Assembly (NCBI GenBank): GCA_027488135.1
Contig: JAIYCH010000038.1
Location: 1-64,000, forward strand
Reading direction: 5' to 3'
Origin: Saprospiraceae bacterium
GTDB taxonomy: Bacteria > Bacteroidota > Bacteroidia > Chitinophagales > Saprospiraceae
Length of the DNA stretch: 64,000 nucleotides
Shown: positions 1 to 64,000 of the stretch, one piece after another
Numbering within the stretch: position 1 is the first letter of the stretch
Layout: every line of letters begins with the position of its first letter
Made by a program: the position numbers and the translations under genes
Notes under the pieces: model-generated
Database searches by the model: none
Seen by the model: the letters and a program-made list of their open reading frames with translations, nothing else
What the model was told of the DNA's origin: nothing

Positions 1-560
1 CCATGTTACCCACGCGGTAATTTGCCAACATGGCGGTGGTATCCGCGTCTCGCAGATAAGGTAATAACATTCTCGTCGTGTCCGAAATATTCATTTTACC
101 CATGTTACCCAAGCGGTAATTTGCCAACATGGCGGTGGTATCCGCGTCTCGCAGATAAGGTAATAACATACTCGTCGTGTCTGCATCTCTCAAGTATGGT
201 GATAACATATTTGACATATCTGAAATATTTAATTTAGCGTTAATAAGCGTTCGGTAATTTGCCAACATGGCAGTGGTATCCGCATCACGCAAATAAGATA
301 ATAACATGTTCGTCGTGTCCGAAATATTCAATTTATCAATATTACTCACGCGGTAATTTGCCAGCATAGCGGTGGTATCCGCATCCCTCAGATAAGGTAA
401 TAACATTTTCGCCGTGTCAACGATATTGACCTTGGAAATAATGCCTGTCTGGTAATTTGCTAACATGGCAGTGGTATCCGCGATATTTACCTTAGCGTTG
501 ATGCCCGTTCGGTAATTCGCCAGCATCCTTGCGGTGTCCGCATTATTTATTTTTCCGTCC
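1..560 (-). repeat. Tandem coding repeats, best pair 99 bp apart
   Basis: Inside the fibre gene, 1-70 and 100-169 are identical except for one base (C/A at position 12/111), a 99-bp (33-codon) period. Further diverged units follow at about 250-310, 350-410 and 450-490 with the shared core GGTAATTTGCCAACATGGC. The near-identity of the first pair beside diverged copies points to recent duplication or gene conversion. The opposite strand is also open across these units, but only as a shadow. Confidence 0.9.
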
Positions 561-1435
561 AACGTTAAGATATTGGTGTTCAGTTGATTTAAATCGACCT
601 TTTGATTTAATCGATTTGATAAAGATGCTGTATCTGTTGCGCGCAAGTAGGGACGCAGCAGATTCATGGTTTCGCTGAGATTCAATTTATTGTTCCATGC
701 CGCAGTATCTGGCGATCTTATTCCTTTAGCCACGCTGGCATTATACACAGGATCCATTTCTGTGAAGCTACTTAATTTTTTATTCCAGTAAGCAGTGTCA
801 ACTGCGGTAATTCCTTTGGAAATGCTGGCATTAAAAGAAGGATCCGTTTCTCCAAAGCCGCTTAATTTATTATTCCAATAGGATATGTCGCTTTCCGTGA
901 TTCCTTTTGAAATACTTTTAATGAAAATGGGATCTGTTTCTGTATTCCATAAGGCGGTATCTGCCGCTGTAATACCTTTGGCTATACTCTTATTAAAAAG
1001 TGGGTCTGATTCCGTGACCGGGGTACTCAGTTTTTCTGCCGTTACGGCGTATATCGCATAGGGAACACTTAGCATTTGTGAAACGATGATCAGACTATAA
1101 TTTTTACCCCCCGTCGGATCTGTTTCCGATTTGATGAAAAATGGACCTCGCGTCCAGTCTATTTTCGATATAGCACCCTTCAGAATGTTTCCCTTACCTA
1201 TGGTAATATAAGCCAATCCGTTCAAATTGGTCTTTACCTTATGCTCCTCCTCATACCACACCGTGTCTGCCGCATTACCCCCTAACAGACCTATGCGTAT
1301 GCCCACCGTTGTATTGGCCACTAATTCGTTATTTCCATTTCTGATGACCATCTGGTAGCTAAATGAGTTCGGTACTTGCGCCATACTCAAATAATTCAAT
1401 GTCATGGTTAAAAGAAGGAATAGTCCCTTTTTCAT
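1..1435 (-). CDS. Tail-fibre-like secreted repeat protein (3' end outside window)
   Basis: The frame is open from an ATG at 1435 to the window edge (478 codons seen). A signal peptide (about residues 1-20, ending SMAQ) is followed by a domain with 'PNSFSYQMVIRNGNNELV' and 'SVPYAIYA' (near residue 123). Bacteroidota giant surface or fibre proteins commonly begin this way. Residues 142-245 carry spaced 'TDPxFN..A/SKGI' and 'DTAxWN' motifs. From about residue 249 the chain consists of about 30-residue units such as 'LLPYLRDADTTAMLANYR'. The start lies 4 bp after the PorP/SprF stop, so it is probably co-transcribed with that gene and the type B cargo upstream. A surface adhesin or fibre role is inferred. 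The C-terminal domain, which would show how it is exported or trimerised, is not in the window. Confidence 0.75.
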   Translation of the reverse strand, partial: MKKGLFLLLTMTLNYLSMAQVPNSFSYQMVIRNGNNELVANTTVGIRIGLLGGNAADTVWYEEEHKVKTNLNGLAYITIGKGNILKGAISKIDWTRGPFFIKSETDPTGGKNYSLIIVSQMLSVPYAIYAVTAEKLSTPVTESDPLFNKSIAKGITAADTALWNTETDPIFIKSISKGITESDISYWNNKLSGFGETDPSFNASISKGITAVDTAYWNKKLSSFTEMDPVYNASVAKGIRSPDTAAWNNKLNLSETMNLLRPYLRATDTASLSNRLNQKVDLNQLNTNILTLDGKINNADTARMLANYRTGINAKVNIADTTAMLANYQTGIISKVNIVDTAKMLLPYLRDADTTAMLANYRVSNIDKLNISDTTNMLLSYLRDADTTAMLANYRTLINAKLNISDMSNMLSPYLRDADTTSMLLPYLRDADTTAMLANYRLGNMGKMNISDTTRMLLPYLRDADTTAMLANYRVGNM

Positions 1436-1439
1436 ATTC

Positions 1440-2453
1440 TTAATCATTTTTCTTCTGTTTGGAATGAGTAGTTGGCAGTCCTTTTTTTGTCTCCTTTTCC
1501 TGTTTTTTCTTCAGCTTTGGTTTTTCAGACAAGCTGTAGGCAACAATAAGGAGATGACCCATATTAGGAAGACTGTTTACCGCCGTTAAGGCAATATCAA
1601 ACTGGTAACCTGCTGTGAAGGGATATTTCGATATCATGGCATTCATGCCCACCGATCTACTTTTACTGAACACCGAATATTCATAATTCCTGTACACCGG
1701 AGCTACGCTGAAGTGGGCGCCTGAAGGCAGATTAAATTTGATATCGACCATCATATCTATTTGATAATCGGCACTTTGCTGCGTCCTCAATAAAAAACCC
1801 GGTGAAATCTCTATATTTTCACTCACCTTAAGCTTTACCCCAGAGGATATGAAAGTGAGAAAAGCATTTCGAATATCATTTTCATTCATAAAAAGGTCAT
1901 TCACCTTAGGTATGAGGTTGTAAGCGGAGATACCCAGATGGAATCCGTGAGAATGAAAGTGGAAGCCTACATTGGCATTTGGATAGGCATTAAAAAACTT
2001 ATGGTCATCGTTAAACAGATTATTGTCCACATTTCCCGACAACAGCCCCAATCTATCTATCCGATACTGATTGTACGTAACAGATATACCAAAAGACAGA
2101 CCCGTCAAGGGCTTTTTTGAGCCTCTCTCAACGTTCTCTATGTGGTAGGCAAACGTAGATTCTAAGCCAACGAAAGAGACGGCCCCATTCTGATCTTTAA
2201 ATCCATTGACCCCCAGTCCAATTTGATTTTTTGTTATAGGATAGTCGATGGATAACAATTGGGAGTTTGGTGAATTTTCAAAGCCAATCAAGCGCTTGCT
2301 GTACACCAGCATCGCATTTCCCGATCGGTTAGCCCCCGCCAAGGCAGGATTAATCAGATAGGGTTTAAAATAATGCTGGTTTTGGAAAATGTAATTTTGT
2401 CCAAAACAAATGATTCCCTGAAAGACAAGAAAAAGAGTCCAGATTTTCTTCAT
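1440..2453 (-). CDS. PorP/SprF family type IX secretion membrane protein
   Basis: 337 residues with an N-terminal signal peptide (MKKIWTLFLVFQGIICFGQ). The family signature follows at once: 'NYIFQNQHYFKPYLINPALAG' near residues 20-40, with a beta-barrel-like remainder. In Bacteroidota, PorP/SprF proteins sit in the outer membrane and are needed for secretion or surface attachment of particular type B T9SS cargo, as SprF is for SprB. Here the gene lies 8 bp downstream of a type B cargo gene and 4 bp upstream of the fibre gene, so it is probably the dedicated partner of one of them. The extreme C-terminus is lysine-rich (KKKQEKETKKG). Family call is firm; the partner is inferred. Confidence 0.9.
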   Translation of the reverse strand: MKKIWTLFLVFQGIICFGQNYIFQNQHYFKPYLINPALAGANRSGNAMLVYSKRLIGFENSPNSQLLSIDYPITKNQIGLGVNGFKDQNGAVSFVGLESTFAYHIENVERGSKKPLTGLSFGISVTYNQYRIDRLGLLSGNVDNNLFNDDHKFFNAYPNANVGFHFHSHGFHLGISAYNLIPKVNDLFMNENDIRNAFLTFISSGVKLKVSENIEISPGFLLRTQQSADYQIDMMVDIKFNLPSGAHFSVAPVYRNYEYSVFSKSRSVGMNAMISKYPFTAGYQFDIALTAVNSLPNMGHLLIVAYSLSEKPKLKKKQEKETKKGLPTTHSKQKKND

Positions 2454-2461
2454 ATCGCTAT

Positions 2462-3592
2462 TTATCTCATCAGGGTGAAATTCCCCCTCAACGATTCGTT
2501 TTCATTTAATTTTACCAAATACCAGTATGAATCTACCGGAGCGGGTATATTGTTAATTAATCCATCCCAACGGAAGCCATTTCCAATGTTCTCCGCCAAC
2601 AAGCGCCCAAATCTGTCAAAAATGAACACCTTAGCGTTGGGCAGCAGAGCCAGTTCAGGAATGGTCCAATGATCATTAACACCGTCGCCATTTGGAGAGA
2701 AGAAGTCACTCACTTTAATCATTTCACTATCCAGCACCTTCACGGATACATTACATGCTTTCCCTCCAATCTGCAAAGAAAATACGGCAGTCCCTGAATT
2801 GGTAGGTTTTCCCAGCAGGGTATAATTTAGTACGCCCCCTGCCTGGTTGAGCAAAAGGGCATCCGCTTTCAAAAAGAGCCCGTTAACCCCTTGCGATGAG
2901 AGCGAAACTGGCGCAGTTTTGACATTATTACCCCCTGAATAGGTAATACTTACCACTCCTGAATAATCCAGATTTTTCCCCACTGCCGAGGGATACAAGG
3001 ATAGGTTATCGCAAAGCAAAACAGATAATTCTGGCTGAGGACTATACACCCGCAGACTAATGGGGCAGGTTTTGGTTCCAAAAACAAGATTAAACAGGGC
3101 AATACCTGTGTCCGTAGGCACCCCTTTAAGCACCAGTTCAATGGAGCCATTTCCTTTGACTAATTTGCCTGTTGGTAAGGTCATTGTCAAACCCTTAACC
3201 GGAGAAGAAGATAAATTTAGCCCCAGATAATTAGCGCCATTACCACCAAGATAGGGTAAAATGATTACGCCATTATATATTTCCCCCTTCCATAAAACAG
3301 GGTTGTCAATCATATAATTATTGCAGGAAAGGGAAGATACAGACGAAGCCAGTTCGTAGATAGCTGGCTGTTGGATACCTTGATTTACTTGATAGGAACC
3401 CGCTATTTCATTAGCATAAAGCAGTTGTCCGAAGGAAAATTCCACCGATCCATTTCCATTATTCTCCATACTTCCTCCTGATGAAGTAGCACTGACAATC
3501 GTGCTGTCCTGTTCCACGGCAGCCATAGCTGGTGAAACAAAAAACAGGATTATTGCAAAACCGATGTTAAAAAATATAGCATTAATTTTCAT
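2462..3592 (-). CDS. Secreted protein with type B T9SS (CHU_C) C-terminal domain
   Basis: 376 residues. A signal peptide (about 1-24, ending AMAA) is followed by a segment 'GSVEFSFGQLLYANE..QVNQGIQQP' (about residues 47-76). A comparable segment opens the 1,488-residue cargo at 5777-10240. Two related beta-rich modules follow, each with 'C..NL/YS..' and 'GVVxxxYSGGN' elements. The chain ends with a typical gliding-motility C-terminal domain from about residue 290: 'FFSPNGDGVNDHW', 'VFIFDRFGRLL' and a terminal 'GNFTLMR'. That domain directs type IX export and surface attachment. First gene of the cargo-PorP-fibre set on this strand. Substrate or ligand unknown. Confidence 0.85.
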   Translation of the reverse strand: MKINAIFFNIGFAIILFFVSPAMAAVEQDSTIVSATSSGGSMENNGNGSVEFSFGQLLYANEIAGSYQVNQGIQQPAIYELASSVSSLSCNNYMIDNPVLWKGEIYNGVIILPYLGGNGANYLGLNLSSSPVKGLTMTLPTGKLVKGNGSIELVLKGVPTDTGIALFNLVFGTKTCPISLRVYSPQPELSVLLCDNLSLYPSAVGKNLDYSGVVSITYSGGNNVKTAPVSLSSQGVNGLFLKADALLLNQAGGVLNYTLLGKPTNSGTAVFSLQIGGKACNVSVKVLDSEMIKVSDFFSPNGDGVNDHWTIPELALLPNAKVFIFDRFGRLLAENIGNGFRWDGLINNIPAPVDSYWYLVKLNENESLRGNFTLMR

Positions 3593-3936
3593 GACAAAAC
3601 AAATTAAAAATGAAAATTTAGCGATCGAATATGTATGATGAACGAAACAAAATTTATCAATAAATAAACTGTTCTATACATAAAAAGCTAATAATCAATA
3701 TTAAGCCTTGATTTTGACATATTTTTAAAAGCAACACTACATAAATGTGTGGGAAATTATCCAGGCAAATTTTACCTTAGATAATTCAATGTATTTGTCG
3801 TGTCAACATGATGGGATGGCAGAGCTGCGAAAATGACGGTGTTTTAACCCTTAGTGATGTATAAGGTTAAAAAAGGGATAAATCAAGTTTACAAAATGAG
3901 TGATTATCCTAAAATTGGACAAGAATGATATTAAAC
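3593..3936. other. Intergenic stretch, no gene seen
   Basis: 344 bp between the cargo gene and the response-regulator gene. It is AT-rich and has no open frame with coding character. An imperfect inverted repeat TTAACC...GGTTAA at about 3844-3870 lacks a following T-run on either strand, so I do not call it a terminator. The cargo promoter presumably lies here, but I found no convincing TTG/TAnnTTTG pair. Confidence 0.5.
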
Positions 3937-4551
3937 CTAAGAAAGTACGATACTAATTAATTCACCTTTACTGTTTATTTCGAGTTTTCTATAAATTCTC
4001 TGTAAATAATATCTAACCCCATCTATAGATAAACTGGTCTCATTGGCAATCATTTTATAGGAATGTCCCTGACATATAGCTTTTACTATTTGTTTTTCTT
4101 TTTCAGTTAGAATGTCATTGCCTTCGAATTTTTCTTTACTCCTGAAACTATTTATCATGAAGGGTACAGCAGCATTTGAAACATAGTTACCTAATGTTAA
4201 AAGACTTGTTATACCACTTTCTAAATCTTCCAATGAATCACTTTTAAGACAAAAACCATCCGCACCCAATTTTAATGCTTCGTAAGTTTTATTTGCATAT
4301 TCGTGATGCGTGAGAACTAAAATTTTAGCTGCAGGAAATTCTTTTTTTAAGGACTTAAATGGATTAAATTTTTCAAGATAATCTGGCAAAAGATTGGTAA
4401 TGATTACATCAACACTAACGGGAGGATTTTTTAGAAATTGAGCAAAATCTGCGTTTTTTGATATTACAATATGATTTCCTTCTATCATTAAGAAGTCAGC
4501 AATACGTTCCATTAAAATACTATCCTCATCTATTAATGAAATTTTAATCAT
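3937..4551 (-). CDS. NarL/FixJ-type response regulator lacking the phospho-acceptor Asp
   Basis: 204 residues. The receiver domain (1-125) keeps the acidic pocket (D8, E9, D10), the 'VLTHHE' Thr and the 'CLKSDS' Lys. The position where 'DVxxxD' normally carries the phosphorylated Asp reads 'DVIITNLLP', that is Asn53. A LuxR-type helix-turn-helix covers about 144-195 (LTEKEKQIVKAICQG, then SIDGVRYYLQRIYRKL). Its start overlaps the stop of the upstream 7TM-AraC gene by 4 bp (ATGA), so the two are translationally coupled. No histidine kinase is nearby. The likely role is a phosphorylation-independent DNA-binding regulator of the surrounding surface-protein genes (inference). It may instead be controlled by protein contact or a non-canonical ligand. 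Confidence 0.85.
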   Translation of the reverse strand: MIKISLIDEDSILMERIADFLMIEGNHIVISKNADFAQFLKNPPVSVDVIITNLLPDYLEKFNPFKSLKKEFPAAKILVLTHHEYANKTYEALKLGADGFCLKSDSLEDLESGITSLLTLGNYVSNAAVPFMINSFRSKEKFEGNDILTEKEKQIVKAICQGHSYKMIANETSLSIDGVRYYLQRIYRKLEINSKGELISIVLS

Positions 4552-5675
4552 GGCTCAATAAAGTCATTAATTTTACTTTTTAAAACTTTTTCGAATTCCT
4601 TTTCAAGACTTTTACCGTTCTTGAAACCTGAAATTAAGGCTAAATCTGATATAGAATGGTCATCCAAATATTTGCTTTCTATTTTTTTTAGTACAAATGA
4701 AATTCTTAAAAACTTTAAATAGTCCTCAAAATTAATTTCTTTGTATTCATTAAAATAATATATTAGTTCCAATTCATCTGCCTGAAGTTCCTTGCTAAAT
4801 TGTGAAAGATTAAAATCTTTCTTTAAATACGAATCCGAAATATCCTCCCAATGTAATATTTTTTGATCAATTCTATTAGAATCAAATAAATAGGTTCTAG
4901 AGCTTTGATCAATCGCATTTTCTTTTGGCTTATATATTCTATTGCTAATAGGAATACCCAATGAAATTAATGGATATTTAAATATTTGTGTAACAAAAAC
5001 AAGAAGTAATAGTTGAGTAAAAATAAAAAAATAAGTGTTAACATAAGCAAGATCAATGGTTACATACATAGATATAATTAAAAAGGCTATTCTTGAAGCT
5101 GAAAATATTAAAAGAAAAATCACCATATTAATCAGCCATATATATAAATCCATTTTTGACTTTTTATCAATGCCTTTTTCTTTAAATTTTTTAAGTATTA
5201 TCAATGCATAAAAATAAATTAAAAAAGAAATTAACACTCTATATAAATACTGAAATTTAGTAATAAAACTAAACTGGCCATCATCCACAATTTGAAAAGG
5301 ATATATTTCCTTTTGTGATGAAACTATTCCGCTCTGTGAAATTTCAAGGAAGGTATAAATGTTAAGGATAAAAACAAGAATGAAAAAAGAGGTGGAAAAA
5401 TAAAAGTTGAATTTTGAGATTTTATTTCCAATTACCGCATTTATATAAAAATAAAACCAAAACATGTGTGTTTGTACTAATAAAAATGGGACTAAGAATA
5501 AATCATAAAAATTCATTTTATAGAGAAAAAGAGATAATGGAGAAAAACTTAGGGAAATAAAAAATAGACCCAAATATCTACTTGAAGCTGATATATTATT
5601 GTTTTTGAAAATTAGAAAAATTCCCAGAGACAAGTAAAAAAGAAAACCCAGTAATAAGAGATAGGTTAAATCCAT
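4548..5675 (-). CDS. Seven-TM membrane-bound AraC-family regulator
   Basis: 375 residues. About seven hydrophobic helices occupy residues 1-235 (for example LLLLGFLFYLSLGIFLIF and TQLLLLVFVTQIF). A linker of about 50 residues leads to a C-terminal AraC-type DNA-binding region (about 285-375: 'NLSQFSKELQ', 'FEDYLKFLRISFVLKKI', 'SISDLALISGFKNGKSLEKEF'). This architecture is common in Bacteroidota and is thought to couple a membrane signal to transcription. It overlaps the downstream response regulator gene by 4 bp. Both genes are very AT-rich compared with their neighbours. Target genes unknown; the flanking T9SS cargo genes are the obvious candidates. Confidence 0.8.
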   Translation of the reverse strand: MDLTYLLLLGFLFYLSLGIFLIFKNNNISASSRYLGLFFISLSFSPLSLFLYKMNFYDLFLVPFLLVQTHMFWFYFYINAVIGNKISKFNFYFSTSFFILVFILNIYTFLEISQSGIVSSQKEIYPFQIVDDGQFSFITKFQYLYRVLISFLIYFYALIILKKFKEKGIDKKSKMDLYIWLINMVIFLLIFSASRIAFLIISMYVTIDLAYVNTYFFIFTQLLLLVFVTQIFKYPLISLGIPISNRIYKPKENAIDQSSRTYLFDSNRIDQKILHWEDISDSYLKKDFNLSQFSKELQADELELIYYFNEYKEINFEDYLKFLRISFVLKKIESKYLDDHSISDLALISGFKNGKSLEKEFEKVLKSKINDFIEP

Positions 5676-5776
5676 GATATTTATTTATGTAAAAATACTT
5701 CATAAAATGAATGTGTTTTATTCTGGGAGCTACATATTAATGTATTAAAAAAAAGAATTTCAACATTTATGTAAAA

Positions 5777-8700
5777 TTACCTTATTACAGAAATCAGAAC
5801 GCCTGATTTTTTCCAATATAAGGTACTCAATTCATATTTCCATTCTGAACCAGGAGGTAAGTTATCTATTTCAAAGGTATTCAAGCCCGCATTCCCTTCT
5901 TGTACTATCGAACGCACTAGTTTTCCTGAAAAATCAAAGATTTTTAAGGTCACCACGGTATTGGATGGCAGATAATATGGGATGTTCACCTTATCCATAA
6001 AAGGATTAGGATATGGATTCAGTCCTATTGGTTCCGCTGTTTTTTCGGTAAAGGTGAGGTTAACCGGCATAGTTCTTTCGCCAATGTATGCTTCTGAGCG
6101 GGTGATTCTATCCCCAATCTGGAGCATGTCAGCTATTTCACCACCTTGCAATGCTTTGAATGGAAGCGATAAAACCATGGACTCAGGGGTCATTTTCGAT
6201 GCCCAACTCAGCGTCAGCAACCCTTCCTCTTCAAATACGCCCATCATGGAAAGCAGAATACTGTCGGTAAGTAAAGATTCAAATTGTAACTTTTTAGGGT
6301 CATATTGCAGCGTGAACTGCATCCCTTCAGCTTGTAAAGACGGATCGGCATAAATAGTAAGGGGATAAGTTTCTCCTGGCATCAACACCTTGTTTTCCGA
6401 TTGCAGCACATACTCCTGTTGTTCGCGGGTGTCTCCTAAACCTGAACCATTGGCAACGGCATTTCCATTTATGTCACCAATTTTTATACCGTAAAAATGA
6501 GCTTCAGCTGAACCATTCAGGTCATTGATATTCACAATTTCCGGAAACTGAAAGGGGTTGGCCTCCTTTTTAAAGGTAAAATTGGCATCAACAAATCGCC
6601 AGCTTTTATTTCCCTTGAATTCCTTATCGACACCCAATATGATTTTGCGAAGTTGCAACATATCTAAGATAGAAATACTTCCCGATTTATTGACATCGGC
6701 GGCAATAAGTTCATAAGGATTTTCTATTTTCTTAATATTCAACACATGCTTTTGAATCAATAGCAAATCTAAGGTAGAGACACCGTTTAGCGGATTTTTA
6801 TTTAGCTCTGGATAAATAGTATAGTCTCCCCCATTTTCCAGTCCCGAAACCTTGAACAGACCGTCATTGCGGGTATTGACTATTTTATCCCCTGACAGCC
6901 CTGAAACCTGAACTTTCACTCCTTCGATGAACTGCTTATTGATTGTTTTGATAATTCCTGCCAGGGTAGCTGCACATGGACCAAAACCGAGGGGCAACAC
7001 CTCAATGTTTATCGAATCAAAAGCACTGTAACAAGTTTTTGAACCCGGCAAGAACGATTGAAATACATATTTGACTGTTACTGATGTGTCTTCCTCATGA
7101 TATAATTGTTCTAAAATGGCTTCATTACCAAAAGCATTAATTGCATTTCCGTTCAGGCCACCTTGAACCAAGCCGTACGTTGCCTTCCAGCTAAATTTCG
7201 CTGAAGGATTTTCTGGAGAAGCCAACACGCTTAACACCAATGGTTTATCAGCACAAATGTCCTTTGCATTGATGACAAGTTTTGGTGCTGCTGGCTGGAT
7301 GTCGACCTTAATGAACTGACTGGCACTTTGATTACATAAGGAACTGGAAGAACTTATCTTGATGGAATCGGTCAGGATAGCTGCCGAAGTATTATTCCAA
7401 ACCGCTTCAATCTTTCCATTTCCATTACCATTTTGGTAAGACCAAACGTAAGTTATATTTTTGGATGAAAAGGACGGTTCAAAAGAGAATTTTTCTCCAC
7501 TGCATAAAGAAACTGCGCTTATAGGATTTAAAAGTTGAGGTTGACCTGATTGGACTACCACAGGTAAAATAACCTTACATGAACTATTCAAAGGTTTCAG
7601 TCCAACAGCATAAGTCCCTGCATTTACCTTTTCAGGGGTTGCGGTATTTTCATAAGAAACCGTATAAGAAGAACCGAATACATCGGTCAATTTTGATTTT
7701 AAATCGACCGTCAGTGGTGGACAGGATACAAAAGTTGCTACCGTTGGGACATTTAATTGGTGGCTAACGATAATCGCTTTGGAGGTTTTACAACCTTTGG
7801 CGTCCGAGCCCTCAACACGATAGTTTCCCTGAACACCTTTGGTAAGATCCACTACAGGATTATCATTTAAGAAATAGGAGAAACTAACATTAGAAACGGA
7901 TGATTTGATCAAGCTATTGAGATTGATATAGGCATCACAAATCTTTGCGGAATCAACCAATTCAAAAGAAGGACCCTTCGTCACTTTTACCTTGAATGAT
8001 CCCACGGTTGCGTCACAACCAGGAGCTCCTACAGAATAACCATAAGACAATTCTACCTCGGGATCGGCATTTACAATCGTTAATAATTCACTGATACTGC
8101 CTGTTCCGGCATTGCCTAAAAGACCCAAGGCACCATTCACATTCCTAAACCATTTGAAAGTGGATTCCTTTAGGGAAGGTTCGAAGGAAAATGCATTACC
8201 GCTACAAACCGTTAGATTTGCGGGAAGAGTGATAGATTCCGAAGAATAGGCTTTTACCGTTATCGGTTTTACGATAGCGCAAGAACCAGATGCTGCCTGT
8301 CCTTTCACATAATAAGAGCCAGCTACACTTGCCTGCGGATTAACTGCGGGCGTCGTTGCCTCCGCATTGGTCCAGTAAGTTAAACTTAAACCGGGGGTGC
8401 TCCCCGCTATGTCCACATACTGCGCTAAATCAATATTTTTATCAGGACAAATGGTTTGGGGCTCAATGACCTTTAACTTCAATTGAGACCGTATAGAAAT
8501 GCTCGTTTTTGTAGAACAGCCTGCCAATTCTCCCTTAATAAAATAAGTCCCCTGACTTACTTTCGTTGCATCGGCAACGGGAACAGATAGGTTAGCATCT
8601 TGAAAATATTTAAGTTGAATACCCGCGGTAGAGCCTGTGGTAATCGAGCTTTGCGTCAAATCAGTAAAAGCATCACACAAGGCGGGGATCTGGCTGATAT

Positions 8701-10240
8701 TTAATACAGGTTCAGGTGAAACGGTTACTGACACCGTTTTGGTAATCACATTGTTACAACCCGTCAATTCTAAGGCATAATTAAGTATTATCGGCTGATT
8801 AGTTGTATTTTCTGCAATATCCAGAATATCACCAGTTCCTGAAATAAGACTATTCAATCTTTTCCATTTTACAATATCCACACCGGAGGAAGAAACAGGC
8901 ACATTGATAACAGCGCCTCCGCAAATGCTCGGTATGTTGGCAGGGGATATAATCTGAGGGGCAGGATTAATGGTAACGGTAGAAATCACCGGATTACCTT
9001 TACAGGTTGGATTATTTAAGATAGCGGGGGTTAATTCATAAGACACCTGAATAGGATTGGATCCTGCATTAATCAATTTTTCACTTAAGGTACCCGCAGT
9101 TGTTCCCGTTCCTGTTCCACCCGTCGCCCCATTATATGTGGCTTTCCAACTTACCCCAATATTGGCTGAGGAAGAAAGGGCAAGGCTAAAAGATTCAGCG
9201 CTGCAAGCAGAAACATTAACCGCTGAAATAACAGGTTTTTGATCCACCTTAAAAGGAAAGGACAAGGGAGAAATATTTTGACAACCCGATTGAAGAGAGG
9301 TGATATTATTTAAAGTAATGGTAGCGTCACTGTTAATGCTTTGCAAAGAAATAACCCCTGATAGCGTCGTCACTGTGCTTTGATTTGCCGTTCCGTTCAG
9401 ATTGTAAGAAAAACTCAAAGCCTCGCTGCTATTATAATTTAGCTCCACCACTTCCCCGACACAAGGGGTTTTTGTTTGGCTTAAAGTGATAGCGGGAATA
9501 GGAGATACAAGAATTGGCAGAGAAGAAACGGTAGTATTTATACATCCCGATGTAACCGATTCAACGGAGGAAATAGAAATAGAAGCGCCGACCTGGGCAA
9601 TTGGAACCGGAACTAAAAAGGAACCATTGGATATGTTGACACGTTGAGTGGTACCACCTGGTAAGCTGTAATTAACAAATACATTTTCTGCTGAAGTCAA
9701 CTGGATAGAAGTACTTTGGCCTTCACAGATAGCAGTAGAAGGAGAGGAGATAGCAACCTGCGGCGAAGCTTGGAGGGTAATCTGTTGGGGCATATCCACA
9801 AAACAGGACTTACCTGAGTAACTGGCTCTCACCGTATAAATACCTGCTTGAGAGGCATTTACCAAACGCAAGGCATTTCCTGTACCTACAATACTGTCCC
9901 CCACAGCGTTTCCATTTAACCTTAATTGGTAACGGACGTTAGATTCAGATCCACTTAAAGCCAGGGAAACAGCCCCACCTTCAGGGATACATAGTTTATT
10001 TAGTTGTTGAAAGGCAAAAGTGTTGGGAATGGGGCAAGCTGCCGAGAACGATTGAATGACGCCCGCTTTTAATGAAAAATTGGAGCTATTAAATTGTTCA
10101 TTAACAAATTCTCCACTTGTGAAAGTTAGCACGTTATTTCCAGAGGAATAATGATTACCCGCGGCGTTCGTCGCTTGTTGCCCATTGGCAAAAAGGAAGG
10201 AAAACATAAAAAGAATAGTAAACGAAATATTTAATTTCAT
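5777..10240 (-). CDS. Giant T9SS type A cargo with dockerin- and cohesin-like domains
   Basis: The ATG at 10240 is preferred over one 45 bp upstream because it opens a clean signal peptide (MKLNISFTILFMFSFLFANG). The mature protein is about 1,470 residues. It starts with a 'GNNVLTFTSGEFVNEQF' segment like that of the 376-residue cargo, then about a dozen Ig/PKD-like modules to about residue 1090. A carboxypeptidase-regulatory-like fold follows ('GIIKTINKQFIEGVKVQV'), then a dockerin-type pair ('STLDLLLIQKHVL', 'AADVNKSGSISILDMLQ'), then a cohesin-like domain ('GMQFTLQYDPKKLQFESL'). The C-terminal type A sorting domain begins 'NPYPNPFMDKVNI'. It should be exported by T9SS to the cell surface. 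Dockerin and cohesin in one chain suggest intra- or intermolecular assembly (inference). No catalytic domain is seen. Confidence 0.85.
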   Translation of the reverse strand: MKLNISFTILFMFSFLFANGQQATNAAGNHYSSGNNVLTFTSGEFVNEQFNSSNFSLKAGVIQSFSAACPIPNTFAFQQLNKLCIPEGGAVSLALSGSESNVRYQLRLNGNAVGDSIVGTGNALRLVNASQAGIYTVRASYSGKSCFVDMPQQITLQASPQVAISSPSTAICEGQSTSIQLTSAENVFVNYSLPGGTTQRVNISNGSFLVPVPIAQVGASISISSVESVTSGCINTTVSSLPILVSPIPAITLSQTKTPCVGEVVELNYNSSEALSFSYNLNGTANQSTVTTLSGVISLQSINSDATITLNNITSLQSGCQNISPLSFPFKVDQKPVISAVNVSACSAESFSLALSSSANIGVSWKATYNGATGGTGTGTTAGTLSEKLINAGSNPIQVSYELTPAILNNPTCKGNPVISTVTINPAPQIISPANIPSICGGAVINVPVSSSGVDIVKWKRLNSLISGTGDILDIAENTTNQPIILNYALELTGCNNVITKTVSVTVSPEPVLNISQIPALCDAFTDLTQSSITTGSTAGIQLKYFQDANLSVPVADATKVSQGTYFIKGELAGCSTKTSISIRSQLKLKVIEPQTICPDKNIDLAQYVDIAGSTPGLSLTYWTNAEATTPAVNPQASVAGSYYVKGQAASGSCAIVKPITVKAYSSESITLPANLTVCSGNAFSFEPSLKESTFKWFRNVNGALGLLGNAGTGSISELLTIVNADPEVELSYGYSVGAPGCDATVGSFKVKVTKGPSFELVDSAKICDAYINLNSLIKSSVSNVSFSYFLNDNPVVDLTKGVQGNYRVEGSDAKGCKTSKAIIVSHQLNVPTVATFVSCPPLTVDLKSKLTDVFGSSYTVSYENTATPEKVNAGTYAVGLKPLNSSCKVILPVVVQSGQPQLLNPISAVSLCSGEKFSFEPSFSSKNITYVWSYQNGNGNGKIEAVWNNTSAAILTDSIKISSSSSLCNQSASQFIKVDIQPAAPKLVINAKDICADKPLVLSVLASPENPSAKFSWKATYGLVQGGLNGNAINAFGNEAILEQLYHEEDTSVTVKYVFQSFLPGSKTCYSAFDSINIEVLPLGFGPCAATLAGIIKTINKQFIEGVKVQVSGLSGDKIVNTRNDGLFKVSGLENGGDYTIYPELNKNPLNGVSTLDLLLIQKHVLNIKKIENPYELIAADVNKSGSISILDMLQLRKIILGVDKEFKGNKSWRFVDANFTFKKEANPFQFPEIVNINDLNGSAEAHFYGIKIGDINGNAVANGSGLGDTREQQEYVLQSENKVLMPGETYPLTIYADPSLQAEGMQFTLQYDPKKLQFESLLTDSILLSMMGVFEEEGLLTLSWASKMTPESMVLSLPFKALQGGEIADMLQIGDRITRSEAYIGERTMPVNLTFTEKTAEPIGLNPYPNPFMDKVNIPYYLPSNTVVTLKIFDFSGKLVRSIVQEGNAGLNTFEIDNLPPGSEWKYELSTLYWKKSGVLISVIR

Positions 10241-10408
10241 ACTAAAATTTCTTTTGAATTGTTTTTTAAACCAAAAAGTTTGCATAAATTTAATAAAAAC
10301 AGAGAAAATAAATACAAATAATAAAATAATTATTAATTAATTTTTTAAATAAGTATTTTATTCTATTGTTTTTATGGTTAATATGATTTTTTTAAGAGGT
10401 TACTGAAG

Positions 10409-10585
10409 ATGGCGAGAGTATGCCCCTATGAGATGGATGACCTGACGGTGACACGTAAACCTGATGAGATGACTCAGTCTATATATATTGAAGTCAGTGA
10501 ATATGGGGGTTACGCATCGAGCACGGACGCAGCAATGCAATCGTGGAAGAATTCCTCCACGATAAACTTTACCTCTAAAACCTAA
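10409..10585 (+). CDS. Possible small protein, 58 codons, unknown function
   Basis: An ATG at 10409 opens 58 codons ending TAA at 10583-10585 (begins MARVCPYEMDDLTV, ends NFTSKT). 'AAGAGGT' lies about 8 nt upstream and could act as a ribosome site. Base composition is noticeably less AT-rich than the flanks. I recognise no family. It contains a perfect 8-bp inverted repeat (10540-10563), so the stretch could equally be a relic or an RNA. Low confidence that it is translated. Confidence 0.25.
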   Translation: MARVCPYEMDDLTVTRKPDEMTQSIYIEVSEYGGYASSTDAAMQSWKNSSTINFTSKT

Positions 10586-10596
10586 GACGTCCTTTT

Positions 10597-10632
10597 TAAT
10601 CCTCGTAATCTTGTAAATCTTGATTCAAAACC
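10597..10632. repeat. Dispersed short repeat, copy 1
   Basis: A 36-bp stretch beginning TAATCCTCGTAATC and ending TGATTCAAAACC. A close relative lies at 16745-16779. Both sit in gene-free DNA and consist of 'AATC' triplets ending in GATTCAAAA. This appears to be a short dispersed intergenic repeat. Confidence 0.5.
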
Positions 10633-10722
10633 TGTGGCATGCACACCAAAATGCCAAAAAGTGCCCTTTTTCTACTTATTTTATTATATTTGAGTAAGAA
10701 TGCTAAGCTAAAAATTAACACA

Positions 10723-11649
10723 ATGAGATTCGTTACCCTGTTTTTTACTTTCTTCCTTTTGAATTTGAGCTTACCCTGTGCTAAAGCTCAAAATCTTCCC
10801 AAAATTGAACTTAACGATGCCTGGCTCAATGAAATCAAAACATTAGCACCTGCAAAGAAGCATTTTCCAAGTGCTAAAACACATAAAATCCTGGTATTCT
10901 CCCTTTTTACAGGTTTTGACCACTGGGTAATTCCTCATACCGAAGCCATGTTAAAAACCATTACAGAAAAAGTGGGCGGTTTTGAAATGACCTACACCAG
11001 GGACGTAAAATATTTCGATAAAAAATGGTTGCAGCAATTCGATGCTATTATCCTAAATAACAATTGTAGTATCGGGGACAAACGTAATTTATTTTGGGAT
11101 GTATTTAAAAATGACCCTACGCTGGATACTATTCAAGCGATGGAAAAGGCGGCCAAATTTGAAAAATATCTGTTGCAATTTGTTAAACGGGGAGGTGGCA
11201 TTATGTCCATGCATGGTGCGGTAACCATGCAGAATAAGTCGAATGCTTTTAGTGATATGTTAGGCGGTAGTTTTGATTATCATCCTAAACAACAAAGGAT
11301 TGACGTTAAATTAGTTGACCCCAATCATCCTTTAGTACAGGGTTTTAATGGAAAAGGATTTTCACACATTGATGAGCCTTATTTTTTTAATAATGCCTAC
11401 ATGAGCAAAAATTTCAGACCGCTACTTTACATGGAAAGTGCTAACATCGAAGGGAATAAATATCCCGGTGGGGACGAAAAAAGATATATTGCCTGGATTA
11501 AAAAATACGGAAAAGGGAATATATTTTATTCCTCTCCTGCTCACAATGCTCAAAGTTTCAGTAATCCACAATTACTTCAATTTTTCCTCGATGGCCTGCA
11601 ATTTGTTGTAGGCGATGTAAAATGCGATACGAGTCCAATGGGAAAGTAA
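10723..11649 (+). CDS. ThuA-like secreted glutamine-amidotransferase-fold protein
   Basis: 308 residues from the ATG at 10723, which opens a signal peptide (MRFVTLFFTFFLLNLSLPCAKAQ). An ATG 84 bp upstream would add an unlikely hydrophilic leader. The ThuA-fold hallmarks are 'KILVFSLFTGFDHWVI', 'FDAIILNNN', 'RGGGIMSMHGA' and 'GKGNIFYSSPAHN'. ThuA proteins are class I amidotransferase-like and are often found with sugar or glycan catabolism genes, where their chemistry is poorly defined. It ends 20 bp from the convergent sulfatase. Periplasmic location is inferred from the signal peptide. Confidence 0.8.
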   Translation: MRFVTLFFTFFLLNLSLPCAKAQNLPKIELNDAWLNEIKTLAPAKKHFPSAKTHKILVFSLFTGFDHWVIPHTEAMLKTITEKVGGFEMTYTRDVKYFDKKWLQQFDAIILNNNCSIGDKRNLFWDVFKNDPTLDTIQAMEKAAKFEKYLLQFVKRGGGIMSMHGAVTMQNKSNAFSDMLGGSFDYHPKQQRIDVKLVDPNHPLVQGFNGKGFSHIDEPYFFNNAYMSKNFRPLLYMESANIEGNKYPGGDEKRYIAWIKKYGKGNIFYSSPAHNAQSFSNPQLLQFFLDGLQFVVGDVKCDTSPMGK

Positions 11650-11668
11650 ATTTGTACCTCCTGACTTT

Positions 11669-13090
11669 TCAATCATTTAACTGTTTTTTATACTCCGGGC
11701 GATTTTTCCATAAGGTCAAATAAGGGGCGTATTCAGGTTTATTCCACCAGAACTCAGGCGTTGGATCTTTTTCAATCAATCCTCCTTCATAATCCTCTCC
11801 CCTTACACTTTGGTTAACACTTTCTATCCATTGCTCATAATTGGAAATCATTTTTTGCGCGCGTGAAGAATGTAAGGAAATGATATTCTTTGTTTCTGAT
11901 TTATCATTTTTCAAGTCATATAAAGCGTATTCCTTTTTCTCAATATTTTCCACCAATAATTTATAATCATTGTCAATGAAGGCACCTTGATTTCTATATT
12001 TAAATGGAATTGGATCTTTCCTAAATCCCTCTGCTTTTCCCTTAAAGAGTGGGAAAATACTTTTCCCATCGATGGGTCGCACAAAAACATCGTCGGGTAA
12101 GTTACAAATTGAAGCTATGGTAGGAAAGATATCCATCGTACTTGCCGGAAAATGACTGATGGTTCCACCTTTGATGGTTGCAGGCCACTTAATAATGCAA
12201 GGAACCCTTATTCCTCCTTCATAAACACTCCCCTTAAAATCTCTCAGTCCCCCAACCCCTTCCTTGCCGCCAAAAGATACGCCTCCATTATCACTATTAA
12301 ACCAAATCAACGTATTTTCACTTAGCCCCATTTCTTTGAGTTTCGCATTTAAGAAACCTATGCTTTTATCCATTTCCACTATTTCGCCAAGATAATTCTG
12401 CTGCATTTCCTCCATTTCTTTTGGGAAAATTGATTTATCCTCAGGCAAGGCACTCCAGGGCTCATGAGGACTTCCAAACCATATAACCACAAAAAACGGT
12501 TTATTTTTATGACCCAAAATAAAATCTAGTGCCTGATTTACAATAATGTCAGAAGAATTTCCAATATATTCCGCGATTTTACCCTTATGACTCATTAAAG
12601 GATTGATATCAAAAAAATTGGACACAGATAACCACTCATTGAATCCAAAATAACCTGGATTCCTATTATCTTCCGCAAGGACTGGTACCCCAGGGCCTTT
12701 GAGCCCGTCCAAATGCCATTTACCAAAATGTGCTGTATTATATCCGGCCTTTTGAAGCGCTTGTGAGATAGTTTTTTCTTGCCTTCTCATGGGAAAACCA
12801 TGAGCAAAAACAGCGGAACGATCATTTGCCCGGCCTGTCAATACGGAAGACCTTGTTGGAGAACAAACAGGTGCACCTGCGTAAAAACGATCCATTCTTA
12901 GACCATTTTTTGCCATTTCATTCAAATGTGGTGTTTGTAAAAATGGGTGATCATAATAACCCATTTGTCCCCAACCCTGGTCATCAGACATAACAAGAAT
13001 AATATTTGGCCTTTGTCTATTTTCATTTTCTTTCAGCGAAAATGATAAAAACACGAATAAAATAAGGCCAATCAGTATGATGATTCTCAT
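11669..13090 (-). CDS. Secreted type I (formylglycine) sulfatase
   Basis: 473 residues from the ATG at 13090 (signal peptide MRIIILIGLILFVFLSFS); an ATG 24 bp upstream is also possible. The metal-binding 'SDDQGW' is followed by the FGly motif 'VCSPTRSSVLTGR', a Cys-type CxPxR whose Cys must be oxidised to formylglycine by a maturase not seen in the window. Further signatures are 'HFGKWHLDG', 'GSPHEPW' and 'WFNSDNGG'. The family hydrolyses sulfate esters of carbohydrates or similar substrates, and the substrate cannot be read from sequence. Convergent with ThuA, suggesting a small glycan-processing pair. Confidence 0.9.
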   Translation of the reverse strand: MRIIILIGLILFVFLSFSLKENENRQRPNIILVMSDDQGWGQMGYYDHPFLQTPHLNEMAKNGLRMDRFYAGAPVCSPTRSSVLTGRANDRSAVFAHGFPMRRQEKTISQALQKAGYNTAHFGKWHLDGLKGPGVPVLAEDNRNPGYFGFNEWLSVSNFFDINPLMSHKGKIAEYIGNSSDIIVNQALDFILGHKNKPFFVVIWFGSPHEPWSALPEDKSIFPKEMEEMQQNYLGEIVEMDKSIGFLNAKLKEMGLSENTLIWFNSDNGGVSFGGKEGVGGLRDFKGSVYEGGIRVPCIIKWPATIKGGTISHFPASTMDIFPTIASICNLPDDVFVRPIDGKSIFPLFKGKAEGFRKDPIPFKYRNQGAFIDNDYKLLVENIEKKEYALYDLKNDKSETKNIISLHSSRAQKMISNYEQWIESVNQSVRGEDYEGGLIEKDPTPEFWWNKPEYAPYLTLWKNRPEYKKQLND

Positions 13091-13181
13091 GTGAATTTTT
13101 ATGAAAGATAACATTTGCCATTCAGATAATGGAGAAATGCATAAGAAGTAATGCGAAAAATCGTATATATTTGCCTTAAAA

Positions 13182-13862
13182 ATGAACCAACATATTGCAC
13201 AAATGACCTTGGTTGTAGCTGATTACGATGAAGCTATTGAATTTTATACGAAAAAATTACATTTTGATCTTATTGAAGACACGCCCCTAACTGAAACCAA
13301 ACGTTGGGTTGTCGTAAAACCTAAAGGTGCAAAAGAATGTGCTCTTTTACTCGCAAAAGGTGCCAATGAGGAACAAAAAAAATCCATCGGTAATCAAACG
13401 GGAGGACGTGTATTCCTCTTTCTTCATACAGACCATTTCGACCGCGACTTTAACAACCTGAAAGAAAACAATATTAAAATTGTTAATGGTCCCAGAATAG
13501 AGGAATACGGCAAAGTAGCCGTATTTGAAGATTTGTATGGAAATTTATGGGATTTAATTGAGCCCTCTATTACATCCGACTATTTTTATTCCACAGCCAT
13601 TTTAAAAATTAAAGAGAATGAGAAGGTCTCATTTGCGCTGGATGAATTAAAAATATTGAGACAACATACTCTTTTGGAGGCTGGAAATATTTCTTTTGAC
13701 CTTAAGCAATCAAAAGAGGATCCAACCGTCATTGTCATTTGGGAATGTTTTAAAAATGAATCCAGTTTTCAAGAGCACCTCCTGTCTGCACACCTGGCAA
13801 ATTTTTTGAAAAAAGATCTGGTTACATTGCAAAATGGCTATCAAACTTTAGATATATATTAG
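13182..13862 (+). CDS. VOC (glyoxalase-like) domain fused to an ABM-like domain
   Basis: 226 residues. The N-terminal half (1-130) is a vicinal-oxygen-chelate domain with 'MTLVVADYDEAIEFYTKKL' at the start and 'VAVFEDLYGNLWDLIEP' at its end; the closing E is the usual metal ligand. The C-terminal half (about 135-226) resembles the antibiotic-biosynthesis-monooxygenase (dimeric ferredoxin-like) fold: 'VIVIWECFKNESSFQEHLLSAHLANF'. It has no signal peptide, so it is cytosolic. Substrate unknown. It stands 62 bp upstream of the ECF sigma gene on the same strand but need not be co-transcribed. Confidence 0.7.
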   Translation: MNQHIAQMTLVVADYDEAIEFYTKKLHFDLIEDTPLTETKRWVVVKPKGAKECALLLAKGANEEQKKSIGNQTGGRVFLFLHTDHFDRDFNNLKENNIKIVNGPRIEEYGKVAVFEDLYGNLWDLIEPSITSDYFYSTAILKIKENEKVSFALDELKILRQHTLLEAGNISFDLKQSKEDPTVIVIWECFKNESSFQEHLLSAHLANFLKKDLVTLQNGYQTLDIY

Positions 13863-13923
13863 AGAAAGTGTGCTTTTTTGACCGTTCGTTCGAATAATAA
13901 ATATCATTCCACTTATCGAACCT

Positions 13924-14427
13924 ATGGCAAAGCAAAACTTACATCAAACATTTCACGAAATCATTGAACGGCATAAAGGTTTATTGTTCAAGGTTGCCCG
14001 GACTTATTGTGGAAATGAAGAAGACCGGCAGGATTTAATTCAGGAAATAAGGATCCAAATTTGGAAATCCCTGCCAAAATATGATGCTCATTTTGCTATG
14101 ACCACCTGGTTGTATAGAATTTCCATTAATGTGGCCATTTCATATTATAGGAAAAATAATAATAGAACCTATTTTCCTGTAGCAGAGAAGCTCCCTACCG
14201 TTTTTGACCCACTTCCAAATGACTTACAGGATAAATTCAACTTATTGGAACAATTCATTGTCGAACTGAACGAAATGGATAAAGCACTCATAATGTTGTA
14301 TCTGGAGGATAAATCCTATCAGGAGATATCTGAAATCATGGGTATCACCATCTCCAATGTAGGAACTAAAATGGGTAGGATAAAGGAAAAACTAAAAAAG
14401 AGATTTTTAAACCATAAAGAAAATTAA
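13924..14427 (+). CDS. ECF-type RNA polymerase sigma factor
   Basis: 167 residues. Region 2 covers about 15-85 ('HKGLLFKVARTYCGNEEDRQDLIQEI', 'TTWLYRISINVAISYYRK'). Region 4 covers about 110-163 ('LIMLYLEDKSYQEISEIMGI', 'VGTKMGRIKEKLKKRF'). It directs polymerase to a dedicated promoter set. The next gene begins 1 bp after its stop and encodes a membrane protein, the usual place for an anti-sigma factor. The 60 bp upstream contain GTTCG/CGAAC half-sites, which could reflect autoregulation (speculative). Confidence 0.9.
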   Translation: MAKQNLHQTFHEIIERHKGLLFKVARTYCGNEEDRQDLIQEIRIQIWKSLPKYDAHFAMTTWLYRISINVAISYYRKNNNRTYFPVAEKLPTVFDPLPNDLQDKFNLLEQFIVELNEMDKALIMLYLEDKSYQEISEIMGITISNVGTKMGRIKEKLKKRFLNHKEN

Positions 14428-14428
14428 A

Positions 14429-15097
14429 ATGAACGACACGGATTTGAAATATCTTTGGAAAACAGGCAACGAACAGATTGCCATAGGTCAAACTTCAGAT
14501 AAGACTAACCTGGATAACCTCACAAAAAGAAATGTAAGCCATTTTATTTCCTCGATGAAACCCATTAAAATATTTACCTTATTCGTAGGTATGTTTTGGG
14601 TATTTGGTCTAGGTTATGTCCTTATAAAACTGACTATTAATGCTTACGAACAGGTAAGTCCCTATTTCCTATACTCGGCATATTTTCAATTGATGCTAAC
14701 GGGTCTAGCGGTAATCCTTTATATATTTCAATTAAGCACCCTTTACCGCATTGATTTTGATAAACCGGTTATTATTTTACAAAAAACACTAATCAACTTA
14801 AAGGTTTCCACTTTAAATATAACCAGAATTTTAATGCTTCAGTTACCCTTTTGGACTACCTTTTACTGGAATGAAAGTATGTTTAAAAATGGAACTTTAG
14901 CTTTATTTATCATTCAAGGTACGGTAACCCTGTCATTTACTTATTTAGCAATATGGCTTTATTTTAATTTAACATTTGAAAATGCAGATAAATGGTGGTT
15001 CAAAATACTTTTACAGGGTAAAGAATGGGAACCATTAATGACATCTATCGATATATTAAATGATATGGAAGAGGAAGTAGCGTTGGAAAAAGATTAA
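14429..15097 (+). CDS. Membrane protein coupled to ECF sigma; possible anti-sigma
   Basis: 222 residues beginning 1 bp after the sigma gene. A cytosolic N-terminus of about 43 residues ('MNDTDLKYLWKTGNEQ') is followed by about four membrane segments (near 45-68, 80-100, 130-147 and 155-180), then an acidic C-terminal tail ending EEEVALEKD. No zinc-finger anti-sigma (ZAS) HxxxCxxC motif is present. Its position makes control of the sigma factor likely, but the family is not one I can name. 'DxxxLWK' N-termini recur in Bacteroidota proteins next to ECF sigmas. Confidence 0.6.
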   Translation: MNDTDLKYLWKTGNEQIAIGQTSDKTNLDNLTKRNVSHFISSMKPIKIFTLFVGMFWVFGLGYVLIKLTINAYEQVSPYFLYSAYFQLMLTGLAVILYIFQLSTLYRIDFDKPVIILQKTLINLKVSTLNITRILMLQLPFWTTFYWNESMFKNGTLALFIIQGTVTLSFTYLAIWLYFNLTFENADKWWFKILLQGKEWEPLMTSIDILNDMEEEVALEKD

Positions 15098-15226
15098 ATC
15101 ATTTACTAGAGTTTCGGAGCAAATTTTCTGTCTATTAGGTAAGGCCATTTATTGATGTTAAAATGAATTCAAACCATTTTTTAGTCCCACAGAAACATTA
15201 TGTATTTTGCATCCCAAAATACCTTT

Positions 15227-15595
15227 TCAAAGCTGATGTCGAAGAATTTTATCCATCTTCCGACCTTTAGCCAACTCATCTACTAATTTATCCAGAAATC
15301 TCACCTTTTGCGTCAATGGATTTTCAATTTCTTCTATCCGATATCCGCAAATCATTCCAGTTATAAGATGCGCATTGTGATGAAGGGTTGCCTGTTGAAA
15401 AAATTCTTCAAAGGTCACTTTATCCTGGATGAGTTGATTCATTTTTTCTTCATTAAAACCTGTCAACCAATAAATTACTTGGTGTAGCTCTTCTTTACTT
15501 CTTCCTTTTTTCTCTACCTTATTAATGTAGTGAGGGTAAACGGAAGCAAAAGTCATCTTGGCCATTCTAGCATTATGATCCATCCTATTTTCCAT
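15227..15595 (-). CDS. DUF2200 family protein
   Basis: 122 residues from 15595; ATGs at 15583 and 15565 are alternative starts and the conserved part begins 'MAKMTFASVYPHYI'. The family features 'KVEKKGRSKEELHQVIYWLTGF' and 'GYRIEEIENPLTQKVRFLDKL' are present. These are small cytosolic proteins of unknown function. Alone on the minus strand between the sigma pair and the decayed regulator. No obvious partner. Confidence 0.7.
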   Translation of the reverse strand: MENRMDHNARMAKMTFASVYPHYINKVEKKGRSKEELHQVIYWLTGFNEEKMNQLIQDKVTFEEFFQQATLHHNAHLITGMICGYRIEEIENPLTQKVRFLDKLVDELAKGRKMDKILRHQL

Positions 15596-15721
15596 GATTT
15601 TTTAATCTATTATCAAATTTAATATAACTATTATATTTCTTTTTAATGTCTTAACTAAAAAATTCTCTTATTAAGAAAAGAAAATATTTCCCAAAAGCAA
15701 CCAGCTCCTCATCCCAACTGA

Positions 15722-16496
15722 CGACTAATTTTTGAAGGATTGAGGCGCATAGAAAAAGATACTTACCCAACAGCGGCTATTCGAGAAATGCTTTTGAATG
15801 CGTTGGTGCATCGTAATTACATAGGTTCTATGATTCAGATTAGGGTATATGATGATAAACTGTCTATTTGGAACGAAGGGAATTTACCAGAAGACATGAC
15901 GATAGCCAGTTTAAAAGGGCACCATGTATCAAGACCCAGAAATCCATTAATAGCCGATGTTTGTTTTAAAGCGGGCTTCATAGACTCGTGGGGACGAGGA
16001 ACATTAAAAATATTTGAAGCTTGTGAAAATGCAGGATTGCCAGAAGCTACGATAGCTAGTATAGATGGTGGTATTTTAGTGACTTTACACAATGATTTAA
16101 TAGCTCAAGCAGGTGGTCAGGATACTATAACGAAATCTTTTGAGGGCATTCAAAAGGAATTTGGGTTATTGTCTGATCGTTTTAGTATGGGTAAGGAAAA
16201 GAACAATGTTTATTTACAGAGTATTTACGAAATATTTACGGGTATTTACAGGATAAATACGGAAGAAGTACGGAAGAAATAAGGAAGAAATAAGGAAGAA
16301 ATATGGAAGAAACGCAATTAACATTCTAATGCTCTTTACATTTGAACCATCCATAAGGACTAAAGATATTTCTGAAATACTTGGATTAGCTACAAGTACC
16401 ATAGAAAAAGTCATCTCCAAATTTAAAGATGACAAAGTGATTGATAGAGAGGGTTCTACAAAAAGTGGGGTTTGGAAAATAATAAAACAACCATGA
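15722..16496 (+). pseudogene. Decayed ATP-binding regulator (AlbA/RecG-like C-terminal part)
   Basis: In the frame of 15740, 'YPTAAIREMLLNALVHRNY', 'LSIWNEGNLPEDM' and 'KAGFIDSWGRGTLKI' are the HATPase-like C-terminal region of AlbA_2/'divergent AAA' regulators. The usual N-terminal half is missing: there is a stop at 15719-15721 and only a TTG start. That frame stops at 16280-16282 inside a Lys/Glu/Tyr-rich repeat (GGAAGAAnTA units). The rest of the protein continues in another frame to 16496: 'IRTKDISEILGLATSTIEKV', a winged-helix end. It is therefore 5'-truncated and frameshifted, most likely a relic. No transposase or attachment site remains nearby. Confidence 0.75.
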
Positions 16497-16866
16497 AATT
16501 CAAAGAAGCACCCTTATAATAAGCTTATATTAGTTAAACCCCAAAAAGAAGATATGACTCATGTAGGAAGTGGTGAAGTGCGAAAGATTGAATTAAATGC
16601 TTATCAGTAAAATAATCCATAACGAATGGAATTTGAATCCCAATACCATTTTGCCTTAAGACATCCAGGTAATACCTTGAAATAAAATGATCTTCCAAAA
16701 AACAATCTTCCCACCAAGATCGAAGAAACTAACCTAAACCAGTGTAATCCTCGAAATCCTTTGAATCCGTGATTCAAAAACAATATGCACGGATAAATTT
16801 CCCAAAGTATGAAACAGGTATTCCAAACAGGGCAAAAGTAATCGTTACCCCAACAATTAAAAACAT
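16497..16866. other. Intergenic relic DNA, no intact gene
   Basis: About 370 bp. A short frame ending at 16610 ('MTHVGSGEVRKIELNAYQ') may be the tail of a lost gene. Otherwise only the dispersed repeat at 16745-16779 stands out. I see no promoter or intact coding region. Confidence 0.4.
16745..16779. repeat. Dispersed short repeat, copy 2
   Basis: Begins TAATCCTCGAAATCCTTTG and ends GTGATTCAAAA. It matches the copy at 10597-10632 at most positions. It contains a small GAATC/GATTC inverted repeat. Confidence 0.5.
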
Positions 16867-16870
16867 AAAA

Positions 16871-16910
16871 AAAGCGCGTAAAACTTTCGTTCCACACGCT
16901 TTATTTTTTT
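16871..16910 (-). terminator. Bidirectional intrinsic terminator after tRNA-Ser
   Basis: The stem AAAGCGCGT (16871-16879) pairs with ACACGCTTT (16894-16902) with one mismatch. A T-run follows on both strands (A-run 16867-16873; T-run 16901-16911). It lies directly downstream of the minus-strand tRNA-Ser. Confidence 0.75.
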
Positions 16911-16923
16911 TGACTTCCGCCGG

Positions 16924-17011
16924 TGGCGGAGAAAGAGGGATTCGAACCCCCGGACCTATTACAGTCGGCAGTTTTCAAGACTGCTGCAATCAACCGCTCT
17001 GCCATTTCTCC
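16924..17011 (-). tRNA. tRNA-Ser(TGA), CCA encoded
   Basis: An 88-nt cloverleaf on the minus strand. The acceptor GGAGAAA pairs with TTTCTCC, followed by discriminator G and an encoded CCA (TGG at 16924-16926 on the plus strand). The anticodon loop CTTGAAA gives anticodon TGA. The long variable arm and the T-loop TTCGAATC are typical of tRNA-Ser. Confidence 0.95.
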
Positions 17012-17015
17012 GGTG

Positions 17016-17044
17016 CGAAGATAATATTATTTCTAGTATTTCAA
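17016..17044 (-). promoter_or_regulatory. Promoter of tRNA-Ser
   Basis: On the minus strand TTG (17044-17042), an 18-nt spacer, then TATCTTCG (17023-17016). This matches Bacteroidota TTG-N17..23-TAnnTTTG with one substitution. The tRNA 5' end lies 5 nt downstream. Confidence 0.6.
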
Positions 17045-17064
17045 GTACTTTTCAAAAAATTGCC

Positions 17065-19404
17065 TTAATTTTTTTTCTGTTGCCATTTAAAATTCCAGGT
17101 AACAGAGGGGATAACTGGAAATAAGGATACTTTAGAGGCAGAAGCACTCAGTACGCCCGTTTTTTCGTCGGTGTCAAAATCGTAGTTGATAAAGAATGGG
17201 TTACGTCTATTATAGACGTTATAAACTGAAAAAGTCCAATAGCTGTAGAAACCTTTTCCCTCTTCTTTTTTAGGTCTGTAATTAGCAGATAAATCTATTC
17301 TGTGATAATCTGGTAAACGACTGCTATTTCTTGGTGCATAATTGGTAACTACCCTTTGATCAATTACATATATACTTTCAATGGGCGTGAAAGCTCTACC
17401 CGTTCCAAAGACAAATACGCCGGAAAAATCCCATTTTTTGCCTTTGTCATAATTAACAACGACCGATAAATCATGTGTCCTGTCATAGACCGCCGGATAG
17501 TAAGCACCGCCATTAATTTCAGCAAATTTTCTTTCTGTCCTGGCTCTCGTATATCCTATCCACCCGGTTAATTTTCCTTCATTTTTTCTTATTAATAATT
17601 CAGCACCATAAGCCCGTCCACTTCCAGAAATAAATTGCTGCTCTAAATCATCTGCTGCATTTTGAACATAACTCTCGCCGTAATCTAATTGATTTCTTAA
17701 CGTCCTGAAATATATCTCCGCAGAAACTTCAAACATATTTTTCTTTAAATTTTTAAAATAACCTAAAGCGTATTGCTCTCCTCTTTGCGGTTTGATTCTT
17801 TCTGTACTTGATACCCAAACGTCAGCAGGCAAGGTACTGGACGAATTAGAAACTAAATGCAGATATTGATTAGAAACGGTTACACCCCCTTTAATGGCAT
17901 TACTGGCATTGAAGGCATACCTCCAGCTTAAACGAGGCTCCAAGCCATTGTAGGTTACTACTTCCTCTCCTTTCTGATAATTAACGCCCGTGCTCGACGC
18001 ATAAGGTCCCATTTGCGTGAATATTGACCATCTAAGACCAGCCTGGATTTTTATTCTTTCGCTTACTTTAAAATCATCGGAAACATAAAATCCTGTTTCC
18101 CAAGCGGGTATCGATACCTTATTATTTGTAAATTCCTCATCGCCCTGTTGCGCCGTAGCTATACTGGGCGTAAGCCGATGATAGGTTGTTTGCACTCCAA
18201 ACTTTATGGCATGATTATTAGAGGGAAAGTAATCGAAGTCAACTTTTCCGTTCCAATCTCTGACACCCGAAAATAATTTAAGACTAAAATCATCAAAACC
18301 AGCCTTGAACGTAAAATCGTAATCGTTATATATGATAGAAGTATTTACAAATAATCTATTATTAAAAAGGTGATTCCAGCGAAGGGTTCCTGTGGCATTT
18401 CCGTAGGGTAGGTCGAAGGTAAAATCTCTACCAGGGGTTCTAAACTTCAATACATCTCGACCAAAATAGGTGCTAAAAAAGATCCTGTCCTTTTCACTAA
18501 AAGTATAATTAGCCTTGGCATTCAAATCGTAGAAATAATAATTGGTTCCTGCGAAATCAGTTTTTTTTATGGCTGGTTGCGCGAGGTCTAACGCATAAGT
18601 TCTTCGGGTAGAAACAATAAAAGAACTCTTTTCAGGTACTATTGGCCCTTGAAACGTTAATCGGGAAGCAATTAAGCCAACACCACCGTCCACCTGATAA
18701 TGTTTATTATTTCCTTCTTTCATTTGAATATCCACTACAGAAGATAATCTACCACCGTACTGCGCTGGCATTCCCCCTTTAATAAGATTTGCCGATTTTA
18801 TTGCATCTGAATTGAATACTGAGAAAAAACCAAATAAATGACCTGAATTATATACGAGCGCCTCGTCTAAGAGTACCAGATTCTGGTCAGGACCTCCCCC
18901 TCTCACATAAAAACCAGAACTTCCTTCTCCCGCCGATTGTACTCCAGGTAAAAGCTGCAAAGCTTTAAGCAAATCAACTTCCCCCATTAAAGCGGGAATT
19001 TTCTGTATTTTTTCAATAGGAAGAATAATTTCACCCATTTGTGTACCTGACACATTTTTATCGGCTGCTTCAGCTTCTATAACAACCTCGCTCATTTCTA
19101 CCCCCTCACTTAAGTCTATATTGAGCGAAAGATCCTTGTTTAAACTAATTTTTTTCTCCTGATCTGCAAAACCTAAATAGGTGAAAACAATCGTATAATC
19201 ACCTGGAGATAACCGAAGAGTATAAAAGCCGTAAGTATTGGTCGATGCGCCCAAATTACTCTCTGTTTTCACATAAACTGAAGCCCCTGTCAAGGTCTCC
19301 CCTGTACTGGCATCCTTCACATAACCACTCACTGAAAACTTACTTTGCCCGAAAAGGGAAACGGAAAAACCCGTTAAAATAAAAATTATTACCTTTAAAT
19401 GCAT
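17065..19404 (-). CDS. TonB-dependent outer-membrane receptor with CarboxypepD-like N-domain
   Basis: 779 residues with a signal peptide (about 1-19, ending LFGQ). A carboxypeptidase-regulatory-like domain covers about 22-105 ('VSGYVKDASTGETLTGASVY', 'YTLRLSPGDYTIVFTYLGF'). The plug covers about 125-230 ('LLKALQLLPGVQSAGEGSSG', 'FYVRGGGPDQNLVLLDEA'). A long barrel ends in 'VIPSVTWNFKWQQKKN'. Such receptors import ligands too large for porins, powered by TonB. There is no SusD partner alongside, so this is a stand-alone type rather than a SusC pair. Ligand unknown. It lies 62 bp upstream (in coordinates) of the adhesin stop, on the same strand. Confidence 0.9.
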   Translation of the reverse strand: MHLKVIIFILTGFSVSLFGQSKFSVSGYVKDASTGETLTGASVYVKTESNLGASTNTYGFYTLRLSPGDYTIVFTYLGFADQEKKISLNKDLSLNIDLSEGVEMSEVVIEAEAADKNVSGTQMGEIILPIEKIQKIPALMGEVDLLKALQLLPGVQSAGEGSSGFYVRGGGPDQNLVLLDEALVYNSGHLFGFFSVFNSDAIKSANLIKGGMPAQYGGRLSSVVDIQMKEGNNKHYQVDGGVGLIASRLTFQGPIVPEKSSFIVSTRRTYALDLAQPAIKKTDFAGTNYYFYDLNAKANYTFSEKDRIFFSTYFGRDVLKFRTPGRDFTFDLPYGNATGTLRWNHLFNNRLFVNTSIIYNDYDFTFKAGFDDFSLKLFSGVRDWNGKVDFDYFPSNNHAIKFGVQTTYHRLTPSIATAQQGDEEFTNNKVSIPAWETGFYVSDDFKVSERIKIQAGLRWSIFTQMGPYASSTGVNYQKGEEVVTYNGLEPRLSWRYAFNASNAIKGGVTVSNQYLHLVSNSSSTLPADVWVSSTERIKPQRGEQYALGYFKNLKKNMFEVSAEIYFRTLRNQLDYGESYVQNAADDLEQQFISGSGRAYGAELLIRKNEGKLTGWIGYTRARTERKFAEINGGAYYPAVYDRTHDLSVVVNYDKGKKWDFSGVFVFGTGRAFTPIESIYVIDQRVVTNYAPRNSSRLPDYHRIDLSANYRPKKEEGKGFYSYWTFSVYNVYNRRNPFFINYDFDTDEKTGVLSASASKVSLFPVIPSVTWNFKWQQKKN

Positions 19405-19466
19405 TCTATATTTGTTTAGTATAGAAAGGCTAAAAGGTATAAATAGTTTAATTTTTTAGATTAAAC

Positions 19467-22400
19467 CTATCTTAATAAATTGACCGTTCCCCCGTTAACT
19501 TGCCTACCCGCACCGTTTTCATCTTCGTATTCAATGGTATAGGCATAAATATAAGTATCCGGGTTAGCTCGATTTCCATTTTGAGAACCATCCCAACCCA
19601 ATGCAGGATCGGTAGATTGAAAGATCAAATTTCCCCATCGATCGTGAATGATTAACTTAAACGACAGAATGCTTACATCGGGATCAACAAACAATTTAAA
19701 GACATCATTCACTCCGTCATCATTGGGCGAAAATGCATTGGGTGCATACACCTCATAATAAATACATTTTCTAACGCTGATATTTACTGAATCTGTAAAA
19801 ACACATTTGCCAGAGGTAACCCGAAGAAAGTAAAGCCCTTCATCATCCACTAAAAATTGCTGCCCATCGGAACCATCCTGCCATTGATATTTTTCGGCAG
19901 CCACATTGGCACGAAGTAATATTCTCTGACCTTCACAAATGGTGGTATCCAGACCCAAATAAACTGGAATTCTTGGAATCACAGAAACAATTATGGTATC
20001 CTTCCAGATACAACCCTTAAAGGTTGCCGTTGCAATATAAGTTCCCGTTTGAGTGACACTTAGCGAAGGTGTTGTCGCGCCTGTGTTCCACCTATATGTC
20101 GAGCCAACGGGAACAGACATTCCTATAAGATAACTTCCACCTGAGCAAAGCGTAGAATCTTTCCCCAGTTCAAACCTTGGTAAATCATTAACCACTATAC
20201 GCACAGAATCAATTCTTTGACAAGTGCCAACCCCTACCCTGGCAGAATACGTACCCGTCATATCTGCTAAAAAATAGGGATTTGTGGATCCGTCCTGCCA
20301 AATATAAGAGGCCGACGGAATCATAGGTTCGAGCCGCACCTGATCTCCTTCACAGATTTCTTTATCTGTCCCCAGAAATTGATTAGGTACGTCTATAAAA
20401 GTGACGGTCACCGAATCTGTTTTAAAACAACCATTTAATTTAGCCTCTACCACGTAAATACCATTTGAAAGTACACTGATTTTAGCTCCACTTTCACCAT
20501 TATTCCATTTAAGAGTACTTCCCGGTGTAAAACCAACCTCTATAATACCTATTTCACCAGCACAAAGTAACAAATCAGGACCTGCTGCTACACTCGGTCT
20601 TTGATTAAGCACCACGAACGTGGTATCAATATTTAAACAACCAAATTGATTGGTTGCCTGTACCCAGTTCAACCCACTTTTAGAAACTTTTATAGAAGGC
20701 GTGAGTTCTCCTGTACTCCAAAAAAAGGTGGTATTAGCCTGTGCTACATTCAAAGTTACGGTATCACCCTGGCAGGCCAGGGTTTCCTGTGGCATATTCA
20801 AAACAGGTAGTGGATTAAATGTTACCTGTACTTCATCTTTATATATACATCCAGCCAGATCTATCTCTAACCCATAAACTGCGGAGGTAGAAACGGTAAT
20901 TTCAGGCGTAGTTAAGCCATTTGTCCAAAGATATCTGGCCGTTGAAAAAACTGGACTCTGTCCTATGGTTATGGTTTTTCCCTCACAAGAACTTAATAAT
21001 GGGGGTAAACTAAATGTTGGAACTTGTTTATGATTAATATTTACACTACCCGTTTTCGTACATCCGTTTTTTACCACGGTTAACGAATAAATCCCGGGAC
21101 TGCGCACCTGATAAGTCTGGTTCCTGCTGCCGTCTTGCCATAGGTAGCTTTCATAACTGGTTGTGCTTCCCAATGTAAGCGTGACATCGGCACAAACAGT
21201 AGTATCTCTTCCAAATTGTAGATCAATGACTGGCTGATAATCAATAGAAATAGTGTCTTTTATTAAGCAAACCCCCACCTTAACTGCCACGAAAAAAAGA
21301 CCAGATTTATCAGCAATAAATTTCGAAAGGGTCGTATTATTTTGCCATGTGTAGGCAGTAGCGCCAGGAAGTGAGGCATCTAATGTTAATGTTGCTGCCG
21401 GACAAAGTAGGGTATCTTTTCCAAGGTTGAGTCTGAGAGGTGTCTGAAATTTTACCTCTATGGAATCGGAAACGGTACAACCCGATAGCGTAACTGAAAC
21501 TTTATACTTCCCTGGTTTTGTCACAACATAAAAGCTATTCAATGAGCTATCCTGCCATACATATCGTACACCGATAGCTTCTAATTTTGCGTCTAATCTT
21601 AAGGTATCGCCCACACAAAGGGTCGTATCGCCAGGTAAATTCACTTCAAATTTATCGGCCGCAAGCACCCGAACAGTATCAGTAATAACACAGGTGGTAC
21701 CGAAAGTAACTTTTGCCCAATAAGTTCCCGGGGCATTTACTGAAACCTTTGGCTGAACCGAATTATTGAACCAATTATAGCGTTCTCCGGGACTATAAGT
21801 CCTTGCATCTAAAACTATCGGCTCTAGGGTACATTGAACCAAATCGGGGCCTAAAAAACCTTCATTTTCATAATAATTCGGAGAATCAAAAATCCAGTTT
21901 GTATTACTATTGGCAATATTTGCACTTCTTACGCCCGCGTAAAATTTTACAGATCCGACGCCTATCTGATCTCGCATTTGAATAAAGTCACCCTTTATCT
22001 CCCCTGAATTCATGATCACCTGGGATTGTTTGCCAGTCTGGGTACTCAATAATTCAATAGGATTACAATTATTGCCAAAAACCTGAAAAAATCCAGTGAT
22101 TTCCTGCGGGTTATTTGCATCGAGTCGATAGGTTTTTCCCGGTGCGAACAATAAACTATCTATTTTATGTTTTCCTAAAAGAGTACCACTGCTTAGAAAA
22201 TCTAAAATCTTAAAATCTGAGACCCCAGATTCAGTTTGAACAGTGCTATTTCCCGTTTCTGATGAAAAATAAAGTCGATGAAAGGTATGTGGCTTCCTTT
22301 CATAAAAATCACCTCCATTGGTAAATTCAATGGTAGAGGTGCCCGGGACAACAATAATGGAATCTCCTGATACATTGAATTCATTGAAATTTTCATAGCC

Positions 22401-25223
22401 TGCATTTATGTACCAATGACTTGAACCTAGCTCTAATCTTTTTTTAGTGCTTTCCCAACCTCCATAAAAATAATTAATATTTACAGGATTACCATTGGTA
22501 TTAAATGTTCCGTTCCTAAAATTCAATTCAAAACCGGGCAAAGAATCTAGTGTAGTCCATTTTCCAGATCCATCTATTTCAATATAAGGAATATATTGTC
22601 CGGCAAATAGCGCGGTATTCGATGTTTGTTTACCTTTAAATCTCAACCGGTGCAAGCTAAAATTGCAAATATTAGTAGGAGCCAAAACTAGATTTCCAAA
22701 TAATTCCAGATTTTCAACATTCGCAGACCTAAACCAAGGTTTGTTTTTAACATCTCCGATAGTGAAATTTTTTGCATATACAGAATTAGCCTCAAAAGTT
22801 AAAATCCCGTTTGGATTTGGAAATGAAAAAGCATCAAAAAAAACATCATCCAGTGGCGTTGGAATACACTCACCCCCAGGTCCATTACTTGTCAAAGACC
22901 AATGAGCTTTATCAGTCCAAGTACCCGTACCCCCAACCCAGAAAAGTTTCCTGGAGGTTTTTTCATTAAAAATCCAATTGAGGTTATTTCCAAGATTAAC
23001 GGAATTGTTAGCCGTAATGACACCTGGTCCAACAGAATGGAAATCTTTTACAATGAAATTTTCAACCGTTACATTTTTTTCAAAATGGATATTTGCCTTT
23101 AAATCGTCAGAATATGATGATAAATTAATAAGTCCTTCACATGCATTCAGAGGAATTAACTCTCCCACAAAAAGAGCCCCACCAGGGTGCATTTTATATT
23201 GATTTCCTCCATAAATTTCCCATTTAATAAACCGGACATTATTCCATATAACTAAATTATTGTAGCTGATAAAATAATTAAATTCATGTTTCTTAACATC
23301 ACTTAAGCCGGTACTCGTTAAATTTATCTGTCCGTAATGTTGAACTTGATTAAAAAGGAGCTGATTACTCCCCCATAAATTAATATTTCCATAACTAACA
23401 AAAATAATAGTGGAAGTACCTGCATTCAAGGTGAGATTATTAGTCTGCATATTCCATTCTGACCATGGAGTTATCTTGGGTCTGATAGTCACAATAGAAC
23501 TACCCAAATTTAGACTCCTAACATTTCCAACTTCATCATAACGTTGACTTCTGAAATTTTGAATAAAAACAAACTTACTATTGGTATTTAATCCTCCTTT
23601 TACCAGGTATAAATCTAAGTCAACTTCTAAGTCATCTTCTAAAATCCAACTACCTACCCCATTGAAATAGAGATTTTTTTTAAATTTTTGTGATGCCATG
23701 GTTATGCTATTTCCTGAAGTGTTACCCTCAAAAAAGACATCTCCCTGAACTTTCCATGACATGGCATTGATCAGTTTCAGATAACCGAATATATGAAGTA
23801 ATTGATCAGATGTTCCTGAAAAGATTGGATTTCCCTTTGCTCCTGTCCAGTCCATGGAGCGACAATAGGCATTGTCAATATTTAGATTAACCGTTCCTCC
23901 GGAGGCAGGAAAACTATTCGCGTCAAAAAATACATCGTCACCTGCCGTTGGCACACAATTTCCAGGCGTACCACCCGATGTCGATGACCAATGCATCGGA
24001 TCATACCAGTCCCCTGACCCACCTACCCAATATAATTTATTATTTACCTTTGGCGTAATAATCCACCCATTATTGTTGCCTAGATCGGTACTATTATTGG
24101 CATTGAAAGTAGCGCCACCTGTGGCTGAAACGTCTCTGATACTCAGATAATCACCCGCCAAAATACCTGCGCTTGCTATGAAATTTGTTTTTATTCCACC
24201 GGAACCACTAAGAATCTGTATCGGATTGGAACAATCTCCTTTTGCGATCAAAGATTTCAGTTTGTAATTTTTTCCTTCTTGAAATCTGTACGTTCTCCCT
24301 TTGGACAGCACTAAGGTATCCATTGAAATTACGCCCGTCGTGTTTGTTTCGCTAGTCAATATATACTTAAAAAGATTTATACTATCTGCTTGAACTCTGG
24401 CCTTTCCTAAGCTTGAGATTAAGGCCAATTGCCCCCATCTCAATCCTTTTATTCCTTTCACTTGAAATAAAGAATTGATAGAACTTAGTGAAATAGAGGT
24501 ATTAACCCCTGAGAATTTACCTGTTGTATAATTAATAACCGCAGAGGGAATTTCTATATAGCTATTGGAAGGGAGGTAAAATGCATCCCCTCGTACCAAA
24601 ATATCCGAGCTATCCAGATTGATATCAGTTTTTGCGTTTTCTAATTTCAAATCTAAATAATCAGTTGTGATGCTAAATCCTTTTGATGAGAAGGTCCCTC
24701 CTTCAAATATCAATAAACTATCTATAATTATGCCTCCATTTAATTGAAAAGAACCCGTATTTTCCTTGAACCTGACAATACGATGAAAGGCATTCCCCGC
24801 CATTTGAATTTGAGCATTTGCCAATGCAGCGGAAAAATTAACCTCCCCTGAAAAGGAAAAAACTATTTGATTATTTAATAATAAACTTCCAAAAATATTT
24901 AAAACACTCGTTGATGCGCCACTAACTTCTATTTTTTGGGTTACTTTTGACATATCAAGTGACTGACAAAAAGTAATTTGTTGATCTATTTGTACCAATT
25001 GGTTCGGAGAAGTAAATGACTTTGAATCAAAAATTACATTATCCTTTGAACCAGGTATAGAAGAAGGTCTGATACTTCCCCCAGAGGTAGTTGCCCAGTG
25101 GCTAAGATCGGACCATTTTCCAGACCCGCCGATCCAATAGATGTCAATACCATTAAGTGGTAAATTAAGCCCTATAAGGAAAGCAAAAAGAATAATTTTT
25201 TTCCAATTATTGTACGAGTCCAT
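19467..25223 (-). CDS. Giant type B T9SS adhesin with three 'WVGGSG' modules and ten Ig-like repeats
   Basis: The ATG at 25223 gives a signal peptide (MDSYNNWKKIILFAFLIG); one 45 bp upstream is less likely. About 1,918 residues. Three long modules each open with the same motif: 'YWIGGSGKWSDLSHW' (near residue 43 counted from the upstream ATG), 'YWVGGSGDWYDPMHW' (about 410) and 'FWVGGTGTWTDKAHW' (about 775). Each carries 'DDVFFDA.SF' and looks like a beta-helix. Ten roughly 75-residue Ig-like repeats follow (about 1136-1830), each with 'DTTLCxGxxLxL' and 'GxYxVxVxxxGC'. The chain ends in CHU_C ('APNAFSPNDDGVNDVF', 'GGTVNLLR'). It is a surface adhesin or matrix protein by architecture; ligand unknown. 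The paired Cys of each repeat may form disulfides. Confidence 0.9.
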   Translation of the reverse strand: MDSYNNWKKIILFAFLIGLNLPLNGIDIYWIGGSGKWSDLSHWATTSGGSIRPSSIPGSKDNVIFDSKSFTSPNQLVQIDQQITFCQSLDMSKVTQKIEVSGASTSVLNIFGSLLLNNQIVFSFSGEVNFSAALANAQIQMAGNAFHRIVRFKENTGSFQLNGGIIIDSLLIFEGGTFSSKGFSITTDYLDLKLENAKTDINLDSSDILVRGDAFYLPSNSYIEIPSAVINYTTGKFSGVNTSISLSSINSLFQVKGIKGLRWGQLALISSLGKARVQADSINLFKYILTSETNTTGVISMDTLVLSKGRTYRFQEGKNYKLKSLIAKGDCSNPIQILSGSGGIKTNFIASAGILAGDYLSIRDVSATGGATFNANNSTDLGNNNGWIITPKVNNKLYWVGGSGDWYDPMHWSSTSGGTPGNCVPTAGDDVFFDANSFPASGGTVNLNIDNAYCRSMDWTGAKGNPIFSGTSDQLLHIFGYLKLINAMSWKVQGDVFFEGNTSGNSITMASQKFKKNLYFNGVGSWILEDDLEVDLDLYLVKGGLNTNSKFVFIQNFRSQRYDEVGNVRSLNLGSSIVTIRPKITPWSEWNMQTNNLTLNAGTSTIIFVSYGNINLWGSNQLLFNQVQHYGQINLTSTGLSDVKKHEFNYFISYNNLVIWNNVRFIKWEIYGGNQYKMHPGGALFVGELIPLNACEGLINLSSYSDDLKANIHFEKNVTVENFIVKDFHSVGPGVITANNSVNLGNNLNWIFNEKTSRKLFWVGGTGTWTDKAHWSLTSNGPGGECIPTPLDDVFFDAFSFPNPNGILTFEANSVYAKNFTIGDVKNKPWFRSANVENLELFGNLVLAPTNICNFSLHRLRFKGKQTSNTALFAGQYIPYIEIDGSGKWTTLDSLPGFELNFRNGTFNTNGNPVNINYFYGGWESTKKRLELGSSHWYINAGYENFNEFNVSGDSIIVVPGTSTIEFTNGGDFYERKPHTFHRLYFSSETGNSTVQTESGVSDFKILDFLSSGTLLGKHKIDSLLFAPGKTYRLDANNPQEITGFFQVFGNNCNPIELLSTQTGKQSQVIMNSGEIKGDFIQMRDQIGVGSVKFYAGVRSANIANSNTNWIFDSPNYYENEGFLGPDLVQCTLEPIVLDARTYSPGERYNWFNNSVQPKVSVNAPGTYWAKVTFGTTCVITDTVRVLAADKFEVNLPGDTTLCVGDTLRLDAKLEAIGVRYVWQDSSLNSFYVVTKPGKYKVSVTLSGCTVSDSIEVKFQTPLRLNLGKDTLLCPAATLTLDASLPGATAYTWQNNTTLSKFIADKSGLFFVAVKVGVCLIKDTISIDYQPVIDLQFGRDTTVCADVTLTLGSTTSYESYLWQDGSRNQTYQVRSPGIYSLTVVKNGCTKTGSVNINHKQVPTFSLPPLLSSCEGKTITIGQSPVFSTARYLWTNGLTTPEITVSTSAVYGLEIDLAGCIYKDEVQVTFNPLPVLNMPQETLACQGDTVTLNVAQANTTFFWSTGELTPSIKVSKSGLNWVQATNQFGCLNIDTTFVVLNQRPSVAAGPDLLLCAGEIGIIEVGFTPGSTLKWNNGESGAKISVLSNGIYVVEAKLNGCFKTDSVTVTFIDVPNQFLGTDKEICEGDQVRLEPMIPSASYIWQDGSTNPYFLADMTGTYSARVGVGTCQRIDSVRIVVNDLPRFELGKDSTLCSGGSYLIGMSVPVGSTYRWNTGATTPSLSVTQTGTYIATATFKGCIWKDTIIVSVIPRIPVYLGLDTTICEGQRILLRANVAAEKYQWQDGSDGQQFLVDDEGLYFLRVTSGKCVFTDSVNISVRKCIYYEVYAPNAFSPNDDGVNDVFKLFVDPDVSILSFKLIIHDRWGNLIFQSTDPALGWDGSQNGNRANPDTYIYAYTIEYEDENGAGRQVNGGTVNLLR

Positions 25224-25336
25224 ATTTCTGCAGTTCAAAATGAAGGTCGAAGATAAATGATTAATCAACCTTTATTAAACGTAATATCCTATTATTTTAT
25301 ATAGAAATAGGAAGATACATTATTAATGCGAATCGT

Positions 25337-25843
25337 TTAATTTTTTAAATGGCAAAATTCGTCATGGGCACCAGGTAAATAAGCCAAACTGACCAGGAAT
25401 TCCCTTACAATCTCAGGACCCGTAAATTTAAAGGTTTTTTTAAAAAGTTTAACCCAGTCCTGTAATTCAGCTGGGTGATGCATATCGAGCCAGAGCTTGA
25501 AACTTCCGTGTTTTTCAATTAATTGGAGTACTACATTAGCGTTATGAATGACCGCTCTTATTTTTAATTGATTCCTTATTATTCCTTCATTCTGCAATAA
25601 CTCTTCGATTTTATCTTCCTCATAATGGGCTATTTTTTCAAGGTCATAGGAATCAAATGCCTTTTTAAAGTTTTCCTGCTTTTTGAGAATAGTCACCCAA
25701 CTTAATCCTGCCTGATTAATTTCCATAACCAGTCTTTCAAATAAAAGACTATCATCCTCTATGGAGACACCATAAACATGGTCGTGATAAAATCTGGAAA
25801 CATGATTTTCAGGTAGTTTTTGAACGGAAAGACAATAAGACAT
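25337..25843 (-). CDS. tag: DNA-3-methyladenine glycosylase I
   Basis: 168 residues. It excises 3-methyladenine (and 3-methylguanine) from alkylated DNA to start base-excision repair. Family marks are 'FYHDHVYGV', 'EINQAGLSWVTILKKQENF', 'GIIRNQLKIRAVIHNA' and 'FKFTGPEIVREF'. The zinc site seems complete: Cys4, His20, and His160/Cys164 spaced by four as in the E. coli enzyme. It is about 20 residues shorter than E. coli Tag, mostly in the loop before 'FKF'. Divergent from the thioredoxin-family gene, with a 71-bp gap. Confidence 0.9.
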   Translation of the reverse strand: MSYCLSVQKLPENHVSRFYHDHVYGVSIEDDSLLFERLVMEINQAGLSWVTILKKQENFKKAFDSYDLEKIAHYEEDKIEELLQNEGIIRNQLKIRAVIHNANVVLQLIEKHGSFKLWLDMHHPAELQDWVKLFKKTFKFTGPEIVREFLVSLAYLPGAHDEFCHLKN

Positions 25844-25914
25844 TATAATTGGTTATTTTAAGAATAAATAAATAAGTACTTTTGTTATTCATCTTTAAGA
25901 TTAGCCAAAATATT

Positions 25915-27276
25915 ATGAAAATTCAAAGAATCAGTGCCATTTTTTCTATTATTTTATTTTTTTCAACAACCATTTATGCACAGCGTTTTTTTCAAATCAA
26001 TGGAAATTTGAAAAGCGGCTCCCCAATAAATAATCTCGTTCTTTCCAAGTTTAACGGACAGGAGATACCTGTAACAGAAACTAAGGTCACTGATGGTAAA
26101 TTTACATTTAACGTTCCCGTTGAAAATTTCCAGTCTGGTGTGTATCGAATCATTCTTAATCCACAACAAAGAAAATTTGTTGATATTATTATTACTGACA
26201 CCCTTAGTTTTGATGTTTACATTGAAGCGGAGAAACCCGAAGGAGCTTCAACGTTCACGGGCTCTCCATTAAATTCCAAGTGGTATGCGTATAAAGAATC
26301 GGCTTATAAAGCACAGGAAAGGAACAGGGCGCTCATACAATTTACTGATATTTATCCCGACAAAACCAATGCGTTTTATGCCACTGCCATCAAGGAAATT
26401 GAGAGGGAGATGAAAGAGTTTGACCTCAATTTCAATAAATTTGTGAGGGAAAATAAAAATAATCTGGCAGGAAAAATGGTGGCTAACCGCCCCTTCTACT
26501 TTCCTAATATAAAATTACCTTTAAAAGGACAGGAAAAAGATTTTCAGGATAAATACTGGAAGGGCATTGATGCTTCTGATCCCTCTTTGCTTTTTACCCC
26601 TTTGTATGTGGAGCATATTTTAGCGTATTTTGGATTTTTTCTGCAAGAACAGCCTGGGCCTGAGGCTGATGTAAACCTAAGAATGGCTGTAGATACCGTA
26701 ATGATAAAGTTTGGAAAAAATAAAGAAACCGCTGATTTCGCGAGACAATTTTTAACAGAAGGTTTTAAACAATTGGATAAGCCCGCTTTGTTGCAATATT
26801 TAGACGAAACCTATAGCGCTACCCAACAATGCACTGACGAATTGGAGGAAAAAGAATTAAAAGAACGCCTCGCTGCTTACAATGCACTGAAAATTGGCTT
26901 TAATCCTCCGGCAATTAAAATACCTGATTATTCAGGAAATGCAGCAAGCTTCCTGGAAAGCCCCGCCGATACCATTATTTTGGTATTCTGGGCTACCTGG
27001 TGTCCTCATTGCCAACAAATGTTACCTGTTTTGAAGGAAAAATTAGCGGGAAAGAAAAATTGGGCAGTGGTAGCTGTCAGTGTAGATGATGATAAAGAGG
27101 CATTCGAAAAAGTGATGAAGGAATATCCTATGTTCAGACATTATTGCGACCTGAAAAAGTGGCAAAGTCAGCCTGTGATGGATTATCATATCAATGCAAC
27201 GCCCTCCTTTTTTATGTTTGATAAAAAACGAACCCTGCAAGGTAAATATCCTGACATCCGCCAGGTTCCTTTTTAA
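25915..27276 (+). CDS. TlpA-like periplasmic thioredoxin-family protein
   Basis: 453 residues from the ATG at 25915, which opens a signal peptide (MKIQRISAIFSIILFFSTTIYAQ); an ATG 33 bp earlier is out of place. An N-terminal beta domain of the DUF4369 type covers about 25-120. A helical middle includes 'FNKFVRENKNNLAGKMV'. The C-terminal thioredoxin domain has 'VFWATWCPHCQQMLPVL' (Cys363 and Cys366) and the cis-Pro region 'INATPSFFMFD'. Such proteins reduce or exchange disulfides of envelope proteins, often for cytochrome c maturation. That role is inferred. It stops 8 bp from the convergent amidase gene. Confidence 0.85.
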   Translation: MKIQRISAIFSIILFFSTTIYAQRFFQINGNLKSGSPINNLVLSKFNGQEIPVTETKVTDGKFTFNVPVENFQSGVYRIILNPQQRKFVDIIITDTLSFDVYIEAEKPEGASTFTGSPLNSKWYAYKESAYKAQERNRALIQFTDIYPDKTNAFYATAIKEIEREMKEFDLNFNKFVRENKNNLAGKMVANRPFYFPNIKLPLKGQEKDFQDKYWKGIDASDPSLLFTPLYVEHILAYFGFFLQEQPGPEADVNLRMAVDTVMIKFGKNKETADFARQFLTEGFKQLDKPALLQYLDETYSATQQCTDELEEKELKERLAAYNALKIGFNPPAIKIPDYSGNAASFLESPADTIILVFWATWCPHCQQMLPVLKEKLAGKKNWAVVAVSVDDDKEAFEKVMKEYPMFRHYCDLKKWQSQPVMDYHINATPSFFMFDKKRTLQGKYPDIRQVPF

Positions 27277-27284
27277 CTTCGCTT

Positions 27285-28622
27285 TTATTGAACAACAATG
27301 GTTTTTGTTATTACTTTTTGCCCAAATAGCAGTTTAACTGCATAATTTCCTTTGGGTAAATTGGCCATGTTTTTCAGTGAAAAAGAATTTATTCCTGTTT
27401 GGATTAAAGGCTTTTCCTCCATTAAAATCTGTCCGTCCATGTTTATGATCTGAAATAAAAATGGACCCGTTTTTGACAAATATACATCGAGGTAACTTTC
27501 AGTATCCGTTAAGGGATTGGGTCGGATGTTTATCCATTCCAATCCGTCGGGCCATTGTTTTGTAGCCGTGGCAGAACATGCGAGAACCTTATTCTGGGTT
27601 GTTCTTCTTATGAGGGCTATTTGGTCATACACTTTTTGCCCAGGACATTCTGTGGCACATCCATCTCTGTGACCTGAAATGCCAAATAAATTGAATCCGG
27701 TACTTGCGTGAAAAGTTTGGGTATTAGGATCGATGGATCTTTGGCATGCCTTCCAGGCAAAAATCTCACTTAATTTTGCCATCATGGTATCAGGTGGCGT
27801 TGTATTCGTGTAAGTTCCAATAAGACAAACACCCATGGTTCCAGTGTTTTTACCACAAAAATGGGCTCCTAAGACATTATCCCCTCCCCCTCTGCCTTCA
27901 AATAAGGTTCCATCAGGAGAAACCAACCAATTGTATCCCACATCAGCCCAACCATTGGTATAAACGTGTAAATTCCAAATAGCCAAGACAATGGCGCCCC
28001 AGTCATTGGAGACATTGGTCCCTGCAGAGTGATGTACCACAAGATGTGACACTGTGGTAATGGATGGCGAAGTTGGCCCTTGAGGACAACGCCAATCTAC
28101 CCGGCTTTTATATTTTGGCTGTGGACAGGCACATGAAGATTTTTCACTTACCGTTTCCTGCATTGAACTTGACGCCGGTTCCATTCCAGGGCTAAAAAAA
28201 TTAATCTTTATTTCAGAGACATTCTGGCTCATTTTGCCATTTCCATCAACCATCTGAATTTTTACAAATTGATATTCCTTTTCAAAAAACAACAGATTTG
28301 TTGCAAACTGATCTCGAAGATCTGTCGCATGTTCATCGGAAAATAAAGATTCCCATGGTGTCCACTTCACACTGTCCTTAGAGAAGGAAAACAAAAAATG
28401 GCTATTGGGCTTTTCTCCTTTATGATTTTCAGTCCATGCCACGGAAGCACAATGAAAGGGCGTTTCGTGTTTAAAGTCTAATGAAAATGTAAAAAGGTTA
28501 GAGTCATTATTGATAATAGATTCCTTCGAAAGGGTAACAAACTTTTGCTTGCTATCCCGGAGAGATTGTGACATTAAAAGAACTGGAAAAAACAGGACGA
28601 ATAGGAAAAGATTAATTTTCAT
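27285..28622 (-). CDS. PGRP-type N-acetylmuramoyl-L-alanine amidase with T9SS type A tail
   Basis: 445 residues with a signal peptide (about 1-19). An N-terminal beta domain is followed by the amidase/PGRP domain (about 165-345), which keeps the zinc and catalytic set of the T7-lysozyme type: 'LVVHHSAG' (His197), 'GYNWLV' (Tyr230), 'ISGHRDGC' (His318) and 'ECPG' (Cys326). The C-terminal sorting domain starts 'INIRPNPLTDTESYLDV'. It should cleave the amide between muramic acid and the stem peptide. The T9SS tail sends it to the surface or medium rather than the periplasm, so prey or competitor walls may be targets (inference). The start lies 9 bp after the kinase/beta-lactamase fusion, in the metY-metX operon. 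Confidence 0.9.
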   Translation of the reverse strand: MKINLFLFVLFFPVLLMSQSLRDSKQKFVTLSKESIINNDSNLFTFSLDFKHETPFHCASVAWTENHKGEKPNSHFLFSFSKDSVKWTPWESLFSDEHATDLRDQFATNLLFFEKEYQFVKIQMVDGNGKMSQNVSEIKINFFSPGMEPASSSMQETVSEKSSCACPQPKYKSRVDWRCPQGPTSPSITTVSHLVVHHSAGTNVSNDWGAIVLAIWNLHVYTNGWADVGYNWLVSPDGTLFEGRGGGDNVLGAHFCGKNTGTMGVCLIGTYTNTTPPDTMMAKLSEIFAWKACQRSIDPNTQTFHASTGFNLFGISGHRDGCATECPGQKVYDQIALIRRTTQNKVLACSATATKQWPDGLEWINIRPNPLTDTESYLDVYLSKTGPFLFQIINMDGQILMEEKPLIQTGINSFSLKNMANLPKGNYAVKLLFGQKVITKTIVVQ

Positions 28623-28631
28623 AAAGAATGA

Positions 28632-30431
28632 TTAGTCGTTGAAATATTGCCAAAGAAGTTTACTTAATTTTCTGGTCAGCACCCAAGCTTCATTATCGGA
28701 TTCCCAACTTTTGTCGGAATTATTCGCGGTCATGAAACAAAAAATATAGGGGTTTTTAGGATGGTTAACATAAACGACCTCGCTCCTACTTGCATTTACA
28801 GCTCCATTTTTTGAAGCGGTGAAAATACCCGCGGGAATTTCAGCCAGCGCCTCTTCATCCCAATAATTCCTACCCAAACGTTTTATCATTAAATCATCCG
28901 ATGATTTTCCTAATAAATTACCTTTTAGCATTTGCTGAAATAGCTGAACTAATTCTTTAGGTGTTGACTGACCCCAACCATATTTATCTCTGTTATTTTC
29001 TCTGCCAGGTGTTCTGCTATTGACACGGGTATGAATAAATCCCAATTGAGCCATCAACGCATTAATAGACTTGCCTGTACCCGCTAATGATTGTAACCAT
29101 AAAGAAGCCGTATTATCACTGGTTGTTAACATCAGCATCATCACCTTGCTTAACTCAATGGATTCCCCATCCTTAAAGGAACCGAGGATATCCTCACCTT
29201 CGTATAGCAGAGAATCTTTATATATCAATTTTTGATGATAGGAGAGATCACCCTTTTTAATTTTGTCCATAACACCTAATAGAATAGGCATTTTTACAAT
29301 ACTTGCCGTTGGAAATACCGTATCGGCATGAATATTTACTACTTTATCTTTTTTCAGGTCATAAACGTATATTCCCACATCGCCTTTAAATCCAGCAACA
29401 GCCTTTTCCATTTGTTTCTGAAGGAACAAATCTGCTTTTTGGCTAAGTAACAAGGAGGGAATAAAGAAAAGAAAGAAAGCGAGCATCCCGATAAGTGAAA
29501 TGGCTTTAGGATGAATATTCAATTTTGCAGGAGCGGGGCCGAGAAATTCGCCATCCAATTCAATCAAATTTTCCCCTTCCAGCACCTCAATTTCGCAGGA
29601 CTTACCTTTATAGTAGAACAAACTGGGATGATCAATAAATTCCTTTCTTTTAACTTTTGGAAGATATTTCAAATAATCAAAAAGAGTAACGTCCCCTAGT
29701 ATAACAAAAGCAAGATTTCCGTCTTGAATATCTGCGTGAGGAGCTATACCCAATCCACCGCCAAACCACTGACCATTTGCAGCACAAAGGGACAATAATT
29801 TTCCTTTATACTCGAAGTTATCTCCTTTTATAGCTACCAAAGCATGTTTAAAGCTTAAAAAAGCTCTTAAAATACTGATTTGATAGGCCAGATAGGCGGG
29901 AAGCCAGCGAACCAGACCGAGAAATTTTTGGGCAACTAATCCCCCTATTCCGGCATCGGCAATATTGGCAAAATACCTTATTTCGTCCTTTCCATTTTTT
30001 AGAGAAGTTACGCTCCCGAGATCAATTAAGGTTGATTTATTTTGTTGAATAGCTTGAATCAAGCTTTGCATAGAATGATTCAGGCCAGTACTTTTTACAA
30101 AATCGTTTCCGGTACCTACTGGCAAAATCGCCAGGGAAAGAGTAAGTCTCACTTCCTGAGAAACCAGCATCATACCGTTAACTACTTCATTTACAGTACC
30201 ATCACCCCCTACGGCGACGATAATAGTATTCCCCTGTAAAGCTGCCTTTTCAGCCAATTCAGTTGCATGACCTGAATATTCTGTAAAAAAGAAACTTGCC
30301 TCAGGAAAAGTCCTTTTGAAAGAAAGCCAAACATCGGCTTTGGCATGATTTTCATGCTTTTTATTGATAATAACAGCGATAGCAGACACAGCGGGTGAAT
30401 TTTTAATCAATGAGCTTTGCAAAATACACAA
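28632..30431 (-). CDS. Fusion: YegS/BmrU-type lipid kinase + class A beta-lactamase-like hydrolase
   Basis: 599 residues in one uninterrupted frame. Residues 15-312 are a complete diacylglycerol/lipid kinase domain: 'GGDGTVNEVVNG' (75-86), 'LPVGTGND' (103-110) and the C-terminal 'ENLIELDGEFLG'. Residues 316-332 (MLAFFLFFIPSLLLSQK) look exactly like a signal peptide. Residues 335-599 are a penicillin-binding/class A beta-lactamase-like domain with Ser377-x-x-Lys380 (ASIVK), Ser438-Asp-Asn (SDN) and Lys541-Asn-Gly in place of KTG. Predicted topology is kinase in the cytosol, one membrane helix, hydrolase in the periplasm. An ATG at 29486 could allow the second domain to be made alone. It follows metX by 12 bp. 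Substrates of both halves are unproven. Confidence 0.85.
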   Translation of the reverse strand: MCILQSSLIKNSPAVSAIAVIINKKHENHAKADVWLSFKRTFPEASFFFTEYSGHATELAEKAALQGNTIIVAVGGDGTVNEVVNGMMLVSQEVRLTLSLAILPVGTGNDFVKSTGLNHSMQSLIQAIQQNKSTLIDLGSVTSLKNGKDEIRYFANIADAGIGGLVAQKFLGLVRWLPAYLAYQISILRAFLSFKHALVAIKGDNFEYKGKLLSLCAANGQWFGGGLGIAPHADIQDGNLAFVILGDVTLFDYLKYLPKVKRKEFIDHPSLFYYKGKSCEIEVLEGENLIELDGEFLGPAPAKLNIHPKAISLIGMLAFFLFFIPSLLLSQKADLFLQKQMEKAVAGFKGDVGIYVYDLKKDKVVNIHADTVFPTASIVKMPILLGVMDKIKKGDLSYHQKLIYKDSLLYEGEDILGSFKDGESIELSKVMMLMLTTSDNTASLWLQSLAGTGKSINALMAQLGFIHTRVNSRTPGRENNRDKYGWGQSTPKELVQLFQQMLKGNLLGKSSDDLMIKRLGRNYWDEEALAEIPAGIFTASKNGAVNASRSEVVYVNHPKNPYIFCFMTANNSDKSWESDNEAWVLTRKLSKLLWQYFND

Positions 30432-30443
30432 AATTCAAACGAA

Positions 30444-31541
30444 TTAAAATCTTTCTGTTCCAGGTAATGCTGATTTTAAAAAAGGCGGTTCATAGAGAGG
30501 AAGTTCATGGGAATATTCCATGCCATTAAGGAACGCATTAATCAATAAGGTAATTTGTTTATACTCCACTAAAAAACCGTCATGGCCGTAGATACTATCA
30601 ATTTCAAAAAATGAGGCACCCTCAATATTCTTAGCTAAAAACCTTTGTTCCTCGATGGGAAAGAGAATATCTGTTTTAATACCAATGACAAAAGTTTTAC
30701 TTTTTATTTTTCCCAGTGCATTTTCCAAACCCCCTGCTTTTCTGCCCACATCATGACTATCCATAGCTTTTGACAGGGTAAAATAAGACCAGGGATTAAA
30801 TCTTTTCCACAATTTCAAGCCTTGGTATTGTTGATAAGAAGCAGCTTTGAAGTTTTCTATCTTGTCTGTTTCAGCCGATTCAGCCTGGGTAAGGGAGTAT
30901 GTATTATAATGTCTGTAAGAAATCATACCAATAGCTCTTGCCGCTTCCAAACCCGCCTTTCCAGCATCGGGTAAGGATGGATTAAAGAAACCGGGGTCGG
31001 CTTTTAAGGCCATTCTTTGAGTTTCATTGAAAGCGATGCCCCATGGAGAATGCCTGGCATTGGTTGCCAAAAGAATGAGATGAGCAAAGCGAGTGGGTTC
31101 ATCAACGGCCCATTGAACCATTTGTTGTCCCCCCATGGAACCTCCAATACCTATGAAAATCTGATGAATATCTAATGCTTTTGCTAAGCCTTTATGCGCT
31201 TGCACCTGATCTTTAATGGTGATTAAGGGAAAATCGGAATAATACGGAAAACCTGTTAGCGGATTAATATCTAATGGACCAGAGGAACCGTAACAAGAAC
31301 CCAGATTATTGGCACAAACAATAAAATATTTTTCCGGATCGAAGCATTTTCCAGGTCCCACTAATCCTGCCCACCAATCGGAAGCATCTGCGTTTCCAGT
31401 GAGGGCATGGGTAACCCAGATGACATTATTTTTTTCCTTATTCAATTCACCAAAAGTATGGTAATAAACAGTGAGTTCAGGCAGTATTTCTCCCGATTCA
31501 AGTAAAAAAGGACCATCAGATCGCCAAAGCAAACCCTTCAT
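30444..31541 (-). CDS. metX: Homoserine O-acetyltransferase
   Basis: 365 residues, alpha/beta-hydrolase fold. It transfers acetyl from acetyl-CoA to homoserine, the committed step to methionine. Marks include 'WVTHALTGNADASDWW', 'GSSGPLDINPLTG', the nucleophile elbow 'GGSMGGQQMVQWA' (Ser135), 'SPWGIAFNETQRMAL', the acid 'IKTDILFP' and the catalytic His in 'GHDGFLVEY'. It provides the substrate of MetY, encoded upstream across an 82-bp gap that contains a hairpin. Under the same SAM/Cys leader if the operon is read through. Confidence 0.9.
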   Translation of the reverse strand: MKGLLWRSDGPFLLESGEILPELTVYYHTFGELNKEKNNVIWVTHALTGNADASDWWAGLVGPGKCFDPEKYFIVCANNLGSCYGSSGPLDINPLTGFPYYSDFPLITIKDQVQAHKGLAKALDIHQIFIGIGGSMGGQQMVQWAVDEPTRFAHLILLATNARHSPWGIAFNETQRMALKADPGFFNPSLPDAGKAGLEAARAIGMISYRHYNTYSLTQAESAETDKIENFKAASYQQYQGLKLWKRFNPWSYFTLSKAMDSHDVGRKAGGLENALGKIKSKTFVIGIKTDILFPIEEQRFLAKNIEGASFFEIDSIYGHDGFLVEYKQITLLINAFLNGMEYSHELPLYEPPFLKSALPGTERF

Positions 31542-31561
31542 AAGCTGGGATATTCAGTTAA

Positions 31562-31587
31562 GGTGAGTAGTAAAAATACTACTCACC
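31562..31587 (-). other. Perfect hairpin between metY and metX
   Basis: GGTGAGTAGTA (31562-31572) and TACTACTCACC (31577-31587) form an 11-bp perfect stem with a 4-nt loop. No T-run follows on the minus strand, so it is not a standard terminator. It may protect or process the mRNA ends and set the metY:metX ratio (inference). Confidence 0.6.
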
Positions 31588-31623
31588 CAGTCAATTAATA
31601 ATTCTTTCTTTATCTAAAAAAGT

Positions 31624-32989
<1,366 letters not shown>

Positions 32990-33035
32990 CAGCTTCCAGA
33001 AATTTCCAAACGTTAAAAAAAGGAAATAGGAATGA

Positions 33036-33088
33036 CTGTTAGTTGAAAAAACAACAACAGCAACAACAACTGTTTTGAGCACAGTTGT
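33036..33088 (-). promoter_or_regulatory. Two hairpins overlapping the Cys-codon run
   Basis: Hairpin A: ACAACTGT (33066-33073) with ACAGTTGT (33081-33088), 8 bp perfect, covering the lone upstream Cys codon and the first codon of the run. Hairpin B: CTGTT-A-GTTG (33036-33045) with CAACAACAG (33052-33060), 9 bp with one bulge and a 6-nt loop, covering the last Cys codons and the stop. A ribosome moving through or stalling here would open or block both. Seven T's (minus strand) lie at 33021-33015, but 14 nt beyond hairpin B, too far for a textbook terminator. Confidence 0.65.
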
Positions 33089-33158
33089 CTGTAATAAAAA
33101 TAGAGATAAGAAAGACTACTCCCGAGGAGGAAAAAAGATGCAATAAGTTGGCGTTCAT
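33039..33158 (-). CDS. Poly-cysteine leader peptide of metY
   Basis: An ATG at 33158 opens 39 codons: begins MNANLLHLFSSSGVVFLI and ends NCAQNSCCCCCCFFN. The six consecutive Cys codons (33068-33051: TGT TGT TGC TGT TGT TGT) plus one five codons earlier are hard to explain by chance next to a sulfhydrylase gene. The reading frame continues upstream through the aptamer, but the ATG 9 nt after riboswitch P1 is the sensible start. Poly-Cys leader peptides that sense charged tRNA-Cys are established in mycobacteria. The same function is inferred here. The next gene, metY, starts 116 nt downstream. Confidence 0.75.
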   Translation of the reverse strand: MNANLLHLFSSSGVVFLISIFITDNCAQNSCCCCCCFFN

Positions 33159-33167
33159 AGACACACA

Positions 33168-33278
33168 GATTTTATAGTTCCAAAATAAATTGGCGGGATT
33201 TGGCACCGTTGCATGATACTCATTCATGGTTGCCAGAGGTTCTGTGAGCCCGATCTCTCCCCTCTTCTGTATAAAATC
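33168..33278 (-). ncRNA. SAM-I class riboswitch (S-box) upstream of metY
   Basis: The minus-strand RNA shows the S-box core in order: P1 GATTTTATA (33278-33270), GAGGGGAGAGATCGGG (33264-33249), the kink-turn/J element GGCAACC (33234-33228), then GGTGCCAAATCCCGCC (33207-33192), closed by TATAAAATC (33176-33168). P1 is a perfect 9-bp helix. The order and the conserved GGCAACC and GGTGCCAA-TCC blocks are those of SAM-I/IV riboswitches, which bind S-adenosylmethionine and lower expression of methionine genes. No terminator directly follows P1, and the leader-peptide ATG is 9 nt beyond it, so translational control of the leader is plausible. Confidence 0.88.
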
Positions 33279-33304
33279 ACATCGGTTAAGTAGTGATTGA
33301 AAGA

Positions 33305-33335
33305 CAAAATTAAAATTAACTTTGAAAAAAGGCAA
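33305..33335 (-). promoter_or_regulatory. Promoter of the metY leader
   Basis: On the minus strand TTG (33335-33333), 20-nt spacer, TAATTTTG (33312-33305). This is a perfect fit to the Bacteroidota consensus TTG-N17..23-TAnnTTTG. The predicted start is about 20 nt before riboswitch P1. Confidence 0.75.
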
Positions 33336-33408
33336 GTTAAATCGAAAAAAGTATGAAATATTTTTCATTTTTGACCATGTTTTGATTTCATATTATAACG
33401 ATACCCAA

Positions 33409-33828
33409 ATGAATTTAACCCTTTCGCGCTTATCTGCGCCATATCATTTTGCCATAAAAAATGCGTCGGGAAATACGGTGGAAACCGATGCATCCACTGA
33501 CATTGGCGGAGGCGATGCCGCTTTAAGGCCTATGGAATTATTGTTGGCAGGACTCTCTTCCTGCAGCAGCATTGATGTTGTCTTATTACTACAAAAAATG
33601 AGGCAACCTCTCATGGATATTAAGGTTGATATCAAAGCAGAGCGGCGCCAAAATGAAATCCCTTCGTTATTTGAAAAAATACATCTTCATTTTGTTCTTT
33701 ATGGTGCGTTAGATCATGAAAAGGTAGAAAAAGCCATTGATATGTCGATTGATAAATATTGTTCCGTGGCAAAGATTCTGGAAAAAACATGTACGATTAC
33801 CTGGGATTTTGAAATTCTACCTGCATGA
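33409..33828 (+). CDS. OsmC/Ohr family protein
   Basis: 139 residues from the ATG at 33409; an in-frame ATG 87 bp upstream would run into the divergent leader region. The OsmC fold is indicated by 'RPMELLLAGLSSCSSIDVVLLL' and 'MSIDKYCSVAKILEKTCTI', with the two family cysteines at Cys52 and Cys118. OsmC-like proteins reduce organic hydroperoxides by thiol chemistry, although some have other roles. Its stop overlaps the metZ start by 4 bp, tying it to sulfur amino-acid synthesis. Confidence 0.85.
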   Translation: MNLTLSRLSAPYHFAIKNASGNTVETDASTDIGGGDAALRPMELLLAGLSSCSSIDVVLLLQKMRQPLMDIKVDIKAERRQNEIPSLFEKIHLHFVLYGALDHEKVEKAIDMSIDKYCSVAKILEKTCTITWDFEILPA

Positions 33829-34997
33829 AACCAAAGCATTTTGAATCTATAGCCATTCGGGAACAAATGGAGCGAACGGCTTATAGGGAACATAGTACGC
33901 CCCTATTTTTGACCTCCAGTTTCACCTTTCCCTCTCCGGAATTGATGGCAGATACCTTTCAAGGGGAAGGAGACGGACTAATATATTCGCGGTATAACAA
34001 TCCAAATACAGATGAATTTATTAACAAAGTTTGTTTGCTCGAAGGCGTTGAGGATGGGTTTGCTACCGCCTCTGGCATGTCTGCAGTATTTGCCAGCATT
34101 GCCCCTTTTGTTTCTCAAGGTGACCATATTTTGGCTTCCAGGGCACTATTTGGTTCCACTTTGCAAATATTGGGTCAGATATTATCAAAATGGGGTGTTA
34201 CTTTTACCTTAACAGACCCGGCGAATCCAAAAGACTGGGAAGAAAAAATACAACCTAATACCCGAATGTTTTTATTGGAATCTCCCTCTAATCCAGGATT
34301 AGCCCTGGTTGATTTAACGGCAGCAGGTGCTTTTTGTAAAAAAAATAACCTCCTTTTCAATATAGACAATTGTTTCGCCACCCCATATTTGCAAAATCCA
34401 GCGAAATTTGGAGCCGATCTAATCGTTCATTCAGCTACTAAATGGATGGACGGGCAAGGCCGCGTATTAGGTGGTATCGTGGTAGGTAACGCTGAATTGA
34501 TAGAGAAAGTACGCTTTTTTTGTCGGCATACCGGTCCGGCTATGCCTCCTTTTAATGCATGGATACTTAGTAAAAGTTTAGAAACACTGGCTGTTAGAAT
34601 GGATAGACATTGCCAAAATGCCCATCAAATCGCCCAGTTTTTATTAGAAAGAAGGGAAATAAATCAAGTAATCTATCCTTTTTTACCCTCCCACCCGCAA
34701 TATGAATTGGCAAAAAAACAAATGAAATGCGGAGGCGGTATAGTAAGTTTTGAAGTAAATGGAGGGCTAAAAGCGGCTATGTCCCTTTTAAATGAATTAA
34801 AATTTTGTTCTCTTTCATCCAATTTAGGAGATACCAGAACGATACTCACACACCCTGCCTCAACCACTCATTCCAGACTAAGCTCTGATGAAAAAAAAGC
34901 GGTTGGCATTACCGAAGGACTTATTAGAATATCTGTTGGATTAGAGCATATTGATGATATAAAAGCAGATTTAGCGCAGGCCATGGAAAAAATATAG
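33825..34997 (+). CDS. metZ: Trans-sulfuration PLP enzyme, O-succinyl/acetylhomoserine sulfhydrylase type
   Basis: 390 residues. Cys/Met-metabolism PLP family with 'STPLFLTSSFTF', 'YSRYNNPNTDEF', 'TASGMSAVFA', 'SRALFGST' and the PLP lysine in 'IVHSATKWMDGQGR' (Lys206). It is closer in length and motif wording to MetZ-type enzymes than to the MetY copy at 31624-32922. It would make homocysteine (or cystathionine) from an activated homoserine. Translationally coupled to the OsmC gene (ATGA overlap). It lies divergent from the riboswitch and so outside its control. The substrate is not settled by sequence alone. Confidence 0.8.
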   Translation: MKPKHFESIAIREQMERTAYREHSTPLFLTSSFTFPSPELMADTFQGEGDGLIYSRYNNPNTDEFINKVCLLEGVEDGFATASGMSAVFASIAPFVSQGDHILASRALFGSTLQILGQILSKWGVTFTLTDPANPKDWEEKIQPNTRMFLLESPSNPGLALVDLTAAGAFCKKNNLLFNIDNCFATPYLQNPAKFGADLIVHSATKWMDGQGRVLGGIVVGNAELIEKVRFFCRHTGPAMPPFNAWILSKSLETLAVRMDRHCQNAHQIAQFLLERREINQVIYPFLPSHPQYELAKKQMKCGGGIVSFEVNGGLKAAMSLLNELKFCSLSSNLGDTRTILTHPASTTHSRLSSDEKKAVGITEGLIRISVGLEHIDDIKADLAQAMEKI

Positions 34998-35061
34998 GTA
35001 AAATGAAACCTGACAGACAAATCTTTGTTTTATTACCTTTGTGGGATGATTAGCTTATAAT

Positions 35062-35664
35062 ATGCAAGAAAGTAAACCTATCATACGTCAGGCGGAAGCT
35101 TTAATACCCACGCCTTGGGGTAATTATAATTTGTTGGCTTACGCCAGTCACCCTGACGAATGGATGCCTCATCTCGCATTGGTTCATGAAAATATTGATT
35201 TCAACCAACCCGTATTAATCCGTATCCATTCAGAGTGTATCACGGGAGATTTATTTAGTTCAAAACGATGTGATTGTGGGGAACAGCTTTTATCTGCGAT
35301 GGATAAAATTTCAGACGAGCATGGAATACTTATCTACTTAAGACAGGAAGGGAGAGGCATTGGTATTATCAACAAATTAAAAGCGTATCAATTACAAGAT
35401 TTAGGTTTAGATACTGTGGAGGCTAATCTACATTTGGGATTATCCATTGATGCCAGAGATTTTACCATTTCCCTATCATTATTGAACGATATCGGAGTGA
35501 AAAAAGTTAGATTGCTGACAAATAATCCAGATAAAATAGAAATATTCAATGAAAGTGCTATCGAATTAGTAGAAAGGGTTCCATTGGTCATTGTCCCTCA
35601 AGAAGAAAACAGGGATTATTTGAGGGTTAAAAAAGAAAGAATGGGTCACATATTAAAGTTTTGA
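35062..35664 (+). CDS. ribA: GTP cyclohydrolase II
   Basis: 200 residues, stand-alone RibA without the RibB half. It opens GTP to the diaminopyrimidine precursor of riboflavin. The zinc ligands lie in 'HSECITGDLFSSKRCDCG' (Cys59, Cys70, Cys72). 'LRQEGRGIGI' and 'VRLLTNNPDKI' are the GTP-binding and catalytic stretches. It lies 64 bp downstream of metZ and 8 bp upstream of the oxidoreductase gene, so it shares their transcript in all likelihood. Confidence 0.95.
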   Translation: MQESKPIIRQAEALIPTPWGNYNLLAYASHPDEWMPHLALVHENIDFNQPVLIRIHSECITGDLFSSKRCDCGEQLLSAMDKISDEHGILIYLRQEGRGIGIINKLKAYQLQDLGLDTVEANLHLGLSIDARDFTISLSLLNDIGVKKVRLLTNNPDKIEIFNESAIELVERVPLVIVPQEENRDYLRVKKERMGHILKF

Positions 35665-35672
35665 TAAAATAG

Positions 35673-36650
35673 GTGAAAATTATATCCTTTCATTCATTTG
35701 GAGATGCCGATCAATTGTATTTTACTGAGGCCAGTGAACCAAAGGCAACTGAATATCAGGTAGTAGTAAAAATAAAGGCTACGGCACTAAATAGAGCTGA
35801 TATTTTACAAAGAAGGGGAAAATATCCACCCCCCAACGGTGAAAGTCAAATATTGGGATTAGAAATTGCGGGAGAGATTGTTGTCTGCGGTGGAAAGGTT
35901 ACACGATGGCGTCCTGGTGATAATGTTTGCGGTCTCATTTCTGGTGGTGGCTATGCCGAATACGCTGTTATTCACGAACAACACGCTATGCCTATTCCTA
36001 CAGGTTTAACCTTTGCAGAGGCAGCAGCCATACCTGAAGCTTTTTTGACAGCCTGGCAAGCTTTGCACTGGCATGCTAATATAAAAAATGGCCAACGGGT
36101 TTTACTTCATGCAGCTGCGTCAGGGGTTGGCACCGCTGCCCTTCAGTTAATCAAAAAGGCTGGAGCAGAAGTCATTGCAGTTTCATCCACTGAAAAACAT
36201 GCTTTATGTAAAAAATTAGGAGCCTCGGCCTGTATTGATTATAAAAAAGAATCCTTTTCCCAACGTGTAGAAGAAATGGTGGGTAAAGATGGGGTGGATA
36301 TTATTATAGATTTTATTGGCGCTGCTCATTGGGAACAAAATCTGGCCTGTTTGGGAGCAGATGGCGTATTTGTTTTACTTGGATTTTTAGGAGGCGCAGC
36401 ACCACAAACTATCCCACTTCAAATGTTGTTACAAAAGAGGTGGACGATAAAAGGCAGTACTTTAAGAAACAGAGACCTAATTTACAAATCTAAATTAATT
36501 GAAGATTTGGTGAATCAAACTTGGAATGATTTTGCCGAACGCCATTTATTTCCTGTCATTGGCGAGATTTTTCCGTGGGAGGAAGTTATCGTTGCACATA
36601 ATCTAATGGAGAGCAATACATCACAAGGGAAGATTGTCCTTACCCTATAA
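35673..36650 (+). CDS. NAD(P)H-quinone oxidoreductase (MDR family, PIG3-like)
   Basis: 325 residues. A GTG start at 35673 is used, 8 bp after ribA. Zinc-independent medium-chain reductase: 'ALNRADILQRRGKYPPP', 'GLEIAGEIV', 'AAIPEAFLTAWQAL', the nucleotide-binding 'LLHAAASGVGTAALQL' and 'DIIIDFIGAAHWEQN'. Residues following 'KYPPPNG' resemble the p53-inducible PIG3/TP53I3 group, which reduces quinones with NADPH. Cytosolic. Substrate in this organism unknown. Confidence 0.85.
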   Translation: MKIISFHSFGDADQLYFTEASEPKATEYQVVVKIKATALNRADILQRRGKYPPPNGESQILGLEIAGEIVVCGGKVTRWRPGDNVCGLISGGGYAEYAVIHEQHAMPIPTGLTFAEAAAIPEAFLTAWQALHWHANIKNGQRVLLHAAASGVGTAALQLIKKAGAEVIAVSSTEKHALCKKLGASACIDYKKESFSQRVEEMVGKDGVDIIIDFIGAAHWEQNLACLGADGVFVLLGFLGGAAPQTIPLQMLLQKRWTIKGSTLRNRDLIYKSKLIEDLVNQTWNDFAERHLFPVIGEIFPWEEVIVAHNLMESNTSQGKIVLTL

Positions 36651-36674
36651 TTTTACCATTTAAACAAATTATCT

Positions 36675-37160
36675 ATGAAAAAATGTAGCCTTTTTATTTT
36701 AGTTATTGGATGTAGCATACTATCTCTAACTAACTCGTTGGCACAAAATTACAAGACAGCCGTTGGTGCGAGAATTGGATATCCACTTACTTTATCGGGA
36801 AAATATTTTATCAATGAATCTATTGCGCTGGAGGGAAATCTTGGATTGAGATCTTTTTCTGGTTATCGTTGGGTTTCATTGAGCGCTGCTGGCCTAAAGC
36901 ATAAACCTTTGGACTTTTTAAATGGCTTAAACTGGTATTACGGCGCGGGGCTCTCTGTCTATTTTTGGCGTTTCGAGACAGTATCTACATTTTCCTCCTC
37001 CTCTTTGGGGCTTCAAGGCTATGTAGGACTAGATTACACCTTCAAAAAGACACCCATAAATATTACCCTTGACTGGACACCTACTTTTTTCATTAATGGC
37101 TATACGTCAGGTTTAGGTACTCGATTTGGTGGTCTGGGCATTCGTTACACCCTAAATTAA
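36675..37160 (+). CDS. Small outer-membrane beta-barrel protein
   Basis: 161 residues with a signal peptide (MKKCSLFILVIGCSILSLTNSLAQ). The mature part shows alternating strands typical of an 8-stranded barrel ('TAVGARIGYPLTLSGKYFI', 'WYYGAGLSVYFWRF', 'LGLQGYVGLDYTF') and ends on 'GGLGIRYTLN'. It belongs to the generic Bacteroidota outer-membrane barrel class, with no specific function assignable. Last gene of the osmC-metZ-ribA run, closed by the terminator at 37170. Confidence 0.75.
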   Translation: MKKCSLFILVIGCSILSLTNSLAQNYKTAVGARIGYPLTLSGKYFINESIALEGNLGLRSFSGYRWVSLSAAGLKHKPLDFLNGLNWYYGAGLSVYFWRFETVSTFSSSSLGLQGYVGLDYTFKKTPINITLDWTPTFFINGYTSGLGTRFGGLGIRYTLN

Positions 37161-37169
37161 ACACCATTT

Positions 37170-37212
37170 AAAACATAGGAATAACTTGATAATGAGCTTA
37201 TTCCTATGTTTT
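37170..37212. terminator. Bidirectional terminator, 15-bp perfect stem
   Basis: AAAACATAGGAATAA (37170-37184) pairs perfectly with TTATTCCTATGTTTT (37198-37212) around a 13-nt loop. It lies between convergent genes and probably serves both. Confidence 0.85.
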
Positions 37213-37234
37213 AATAATACATTAAATCCAATGA

Positions 37235-38338
37235 TTATACCTCATTTACATCCATTAACTCGGTTATATTTTTTTGAACCCATATACGTGCTTCTTTATA
37301 ATCTTTAAATAAGCAAAAAGGAATTTCACTTTTAAATTTATCCATTTCTCGCAACAATTTATTTTTTCCCCATACCAAAGGAATATCTCTGATAAGAATT
37401 GCTTTTACCGTGTCAGGATATTCTTTTGCCAGCTTCTGATATAGAAAAAAGTCCTTTTCGCCACTATCTCCAACGAGAACAAAAGGAATAGTAGGAAAAA
37501 AAGACATTACGTGCTTTATCCATGCCAGTTTAGATTTAAATCTTTGGGAAGCACCCTTATCGAGGGTTGATAGGCCAAAATCCTTTAACAAAATAGGGCC
37601 TTTAGGAAAATGGCATCTATCTAGCCAGGTCAGCACAAAATCATAAAGCGTACGAGGCGTACTGGAAATATAAAACACAAAGGTTTGCCAATCAGGATGT
37701 TCTTTCAATTGAGTGAGACGTTGAAAAAAGGCAGGCGCTCCGGGAATACCTCTTCGCTGTTCCAGATTTTTCAAAAAAGTATTATAGAGGACTTTCCAAT
37801 AAAACAGTGATTTGACACCAGTAAGCAACAAAGTATCATCGATATCACTGATAACAATAAATTTTTGCTTGTTAGAAATGAACAAAATTTCCCCAGTCAG
37901 CGTCGATTTTTCAATAAAAAAATAATTCGCTGGTTTGACCTCAACCTCTAGATTTAACCAACAGGAACAGGAAGGATAAAATGTCGATGGCCAGTTTATT
38001 TCCAGGGTAAAATAACCCGCAGAATTTGAGGTTGTTAAAAAAGTATGATTTAGTATGGAGATTTCACAAGGAATATCGGGAATTCTTGTATTAAAAATTC
38101 TTTTTATTGTGTCAAAAAGATGTTCTAAAGGAGAGGCTTCCGGATTATTTTTAATGTGCCTATATCTTGAAATTCTTCCTTGAATAAAAAGCTTATCTTG
38201 TGAGGCGTACCCTCTAAATGTAGTACCATAAATCATTTTATTTTTATAACCCGCTAATAAACGCCAACAAAACAGACGAAAGCTGGTTACATAATAACTG
38301 AATCTTGCAAGAAAGAAGGTTTTGTTTAGTTTATTCAA
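37235..38338 (-). CDS. App1-like phosphatidate phosphatase domain protein (DUF2183)
   Basis: 367 residues, no signal peptide. The catalytic domain (about 158-340) carries the HAD-like nucleophile motif 'VISDIDDTLLLTGVKS' (Asp165, Asp167, Asp168), then 'FYISSTPRTLYDFV' and 'FVLVGDSGEKDFFLY'. Yeast App1 is a Mg-dependent phosphatidate phosphatase; bacterial members are taken to act on phosphatidate-like lipids. An N-terminal region of about 150 residues is beta-rich. Together with the lipid kinase and DgkA in this window it hints at phosphatidate turnover, but they are not linked in one operon. Confidence 0.8.
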   Translation of the reverse strand: MNKLNKTFFLARFSYYVTSFRLFCWRLLAGYKNKMIYGTTFRGYASQDKLFIQGRISRYRHIKNNPEASPLEHLFDTIKRIFNTRIPDIPCEISILNHTFLTTSNSAGYFTLEINWPSTFYPSCSCWLNLEVEVKPANYFFIEKSTLTGEILFISNKQKFIVISDIDDTLLLTGVKSLFYWKVLYNTFLKNLEQRRGIPGAPAFFQRLTQLKEHPDWQTFVFYISSTPRTLYDFVLTWLDRCHFPKGPILLKDFGLSTLDKGASQRFKSKLAWIKHVMSFFPTIPFVLVGDSGEKDFFLYQKLAKEYPDTVKAILIRDIPLVWGKNKLLREMDKFKSEIPFCLFKDYKEARIWVQKNITELMDVNEV

Positions 38339-38449
38339 AGGTAAAATGATTTATCAGGGAAATATTTTACAAATATCTAATCTTCATTCAAAAATAGAGT
38401 TTAATTAATTATTTTATGCTAAATTACGGCAGAGATTCTGAATTATTGT

Positions 38450-38989
38450 ATGGCTATTTTATTATATCAGGGAAATAACGGGCAAAAACAGGCGGAGGGA
38501 GGACCCTTCAGCACGATAGATAGTTTAATTTCAAGGATGTACCAGGTTATTTCTATTGAGTCTGCTGAAAGCAGAAACTGGGATGTATTCAGAAAACTTT
38601 TTCGTTCTGAAGCCAGGATTAATGCCCTGGGTAAAGACCAACGAGGTGAGGAAAGATTTATTTCGCTTACGGTAGAAGATTATATAAGAGGTGCAGAGGC
38701 AAGTTTTCAGAAACAGCGTCTTAACGAGCAAGAAATTGGAAGGGTTGTCGAAGAATACGGAGACATGGTACATGTTTTTAGTTCTTATGAAACAAAAGAT
38801 GCAACCAACGAAAGAATTTTACAGCGAGGTATTAATAGCATTCAACTTATATACAGAGAAGAGAGATATTGGATAGTTTCCTTGTTATTCAACCCTGAAA
38901 CAAAAGAAAACCCAATAACTGAGAGACACTTATTTCCAAAGGAAATAGCAAAGCCGGTAAAGACACGAAAGCCTATTTATCAAAAATAG
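38450..38989 (+). CDS. NTF2-like (SnoaL/DUF4440-type) protein
   Basis: 179 residues. 'TIDSLISRMYQVISIESAESRNWDVFRKLFRSEARI' and 'INSIQLIYREERYWIVSLLF' fit the cone-shaped NTF2-like fold, which serves as enzyme, binding or scaffold domain in different proteins. There is no signal peptide at this start and no catalytic residues I can assign. Its 3' end overlaps the convergent ftsY gene by 17 bp. Confidence 0.6.
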   Translation: MAILLYQGNNGQKQAEGGPFSTIDSLISRMYQVISIESAESRNWDVFRKLFRSEARINALGKDQRGEERFISLTVEDYIRGAEASFQKQRLNEQEIGRVVEEYGDMVHVFSSYETKDATNERILQRGINSIQLIYREERYWIVSLLFNPETKENPITERHLFPKEIAKPVKTRKPIYQK

Positions 38990-39929
38990 CATCGACATAA
39001 TCGCGTTTTCTAAAAACTTGTAATTGGTGCATTCCTTCGCCCACACCAATAAATCGGATGGGTATTTTAAACTGGTCAGAAATACCAATGGCTACCCCTC
39101 CTTTTGCTGTACCGTCAAGTTTAGTTAAAATTAAACCAGAAACATCGGTAGCTTCTGTAAAATGTTTAGCTTGTTCGAAGGCATTTTGCCCGGTAGTAGC
39201 ATCGAGAACGAGAATAACCTCATTGGGTGCTGAGGCTAATTTTTTAGTCACAGACCGTTTTATTTTAGAAAGTTCGTTCATCAGATTGACCTTCGTGTGT
39301 AATCTGCCAGCTGTGTCAATAATAGCAATATCACAATTATTTTCTATGGCATACTGGACTGTTTCGTAAGCGACGGCGGCGGGATCAGCATTCATCCCTT
39401 TTCCATAAAAATGACAAGAGACCCTTTCCGACCATATTTTAAGCTGATCGACGGCTGCAGCTCTAAAAGTATCAGCGGCGCCTAAGACCACATTGAAGCC
39501 TGCCTCTTTAAACTGGAAGGCCAACTTACCAATAGACGTAGTTTTACCCACACCATTTACGCCAACTACAAGAATAACATAAGGTTTAACTTCTTTTGGC
39601 AGAGCGAAGAAATCGACATCTGTTGTATTATTTTCAGCGAGCAAAGCCACCATTTCACCTCTCAACATCTCATTTAGCTCACTGGCATTGATATATTTTG
39701 AGGTGGAGACCTTTTGTTGAACTCTTTGAATAATTTTATTTGTTGTTTCGAGACCCACATCAGAGGACATAAGAATGGCTTCTAACTCATCCAGGAAATC
39801 GTCATCGACAGAAGACTTACCGACAACAAGCCGAGAAAGGCGACCGAGCAGGGACTCTCTTGTCTTCTCCAGACCTTTGTTAAGGTCCTCCTTTTCCTTT
39901 TTCCCAAAAAACCTATTTAGAATAGACAT
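38973..39929 (-). CDS. ftsY: Signal recognition particle receptor
   Basis: 318 residues: a short N domain (1-100) and the NG GTPase. Motifs seen are 'GVNGVGKTTSIGKL' (P-loop), 'AADTFRAAAVDQL', 'AIIDTAGRLHTKVNL' and 'ILTKLDGTAKGG'. It docks ribosome-SRP complexes at the membrane. The acidic N-terminal A domain of E. coli FtsY is absent, as in many Bacteroidota. A terminator (39958-39992) separates it from the DUF4295 gene, and a TAnnTTTG element ends 5 nt before the ATG. Confidence 0.97.
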   Translation of the reverse strand: MSILNRFFGKKEKEDLNKGLEKTRESLLGRLSRLVVGKSSVDDDFLDELEAILMSSDVGLETTNKIIQRVQQKVSTSKYINASELNEMLRGEMVALLAENNTTDVDFFALPKEVKPYVILVVGVNGVGKTTSIGKLAFQFKEAGFNVVLGAADTFRAAAVDQLKIWSERVSCHFYGKGMNADPAAVAYETVQYAIENNCDIAIIDTAGRLHTKVNLMNELSKIKRSVTKKLASAPNEVILVLDATTGQNAFEQAKHFTEATDVSGLILTKLDGTAKGGVAIGISDQFKIPIRFIGVGEGMHQLQVFRKRDYVDAIFDK

Positions 39930-39934
39930 CAGAA

Positions 39935-39942
39935 CAAAATTA
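39935..39942 (-). promoter_or_regulatory. Possible -7 element of ftsY, implying a leaderless mRNA
   Basis: TAATTTTG on the minus strand (39942-39935) matches TAnnTTTG and ends 5 nt before the ATG. No well-spaced TTG was found. If used, transcription would start at or within 2-3 nt of the start codon. Confidence 0.35.
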
Positions 39943-39957
39943 TATCAAATGAAACAA

Positions 39958-39992
39958 AAGGGGACTCTTCTTTAATAAAGAAAAGTCCCCTT
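39958..39992 (-). terminator. Terminator between the DUF4295 gene and ftsY
   Basis: The stem AAGGGGACT...AGTCCCCTT is extended by TTCTTT/AAAGAA around a 3-nt loop. On the minus strand it is followed by TTTTG. It closes the tRNA-Arg-rpmB-rpmG-DUF4295 transcript. Confidence 0.75.
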
Positions 39993-40014
39993 CAAAAAAT
40001 GATTCGTTAAAAGA

Positions 40015-40191
40015 TTATTTCTGTTTAGCCAGAAACTCGTCCTTTTTATCTTTGTGAATCATTGATTCTTTATAGCTGTAATTGCCAGTCTTAGGGTCTT
40101 TGACACTAACGACGATTTTAACATAATCACGACCGGAACCTACGTTTGCGGCACGTTGAGCAACCCTGGCGTTTTTAGAAACTTTTGCCAT
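40015..40191 (-). CDS. DUF4295 family small basic protein
   Basis: 58 residues, from ATG 40191 to the TAA at 40015-40017. Begins MAKVSKNARVAQRAANVGSG and ends DEFLAKQK. This short basic protein is regularly encoded after rpmB-rpmG in Bacteroidota, which suggests a ribosome-associated role, though the function is unproven. 27 bp downstream of rpmG. Confidence 0.85.
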   Translation of the reverse strand: MAKVSKNARVAQRAANVGSGRDYVKIVVSVKDPKTGNYSYKESMIHKDKKDEFLAKQK

Positions 40192-40218
40192 GACAGGATG
40201 ATTTTAAAAATCCAAAAA

Positions 40219-40407
40219 TTATTTAATTTCTCTGTGAACAGTTACTCTTTTAAGAATAGAGTTATATTTCTTTAACTCTAATCTATCAGGCGTATTTTTT
40301 CTGTTCTTTTGGGTCACATACCTTGATGTACCCGGAAGACCTGATTTTTTGTGTTCGGTACACTCCAAAATAATTTGGATACGATTACCTTTACTTTTCT
40401 TTGCCAT
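40219..40407 (-). CDS. rpmG: 50S ribosomal protein L33
   Basis: 62 residues. '[20 protein letters not shown]', '[20 protein letters not shown]' and 'HREIK' are characteristic of L33. The paired zinc cysteines of some L33 forms are absent apart from the Cys in 'ECTEHK', so this is the zinc-free type. 19 bp after rpmB. Confidence 0.97.
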
Positions 40408-40426
40408 GATGGTTAATTATAAAGAC

Positions 40427-40675
40427 TTAGAGCGTTACCCCTGTGTCAAATCCTTTTTTAGCACACATCTGAAGATATAGATGAATACCGTATTTATCAA
40501 TATTACGTAGTGCAGAAGTGCTAATACGTAATGTAACCCATTCACCCGTTTCTGGTATAAAGAAACGTTTTTTCTGCAGGTTAGGAAGGAAACGACGCTT
40601 AGTCTTCCTATTTGAGTGCGATACATTGTTGCCGACGATTGGTCTCTTACCTGTCAGCTGACAAACTTTTGACAT
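40427..40675 (-). CDS. rpmB: 50S ribosomal protein L28
   Basis: 82 residues. '[20 protein letters not shown]', '[18 protein letters not shown]' and '[16 protein letters not shown]' are diagnostic of L28. First protein gene after tRNA-Arg(ACG), 32 nt away, so both probably come from one transcript that needs tRNA processing. Confidence 0.97.
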
Positions 40676-40707
40676 AATTGCATTTATTTAAAGCTCTGCA
40701 AAAAGGG

Positions 40708-40781
40708 TGACTCCGTCAAGACTCGAACTTGAAACCTTCTGATCCGTAGTCAGATGCTCTATCCAATTAAGCTACGGAGCC
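40708..40781 (-). tRNA. tRNA-Arg(ACG)
   Basis: 74 nt on the minus strand. The acceptor GGCTCCG pairs with CGGAGTC; discriminator A; CCA not encoded. The anticodon stem-loop CTGACTACGGATCAG gives ACG, to be edited to ICG by TadA. T-loop TTCGAGTC. Confidence 0.95.
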
Positions 40782-40803
40782 TTGCCATTTGCTTTAGCGG
40801 TTG

Positions 40804-40811
40804 CAAATATA
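40804..40811 (-). promoter_or_regulatory. -7 element for tRNA-Arg/rpmB transcript
   Basis: TATATTTG on the minus strand (40811-40804) matches TAnnTTTG exactly, 22 nt before the tRNA 5' end. No TTG lies at the preferred spacing. Confidence 0.5.
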
Positions 40812-40877
40812 AACCGTTTTTTTATTTTCTAAAAGAAAAATACAAATTTAGGAAATAAAATATTCGTAGAAAAGGTT

Positions 40878-42500
40878 TTACTGCCCCTGAACAATAAAAG
40901 TAGCCTGTTGAATATTAAAAACACCTGGAGAAAAAACCCAGTAGTTTCCTGGTTTCCAGCCATTTGTTATCACTCTGGCCCGGTTTACTCCCTCTGGCAT
41001 GAAAATCTGCTTTACTTGTTGTCCAATGGCATTATAGATAGATAAAAGACTGGTTTCATTTTCAGGCTTCGCTATTTCAATATATATTTCGTCAATGCTC
41101 GGGTTAGGGTAAACCAGTAACTTGCCCGTTGCCATCTCTGGCTTCTTCTCCGGATAGATATCCAATAACTTCAACGCACTACTAAAAACATTAAGCCTGC
41201 CCCCTGTGGAGGTTAAAGATACTAGAGAAGGCACTTTATCTACATTATTTAGCAATAAATTTCTAATTTTCATAGCGGTCTGTGCCGGAAAAGCCATAGC
41301 ATCTTCAGCGAGTTTCTGGCGGGGAATACTATAAAGAAGTGCTATAGCGCCTGCCAGGTGAGGCGCTGCGGCAGAATTTCCATGAAAAGCGCCATATTCA
41401 TTGTTATTCCTGGTAGAAAAAGAATTTTGCCCCGGAGCGCCCATATCTATGGAAACGGCACCAAATGCAGATCCGGCATATCGCTCATCTTTTGGATTAG
41501 TATTCAGAACGGTCATTAAATAATCGCTTTTACATGTGGTAGGCATGTCCCCCACTTCATCTACATTCCATGGATTATTCGCAGCTCCAGCAGCTGATAA
41601 AATACCCGCCGTACCAAGACGGTCATACATTTCACCCCATAGAGGTTGATCCACACATTTAATTTTATTTACACCAAATGAGGCATTCGTAGTGACCACA
41701 AAAGCACCCTGCTTCCCTTTGGTTCTGTTATATCGTTCCCTTTGCTCTATAATATAATCATAAGCGGCAATAATATCACTTACCAACCGAGTTTCAAAAA
41801 CCATCAATTTAACGTGCCAGTTCATACCTGAGATTCCCTTTCCGTTATTTCCCTTTGCCCCAATAATACCCGCTACGGAGCTCCCATGATTGTCAGCAAT
41901 ATGCATTGCATTTTGATTTACAAAATTCCAACCTGTGATATCATCAATATAGCCATTTTGGTCATTATCTATTTTATCCCCGGGTTTTTCCCCTTTGTTA
42001 ATCCATATATTCCCCTTCAAATCTTCATGATTAATATCGAAGCCAGTGTCGAGAATAGCCACCACAATGGTATCACCTAAAGCGGAAACGCCACCTTTGG
42101 TTATTTCCCACACTTTCTCTGTTCCAATACTAAACAGACCCCATTGTGATGCTAAATTTGGATCATCCGGCATATCACCTCTGGACTCAACAGAGATATC
42201 AAAACAGGCATATTCAACTTGAGGGTCTTTTTTAATTTCCTCTAACAAATTAATAGCATTCACCGTTAGCGTATCATAACCAATCAAGTTGATATTAGCT
42301 GCTTTACTCAATTTTTTTTCTAACCAAATACCTCCACCATCTCTTGAGTAAGTTTGAAATCCTACCATGAAATTTTCCGGAACTACTTGTGGTTTGAATT
42401 TAACCAACAGTTGCCCAAGGGTAACGGTCGATTCCTTTTGCGCTAAAATAGTTAGCGCCGGAATCATTAATAAAGTTAGGAGGTAGATTTTAATTTTCAT
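40878..42500 (-). CDS. Secreted subtilisin-like (S8) protease with T9SS type A tail
   Basis: 540 residues from the ATG at 42500, which opens a signal peptide (MKIKIYLLTLLMIPALTILAQ); ATGs at 42509 and 42524 are alternatives. An I9-like propeptide covers about 25-105. The catalytic domain has Asp in 'VVAILDTGFDINH', His in 'DNHGSSVAGIIG', the oxyanion Asn in 'TTNASFGV' and Ser in 'HGNSAAAPHLAG' (Asp159, His213, Asn280, Ser384 counted from 42524). GTSMAAPH is changed to GNSAAAPH but the Ser is kept. 'DNDQNGYIDDI' may bind calcium. The type A sorting domain starts 'LVYPNPSIDEIYIEI'. Extracellular protease. Confidence 0.9.
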   Translation of the reverse strand: MKIKIYLLTLLMIPALTILAQKESTVTLGQLLVKFKPQVVPENFMVGFQTYSRDGGGIWLEKKLSKAANINLIGYDTLTVNAINLLEEIKKDPQVEYACFDISVESRGDMPDDPNLASQWGLFSIGTEKVWEITKGGVSALGDTIVVAILDTGFDINHEDLKGNIWINKGEKPGDKIDNDQNGYIDDITGWNFVNQNAMHIADNHGSSVAGIIGAKGNNGKGISGMNWHVKLMVFETRLVSDIIAAYDYIIEQRERYNRTKGKQGAFVVTTNASFGVNKIKCVDQPLWGEMYDRLGTAGILSAAGAANNPWNVDEVGDMPTTCKSDYLMTVLNTNPKDERYAGSAFGAVSIDMGAPGQNSFSTRNNNEYGAFHGNSAAAPHLAGAIALLYSIPRQKLAEDAMAFPAQTAMKIRNLLLNNVDKVPSLVSLTSTGGRLNVFSSALKLLDIYPEKKPEMATGKLLVYPNPSIDEIYIEIAKPENETSLLSIYNAIGQQVKQIFMPEGVNRARVITNGWKPGNYWVFSPGVFNIQQATFIVQGQ

Positions 42501-42774
42501 GATTTTCATTTTACCTGAATGCATGAAACGGTTTATTCCGGTTCACGCTTTGGGTAAAGCAAATCATAAGCCAAATTTAAATTGAATAGCCTTATTAAAC
42601 GCTGAAATTCAATACATTATAGTAAAATAATTTATAATATGTTCTCGTTAAATATTGACTTTGTAATTTTTATACTTACCATTTTTATTTAATGTGTTCT
42701 TTAAAATAAATCATATTTTTATTTTTATTAATTGAAAAATGGAGGAATATAAAAAGGAGGGCTATCTAAAAATC

Positions 42775-42899
42775 CCATCATGCCCCTGGCGGATAAATTT
42801 CCCCATTGTAACATTGTGCCCTTGGCGGCAAAAATTCCCCAATATCCCATTATGCCACTTGCGGATAAATCCGATAAACGTGTGACCCCTCTGGGGTCA
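42775..42899. repeat. Compound repeat: three 'GGCGGATAAATTCCCC' units plus palindrome
   Basis: Three units of about 35 bp at 42775-42811, 42812-42846 and 42847-42880 share TGCCCTTGGCGG-AAAATTCCCC-like cores. They are followed by the perfect palindrome TGACCCC-TCT-GGGGTCA (42883-42899). A fourth unit and a related palindrome occur at 52101-52170. Intergenic, next to a terminator. The flanking 42525-42774 is AT-rich with no gene seen. Confidence 0.75.
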
Positions 42900-42913
42900 T
42901 TTATATTTGCCAT

Positions 42914-42955
42914 AAAAAAAGAGAGGCTATCTTTTGGGACAGCCTCTCTTTTTTT
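42914..42955 (-). terminator. Terminator of the OmpA-family gene
   Basis: AAAAAAAGAGAGGCT (42914-42928) pairs with AGCCTCTCTTTTTTT (42941-42955), 15 bp around a 12-nt loop, flanked by A/T runs. Located 18 bp after the stop of the minus-strand OmpA gene. Confidence 0.85.
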
Positions 42956-42973
42956 ACAGGGTTTTTTACCTGA

Positions 42974-44668
42974 TTAATTACCAGCAGGAGCGGGCATATC
43001 TGTATCACCAGGTTTTGCCACCTGAAATTCAACACGACGATTCATGAAGCTGCTATTGGCCTCCACGATATTATCATCTTTACCTTTATAATTTAAAACA
43101 AAACGATCACGAGAGATGCCTTGTTTATTTACAAAATAATCAATAGCGGCGTTCGCCCGTTGGAAAGAAAGTTTTTGATTAATATCTTCCCCGCCCGTTT
43201 TATCTGTATAACCTATAACCAACAACTTCATACCTCTATTTGATTTCATCATTCTGGCAATAGAAGATAAATTTCCAATATCCGAAGTACGTATATTGCT
43301 GCTAGACATTTCGAAGTGAATCATGGGAAGAAACCATTCTACGACGGCACCGCCACCGTAAGATCCACCCCCTGTTGCCTCACGCTGCTGAAAAGCTTGT
43401 TCCACGATTTCTTTTACTCTGGCTTCTGTCACACCACTACCTCCTGGACGTGGATTAGAACCACCGGGAGCAGAACTGCCCCCAGTACCATTGCCATTTA
43501 CAATAACACCATCGGCATCTACTTGTTCCCCTTCAAGAGGAGCATAAAAAGGTTGTTTATCTAAATAATCTGCAACGCCATCTTTATCACTATCCAGGGT
43601 ACGACCACGGGTATCAACCAAGGCATTCGGAGGCGTATTCAATTCTAAATCAAATTCATCTAAAACGCCATCATTATCCGTATCTTGAATAGGAATTTTG
43701 CCACCTGTTCCTATATTCGTTTTAATACCTTCAATTTCTCTGATTACATTCTTTAAAGGACTGTTCCAAAAGGCAGGAGAATCACCTGTTTTATTACCTA
43801 TAATATAATTAAGGCTAAGATTAGTAAATCCAATATAATCATTATAATCTGTTTGAGAAGCAGTAGGATTTTCTAAACCATTATCCCAACCATCCAACAT
43901 GTCTCTTCTTTCGCCCATAGCCATCATTGTTTGATGTTCCAGCCCGATGCTAAGGTTGGGAGATACCCTGTAAGCCAGGTTAAGACCTACACCAGCATGA
44001 AAAGGATTATTGGAAAAATCAAATTTCTTCGTTGTAGTTTCAGCTTCTGTTGGTCTGGATAGGATGGTTCCATACTTTTTTACCGTTGATGAGTTTGCAC
44101 CACCGCCGACCATCAAATTTATGGCTAATTTTTTTTCTTTATCGGCGGAAGCCAAAGAATTAAGATTAATGAGACCCCACATAGAACCTGACATCCAGGT
44201 AGAGGTAAATCCACGAAGCGATGGATTTAATCCGTCGGAATTACCTGCTGCTTTTCCATAAAGAAATTCTGCACGCAGTGAAAAAATATTATCTAAGGCA
44301 AACCTAAGGCTACCTGCGAAACCATAATTTGAAAATCCACCAAGGGTATCAGGAGAACCTCTTTTAATTTCACCTAATATCTGAAAAAGACCACCTCTTA
44401 AGCCAACTTCGAAGCCAGACCCAGGAGAATACCCTGCAGGTTTATCTGCTTCGGAATCTTCCGTCGCAGGAATCTCCGATTCCATTTCCGGAGCAACCTC
44501 CTCATTTTTCACCTTTGGGGGTTTGGCAGCTTTTTTCTCCTTCTTTGGTTTATCCTTTCCCTTTGCTTGTTGATCCCAAGGCATTATTTCATCTTCAGCA
44601 GTCTGGCTATTTGCAACAAAACTGGTTACTAGAAGGAAAAGTAACGAATAAAATATTTTCTTTAACAT
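42974..44668 (-). CDS. OmpA-family outer-membrane protein with beta-barrel and TSP3-like linker
   Basis: 564 residues. A signal peptide (about 1-21) is followed by a Lys/Glu/Pro-rich segment (about 25-75) and an N-terminal barrel ('GFEVGLRGGLFQILGEI', 'LNLAYRVSPNLSIGLEHQ'). Calcium-binding thrombospondin type 3-like repeats come next ('DTDNDGVLDEFDLE', 'DSDKDGVADYLDKQ'), then a Gly-rich hinge. The C-terminal OmpA domain (about 440-550: 'VIGYTDKTGGEDINQKLSFQ', 'RANAAIDYFV', 'NRRVEFQV') binds peptidoglycan. It anchors the outer membrane to the wall. Confidence 0.9.
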   Translation of the reverse strand: MLKKIFYSLLFLLVTSFVANSQTAEDEIMPWDQQAKGKDKPKKEKKAAKPPKVKNEEVAPEMESEIPATEDSEADKPAGYSPGSGFEVGLRGGLFQILGEIKRGSPDTLGGFSNYGFAGSLRFALDNIFSLRAEFLYGKAAGNSDGLNPSLRGFTSTWMSGSMWGLINLNSLASADKEKKLAINLMVGGGANSSTVKKYGTILSRPTEAETTTKKFDFSNNPFHAGVGLNLAYRVSPNLSIGLEHQTMMAMGERRDMLDGWDNGLENPTASQTDYNDYIGFTNLSLNYIIGNKTGDSPAFWNSPLKNVIREIEGIKTNIGTGGKIPIQDTDNDGVLDEFDLELNTPPNALVDTRGRTLDSDKDGVADYLDKQPFYAPLEGEQVDADGVIVNGNGTGGSSAPGGSNPRPGGSGVTEARVKEIVEQAFQQREATGGGSYGGGAVVEWFLPMIHFEMSSSNIRTSDIGNLSSIARMMKSNRGMKLLVIGYTDKTGGEDINQKLSFQRANAAIDYFVNKQGISRDRFVLNYKGKDDNIVEANSSFMNRRVEFQVAKPGDTDMPAPAGN

Positions 44669-44923
44669 GCTCCGAAAATTAATGAGGTGGTTCTAAATGT
44701 AGAATCTGGGAGGTTTATTTTCACGTTAAACACTTGATTTACACTTGAAAATTATTTCAAATTTATAAATAATTTGGTTAATATAAAACTATCTACTTTT
44801 TTTTCTAAAAAAACCCCCATTTAATTGATTATTAAACGCATTGAATTTAACATTATTTATGGTTGAAATTAAATTGATAATCATAGATAATCAACATGAT
44901 AACAACCATTTAAACATAAACAG

Positions 44924-44995
44924 TGGTCTCGACAGGAATCGAACCTGTATCTCGGGTTCCGGAGACCCACGTAGTATCCATTCTACTACGAGACC
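44924..44995 (-). tRNA. tRNA-Arg(CCG)
   Basis: 72 nt on the minus strand. The acceptor GGTCTCG pairs with CGAGACC; discriminator A; CCA not encoded. The anticodon loop CTCCGGA gives CCG. T-arm ACAGGTTCGATTCCTGT. Confidence 0.95.
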
Positions 44996-45008
44996 TTTAA
45001 TTATTTTG

Positions 45009-45016
45009 CAAATATA
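45009..45016 (-). promoter_or_regulatory. -7 element for tRNA-Arg(CCG)
   Basis: TATATTTG on the minus strand (45016-45009), an exact TAnnTTTG, 13 nt before the tRNA 5' end. No well-spaced TTG was recognised. Confidence 0.5.
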
Positions 45017-45186
45017 TTTTATTTTATCTATTTCCTGTGGATTACTGACATATTAATGAGGTTAAAAAATAAAATAGCGGTGTTTTTAGTCCTTTGGTAG
45101 AGTTATTTGGCACTTTGATTTAAAATAATTTGGATATTAGAATAAATATACTTGCTTTGTGTCATAAAATAAGTTAAACCAAAACT

Positions 45187-47979
45187 ATGTCAACAAACTT
45201 AAAATTAAGCCTGTTTTTTCTCACCCTCGGATTTCTATGTTGTGGAAATCTTTCCGCGCAAAATATAGGTAAATTAAGCGGAGTAGTCTCTGATTCAACA
45301 GGGGGACCGCTAAGCTCCGCTACGGTGATGTTACTTAAAAAAACAGATTCTACGCTCGTTGAATTCGCCCTTTCTGAAAATGACGGTCGCTTTAAATTTG
45401 AAAAAGTTAGCTTAGGCGATTTCTTATTGAATATTACCTATCTGGGATATACATCCTATTACACACCGGTATCATTTTCTGCTTCGAGCCCTTCAGTGGA
45501 TTTAGGTAAAGTGTCCTTAGAGTCACAAAGCACATTACTCAATGAAATTACGGTGGAAGGGGAACGGAATCCTATGACCATTAAAAAAGATACGGTGGAA
45601 TATAATTCTGCCGCTTTCCAAGTTCAACCCAACGCCAATGTGGAGGAACTATTGAAGAAATTACCCGGCGTTCAGGTTGATAGATCTGGTAATGTTCAGG
45701 CTCAAGGTGAAACTGTTAACAGAATTTTAGTGGACGGCAAAGAATTTTTCGGCCGTGATCCTAAAATGGCCACTAAAAACTTACCCGCCAGTGCCATAGA
45801 TAAAATTCAGGTTTTTGATAAAAAATCAGACCAGGCTGAATTTACCGGCGTCGATGACGGGCAAAGAGAAAAAACCATTAATCTTACACTGAAAGAAGAT
45901 AGTCGAAAAGGTAGTTTTGGTAACTTAAATGGAGGTGTTGGGTCCGAGGGAAGATTTCAAGGGAAAGCAAGTCTCAATAAATTTGGTTCCAAGGAAAAGA
46001 TTTCTTTTATCGGTATGGCTAATAATATAAATAATCAGGGCTTCTCGTTCGAGGAATATGTTGGCTTTACTGGGGGTATGTCTCGAGGTGGTGGCGTTCA
46101 AATTGATGGAGATAGTCCTATAAATAATGGAAATAATACAGGCTTTACTAATACCTATTCTGGTGGATTAAATTATACCAATACTTTAAGTGAAAAAACA
46201 GAATTGAACGGTAGTTATTTCTATTCCCTGTTGGATAAGCAAACCGATAGAACGCTTTTCAGGGAAAATTTCCTTGCCGACAGAACCTTTTACAATACCG
46301 AAGATAGTAAGCAGAATAGCCAAAACCAAAGCCACAGACTCAATGTGGTTTTAGATCATAAACTCGATTCTTTCCAATCTATTAAATTAACTTCCAGGGT
46401 TACTTTCAGAGGTAGTAATACCTTTTACGAAGGTGAAACGGAAACACTTAATGCCGATTATTCTCCATCTAACAGTAATATTCGCACAAATACCAGCGAG
46501 GGTAGTGCCAGTCAGCTCACTAACGATTTACTATACAGAAGAAAATTATCAAAACCAGGAAGAAGCTATTCCGCCAATTTTTCATTCAATCTGAATAATG
46601 ACGGGAATTTTGGTGAAAATTTATCGGAAAATACCTTTTTTAAGGCAGGAAAAAGTAGAATTGACACTATAAAGCAAAGATTTACCCAAGATAATGAAAG
46701 AATTACTTACGGCGTTAGGATTTCCTACACAGAACCTTTGTTTAAAAGGCAGTACCTGGAAATGAATTATGATTATCGTCATAATGATAATAATCAATTT
46801 CGGGAAGTGTATGATCTGGCCTTTGGCCTTAATCCTTTCGAAAAATTTAATTCCCAACTAAGTAACAAATATACTACCGATTATGATTACCATAGAGGTG
46901 GTGGAAACTATCGATTTTCTGGCGAAAAATTTAATCTTACCGCAGGAGCCAGTGTACAATATTCTTTATTAACCGGCGAACTTATCCTCACAGAACAGAC
47001 GATTGAAAAAAAATACACCAACATTTTACCAGCAGTAAGAATGCGTTGGGAAGTTGGAAAAGGTAAAAATTTATCTGCAGACTATTCTACCAATGTCAGA
47101 GAACCTTCTTTGACTCAACTTCAACCGTTAGTTGACAATAGCAATCCTTTGAATATATACGTCGGTAATCCAGATTTGAGACCTGAATATAGCCACAACA
47201 TGGGCGTAAGATTCTTTAGTTTCAATCAGTTTTCAATGACTAATCTTTTCATATTTTCAAACATAGGATATACGCAAAATAAAATCAGGAATACGCAGGT
47301 TATTGATGATCGATATATCACCACTACCCGTCCAGAAAACGTAGCCAACGACTTAAATATATCGACCCGTGCCAATTTTGGCACGCGCATCAAGCCGTTG
47401 AAATTAAGAATCAACAGCAATGCAGGAATCAATAGGAACAAAGGATTGACCTATATCAATGGTGCGTTGAGCAGCACTCTTTCCACCAGTATGTCCGGAG
47501 GAATCTCCATTGAAAATCAGAAAAAGGACTTATTTGACTGGCAAATTGGCATGGACTGGAGTAATTCAAACACCTCTTATTCGATTGCCACACAAAATGC
47601 GAGATCGTTTAGCGTAAAGACTTATACTGCCAGTATAAATGTTCCTTTATTCAAAAAAGCCATTAATCTTTCTTCCAATTTGGATTATGAAATATATACA
47701 GGTTTAAGCGCTGGCTTTAATCAGGCTATTCCTATCTGGAATTCAGGACTTTCCGTGTTCGTTTTAAAAGATAAACGCGGTGAACTAAAACTTGCGGCCA
47801 TCGACATGTTGAATAAGAATACTGGCATCAGTCGTAATGCCGATTTCAATTATACATCAGATGAACAAATCAGATCTTTAGGAAGGTATTTCATGTTGAG
47901 CTTCACTTATACATTAAAAGGTATGGGCGGAAATCAAATGGGCATGCCAGCGGGAGGAATGCGTATGTTTATGAGATAA
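45187..47979 (+). CDS. TonB-dependent receptor-like outer-membrane barrel protein
   Basis: 930 residues with a signal peptide (about 1-24, ending SAQ). A carboxypeptidase-regulatory-like domain covers about 28-120 ('KLSGVVSDSTGGPLSSATV', 'LLNITYLGYTSYYTPV'). The plug covers about 125-235 ('ANVEELLKKLPGVQVDRSG', 'NRILVDGKEFFGRDPKMA'). The large barrel is of the OMP_b-brl_3 type. The C-terminus is Gly/Met-rich ('GGNQMGMPAGGMRMFMR'). These proteins often sit beside GLPGLI proteins, and one is encoded convergently just downstream. Ligand unknown. Confidence 0.9.
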   Translation: MSTNLKLSLFFLTLGFLCCGNLSAQNIGKLSGVVSDSTGGPLSSATVMLLKKTDSTLVEFALSENDGRFKFEKVSLGDFLLNITYLGYTSYYTPVSFSASSPSVDLGKVSLESQSTLLNEITVEGERNPMTIKKDTVEYNSAAFQVQPNANVEELLKKLPGVQVDRSGNVQAQGETVNRILVDGKEFFGRDPKMATKNLPASAIDKIQVFDKKSDQAEFTGVDDGQREKTINLTLKEDSRKGSFGNLNGGVGSEGRFQGKASLNKFGSKEKISFIGMANNINNQGFSFEEYVGFTGGMSRGGGVQIDGDSPINNGNNTGFTNTYSGGLNYTNTLSEKTELNGSYFYSLLDKQTDRTLFRENFLADRTFYNTEDSKQNSQNQSHRLNVVLDHKLDSFQSIKLTSRVTFRGSNTFYEGETETLNADYSPSNSNIRTNTSEGSASQLTNDLLYRRKLSKPGRSYSANFSFNLNNDGNFGENLSENTFFKAGKSRIDTIKQRFTQDNERITYGVRISYTEPLFKRQYLEMNYDYRHNDNNQFREVYDLAFGLNPFEKFNSQLSNKYTTDYDYHRGGGNYRFSGEKFNLTAGASVQYSLLTGELILTEQTIEKKYTNILPAVRMRWEVGKGKNLSADYSTNVREPSLTQLQPLVDNSNPLNIYVGNPDLRPEYSHNMGVRFFSFNQFSMTNLFIFSNIGYTQNKIRNTQVIDDRYITTTRPENVANDLNISTRANFGTRIKPLKLRINSNAGINRNKGLTYINGALSSTLSTSMSGGISIENQKKDLFDWQIGMDWSNSNTSYSIATQNARSFSVKTYTASINVPLFKKAINLSSNLDYEIYTGLSAGFNQAIPIWNSGLSVFVLKDKRGELKLAAIDMLNKNTGISRNADFNYTSDEQIRSLGRYFMLSFTYTLKGMGGNQMGMPAGGMRMFMR

Positions 47980-47995
47980 ATATATAAATCATCAT

Positions 47996-48036
47996 AAAAA
48001 AAAGCGTGCGAAACAATTTTTTCGCACGCTTTTTTT
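47996..48036. terminator. Strong bidirectional terminator
   Basis: AAAAGCGTGCGAAA pairs with TTTTCGCACGCTTTT around a 4-nt loop, with A/T runs on both sides. It lies between the convergent receptor and GLPGLI genes. Confidence 0.9.
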
Positions 48037-48070
48037 ATGGTAATAGGAAGATTTAAATATCAATCAAAAT

Positions 48071-48844
48071 TTAATTTCGTGGAGCGCCCATCCTTATTTG
48101 GAAGCCACCTTGTCCGTTAGCCCCCATTTCTTTCATTCTTTCCGCCACAATCGCATTGTATTCTTTACGCGTAACCGCTTTACCCTTGTCAGGCTCTATA
48201 ATTCCTGCCGATAAAGCAGGGTCCATGGTAATTTCCTTTGCAATTAAGGTTTGAGCTCCTTCATTAATATCGACCATAATAACCAGGCCAGGAAGTCCGG
48301 CGAAAGTTTGTGGCCCTGCACTAATTGGAATGGTTGGTGTAAAATAAGCTTTTATACGACGTTCTCTGCCCATCACAGAATCTTGATAAGACGCGCCAAT
48401 AGCAAGATATCCATTAATCATTTTCTGTTCCCCTGTAATTTTCCAAGCCATTTTTTCCGTTTCATCAGAAATAAGAAAGGTCTTATCCATGAAATCGGTC
48501 TGCTCAATGGAACGTTTTTCCTTTAAGTTTCTAAATACTACATTTGCAGAACGACGCATCATAAATCTTCTCATCATTCCCTCTTGTTCTGTAGCTGCAG
48601 GAGGTGCTTCAGGTTGCTTCTCTGCATTTTTACAAAGAGACATGGTTTCATTGAAAAGCAATTCCAAATTTGACACCTGAAATTCAGGAACAAATTTTTT
48701 CATTTCTTCAGCTCTTTCAGGGGGTAAATTACGATGTATATTCACCGTAACTTCATAGATTATTCTCCCCCCTTTGCCTTGTGCTCCCAACATTAAAAAT
48801 GAAAACATTCCTATGGAAAGGAAGATCATTCTATACATTTTCAT
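48071..48844 (-). CDS. GLPGLI family secreted protein
   Basis: 257 residues from the ATG at 48844 (signal peptide MKMYRMIFLSIGMFSFLMLGAQ). The naming motif is present as 'TFAGLPGLVIMVDINEG', preceded by 'GRERRIKAYFTPTIPISAGP' and 'EKMAWKITGEQKMINGYLA'. GLPGLI proteins are envelope proteins of unknown function, commonly found with TonB-dependent receptors. This one faces such a receptor across a shared terminator. Confidence 0.9.
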   Translation of the reverse strand: MKMYRMIFLSIGMFSFLMLGAQGKGGRIIYEVTVNIHRNLPPERAEEMKKFVPEFQVSNLELLFNETMSLCKNAEKQPEAPPAATEQEGMMRRFMMRRSANVVFRNLKEKRSIEQTDFMDKTFLISDETEKMAWKITGEQKMINGYLAIGASYQDSVMGRERRIKAYFTPTIPISAGPQTFAGLPGLVIMVDINEGAQTLIAKEITMDPALSAGIIEPDKGKAVTRKEYNAIVAERMKEMGANGQGGFQIRMGAPRN

Positions 48845-49007
48845 ATTATCAAAATTTATTTGTGAAAAAAGTAGGCTATAATACATTCAATAACAGACAA
48901 TCAAAAAAATATTCTATCAAACCTAATAAATAATCTATGACTTTTAGAAATAATAGTTAAATTCATTTTTTAAACCTTAGAAAAATCACCAGTAACAACC
49001 GTTTAAT

Positions 49008-50324
49008 ATGGGACAAAAAAGTGAGGAACATCAGATTGGTTTTGGGCCAACCATTGCCCTTGTCATGGGAAATATGATTGGATCGGGCGTATTTTTTCTT
49101 CCGGCATCTTTGGCTGCTTACGGCGGTATAAGTATGTTTGGTTGGGCGCTTTCTGCCCTTGGAGCCATTGGATTAGCCCTTGTTTTTGCCGCTCTGAGCA
49201 AAAAATATCCAGGAACAACCGGCGGGCCTTACGTCTATACCAGAGAAGGATTTGGTCACTTTGCTGCCTTTTGGGTCGCATGGGGTTACTGGATTTCCGT
49301 TTGGTGTACCAATGCTGCCATAGCTGTTGCCTTAATTGGTTATTTAAGTCATTTCGTTCCAACTATTGGCGAACATCCCGTAGCTGCTATTTCAGCAGGT
49401 CTTAGTGTGATCTGGTTCTTAACCTGGGTGAATACCAAAGGGATTAAGACGGCCGGAACGGTCCAATTGGTTACTACCATCTTAAAGTTAACTCCCCTAT
49501 TAATGGTTTCCATCGTAGGCATATTTTATGTCAATATGGACTATTTTACGCCTTTGGTTCGTGGAGAAAATACCATTGGCGGGGCTTTGGCCGCAACGAC
49601 TACGTTAACGCTTTTCGCATTCCTTGGACTTGAATGCGCCACTATACCTGCTGCAAATGTGAAGGATCCAGAAAAAACAATTCCAAGAGCTACCATTTGG
49701 GGAACTTTGTTGACTGCCCTCGTTTATATGCTTGGAAGTTTTGCCGTTATGGGAATCATTCCTCCTGATGAATTAATACAGTCAAAAGCGCCTTTTGCAG
49801 ATGCCGCTACTAAAATATGGGGACCCTGGGCAGGAAATTTTGTCGCAGCTGGCGTTCTCATTTCTACTTTTGGCGCACTAAATGGCTGGATTCTCATACA
49901 AGGTCAAATTCCTTTAGCTGCCGCAAATGATAAAGTTTTTCCAGCTGTTTTTGGAAAGCAAAATAGTAAAGCTACCCCAGCAGTGGGTATCGTTTTGTCC
50001 AGCGTTTTAATCTCTATTTTATTGTTGATGAATTATACAAAAGGCTTAGTTAAAGCTTTTGAATTTATGATCTTATTGACAACGATTTGTGTATTAATTC
50101 CTTATATTTTTTCATCCGCTACTTACGCTCTGACTATTTCTTTTAAAAAGAACCCTCGCTGGCTTATTCAATTATCTATCGCATTAGTTGCCTTCATTTA
50201 CTCTATGTATGCAATTATTGGTGCTGGTTATGAGTATGTTTACTGGGGTTTTATACTCCTCCTTTTAGGCATTCCAATATACATTTGGCTTATTAAAAGT
50301 AATCCTTCGCAACCTTTGAAATGA
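49008..50324 (+). CDS. APC-family amino-acid permease, AdiC-like
   Basis: 438 residues, 12 predicted membrane helices. The N-terminus 'IGFGPTIALVMGNMIGSGVF' holds the GSG substrate-binding unwound helix of APC transporters. 'GGPYVYTREGFGHFAAFWVAWGYW' and 'FLGLECATIPAANVKDPEKT' resemble arginine/agmatine and related basic amino-acid exchangers. Its stop overlaps the guanidino-hydrolase start by 4 bp. The pair probably imports an arginine-like substrate (possibly methylarginine) for hydrolysis (inference from context). Confidence 0.85.
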   Translation: MGQKSEEHQIGFGPTIALVMGNMIGSGVFFLPASLAAYGGISMFGWALSALGAIGLALVFAALSKKYPGTTGGPYVYTREGFGHFAAFWVAWGYWISVWCTNAAIAVALIGYLSHFVPTIGEHPVAAISAGLSVIWFLTWVNTKGIKTAGTVQLVTTILKLTPLLMVSIVGIFYVNMDYFTPLVRGENTIGGALAATTTLTLFAFLGLECATIPAANVKDPEKTIPRATIWGTLLTALVYMLGSFAVMGIIPPDELIQSKAPFADAATKIWGPWAGNFVAAGVLISTFGALNGWILIQGQIPLAAANDKVFPAVFGKQNSKATPAVGIVLSSVLISILLLMNYTKGLVKAFEFMILLTTICVLIPYIFSSATYALTISFKKNPRWLIQLSIALVAFIYSMYAIIGAGYEYVYWGFILLLLGIPIYIWLIKSNPSQPLK

Positions 50325-51199
50325 GAGAGACCTGTCATAGTGAATATGGAAAAATAAAATCCATCCTGTTGCATCAGGCAAAAAATAGTTTTGTCAGTGA
50401 CGCTAATATTCAGGAGCAATGGCAAATGTTGAATTATCTGTCTGCACCAGAGTACCCTCTTGCGCTGAAGGAATATGATTATTTCCAAAGCTTACTAGAA
50501 CAAACGGGCGCAACTATTTTCACCTTGCCAACCTCAGATAAAACCAATATGGATGCCATTTATTGCCGGGACACCTCACTGGCTACCGATTTTGGCTTAA
50601 TTATTGGAAATATGGGCAAAGCAGCAAGGAAAAATGAAAATATCGAGGTTGCTATGGCCGCTCAATCCCTTGGATTGGATATTTTGGGTGAAATCAAATC
50701 CCCAGGTACCCTGGAAGGAGGTGATGTAGCCTGGATAGACGAAAAAACCCTGGCCGTAGGACATTCCTACAGGACCAATGAGGAAGGAATCAGACAATTA
50801 AAAGCATTTTTGAATCCAAAAGGAATTGAAGTACTTGTTTTTTCCCTTCCTCATTATAAAGGTCCAGATGATGTTTTTCATCTGATGTCTATCTTTAGTC
50901 CGGTAAATAAATCCGTCGCTGTTGTTTTTTCTCCTCTCATGCCTATTTCTCTTCGAAATACTTTACTGGAGAGAAAATTCACCCTCGTAGAGGTTCCCGA
51001 TGAAGAATGGGATAGCATGGGATGTAACGTTTTAGCTATCGCACCTGGCAAATGTTTGCTGGTGGAGGGAAATCCTATTACAAAAGAAAGGCTGGAAAAA
51101 GCGGGTTGCGAGGTTATTGCCTTCCCTGGAAAAGCTATTTGTTTGCCCGGAGGAGGTGGACCAACTTGTTTAACGCGACCTTTAATCAGAGAAATTTAA
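50321..51199 (+). CDS. Guanidino-group hydrolase (arginine deiminase/DDAH superfamily)
   Basis: 292 residues. Guanidine-modifying fold with 'MDAIYCRDTSL' (Asp84), 'GTLEGGDVAWID' (Glu132), 'DVFHLMSIFS' (His187) and the nucleophile in 'GGGPTCLTRPL' (Cys283). This is the full catalytic set of DDAH and arginine deiminase-type enzymes. The length fits DDAH or short deiminases better than bacterial ArcA (about 400 residues). It probably releases citrulline plus ammonia or a methylamine. No ornithine carbamoyltransferase or carbamate kinase gene follows. ATGA overlap with the permease. Confidence 0.85.
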   Translation: MRETCHSEYGKIKSILLHQAKNSFVSDANIQEQWQMLNYLSAPEYPLALKEYDYFQSLLEQTGATIFTLPTSDKTNMDAIYCRDTSLATDFGLIIGNMGKAARKNENIEVAMAAQSLGLDILGEIKSPGTLEGGDVAWIDEKTLAVGHSYRTNEEGIRQLKAFLNPKGIEVLVFSLPHYKGPDDVFHLMSIFSPVNKSVAVVFSPLMPISLRNTLLERKFTLVEVPDEEWDSMGCNVLAIAPGKCLLVEGNPITKERLEKAGCEVIAFPGKAICLPGGGGPTCLTRPLIREI

Positions 51200-51214
51200 A
51201 ATACGCCAACACCT

Positions 51215-52027
51215 ATGAAAACATCCTCTCCTTTTAACATAGCCTTATTATTTATTTGTATATCCACTACCTTGTTTTTTAGCGGTTGCGCAAGTTTAAA
51301 AAACCGCGGAGAATCATCATCGTGGCATTCTTTATTTAATGGAAAGGATATCAATGACTGGACGGTAAAAATACATCATCATGAGGTGGGTGATAATTAT
51401 GGGCAAACTTTTCGGGTGGAAGACAAGATGATTCGGGTCAGATATGACCAGTACGATACCTTTAACAACAGATATGGTCACCTTTATCATAATACCCCTT
51501 ATGCTCATTTTCATTTAAAAATGGAGTACCGGTTTGCGGAACCCTGGCGAAAAGATGCCCCAGGATATACAGAGTTAAACAGTGGTATTATGTTTCATTC
51601 ACAGGATCCACGGACTATGAGAAAGGAGCAAGACTGGCCTATCAGCGTGGAAATGCAGTTCTTAGCCCAACTAGCCGATGGAAAACCGCGACCCACCGGT
51701 AATATGTGTTCTCCTGGGACTGATGTGGTGTATAACGGAAAAATAGATCCCCGTCATTGTATCAATTCAAGCTCTAAAACTTATCCAAAAGACGAATGGA
51801 TAAAAGCGGAATTAATCGTACGAGGCAGTGAAATGGTGACCCATATCATTAACGGAGATACCGTTTTGAGATATACAAACCCACAAATAGGAGGTGGCGT
51901 AGCCAATAATTACGATCCAGAAATAAAAATAGATGGTAAATTGCTGGACAGCGGGTTCATTGCCTTGCAAAGTGAGGGGCAACCCATTGATTTCCGGAAT
52001 ATAAGGATAAGGAGACTGGAAAGGTAG
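51215..52027 (+). CDS. DUF1080 (3-keto-disaccharide hydrolase-like) lipoprotein
   Basis: 270 residues. Lipoprotein signal with lipobox 'LFFSGC' (Cys about 25). Typical family stretches are 'SLFNGKDINDWTVKI', 'GHLYHNTPYAHFHLKMEYRF', 'LNSGIMFHSQDP', 'WPISVEMQFL' and 'GFIALQSEGQPIDFRNIRI'. The fold is a concanavalin-like jelly roll. Some DUF1080 members cleave 3-keto glycosides. Starts 15 bp after the deiminase gene, but the function seems unrelated. Confidence 0.85.
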   Translation: MKTSSPFNIALLFICISTTLFFSGCASLKNRGESSSWHSLFNGKDINDWTVKIHHHEVGDNYGQTFRVEDKMIRVRYDQYDTFNNRYGHLYHNTPYAHFHLKMEYRFAEPWRKDAPGYTELNSGIMFHSQDPRTMRKEQDWPISVEMQFLAQLADGKPRPTGNMCSPGTDVVYNGKIDPRHCINSSSKTYPKDEWIKAELIVRGSEMVTHIINGDTVLRYTNPQIGGGVANNYDPEIKIDGKLLDSGFIALQSEGQPIDFRNIRIRRLER

Positions 52028-52100
52028 GGTAAACCGACGGTGGAGTGTTAAGAATATGACAGGGCTAAGCCCATGTTATATAGAAGTTTACCCTTTTTAT

Positions 52101-52170
52101 GCCTGACCACTGGGGGGTCAAATGTCAATTGTGACTATTATGCCCTTGGCGGCACAAATTCCCCAATAAA
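52101..52170. repeat. Second site of the compound repeat
   Basis: Palindrome-like TGACCACTGGGGGGTCA (52104-52120) followed by one unit TGCCCTTGGCGGCACAAATTC (52141-). This unit differs from the one at 42812-42846 at only a few positions over 29 bp. The rest of 52028-52334 holds no gene. Confidence 0.65.
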
Positions 52171-52274
52171 ACCTATTGTAAAAAATCTAATATCCATAAG
52201 GCATAATATTAGAAAACCATGTATTTTTTTTCTTTGCCATCGCAAAAGACTAATAGCCCAATATATAAAGAAGT

Positions 52275-52316
52275 AAAAAAAAGAGGCTATCTTTTAAACA
52301 GCCTCCTCTTTTTAAA
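52275..52316 (-). terminator. Terminator of the coiled-coil protein gene
   Basis: AAAAAGAGGCT pairs with AGCCTC-CTC-TTTTT (3-nt bulge). The loop begins ATCTTTT, as in the terminator at 42914-42955. It lies 19 bp after the minus-strand stop. Confidence 0.65.
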
Positions 52317-52334
52317 ATATTTCGTAAGAAAGAT

Positions 52335-53696
52335 TTAGTCCTTTTTTTCCTCTTCCTCCTCCTTTTTTTCTTCCTCCTTTTTCTCTGTTTCCTCCTCCTC
52401 TTTCTTATCGTTCCAAATCTCTTTTATCTCATCTATTTTGTCTTCGATACGATCTTCGACCACCTCAGATACTGCTTTAACCGTATCAACCATATCTGTG
52501 ATGGAATCGCCAAGAATGGCAGCTGCAGCACCAAATAATGAATCTTTAGATTTCTCACGTGCAGCATTGGCAGCAGCTATTTCGCCGGCGATTTTCTCTT
52601 GCGCTGCTTTTTTAGCATCCTCTTTAAGGATTTCGTCCGCCTTTCTCTTCTCTTTTTCCTGAAGTTGCTCCATTTTACGGTCTAATTCCGTTTTTGTAGC
52701 ATACATTTCAGCTAGTTTCTCTTTTTTGGAGCGAACGCGTTCTTCAATCATGGCCACTTTTGCCTGTCTGATTTGCGCTTCGAGCTGACCGAAAGAAGTA
52801 TTAACTTTTCCATTTTGGAAATTTAATTCCTCGATATCGCGACCCACAGAACTTTCCATTTTATCGATAGCGGCCATCAAACCTTCATACCTTTTTTGGA
52901 TTCTAACCAAAGGATTATTATCTTCAGCCGTTTCAGGACCGAATCTTTTTTCCTTTAAAACTTTGAAGGTGGCGTCTAATTTATCCCAAATCTTATTTCT
53001 ATGGTCTCTGTTTAATTTGACCTCTCTGATTTTTTTCTGAATATCTTTTAATTCATCAAAGAGAGGTTGTAAACGAATGCCTTCGCGAACTTTATTTTCA
53101 ATATCACCTAACTTAGCTACGATATCTTCATACAACGTTTTTGAGGTACGATCAAATTCCTCGTCCAGTTTTCCGCGCAGATCTTTCAATTTACCGAACA
53201 ACTCATTTGTTTCTTGTCTCAGGTGTTCACTGTGTTCTCTAAAAAGACTTTTATCACGAGCTTGTTCCTGGACACGATCCCAAAAACTTTTCAGCTCATC
53301 CCACATATTTTTATCAAAATTCAGGGCACGCTCCACTTTATCTTTAAACTCATTTAGCTCTGACTGATAAGAACGGAAGAGTCTTGAGGAGAGAATAGAA
53401 AAATTCCATTCTGCCTGCGCTCTGGTAACGAGATCCATTTTTTCAGCGGTAATGCCTTTTGGCAAAATACTACCTGTAACTGTTAATTCTAAGAGTGTTG
53501 AAGTGAACCCTTCAGGAAAGTCAACCGTTTTGCCATCTCTCCAATCTTTAGTCAGCGTTTGGTTAAACTCTTCAGAGACCAACGCTTCTGGAAAGGAAAT
53601 GACATTAACTTTACCCTCTTCTGCTAATAACTCCAGAGCGAGAAGCAATTTCTCTGAATTTTCATTTTTACCCCAAAAAACAATTCTATTCTTCAT
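52335..53696 (-). CDS. Cytosolic coiled-coil protein with Lys/Glu tail, unknown function
   Basis: 453 residues, no signal or membrane segment. A small N-terminal alpha/beta domain ('IVFWGKNENSEKLLLALELL', 'VISFPEALVSEEF') is followed by long heptad-rich helices (about 110-390). A segment 'AAAAILGDSITDMVDTV' comes next, then a tail of almost pure Lys/Glu (last about 30 residues, EEKKEEEEEKKD). Many internal Trp-Asp positions (WDELKSFWDRV) recur. No family recognised. It may be a scaffold or stress-related protein. Monocistronic with its own terminator. Confidence 0.7.
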   Translation of the reverse strand: MKNRIVFWGKNENSEKLLLALELLAEEGKVNVISFPEALVSEEFNQTLTKDWRDGKTVDFPEGFTSTLLELTVTGSILPKGITAEKMDLVTRAQAEWNFSILSSRLFRSYQSELNEFKDKVERALNFDKNMWDELKSFWDRVQEQARDKSLFREHSEHLRQETNELFGKLKDLRGKLDEEFDRTSKTLYEDIVAKLGDIENKVREGIRLQPLFDELKDIQKKIREVKLNRDHRNKIWDKLDATFKVLKEKRFGPETAEDNNPLVRIQKRYEGLMAAIDKMESSVGRDIEELNFQNGKVNTSFGQLEAQIRQAKVAMIEERVRSKKEKLAEMYATKTELDRKMEQLQEKEKRKADEILKEDAKKAAQEKIAGEIAAANAAREKSKDSLFGAAAAILGDSITDMVDTVKAVSEVVEDRIEDKIDEIKEIWNDKKEEEETEKKEEEKKEEEEEKKD

Positions 53697-53795
53697 GATG
53701 TGTACCAGTTTTCTGAATCTAAACTAAAGTGAGTATGAATAATGCTTAAAAATACAATAAGTTCATTAAAAACAACCATTCTGTAATGTAAAAGG

Positions 53796-54794
53796 TTAAA
53801 CCAAACTATTTTCGACAAGATACTCTGCGATTTGAATGGCATTGGTTGCTGCCCCTTTACGCAAATTATCAGCGGTAATCCACATATTTAACGTATTAGG
53901 TGCTGAATCGTCTCTTCTCAATCTGCCAACAAAAACGCTGTCTTTCCCCTTACTCCATAACGGCATGGGATATTGGAACGCTGCCGGATCGTCGGAAAGA
54001 AAAACACCAGGTGCGTCAGCAAGCCATTGTCTTACTTCGGCGAGATCAAAATCTCTTTCAAAGGTAACGTTCACCGATTCAGAATGACCCCCTAAAACAG
54101 GTACGCGCACAGCGGTGGCGGTCACTTTGATGGTATCATCTCTCATAATTTTTTTCGTTTCCAGCACCAGTTTCATTTCCTCCTTCGTGTATCCATTTTC
54201 CAAAAATACATCACATTGAGGTATGCAATTTTCAAAAATAGGATAATGGTAAGCCATTTCCTCTGGTTTAGGAACAAATCCCTTTTTCTCTAATTGATAT
54301 TGTTTTACCGCCTTCATACCTGTTCCCGTTATGGACTGATAAGTAGAAACGACAATTCTATTTATTTTAAGTTTTTTATGCAAGGGTGCTAAAGCGACAA
54401 CCATCTGTATGGTAGAACAATTTGGATTGGCAATAATCCTATCATTGGGAGTAAGGCTATCGGCATTAATTTCCGGTACGATTAATTTATGATCAGGATT
54501 CATTCTCCAGGCTGAAGAGTTATCTACTACAATGGTACCAACCTCGGCAAATTTCGGTGCCCAAAGAAGAGAGGTATCTCCCCCGGCAGAAAAAATAGCT
54601 ATATCAGGTTTTAATGCAATAGCATCTTCCATAGATACAACGGGATATTCCACACCCCTAAAAGTAACCTGTGTTCCTACCGATCTGGCGGAAGCTACAG
54701 GAATAAATGTCGACACAGGGAAATTTCTTTCTTGTAAAACTTCTAAAACGACATTACCTACTAAACCAGTTACGCCAACGACTGCTAACTTCAT
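53796..54794 (-). CDS. asd: Aspartate-semialdehyde dehydrogenase
   Basis: 332 residues. It reduces aspartyl phosphate to aspartate semialdehyde, the branch point to homoserine/methionine, threonine, lysine and diaminopimelate. NADP fold 'AVVGVTGLVGNVVLEVL', 'FSAGGDTS' and 'VVDNSSAWRM'; catalytic Cys126 in 'ANPNCSTIQMVVAL'; His in 'VPVLGGHSESVNVTF'. It supplies the homoserine used by the metX/metY operon elsewhere in the window. Confidence 0.97.
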   Translation of the reverse strand: MKLAVVGVTGLVGNVVLEVLQERNFPVSTFIPVASARSVGTQVTFRGVEYPVVSMEDAIALKPDIAIFSAGGDTSLLWAPKFAEVGTIVVDNSSAWRMNPDHKLIVPEINADSLTPNDRIIANPNCSTIQMVVALAPLHKKLKINRIVVSTYQSITGTGMKAVKQYQLEKKGFVPKPEEMAYHYPIFENCIPQCDVFLENGYTKEEMKLVLETKKIMRDDTIKVTATAVRVPVLGGHSESVNVTFERDFDLAEVRQWLADAPGVFLSDDPAAFQYPMPLWSKGKDSVFVGRLRRDDSAPNTLNMWITADNLRKGAATNAIQIAEYLVENSLV

Positions 54795-54908
54795 GTGTTA
54801 ATTTTTTATCATTTAAAAAAAGTAGGTTAGGGCAAATTGCTTTTCACGTAAAATGGGCTTGCGGGCTATCCAAAAAGGAAAGACCTTGCGGCCATCTTAA
54901 TTAGGGGA

Positions 54909-54942
54909 CAAATATAAACGCATTCTTTTATATCATTAACAA
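54909..54942 (-). promoter_or_regulatory. Promoter of asd with a leader of about 110 nt
   Basis: On the minus strand TTG (54942-54940), 23-nt spacer, TATATTTG (54916-54909). It would leave about 110 nt before the asd ATG, including a short GGCC-GCAA-GGTC stem with a GNRA-type loop. Confidence 0.55.
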
Positions 54943-54949
54943 GTATAAC

Positions 54950-57499
54950 ATGAAAGTCCCATCTTTTTTATTTTTATTCAGTGTTCAGCTTTTAACGGCC
55001 CAATCTATTCCATGGTCAGAAAAATTTGATAATCAATCTATTCCATCTTATTTTGAAGGAAATATATCCAGATTTACTATTTTGAATAATAGACTTTATT
55101 TGAATCATATTTCACCTGCCCCACAAAATGAATCGCAAATTGTGCGATATGCCCCCATAAAAAATGGGGAACCGCTATTTTGGGAACTCAATGTTTCCCT
55201 AGATTTTACACCATCGCCACAAAATAATCTGAAGATTTATCTGGCTTCCTCTCATCCACATCTCAAAAATGCTGAAAATGCCTGGTTTTTGCAAGTGGGC
55301 GGAGAGACGGGTGACCAGGATAAATTAAGTTTATTTCGTCAGAAAAATAACCAAAGAACCCTTTTAGCGGAGAGTAAACCTGGTATTTTGGGCGATAAAG
55401 CTTTTAATATTTCTTTCCGTGTCCAGTTAGATGAAAAAGGATTATGGCAGGTATTTACAAAAGCTGATAGCTCCCAAGTTTGGCTCCCCTCCTTTGATTA
55501 TACTGAAAAAGAGGAGTTAAAAGGTTTCTACACAGGCTTAATGCTCACTTATACCGCAAGTAGAGCTAAACAATTTAATTTCGATGACTGGAAAATGGAA
55601 GGGCTGTTATTAGATTTGACAAAACCGTTGGTAGATAAATGGACATTAAATACCTTGCAACATTTGCAGGTTTATTTTTCAAAACCATTGGATATAGCCG
55701 CAAATAAAATATTAGATTTTCAGTGTCGCGAAGTTGAAGGAGAAAAAAAAACCATACAATCTATAACTTTAGACAGCGTCAATCCCTATCTATTGCATAT
55801 TTATTTTGACGCACTTAAGCCAAATATTATCTACGAATTTCAAGGGAAAGTAACAGATAAAAGTAAAAATGATAATCATTTTTCTTTTTATTTCGACAAA
55901 AAAACGGGTAGCAGACCGCTTCCAGGTGATTTGTTATTTACGGAAATATTAGCCGCACCATCGAGTGGTAAGCAGGCTGAGTTTATAGAATTACATAATC
56001 CCACAAAGCAATTTTTGCAGCTGGCCAACTCAAAAATAATCGTCAATAAAAGCACTTTGGAATTACCCAACCTTATTTTGTCCCCCGGAGAATATTTAGT
56101 TTTTCATCACCTAAAAGATAGCCTCTTCTTTAAGGAAGTGAAGCACCCTTTTGGATCATCCAGTTTTCCCTCCTTACCCAATGCGGGAGGAATCATAGAA
56201 TTAACAGACATGGGGGTAACTTTAGACAAGATGACTTACGGGTTATTTCCGTCATGGCAACACTCAGTGACAACGGGAAAATCGTTGGAAAAAAGAAGCT
56301 TATCTCATTTATCAGATTGTTTATTAAACTGGACTTCCTGCTCCAATGACATGGGGCACACCATGGGTTTAGAAAATGACGCATTTTCTTTGGCGCTCCC
56401 CTTTTTTAACCCTTTGGCAGATCATATTTTTCCGTCCTCGGCAGATACCCTTGAATTTATTGCCCAAGTTCCTTTAAAATGGCCAGATACTACCGATTTG
56501 TCCTTATTTACAAATCAGGGTCTGGAAATTAAGTCTATCGATAAGGGAGCTCAATCAAATGAATGGACGCTCCATTTAAAAAAAACCATAGATTCAGGTA
56601 TTATTTATCCATTTACTGTTTTAAAAGGTCTGAAGAATTGTTTGGGTCAGGAAAACAATCAGCCTCAAGCCATGCGATTAGCCATTCCTCAAAAGCCTGA
56701 GAAAGGGGAAAGAATTTTTATTAATGAAATTTTATTTGATGCCCTACCCTTTCAAAAGCCGTTTGTGGAAATACAGGCAAATACCAAATATCCTATCGAC
56801 ATGAATTACCTGCACTGGGGTGATCGCAAAGAAGTAAACTTCTCTCAAAGAGTACTATTCCCTTTTGAGCCTTATGCCATTACTGAAAATCCTGCTGCAT
56901 TAATTCAACAGTACGGACCATCGTCGCAAAATCAACGAATCATAGCGGGAAAAACGCCCTTTTTGAACAGATCTCAAGGAAGCATATCCCTTTTTTATAA
57001 TGATCTTGAGACCGATATTATCACTTACGATAAAGCCTGGCATTCTCCCTGGTTTACATCAACAACGGGCATTTCATTGGAAAGGAAAGGAGCACAAAGT
57101 AACGGAAGTAATCAAAGCGGCTGGTTAAGTGCGGCAGGATTTAAAACAGGGGCAAGTCCGGGAAGCGAAAATACCTCCTTTGGCAAAGAACAAAGTCTTG
57201 TAAATGAGGAAGTTAATTTGAATCCTTCAACATTTACACCATACAATCAACTTCAATGCTGTACCATTTCTTCTGTCAACAGAGGAAGTATCGTAAATAT
57301 TCGCATTTTTGATTCATTGGGGAATGAGGTTAAATATTTAGTTAAAAATCAAGTACTGGGCAGTAATGATGAAATTTGTTGGGATGGAAAACAACAATAT
57401 GAAGTACCTCTGGCGCAAGGTCACTATATTTGGTGGATAGAATTGTTGAATGCCAATGGCGTAAGAACTATTTTCAAATTATTAAGCACCTTAGATTGA
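54950..57499 (+). CDS. Secreted lamin-tail-domain protein
   Basis: 849 residues with a signal peptide (MKVPSFLFLFSVQLLTAQ). The N-terminal part (about 20-220) has a lectin/LamG-like look ('KFDNQSIPSYFEGNISRF', 'FLQVGGETGDQDKLSLF'). An Ig-like segment follows. Lamin-tail domains are seen at about 325-460 ('GDLLFTEILAAPSSGKQAEF', 'IELHNP', 'LSPGEYLVFH') and again near 590-740 ('ERIFINEILFDALPFQKPFV'). The C-terminus resembles a FlgD-like fold ('VNIRIFDSLGNEVKYLV', 'WDGKQQYEVPLAQGHY') and probably works as a surface sorting end. Function unknown. The dgkA start follows 1 bp after its stop. Confidence 0.8.
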   Translation: MKVPSFLFLFSVQLLTAQSIPWSEKFDNQSIPSYFEGNISRFTILNNRLYLNHISPAPQNESQIVRYAPIKNGEPLFWELNVSLDFTPSPQNNLKIYLASSHPHLKNAENAWFLQVGGETGDQDKLSLFRQKNNQRTLLAESKPGILGDKAFNISFRVQLDEKGLWQVFTKADSSQVWLPSFDYTEKEELKGFYTGLMLTYTASRAKQFNFDDWKMEGLLLDLTKPLVDKWTLNTLQHLQVYFSKPLDIAANKILDFQCREVEGEKKTIQSITLDSVNPYLLHIYFDALKPNIIYEFQGKVTDKSKNDNHFSFYFDKKTGSRPLPGDLLFTEILAAPSSGKQAEFIELHNPTKQFLQLANSKIIVNKSTLELPNLILSPGEYLVFHHLKDSLFFKEVKHPFGSSSFPSLPNAGGIIELTDMGVTLDKMTYGLFPSWQHSVTTGKSLEKRSLSHLSDCLLNWTSCSNDMGHTMGLENDAFSLALPFFNPLADHIFPSSADTLEFIAQVPLKWPDTTDLSLFTNQGLEIKSIDKGAQSNEWTLHLKKTIDSGIIYPFTVLKGLKNCLGQENNQPQAMRLAIPQKPEKGERIFINEILFDALPFQKPFVEIQANTKYPIDMNYLHWGDRKEVNFSQRVLFPFEPYAITENPAALIQQYGPSSQNQRIIAGKTPFLNRSQGSISLFYNDLETDIITYDKAWHSPWFTSTTGISLERKGAQSNGSNQSGWLSAAGFKTGASPGSENTSFGKEQSLVNEEVNLNPSTFTPYNQLQCCTISSVNRGSIVNIRIFDSLGNEVKYLVKNQVLGSNDEICWDGKQQYEVPLAQGHYIWWIELLNANGVRTIFKLLSTLD

Positions 57500-57500
57500 C

Positions 57501-57866
57501 ATGAAAAAATTTATTGACAGTATGGGTTACGCATTAAATGGTATAAAACTATTATTTGTGGGTCAAAGTAATATAAAAATTCAAGGGGTTATAGGTATTC
57601 TGGTCTGTTTATTGGGTTGGATTATAACCCTATCGACCTTAGAATGGATGATTGTTCTTTTTTGTATTGGATGGGTAATCTCGGCAGAAAGTTTCAACAC
57701 CGCCATAGAATATGTGGTGGATTTTATTTCCCCTGATTATCACATAAAAGCGGGACAAATAAAAGATTTATCGGCCGGAGGGGTTTTAATAATATCTATA
57801 ACAAGCAGTATAATAGGTATTATTATTTTTCTCCCAAAATGCATTAAGTTGTTTTTGGCCAGCTAA
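57501..57866 (+). CDS. dgkA: DgkA-family (diacylglycerol/undecaprenol) kinase
   Basis: 121 residues, three membrane helices. The active-site helix 'ISAESFNTAIEYVVDFIS' and the following 'HIKAGQIKDLSAGGVLI' keep the Glu, Asn and Lys-Asp residues of the family. It phosphorylates diacylglycerol or undecaprenol in the inner membrane. This integral family is unrelated to the soluble lipid kinase at 28632-30431. Begins 1 bp after the lamin-tail gene. Confidence 0.9.
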   Translation: MKKFIDSMGYALNGIKLLFVGQSNIKIQGVIGILVCLLGWIITLSTLEWMIVLFCIGWVISAESFNTAIEYVVDFISPDYHIKAGQIKDLSAGGVLIISITSSIIGIIIFLPKCIKLFLAS

Positions 57867-57883
57867 AAATTTAATATATTTGC

Positions 57884-58053
57884 AAAAAAAAAGCCGGAAG
57901 GTGGATCCAACCGGCTTTGAAAAGAGCTTTGAGAGGCTATCTACATACCATATAACGTCACATTTGACGATACAGAGTCTGATACAATTTATTGGGTGGA
58001 TTGAACCACCGGAGGAAGGATTTCATGAACTCGTTTGTCATTATTTCCTTTCA
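57884..58053 (-). ncRNA. Candidate structured small RNA
   Basis: The minus strand carries a near-consensus -7 element CATATTTG (58066-58059), then four stem-loops in 170 nt. They are TCATGAA/TTCATGA (58056-58050 with 58029-58023), GGTGG/CCACC (58010-57995), CGTCA/TGACG with AATG loop (57969-57956) and a terminator AAAGCCGG/CCGGCTTT (57918-57890). The terminator ends in nine T's on this strand only. Flanking protein genes do not need it: dgkA is on the other strand and the DUF2452 gene ends 190 bp away. No open frame with a start. Family not recognised. The remaining 58054-58245 is AT-rich with no gene. Confidence 0.55.
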
Positions 58054-58245
58054 TGATTCAAATATGAGGGTAATTACCAAGCAGAATAAGTACAATTTTA
58101 CTAATTACTGAATTTTAAAAATACAAATAAAAAAACATAAAACACTAAAATACAACAAGTTAAAATAAAAATAACATACAAAAAGTAATATTTATACTCT
58201 ATTAAATTGATATTTTATTATATATTTTTTTTAATCTAAAGAGAT

Positions 58246-58698
58246 TTACAGAGAGAATTCATCACTGGTTGTCAATATTTCCCAGGTATGGTCTGCAAAA
58301 AGCTTTACGGTTGCTTGAAAGAAATAAGGAGGATTTGCTCCCCATTCTTCGGGAGCTATCATAGAAAGGACATAAGCCCCATTCTTTTTTGCGTATAAAT
58401 GATAGACGAAACCGACGAGGGGCTGGAAAGCCATTTCCGCCTCATAAATTTTTTCAGAAATGAATACCCTTTTTCTGATGTCATCAGCTTGTTTAGCAAG
58501 GAGTTCAATTTGTTTTCTAAGTTGTCCCAGCTGAATATCTGTCTGTTGATACATAGAAGTAACGGCTCTGCCTTTGATTCTTCCTTTATCAATTGGCTTA
58601 ATCACTACGCCGCCTACGGAATGAGAATAAGGTAGCAGGTGTGGTTCCAATGCTACCTTATCTATATCTATAGGATTTATAAATTCTTCCTTTTCCAT
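58246..58698 (-). CDS. DUF2452 family protein
   Basis: 150 residues. 'NPIDIDKVALEPHLLPYSHS' and 'GGVVIKPIDKGRIKGRAV' form the conserved N-terminus. A helical stretch follows ('MYQQTDIQLGQLRKQIELLA'), then 'FQPLVGFVYHLYAKKNGAYV' and 'LSMIAPEEWG'. Cytosolic, function unknown. It follows the coiled-coil membrane protein gene by 51 bp on the same strand. Confidence 0.75.
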   Translation of the reverse strand: MEKEEFINPIDIDKVALEPHLLPYSHSVGGVVIKPIDKGRIKGRAVTSMYQQTDIQLGQLRKQIELLAKQADDIRKRVFISEKIYEAEMAFQPLVGFVYHLYAKKNGAYVLSMIAPEEWGANPPYFFQATVKLFADHTWEILTTSDEFSL

Positions 58699-58749
58699 TT
58701 ATTTTTTAACCATCAACAAAAGAGGGCTAAGTAAGTTTAACAAAGCCAA

Positions 58750-59739
58750 TTATTTCAGTAAAAAGCTTGATGAACCTGCGAGGTAGGCTTTATTATAGAT
58801 TTCCAATTTATAGGTACCTGGAGAAAGCAAGGAAGAAGGTTCCCAGTTAAAACAGGAATTTTGGGTACCGTTAATGGTTTGAATCTCTTTTGTTTCGAAA
58901 GTATATTGAATTTCGTCACCGGTTTCAGGATGATTAAAAACGCTGATATTGGTATTAAGGGAAACGGTTTCACCACGAGGAGAAATCACTCGAATTATAA
59001 ATTTTTCTCCATTACCTGAAGCAGAAGGATTAGGCAAAGGAACAAAACAAATTTCCAATAAATTGACATTATCAGCATTTTTCCGACTCACATTTTTACC
59101 ATTATCTTTTTTCTGCAGTGTTTTAACACTAATCTTATCAGCCTTAATCATGGACGCTTTGTCCACTTTTTTTGCCAAACTACTTTTTTCTTTTTCCAAT
59201 TTTGATTTCTCCACCGTCAGATCTCTGGTCACAGAGGTAAGATAATCATTTGCCTGTTTTGATTCATCCAATCTGCTATTCAAGGTTTGGTTAATAGAAT
59301 CCTGTCTGTTTTTTTCAGCTAAAAGTGATTCTTTTTCCAAGGCCCACCGTTCTCTCTCTTCCTTAAAGAAAGCAATTTGTTCATTTAGCTTACTAATCTC
59401 AGCTTTTGCTTTATCTAAAGAACTGGATCTTTTAAGCAAGCCAACGATTCTATTCTTCTGGCCTGTTAATTCAAGTTTCTGGTTATCAATCAATTGATTT
59501 AAGGCTTCATTCTCCCCTCTGAGACTTTCCAAATCAGCAAGTGCCTCTTCGTATTGTAATTCTAATTCTTTCTTGAGCTGGATGGTTTCGTCAAGCTCTG
59601 TTTTAACCTCTTGATTTTCTGTGGTTAATTCTTGTTTGTTATTAAACAGATAGGCAATGACCCCAATAAGAATGGCGATAACGACTGCGGCTAGAATGAG
59701 TAAATTTTTTGAACTCGAAGAAGATGGTTGGTTGTTCAT
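58750..59739 (-). CDS. Membrane-anchored coiled-coil protein, unknown function
   Basis: 329 residues from the ATG at 59739; one 72 bp upstream would precede a non-coding-like stretch. A Ser-rich N-terminus (MNNQPSSSSSKN) leads into one membrane helix (LLILAAVVIAILIGVIAYLF). About 150 residues of coiled coil follow (ELTTENQEVKTELDETIQLK and on). A C-terminal beta domain includes 'EICFVPLPNPSASGNGEKFI' and 'SCFNWEPSSLLSPGTYKLEI'. Probably inner-membrane with the coil in the periplasm. No family named. Divergent from the exonuclease gene, 79 bp apart. Confidence 0.7.
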   Translation of the reverse strand: MNNQPSSSSSKNLLILAAVVIAILIGVIAYLFNNKQELTTENQEVKTELDETIQLKKELELQYEEALADLESLRGENEALNQLIDNQKLELTGQKNRIVGLLKRSSSLDKAKAEISKLNEQIAFFKEERERWALEKESLLAEKNRQDSINQTLNSRLDESKQANDYLTSVTRDLTVEKSKLEKEKSSLAKKVDKASMIKADKISVKTLQKKDNGKNVSRKNADNVNLLEICFVPLPNPSASGNGEKFIIRVISPRGETVSLNTNISVFNHPETGDEIQYTFETKEIQTINGTQNSCFNWEPSSLLSPGTYKLEIYNKAYLAGSSSFLLK

Positions 59740-59818
59740 GGGATAAACATTTTTAGTGAAAATAAAGTATCTTAGCGTAGAAGAACAATTAAACAAGTTT
59801 GTAAAATACAACTCTTTT

Positions 59819-60568
59819 ATGTCTAAATCGTTTGAAGTAGGAAAAATATTGTTTTTTGATATTGAAACTGTGAGTTTAACTTCAAATTACCCGGAACTTT
59901 CCCCTTCCCTACAAGAATTATGGCAGCGCAAAGCTAAATCTTTTTATCCAAATAATGAGGAAGAGCTGACGGTAGAACAGCTGCAGGAAAGTTTTAGAAA
60001 CAAAGCGGCTATTTTTGCTGAATTCGGTAAAATCGTTTGCATTTCCATGGGCATTGCTTATTGGGATAAAGAAGTAGGTCAATATAAAATACGATTAAAA
60101 TCATTTGCCCAGGCATCAGAGGAAGAATTGCTCAAATCCTTTTGTGAACTTTTGAATAAGCATTATTCAAACCCCTTAATCAATGCCTTAGCAGGACACA
60201 ATATCAAAGAATTTGATATCCCGTATATCTGCCGCAGATTAATTATAAACCGTCTTGGTTTACCTGAAATATTAAAGATTAGCGGTAAAAAACCCTGGGA
60301 ATTGAATTACTTCCTGGACACCATGGAAATGTGGAAATTTGGTGACTGGAAAAGCTATACTTCATTAAAATTACTAACGGCTATTTTTGACATTCCATCT
60401 CCAAAAGACGACATTGATGGAAGTCAGGTGGGTCAGGTTTATTGGGAGGAAAATGACTTGATGAGAATTTCCCGATATTGCGAAAAAGATGTATTGGCTA
60501 CCATGCTGGTGTATGACAGACTTTCAGGAGATAACTTGTTTAATGATGAAAATATCCTGGTAGATTAG
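59819..60568 (+). CDS. Predicted 3'-5' exonuclease (PolB-like DEDD type)
   Basis: 249 residues from the ATG at 59819 (MSKSFEVGKILFFDIETVSL); the 63 bp upstream lie in the intergenic gap. DEDD motifs are Exo I 'FFDIETV', Exo II 'LAGHNIKEFDIPYI' and the terminal Asp in 'RYCEKDVLATMLVYDRL'. It resembles the exonuclease domain of family B polymerases without a polymerase. Probably DNA repair or RNA trimming. Its last codons overlap the convergent TPR-like gene by 4 bp. Confidence 0.85.
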   Translation: MSKSFEVGKILFFDIETVSLTSNYPELSPSLQELWQRKAKSFYPNNEEELTVEQLQESFRNKAAIFAEFGKIVCISMGIAYWDKEVGQYKIRLKSFAQASEEELLKSFCELLNKHYSNPLINALAGHNIKEFDIPYICRRLIINRLGLPEILKISGKKPWELNYFLDTMEMWKFGDWKSYTSLKLLTAIFDIPSPKDDIDGSQVGQVYWEENDLMRISRYCEKDVLATMLVYDRLSGDNLFNDENILVD

Positions 60569-62019
60569 GGTAAATTAATAGAAGCACACTCTTCCTCTAA
60601 CCAAAATTTATTGATTATATTTTCTGTATTATTGATTTGCTCCAGGAGCGATTTTAACTGAGAGGTTGCTTTATTGGTATCTAAAAATTCTATCTGGTGT
60701 TTTATCATCACCATTTTTTTGGTGAATCTCAGGAAATTGGTATATCCCTTTTTTTGATCCGTATTAATGTGCGTATTTCTCATGATATATATCCGGAAAG
60801 TATCTAGCAAAGAGAGAAGAGCATCTGTGTCTCGTTTGGCATGATAGGTTCTAATCATTAAAAACGATGTATTCAAGTGATAGGTAATATCAGTAAATTG
60901 AACCCGAATAAGCGCTGAAATAGCCTCATCAAACATTTTTTTATGATAATATAAGTTCCCAAGGTTATAGAGATAAGCGTTATCTCTGCGATGTGCGGGC
61001 AAAAAATCTTTAAATTCCTGAATAAAGTTTTCTGTCCAGGCAAATTCCTTTAAACTACAACCCAGGGTAGTTATGTTTTTATAATCCCACTCATTGATAA
61101 TACCATTATTGAGTAAATCGCCCCCTGCCAGGCCCTTTTGATAAAGTTCGAATAACTCTCGCTGATAGGCCTTATCCCCTTTATTTATTTTTGATATACA
61201 ATAATTATAGGAAAAACTGTATAAATCTTGCCTGTCTTGAGGAGACAAATTGAGATCCAGATTACCCAGCATATCTTTTAATGCAAGGTAATATTGAGGA
61301 TTACTATCGTCTTGTAAGCTTTTAAGAATAGTGTAGTATAAGGCAATTACCTTATTTTGAATTAAGATATCAGGATGATTTTCAATAAAAAGTAAGAGTT
61401 CTGTCAACAAACCAAAATCATAATTGGCATTCACCAATATTTTGTGTGCGGTAAGGTGGCATACATTACGTAATTTTTCTTCCAGATAATAAGCGTCCAG
61501 ATAATGTAACATTCGTTGCATAGTATCGGACTTGGACCTATCAACAAATTGACCACCATAATAACCCATTAGATAATTTAACCGGTACTTAGCGTAGGTA
61601 AGTTCTGTTTTTTGCACTACCTCGCTTTCAAATTTTTTTTCCAGTTGCTTCGCTCTATTGGTTAGTAGTTCGAACTGATTTCTTTTATAGGCCCATTCCA
61701 TGGCGAATATTTCTTCTACATTTTCTTTACATTCGTATTGTTGCAGCGCTAAAAACCGGAGCAGTAATTTTTTTAAACCTGACATCAGGTTGTGTATTTT
61801 TTGTTCGTCGTAAGGATCTTTAGGAAACAATTTTTTGAAAATTTTTTCCTTTTCCAGCAACTCCAACTTACCTATTTGAAGTTGTTTGAGAACAATTTCG
61901 AGAAATTCAGTCGTTTTTTTGTGCAAATTGTAATAGGGAGATGAGACAAACAAGCTAAATTGCTCTCTTTCCCTGGTATTTAGTTCAACGATTGTTTTAA
62001 TTAAACGACTTTGTTCCAA
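60565..62019 (-). CDS. Helical-repeat (TPR-like) cytosolic protein, unknown function
   Basis: 484 residues, all-helical. N-terminus 'LIKTIVELNTREREQFSLFV', then 'SPYYNLHKKT'. TPR-like pairs near 330-400 ('NAYLYNLGNLYYHKKMFDEA', 'LIRVQF'). No signal or catalytic motif. Similar proteins starting with 'L..L.xxExxxFxxFLxSPxFN' are seen across Bacteroidota without an assigned role. Monocistronic. A scaffold function is likely. Confidence 0.7.
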   Translation of the reverse strand: MEQSRLIKTIVELNTREREQFSLFVSSPYYNLHKKTTEFLEIVLKQLQIGKLELLEKEKIFKKLFPKDPYDEQKIHNLMSGLKKLLLRFLALQQYECKENVEEIFAMEWAYKRNQFELLTNRAKQLEKKFESEVVQKTELTYAKYRLNYLMGYYGGQFVDRSKSDTMQRMLHYLDAYYLEEKLRNVCHLTAHKILVNANYDFGLLTELLLFIENHPDILIQNKVIALYYTILKSLQDDSNPQYYLALKDMLGNLDLNLSPQDRQDLYSFSYNYCISKINKGDKAYQRELFELYQKGLAGGDLLNNGIINEWDYKNITTLGCSLKEFAWTENFIQEFKDFLPAHRRDNAYLYNLGNLYYHKKMFDEAISALIRVQFTDITYHLNTSFLMIRTYHAKRDTDALLSLLDTFRIYIMRNTHINTDQKKGYTNFLRFTKKMVMIKHQIEFLDTNKATSQLKSLLEQINNTENIINKFWLEEECASINLP

Positions 62020-62167
62020 AAGTTTTTAAAATTAAATACTGAAATAAACAAATAATAATTTTACAAATATATCAATATTAAGCATATATCTTTTACTAAG
62101 GAAGAATTATTACTCAAGAAATCAAAAAAAATATAAATTGTAAAGAAAACGTTATAATTTTGTCTTT

Positions 62168-62370
62168 GATTAAATGCAAAGAACCTCATGAACATATAAA
62201 GGTATTTTTCAGACGAACATTTTTAGCCTATCAACACAACACCTGTCGGGGTTTCTTAAGAGAAAATTAGGTCCCTAAACTGGGTTTTTAAAGGCTGTTT
62301 TGTTCTACACTTAACAGAGTATAATCTCCCATTAGGAGCAGTTCCGGTTTCGGCAGCTGCTCTTTTTTTT
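62168..62370 (+). ncRNA. Candidate structured RNA of about 200 nt upstream of lepB
   Basis: An exact -7 element TAATTTTG lies at 62155-62162 (TTG 14 nt upstream, shorter than ideal). A strong terminator follows at 62335-62370 (GAGCAG/CTGCTC with inner CCG/CGG and eight T's). Between them: closing helix AGAAC/GTTCT, inner helix AGCCT/AGGCT, a CCC/GGG hairpin (CCCTAAACTGGG) and AACACCTGTCGGGGTT. The size and the long closed-bubble layout recall 6S RNA, but I cannot confirm that family. CTCC-CATTA-GGAG (62326-62338) overlaps the terminator's first strand, so an attenuator switch is another possibility. The 62020-62167 stretch holds nothing else I recognise. Confidence 0.5.
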
Positions 62371-62407
62371 AAAATGCTAATCTTAACATATCCCTCATCG
62401 AATATAT

Positions 62408-62438
62408 TTGTCCAATCAATATAGTATTTGTATATTTG
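62408..62438 (+). promoter_or_regulatory. Promoter of lepB
   Basis: TTG (62408-62410), 20-nt spacer, TATATTTG (62431-62438): an exact consensus promoter. It lies after the terminator at 62335-62370, so lepB does not depend on the upstream RNA transcript. Confidence 0.75.
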
Positions 62439-62460
62439 GCGTTTAAAAAAAATTAAGCTA

Positions 62461-64000
62461 ATGGGTCTTTCCGAATTTTTACTGTTGTATTATATTTTAC
62501 TAATGATTTCCCTGGCAGCCGTATTTAAAAAAGCGGATGTAGGTGTATGGAAAGCATTTGTCCCTGTATATCAATTTATGGTTTGCGGAGAATTAGTTGG
62601 AAGAAAGGCCAGCTATGGTTTGCTTATATTAATACCGATTGTAAATATTTTCATTTTTGCTGCCTTAATGATAGATTTGGTGAGATCATTCAAAGTTTAT
62701 CAATTTTGGCACCATGTTCTGGTCGTAGTGTTTGCCCCCATTTATTTAATTTACCTGAGTTTTAGAAAAGATTTGAGCTATCAGGGACCTGTATTAGCTT
62801 ACGAAAAATCGATTTTAGACGCTATTGAGGCAGCAAGAGTGGCAAATGATACAAAGCAATACAATAAATTAGTTGCACAAAATCCGTTCAAAAAATCCCC
62901 TGTAAGAGAATGGGCCGAGGCGATTATTTTTGCTGTATTTGCCGCCACCTTTATACGTATGTTTCTCATTGAAGCATTTGTCATCCCAACCTCCTCCATG
63001 GAAGGCTCCTTAGTCGTTGGAGATTTTTTGTTTGTAAGTAAAGGCCACTATGGCATTAGAATGCCTCAGACCATAGCTATGCTTCCCCTTTTACATAATA
63101 GAATACCTGTCATTGGCGGCGAGTCATACGTTAAAAAACCGCAGTTAAAATATCAAAGATTACCAGCATTAGAAACCATAGATCATAACGACCCTGTTGT
63201 TTTTAATTATCCGGAAGGCGATAGTGTATATGTTTTTCCTGAAAGAACCTGGAGTATTTACGACTTGCGCCGAGGATCTATTCCCCCAATGTTTTCAGGT
63301 GCCATTCAGTCTGGCTTGAATCCATTGGTTACCAGACCCCTTGACAAAATGGATCATTACATCAAACGTTGTATCGGTTTACCTGGTGATTCATTAGAAA
63401 TAAGATCTCAGCAAGTTTATATTAATGGAAAAAAGGGTAAAAATCCTGAAAATGTCCAGTTTATGTATTCTGTTTTATCTCCTAATGCAGCCATAAATAC
63501 AAAAGATTTTACCAAATGGGCCATTAGCACAGAAGATAGAATGCAACAATCACCTAATGCCTTTTATTTAGTGCTGAATAACAGCCAAAAAGCGAAAATC
63601 AAAGCCATGGATCCATCCATCAAAATTGACAAAGTGGATGTAGGAAAATTATACGGTGAAAGTGGCCGATTGTTTCCAAATGATGCGCTGCATTTTGGAA
63701 ATTGGACCAGAGATGATTTTGGACCCATTTATATACCAAAAGCTGGTGCTAAGGTCGCTCTAAATGAGGAAAGCATAGCACTTTATCAACGAATCATTCA
63801 AGTTTACGAAGGACACGAACTTCGTATAGATGGTAATAAATTTTATATTGACGGTAAATTAAGTTCTCATTACACCATAGAACAAAATTATTATTGGATG
63901 ATGGGTGATAACAGACATAATTCTGAGGATAGCCGTTTCTGGGGATTCGTTCCTGAGACGCACGTTGTTGGAAAACCTTTATTTATATGGATGTCCTTCC
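62461..64000 (+). CDS. lepB: Signal peptidase I (3' end outside window)
   Basis: 513 codons seen, open to the edge. Two or three N-terminal membrane helices (MGLSEFLLLYYILLMISLAA and after) and a further helix near residue 155 precede the catalytic 'VIPTSSMEGSLVVGDF' (Ser179). The general base is in 'HYIKRCIGLPGDSLEI' (Lys302). The C-terminal 'MMGDNRHNSEDSRFWGFVP' box is present. It removes signal peptides of secreted proteins, including the cargo in this window. Longer than E. coli LepB (324), with an inserted region of about 110 residues between the catalytic boxes, as in other Bacteroidota. Confidence 0.95.
   Translation, partial: MGLSEFLLLYYILLMISLAAVFKKADVGVWKAFVPVYQFMVCGELVGRKASYGLLILIPIVNIFIFAALMIDLVRSFKVYQFWHHVLVVVFAPIYLIYLSFRKDLSYQGPVLAYEKSILDAIEAARVANDTKQYNKLVAQNPFKKSPVREWAEAIIFAVFAATFIRMFLIEAFVIPTSSMEGSLVVGDFLFVSKGHYGIRMPQTIAMLPLLHNRIPVIGGESYVKKPQLKYQRLPALETIDHNDPVVFNYPEGDSVYVFPERTWSIYDLRRGSIPPMFSGAIQSGLNPLVTRPLDKMDHYIKRCIGLPGDSLEIRSQQVYINGKKGKNPENVQFMYSVLSPNAAINTKDFTKWAISTEDRMQQSPNAFYLVLNNSQKAKIKAMDPSIKIDKVDVGKLYGESGRLFPNDALHFGNWTRDDFGPIYIPKAGAKVALNEESIALYQRIIQVYEGHELRIDGNKFYIDGKLSSHYTIEQNYYWMMGDNRHNSEDSRFWGFVPETHVVGKPLFIWMSF

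Follow-up and report, generated by a model that had tools for sequence, protein, structure and literature searches.

The window, by which we mean the whole stretch of 64,000 nucleotides that was analysed, carries on its minus strand the following features, given in the direction of reading.

33305..33335, minus strand: predicted promoter TTG-N20-TAATTTTG, a pattern found at the same place in 7/7 genus members
33169..33277, minus strand: SAM-I riboswitch aptamer (RF00162), 71.3 bits against a gathering score of 44.4, covariance model matched over its full length (model 1-108)
33039..33158, minus strand: leader open reading frame (ORF) of 39 codons plus TAA, its ATG 10 nt past the aptamer end
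33051..33068, minus strand: six consecutive Cys codons, TGT TGT TGC TGT TGT TGT, identical in 7/7 genus species
31624..32922, minus strand: metY, O-acetylhomoserine sulfhydrylase (TIGR01326, 671.8 bits), the presumed regulated gene
30444..31541, minus strand: metX, homoserine O-acetyltransferase, 82 nt behind metY (NF001209, 338.4 bits, cut-off 331)

The frame at 33158..33039 is exactly the one reported in the initial annotation. It encodes MNANLLHLFSSSGVVFLISIFITDNCAQNSCCCCCCFFN followed by a stop, it ends as described there in six Cys codons and Phe-Phe-Asn (then TAA), and the gap of 116 nt is reproduced, since the leader stop ends at 33039 and metY begins at 32922. The SAM-I aptamer, which lies on the same strand as the leader, was absent from that annotation. 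The match at 33277..33169 is the sole SAM-I match found in the genome, and no Rfam family besides SAM was found in the window leader at E up to 1. Upstream of the aptamer, a promoter of the Bacteroidota type, TTG-N20-TAnnTTTG, is predicted in 7/7 genus species; 147 nt separate the end of the box from the leader ATG, and the transcript is expected to start about 140 nt before this ATG. TAnnTTTG is described as the sigma-A box in PMC9723704. Downstream, metX presumably belongs to the metY operon and would be transcribed together with it.

The leader frame is also open in the 5' direction through the aptamer as far as an ATG at 33368 (109 aa). Because the ORF begins next to the aptamer end in other genera, we take the ATG at that place as the leader start. 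Five consecutive TGY codons occur at just two places in the 4.2-Mb genome (both strands, all frames), one being the leader and the other the antisense of a poly-Gln stretch in a 550-codon frame, so the Cys run is more than a chance occurrence. Divergent from metYX, the plus strand of the window contains at 33322-34997 an OsmC-like gene and an O-succinylhomoserine sulfhydrylase-like gene, both below curated cut-offs; two sulfhydrylase types, metY and this divergent gene, thus stand side by side.

Conservation within the genus was assessed in seven species, namely the window and G001-G006; L001, whose leader sequence is the same as that of L088, was omitted from these counts. Loss of the Cys run in relatives had been named in the initial annotation as a finding that would tell against a regulatory leader, and no such loss is seen: 7/7 species retain the leader frame with its six Cys codons and stop, despite an in-frame indel of 3 nt among the Phe codons. 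Among the 38 leader codons compared, 16 are variable and 13 of these change the amino acid, which indicates that most of the peptide is under no strong constraint while the frame and the Cys run are constrained. The block around the leader stop is nearly invariant in the genus beyond its coding part.

Recurrence of the leader in Bacteroidota

We used two samples of loci. The first (set A) consists of the 80 best MetY relatives in the genome collection; being chosen by MetY likeness, it is not random, and its related species are not independent of one another. A SAM aptamer was found by Rfam upstream on the metY strand in 63/80 loci, and within 700 nt in 60. The remaining 20 were dropped because there was no aptamer at the gathering score, the aptamer was more than 700 nt off, or upstream DNA was missing. 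A leader ORF was defined as the longest ORF with its ATG 4-16 nt after the aptamer, at least 12 codons, and a stop at least 20 nt before metY, and a leader was called Cys-ending when 3 or more of its last 12 residues are Cys.

By this definition, 52/60 metY loci have a leader ORF, starting 5-15 nt after the aptamer, whereas 200 dinucleotide shuffles gave 5.6 on average and never more than 12. The initial annotation had proposed a search of Bacteroidota genomes for short frames with four or more Cys codons before metY/cysK; by the three-in-twelve definition, 40/60 metY loci have a Cys-ending leader, against a shuffled mean of 0.04 and a maximum of 1. These 40 loci include Saprospiraceae, Lewinella, Pedobacter, Mucilaginibacter, Sphingobacterium, Hymenobacter, Cyclobacteriaceae, Thermonema, Crocinitomicaceae and Flavobacteriaceae. 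The modal offset of the leader ATG from the aptamer is 7-10 nt, and the gap between leader stop and metY has a median of 120 nt and a range of 31-287 nt (52 leaders). Eight of the 60 aptamer-bearing metY leaders have no ORF by the definition, among them L047 and L056, which have a Cys-rich ORF farther off; in addition, 12/52 leader ORFs of set A, and 4/8 of the second sample described below, are not Cys-ending. That the leader is real and widely conserved we regard as practically certain.

The ORF also occurs apart from the aptamer. Where no SAM aptamer lies within 700 nt and at least 300 nt of upstream DNA is available, 4/18 metY loci (L054, L058, L066 and L068) have a Cys-ending ORF, with 0.18 expected, and a low-threshold scan of 10 loci without SAM, these four included, revealed no hidden aptamer. 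The peptide module can therefore exist alone, and the peptide part may be older than, or separable from, the riboswitch link. Note that L066 belongs to a metagenome-assembled genome labelled Lysobacterales; its metY is 72% identical to that of the window with a Cys-rich ORF ahead of it, and it is perhaps mis-binned.

In the second sample (set B), riboswitches were found first in order to escape the bias of MetY likeness. A SAM riboswitch match is present in 143/197 Bacteroidia genomes, and set B comprises the 110 top-ranked loci among the riboswitches listed, excluding G234 (at a contig end), the window's own riboswitch and lower-ranked matches. A downstream gene was found at 109 of them (L124 was dropped for having none), and these genes were sorted by likeness to the window proteins, metY being assigned at 60% identity or more. 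A leader ORF precedes 8/9 metY genes (4 Cys-ending), 1/6 metX genes (1 Cys-ending), 1/14 MetY paralogues (none Cys-ending) and 3/80 other genes (none Cys-ending). Altogether, riboswitches before genes other than metY have an ORF in 5/100 cases and a Cys-ending one in 1/100, this being a metX. An ORF that ends in ACCCR is present at the ninth metY locus too (L152), but its ATG still falls within the aptamer, close to the end, and so outside the definition. Many of the other genes start with a motif that we take to be methionine synthase (MetH)-like. Three genomes combine a metY leader ORF with a second SAM riboswitch that has none, namely G073 (L196 and L147, respectively), G134 (L173, L144) and G164 (L165, L197), so the contrast between metY and other genes holds inside genomes too. 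Short ORFs containing PHPVHRVGLF, which stand ahead of a different gene in one genus (L103, L118, L138, L169), were rejected as leaders, as they look like a terminator hairpin read as protein.

Two metX loci deserve description. At L174 (G229), metX has its own SAM riboswitch and a Cys-rich leader, MTTSKFKQQLSKSKLSNHQHCCCMTCCCMH, 10 nt after the aptamer, so that the module is found also at another gene of the pathway. At L175 (G034, in the family of the window), there is no leader ORF and the metX ATG itself lies 11 nt after the SAM aptamer; this spacing is that of many leader ATGs and fits translational control at such a distance.

Two genera were then covered in depth, using the 30 best-scoring of 60 genomes in the genus of G134 and of 61 in that of G164. 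We call them Pedobacter-like and Mucilaginibacter-like because one locus in each shares its leader peptide with L009 (Pedobacter) or L007 (Mucilaginibacter). Cys-ending leaders were counted at 24/30 and 30/30 loci, respectively, figures that rely on the candidate richest in Cys among those close to the aptamer and so lean to Cys; L218 and L227 have no clear leader.

The composition of the leaders points to selection on codons. In the last 45 nt of 52 leaders, 241 TGY triplets are in frame and 73 and 16 are in the other two frames, and TGT and TGC are mixed in 36/39 in-frame runs of three or more Cys, which indicates that the codon meaning is selected. In the 60 leaders of sets A and B, the last 15 residues contain 30.1% Cys and 10.1% Met, compared with 1.39% and 0.66% in the preceding residues, although the most Cys-rich ORF among the candidates near the aptamer was taken for this count, a choice that favours Cys. 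At least three Cys plus Met residues are found in the last 15 of 51/60 leaders. Met is likely a second regulatory codon. The 15 leaders with fewer than three Cys do not have more Met than the rest (mean 1.4 against 1.56); L050, L072 and L184 are Met-rich among them, L159 has two Met only, and L136 has neither Cys nor Met in its last 15 residues. A motif CGAATG[CT]G (Arg-Met-Arg/Cys) near the leader end is common to L030, L035, L042, L049, L060, L010 and L013, i.e., Sphingobacterium, Hymenobacter and one member of the Flavobacteriaceae, and might be a structural element instead of a signal carried by codons.

Of the initial proposal, a regulatory leader of Cys codons before metY is strongly supported, as the run is frame-specific, uses both Cys codons, is gene-specific and is widespread. 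The idea of a stand-alone cysteine sensor is not, because the ORF adjoins a SAM-I aptamer in 52/60 loci, Met codons are enriched, and some relatives have few or no Cys codons.

A proposed two-input switch and its alternatives

The recurrent order is promoter, SAM-I aptamer, 5-15 nt, leader ORF ending in Cys (often with Met), a spacer of about 120 nt, and metY, and it is nearly confined to metY. This recurrence across Bacteroidota suggests that sulfur amino-acid synthesis is under an RNA switch that reads two signals. In the window, the RNA around and after the Cys codons contains the following predicted elements.

33052..33061, minus strand: strand 1, Cys-codon arm of predicted stem 1:2, pairing with 33045..33035
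33022..33041, minus strand: strand 2, the leader stop UAA plus UAACAG, UUCC and AUUUCC arms, kept in 7/7 species
32987..33007, minus strand: strand 3, partner of strand 2, with the GGAAAU, GGAA and GCUGUUG arms of predicted stem 2:3
32966..32991, minus strand: predicted 3:4 hairpin of 11 pairs with loop UUAA and no U-tract after it

The Cys codons, the leader stop and the downstream arms could thus form competing 1:2, 2:3 and 3:4 stems in the genus of the window. Stem 1:2 is predicted at -8.8 to -9.0 kcal/mol in 7/7 species and has no two-sided change. Stem 2:3 (17 pairs) is predicted at -12.3 to -14.7 kcal/mol, again in 7/7; its loop is variable and its arms are nearly invariant, so there is no covariation there. 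The 3:4 hairpin has up to 11 pairs and -7.2 to -17.6 kcal/mol across the genus. At its predicted position, 96.1% of cells are paired, compared with 26-64% when it is slid, and the value does not exceed a letter-shuffle control; 8/11 pairs vary on one side and none on both. Near-constancy of strand 3 is as expected, since this strand would pair with both strands 2 and 4.

A common stem scheme for the phylum was not found, and the competing stems are clear in the genus of the window only. A phylum-wide 1:2 pairing between the Cys run and the next 45 nt is not supported (mean z -0.46, control 0.06). The metY spacers are predicted to fold a little more stably than shuffled ones (mean z -1.2 to -1.8). 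In the Pedobacter-like genus, where 28/30 loci were aligned, there is another hairpin with two-sided changes, C-G to U-A at several pairs. About 10-65 nt past the leader stop, these loci (L208-L237) show a near-invariant CUUCC...GGAAGG, then the covarying hairpin, often with UACGC and with no U-tract.

We propose that the switch would work as follows. When SAM is bound, P1 would be closed, and as the 3' strand of P1 would lie in the leader initiation region, the leader would stay untranslated and metY off; judging from the position of the leader start, SAM binding would mask it in this way. Bacteroidota generally rely little on Shine-Dalgarno pairing. When SAM is absent, the leader would be translated, and if charged tRNA-Cys (or tRNA-Met) is scarce, the ribosome would stall in the codon run and block the 1:2 pairing, so that 2:3 would form and metYX would be on. 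If charged tRNA is plentiful, the ribosome would reach the stop codon within strand 2, the 3:4 hairpin would form and transcription would be arrested prematurely. Expression of metYX would then require that SAM and charged sulfur amino-acid tRNA both be low. We consider it probable that the leader senses charged tRNA-Cys and tRNA-Met and is gated by the SAM riboswitch. For the wider proposal of a phylum-wide gate with two inputs, in which the leader ORF, and not a terminator or the start codon of the gene itself, is the output of SAM-I and the codons of this ORF read both charged tRNA-Cys and charged tRNA-Met, the balance tips only slightly in favour.

The main alternative is that two independent regulators stand in series, i.e., a SAM riboswitch with its own output and then an ungated Cys attenuator. 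The Cys-ending ORFs kept at 4/18 metY loci without a nearby SAM aptamer would fit such an arrangement, as would the terminator-like sites (at -8 kcal/mol or lower) in 13/52 metY leaders, above the 3.8 obtained with 10 shuffles. However, such sites are rarer here than in other SAM leaders, where they occur in 59/88 (shuffled 7.1, 10 shuffles; 6/94 leaders shorter than 40 nt were dropped from this count), which indicates that the usual output of the riboswitch is often missing at metY and that the ORF takes its place. Moreover, a fixed short distance between aptamer and ATG would be needless if the two devices were independent; before other genes, the aptamer-to-start distance has a median of 90 nt and is within 20 nt in 2/80 cases. 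At metY, the aptamer usually neighbours a start codon, not a terminator. We therefore regard the in-series arrangement as unlikely.

The same counts bear on how the gated leader would stop transcription. A classic intrinsic terminator in the metY spacer was rejected, being present in a minority of leaders and with no U-tract after 3:4 in the genus of the window, and the arrest is probably not of this kind. Sequestration of the metY start is not favoured either, as 7/7 predicted genus folds leave the final 27-40 nt, metY ATG included, single-stranded. In the 50 nt after the leader stop, metY leaders have 25.1% C and 15.8% G, with C exceeding G in 47/52, compared with 18.4% C and 17.7% G in other SAM leaders. 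Such a C-rich, G-poor spacer may weakly hint at Rho, and Rho acting on it is our best guess for the arrest, although a tentative one that we would put somewhat below an even chance.

A second alternative reverses the sign, so that stalling at the Cys codons turns metY off and spares sulfide for cysteine synthesis. MetY and cysteine synthases do compete for sulfide, and a CysE-like protein is present in 29/42 metY genomes. On the other hand, Met codons are enriched too, and stalling at these would shut a methionine gene during Met starvation; the Met enrichment fits the proposal that a stall means on. In addition, no CysE/CysK route was found in the genus of the window. In five of its genomes (G000, G001, G002, G005, G006), CysE was not found, the best match having 36.9 bits, where the apparent CysE of other genomes gave 151-174 bits in the same search (118 for one interrupted copy), although 0/20 pass the curated cut-off. 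No CysK over the cut-off was found in the same five genomes, and the CysK model exceeds 100 bits in them only for beta-synthase-like frames of about 380-461 aa; the 461-aa frame scores 477.9 with the cystathionine beta-synthase model, below the cut-off of 510.25. MetY may thus feed both amino acids in this genus, supplying methionine and, via homocysteine, cysteine. We consider the reversed sign improbable.

This metabolic argument does not extend far. Cys-ending leaders are found in 19/29 genomes with a CysE-like protein and in 10/13 without (hand tally), so the presence of CysE is not predictive and the metabolic rationale is weakened outside the genus of the window. Loss of CysE/CysK as a general reason for the leader is accordingly unsupported, and fits this genus and some others only.

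Even less probable is that the peptide itself acts, either as a nascent chain that arrests the ribosome or as a small thiol peptide sensing redox state or a metal. Six adjacent Cys are unusual, and endings like CxCMCCC are seen repeatedly within one genus. The remaining sequence, however, is not common to genera, the number and spacing of Cys vary, Met-rich versions exist, and the ORF is tied to the riboswitch and the gene. A varied peptide sequence with a constant type of codon fits sensing of tRNA better than an active peptide. Finally, we give hardly any credence to the Cys codons being a by-product that merely mirrors a GUU-rich terminator tail or an RNA stem: the window does have a terminator-like hairpin at 33089..33065 followed by a (TTG)n-T tract, but this hairpin is strong (about -10 kcal/mol) in only 2/7 species (the window and L083) and weakened in 5/7 (about -4.6 in four and -1.4 in one) with the frame kept and the Cys run intact in 7/7, and the TGY triplets are biased to one frame (241/73/16) and mixed in codon, so this reading was dropped.

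If the gated leader works as proposed, it would provide a ready-made two-input RNA gate and would explain how Cys and Met are balanced in bacteria that may make cysteine from homocysteine. It also raises the question of how transcription of such leaders is ended in Bacteroidota when an intrinsic terminator is not apparent.

Relation to known systems

As in attenuators of the trp type, the leader is brief and its regulatory codons cluster towards the end, with conservation of the encoded amino acids (7/7 in the genus; 40/60 in the phylum sample). It departs from that type in its output, as 3:4 lacks the U-tract of an intrinsic terminator and terminator-like sites occur in just 13/52 metY leaders. 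The mycobacterial polycysteine uORF, on which experimental work was reportedly presented by Canestrari in 2020, is said to be leaderless and closely coupled to the next gene. The window leader resembles it in having a Cys run near the end of a short uORF in a sulfur operon; it differs in that a riboswitch precedes the ORF, which is thus not leaderless, and in that a 116-nt gap takes the place of close coupling.

In the accessible open-licence literature, we found neither a Cys-codon leader described for Bacteroidota nor a SAM riboswitch coupled to such a leader. 'Strong clues' for leader-peptide attenuation before amino-acid operons are mentioned for F. psychrophilum (PMC9723704), the tables of which could include metY, and short ORFs reminiscent of leader peptides are mentioned for B. 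thetaiotaomicron (PMC7366714). Furthermore, a Bacteroid-trp motif is listed in PMC2864571, SAM riboswitches in Bacteroidetes/Chlorobi are noted in PMC2211319, and a SAM-II switch that acts on a distant start codon is described in PMC9373788.

The Cys leaders of actinobacteria (cys operon of Mycobacterium and P. acnes, cbs of B. longum; PMC1262725) are likewise short ORFs with a Cys run near the stop, located before sulfur genes without an obvious terminator, and Rho was proposed there. Our leaders differ from these in phylum and gene, in the SAM-I aptamer directly before the ORF, in the enrichment of Met codons, and in position, since the ORF begins about 140 nt into the predicted transcript, i.e., is not leaderless, and is separated from the gene by 116 nt. 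The uORFC-8-2 motif before cysS of Rhodobacterales (PMC8632094) has been proposed to act through ribosome-mediated attenuation, its first stem containing Cys codons, as is predicted here. In contrast, it has two Cys codons, a 3' run of U as for an intrinsic terminator and an aminoacyl-tRNA synthetase gene, with no riboswitch mentioned in the accessible text. The tandem attenuators of Salmonella mgtCBR (PMC3641672) differ in having two short leader ORFs, and neither a metabolite aptamer nor a Cys run is mentioned in the part available.

SAM-I (S-box) riboswitches before other genes of Bacteroidia belong to the same aptamer family (RF00162) and the same bacterial class as that of the window leader. 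They differ in that, next to their more frequent terminator-like sites (59/88), a leader ORF follows in 4/94, none Cys-ending (MetY paralogues and unclassified genes, metX apart). In the way the riboswitch would be used, the window leader is like the B12 riboswitch-uORF of ppe2 in M. tuberculosis (PMC11260477), where the riboswitch controls initiation at the uORF and translation of the uORF sets the downstream gene. By position the window leader is of this type, its ATG lying 10 nt past the aptamer end and within reach of the ligand-dependent helix. In ppe2, however, the uORF overlaps the gene, termination-reinitiation is at work, the ligand is another one, and the accessible text mentions no run of regulatory codons. 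Leader-peptide attenuation and riboswitches are usually seen as separate solutions to amino-acid sensing. The metY leaders place the two a constant short distance apart, for a single gene and in numerous species; if the proposal is true, one mRNA leader would join a small-molecule signal with a signal of translation speed.
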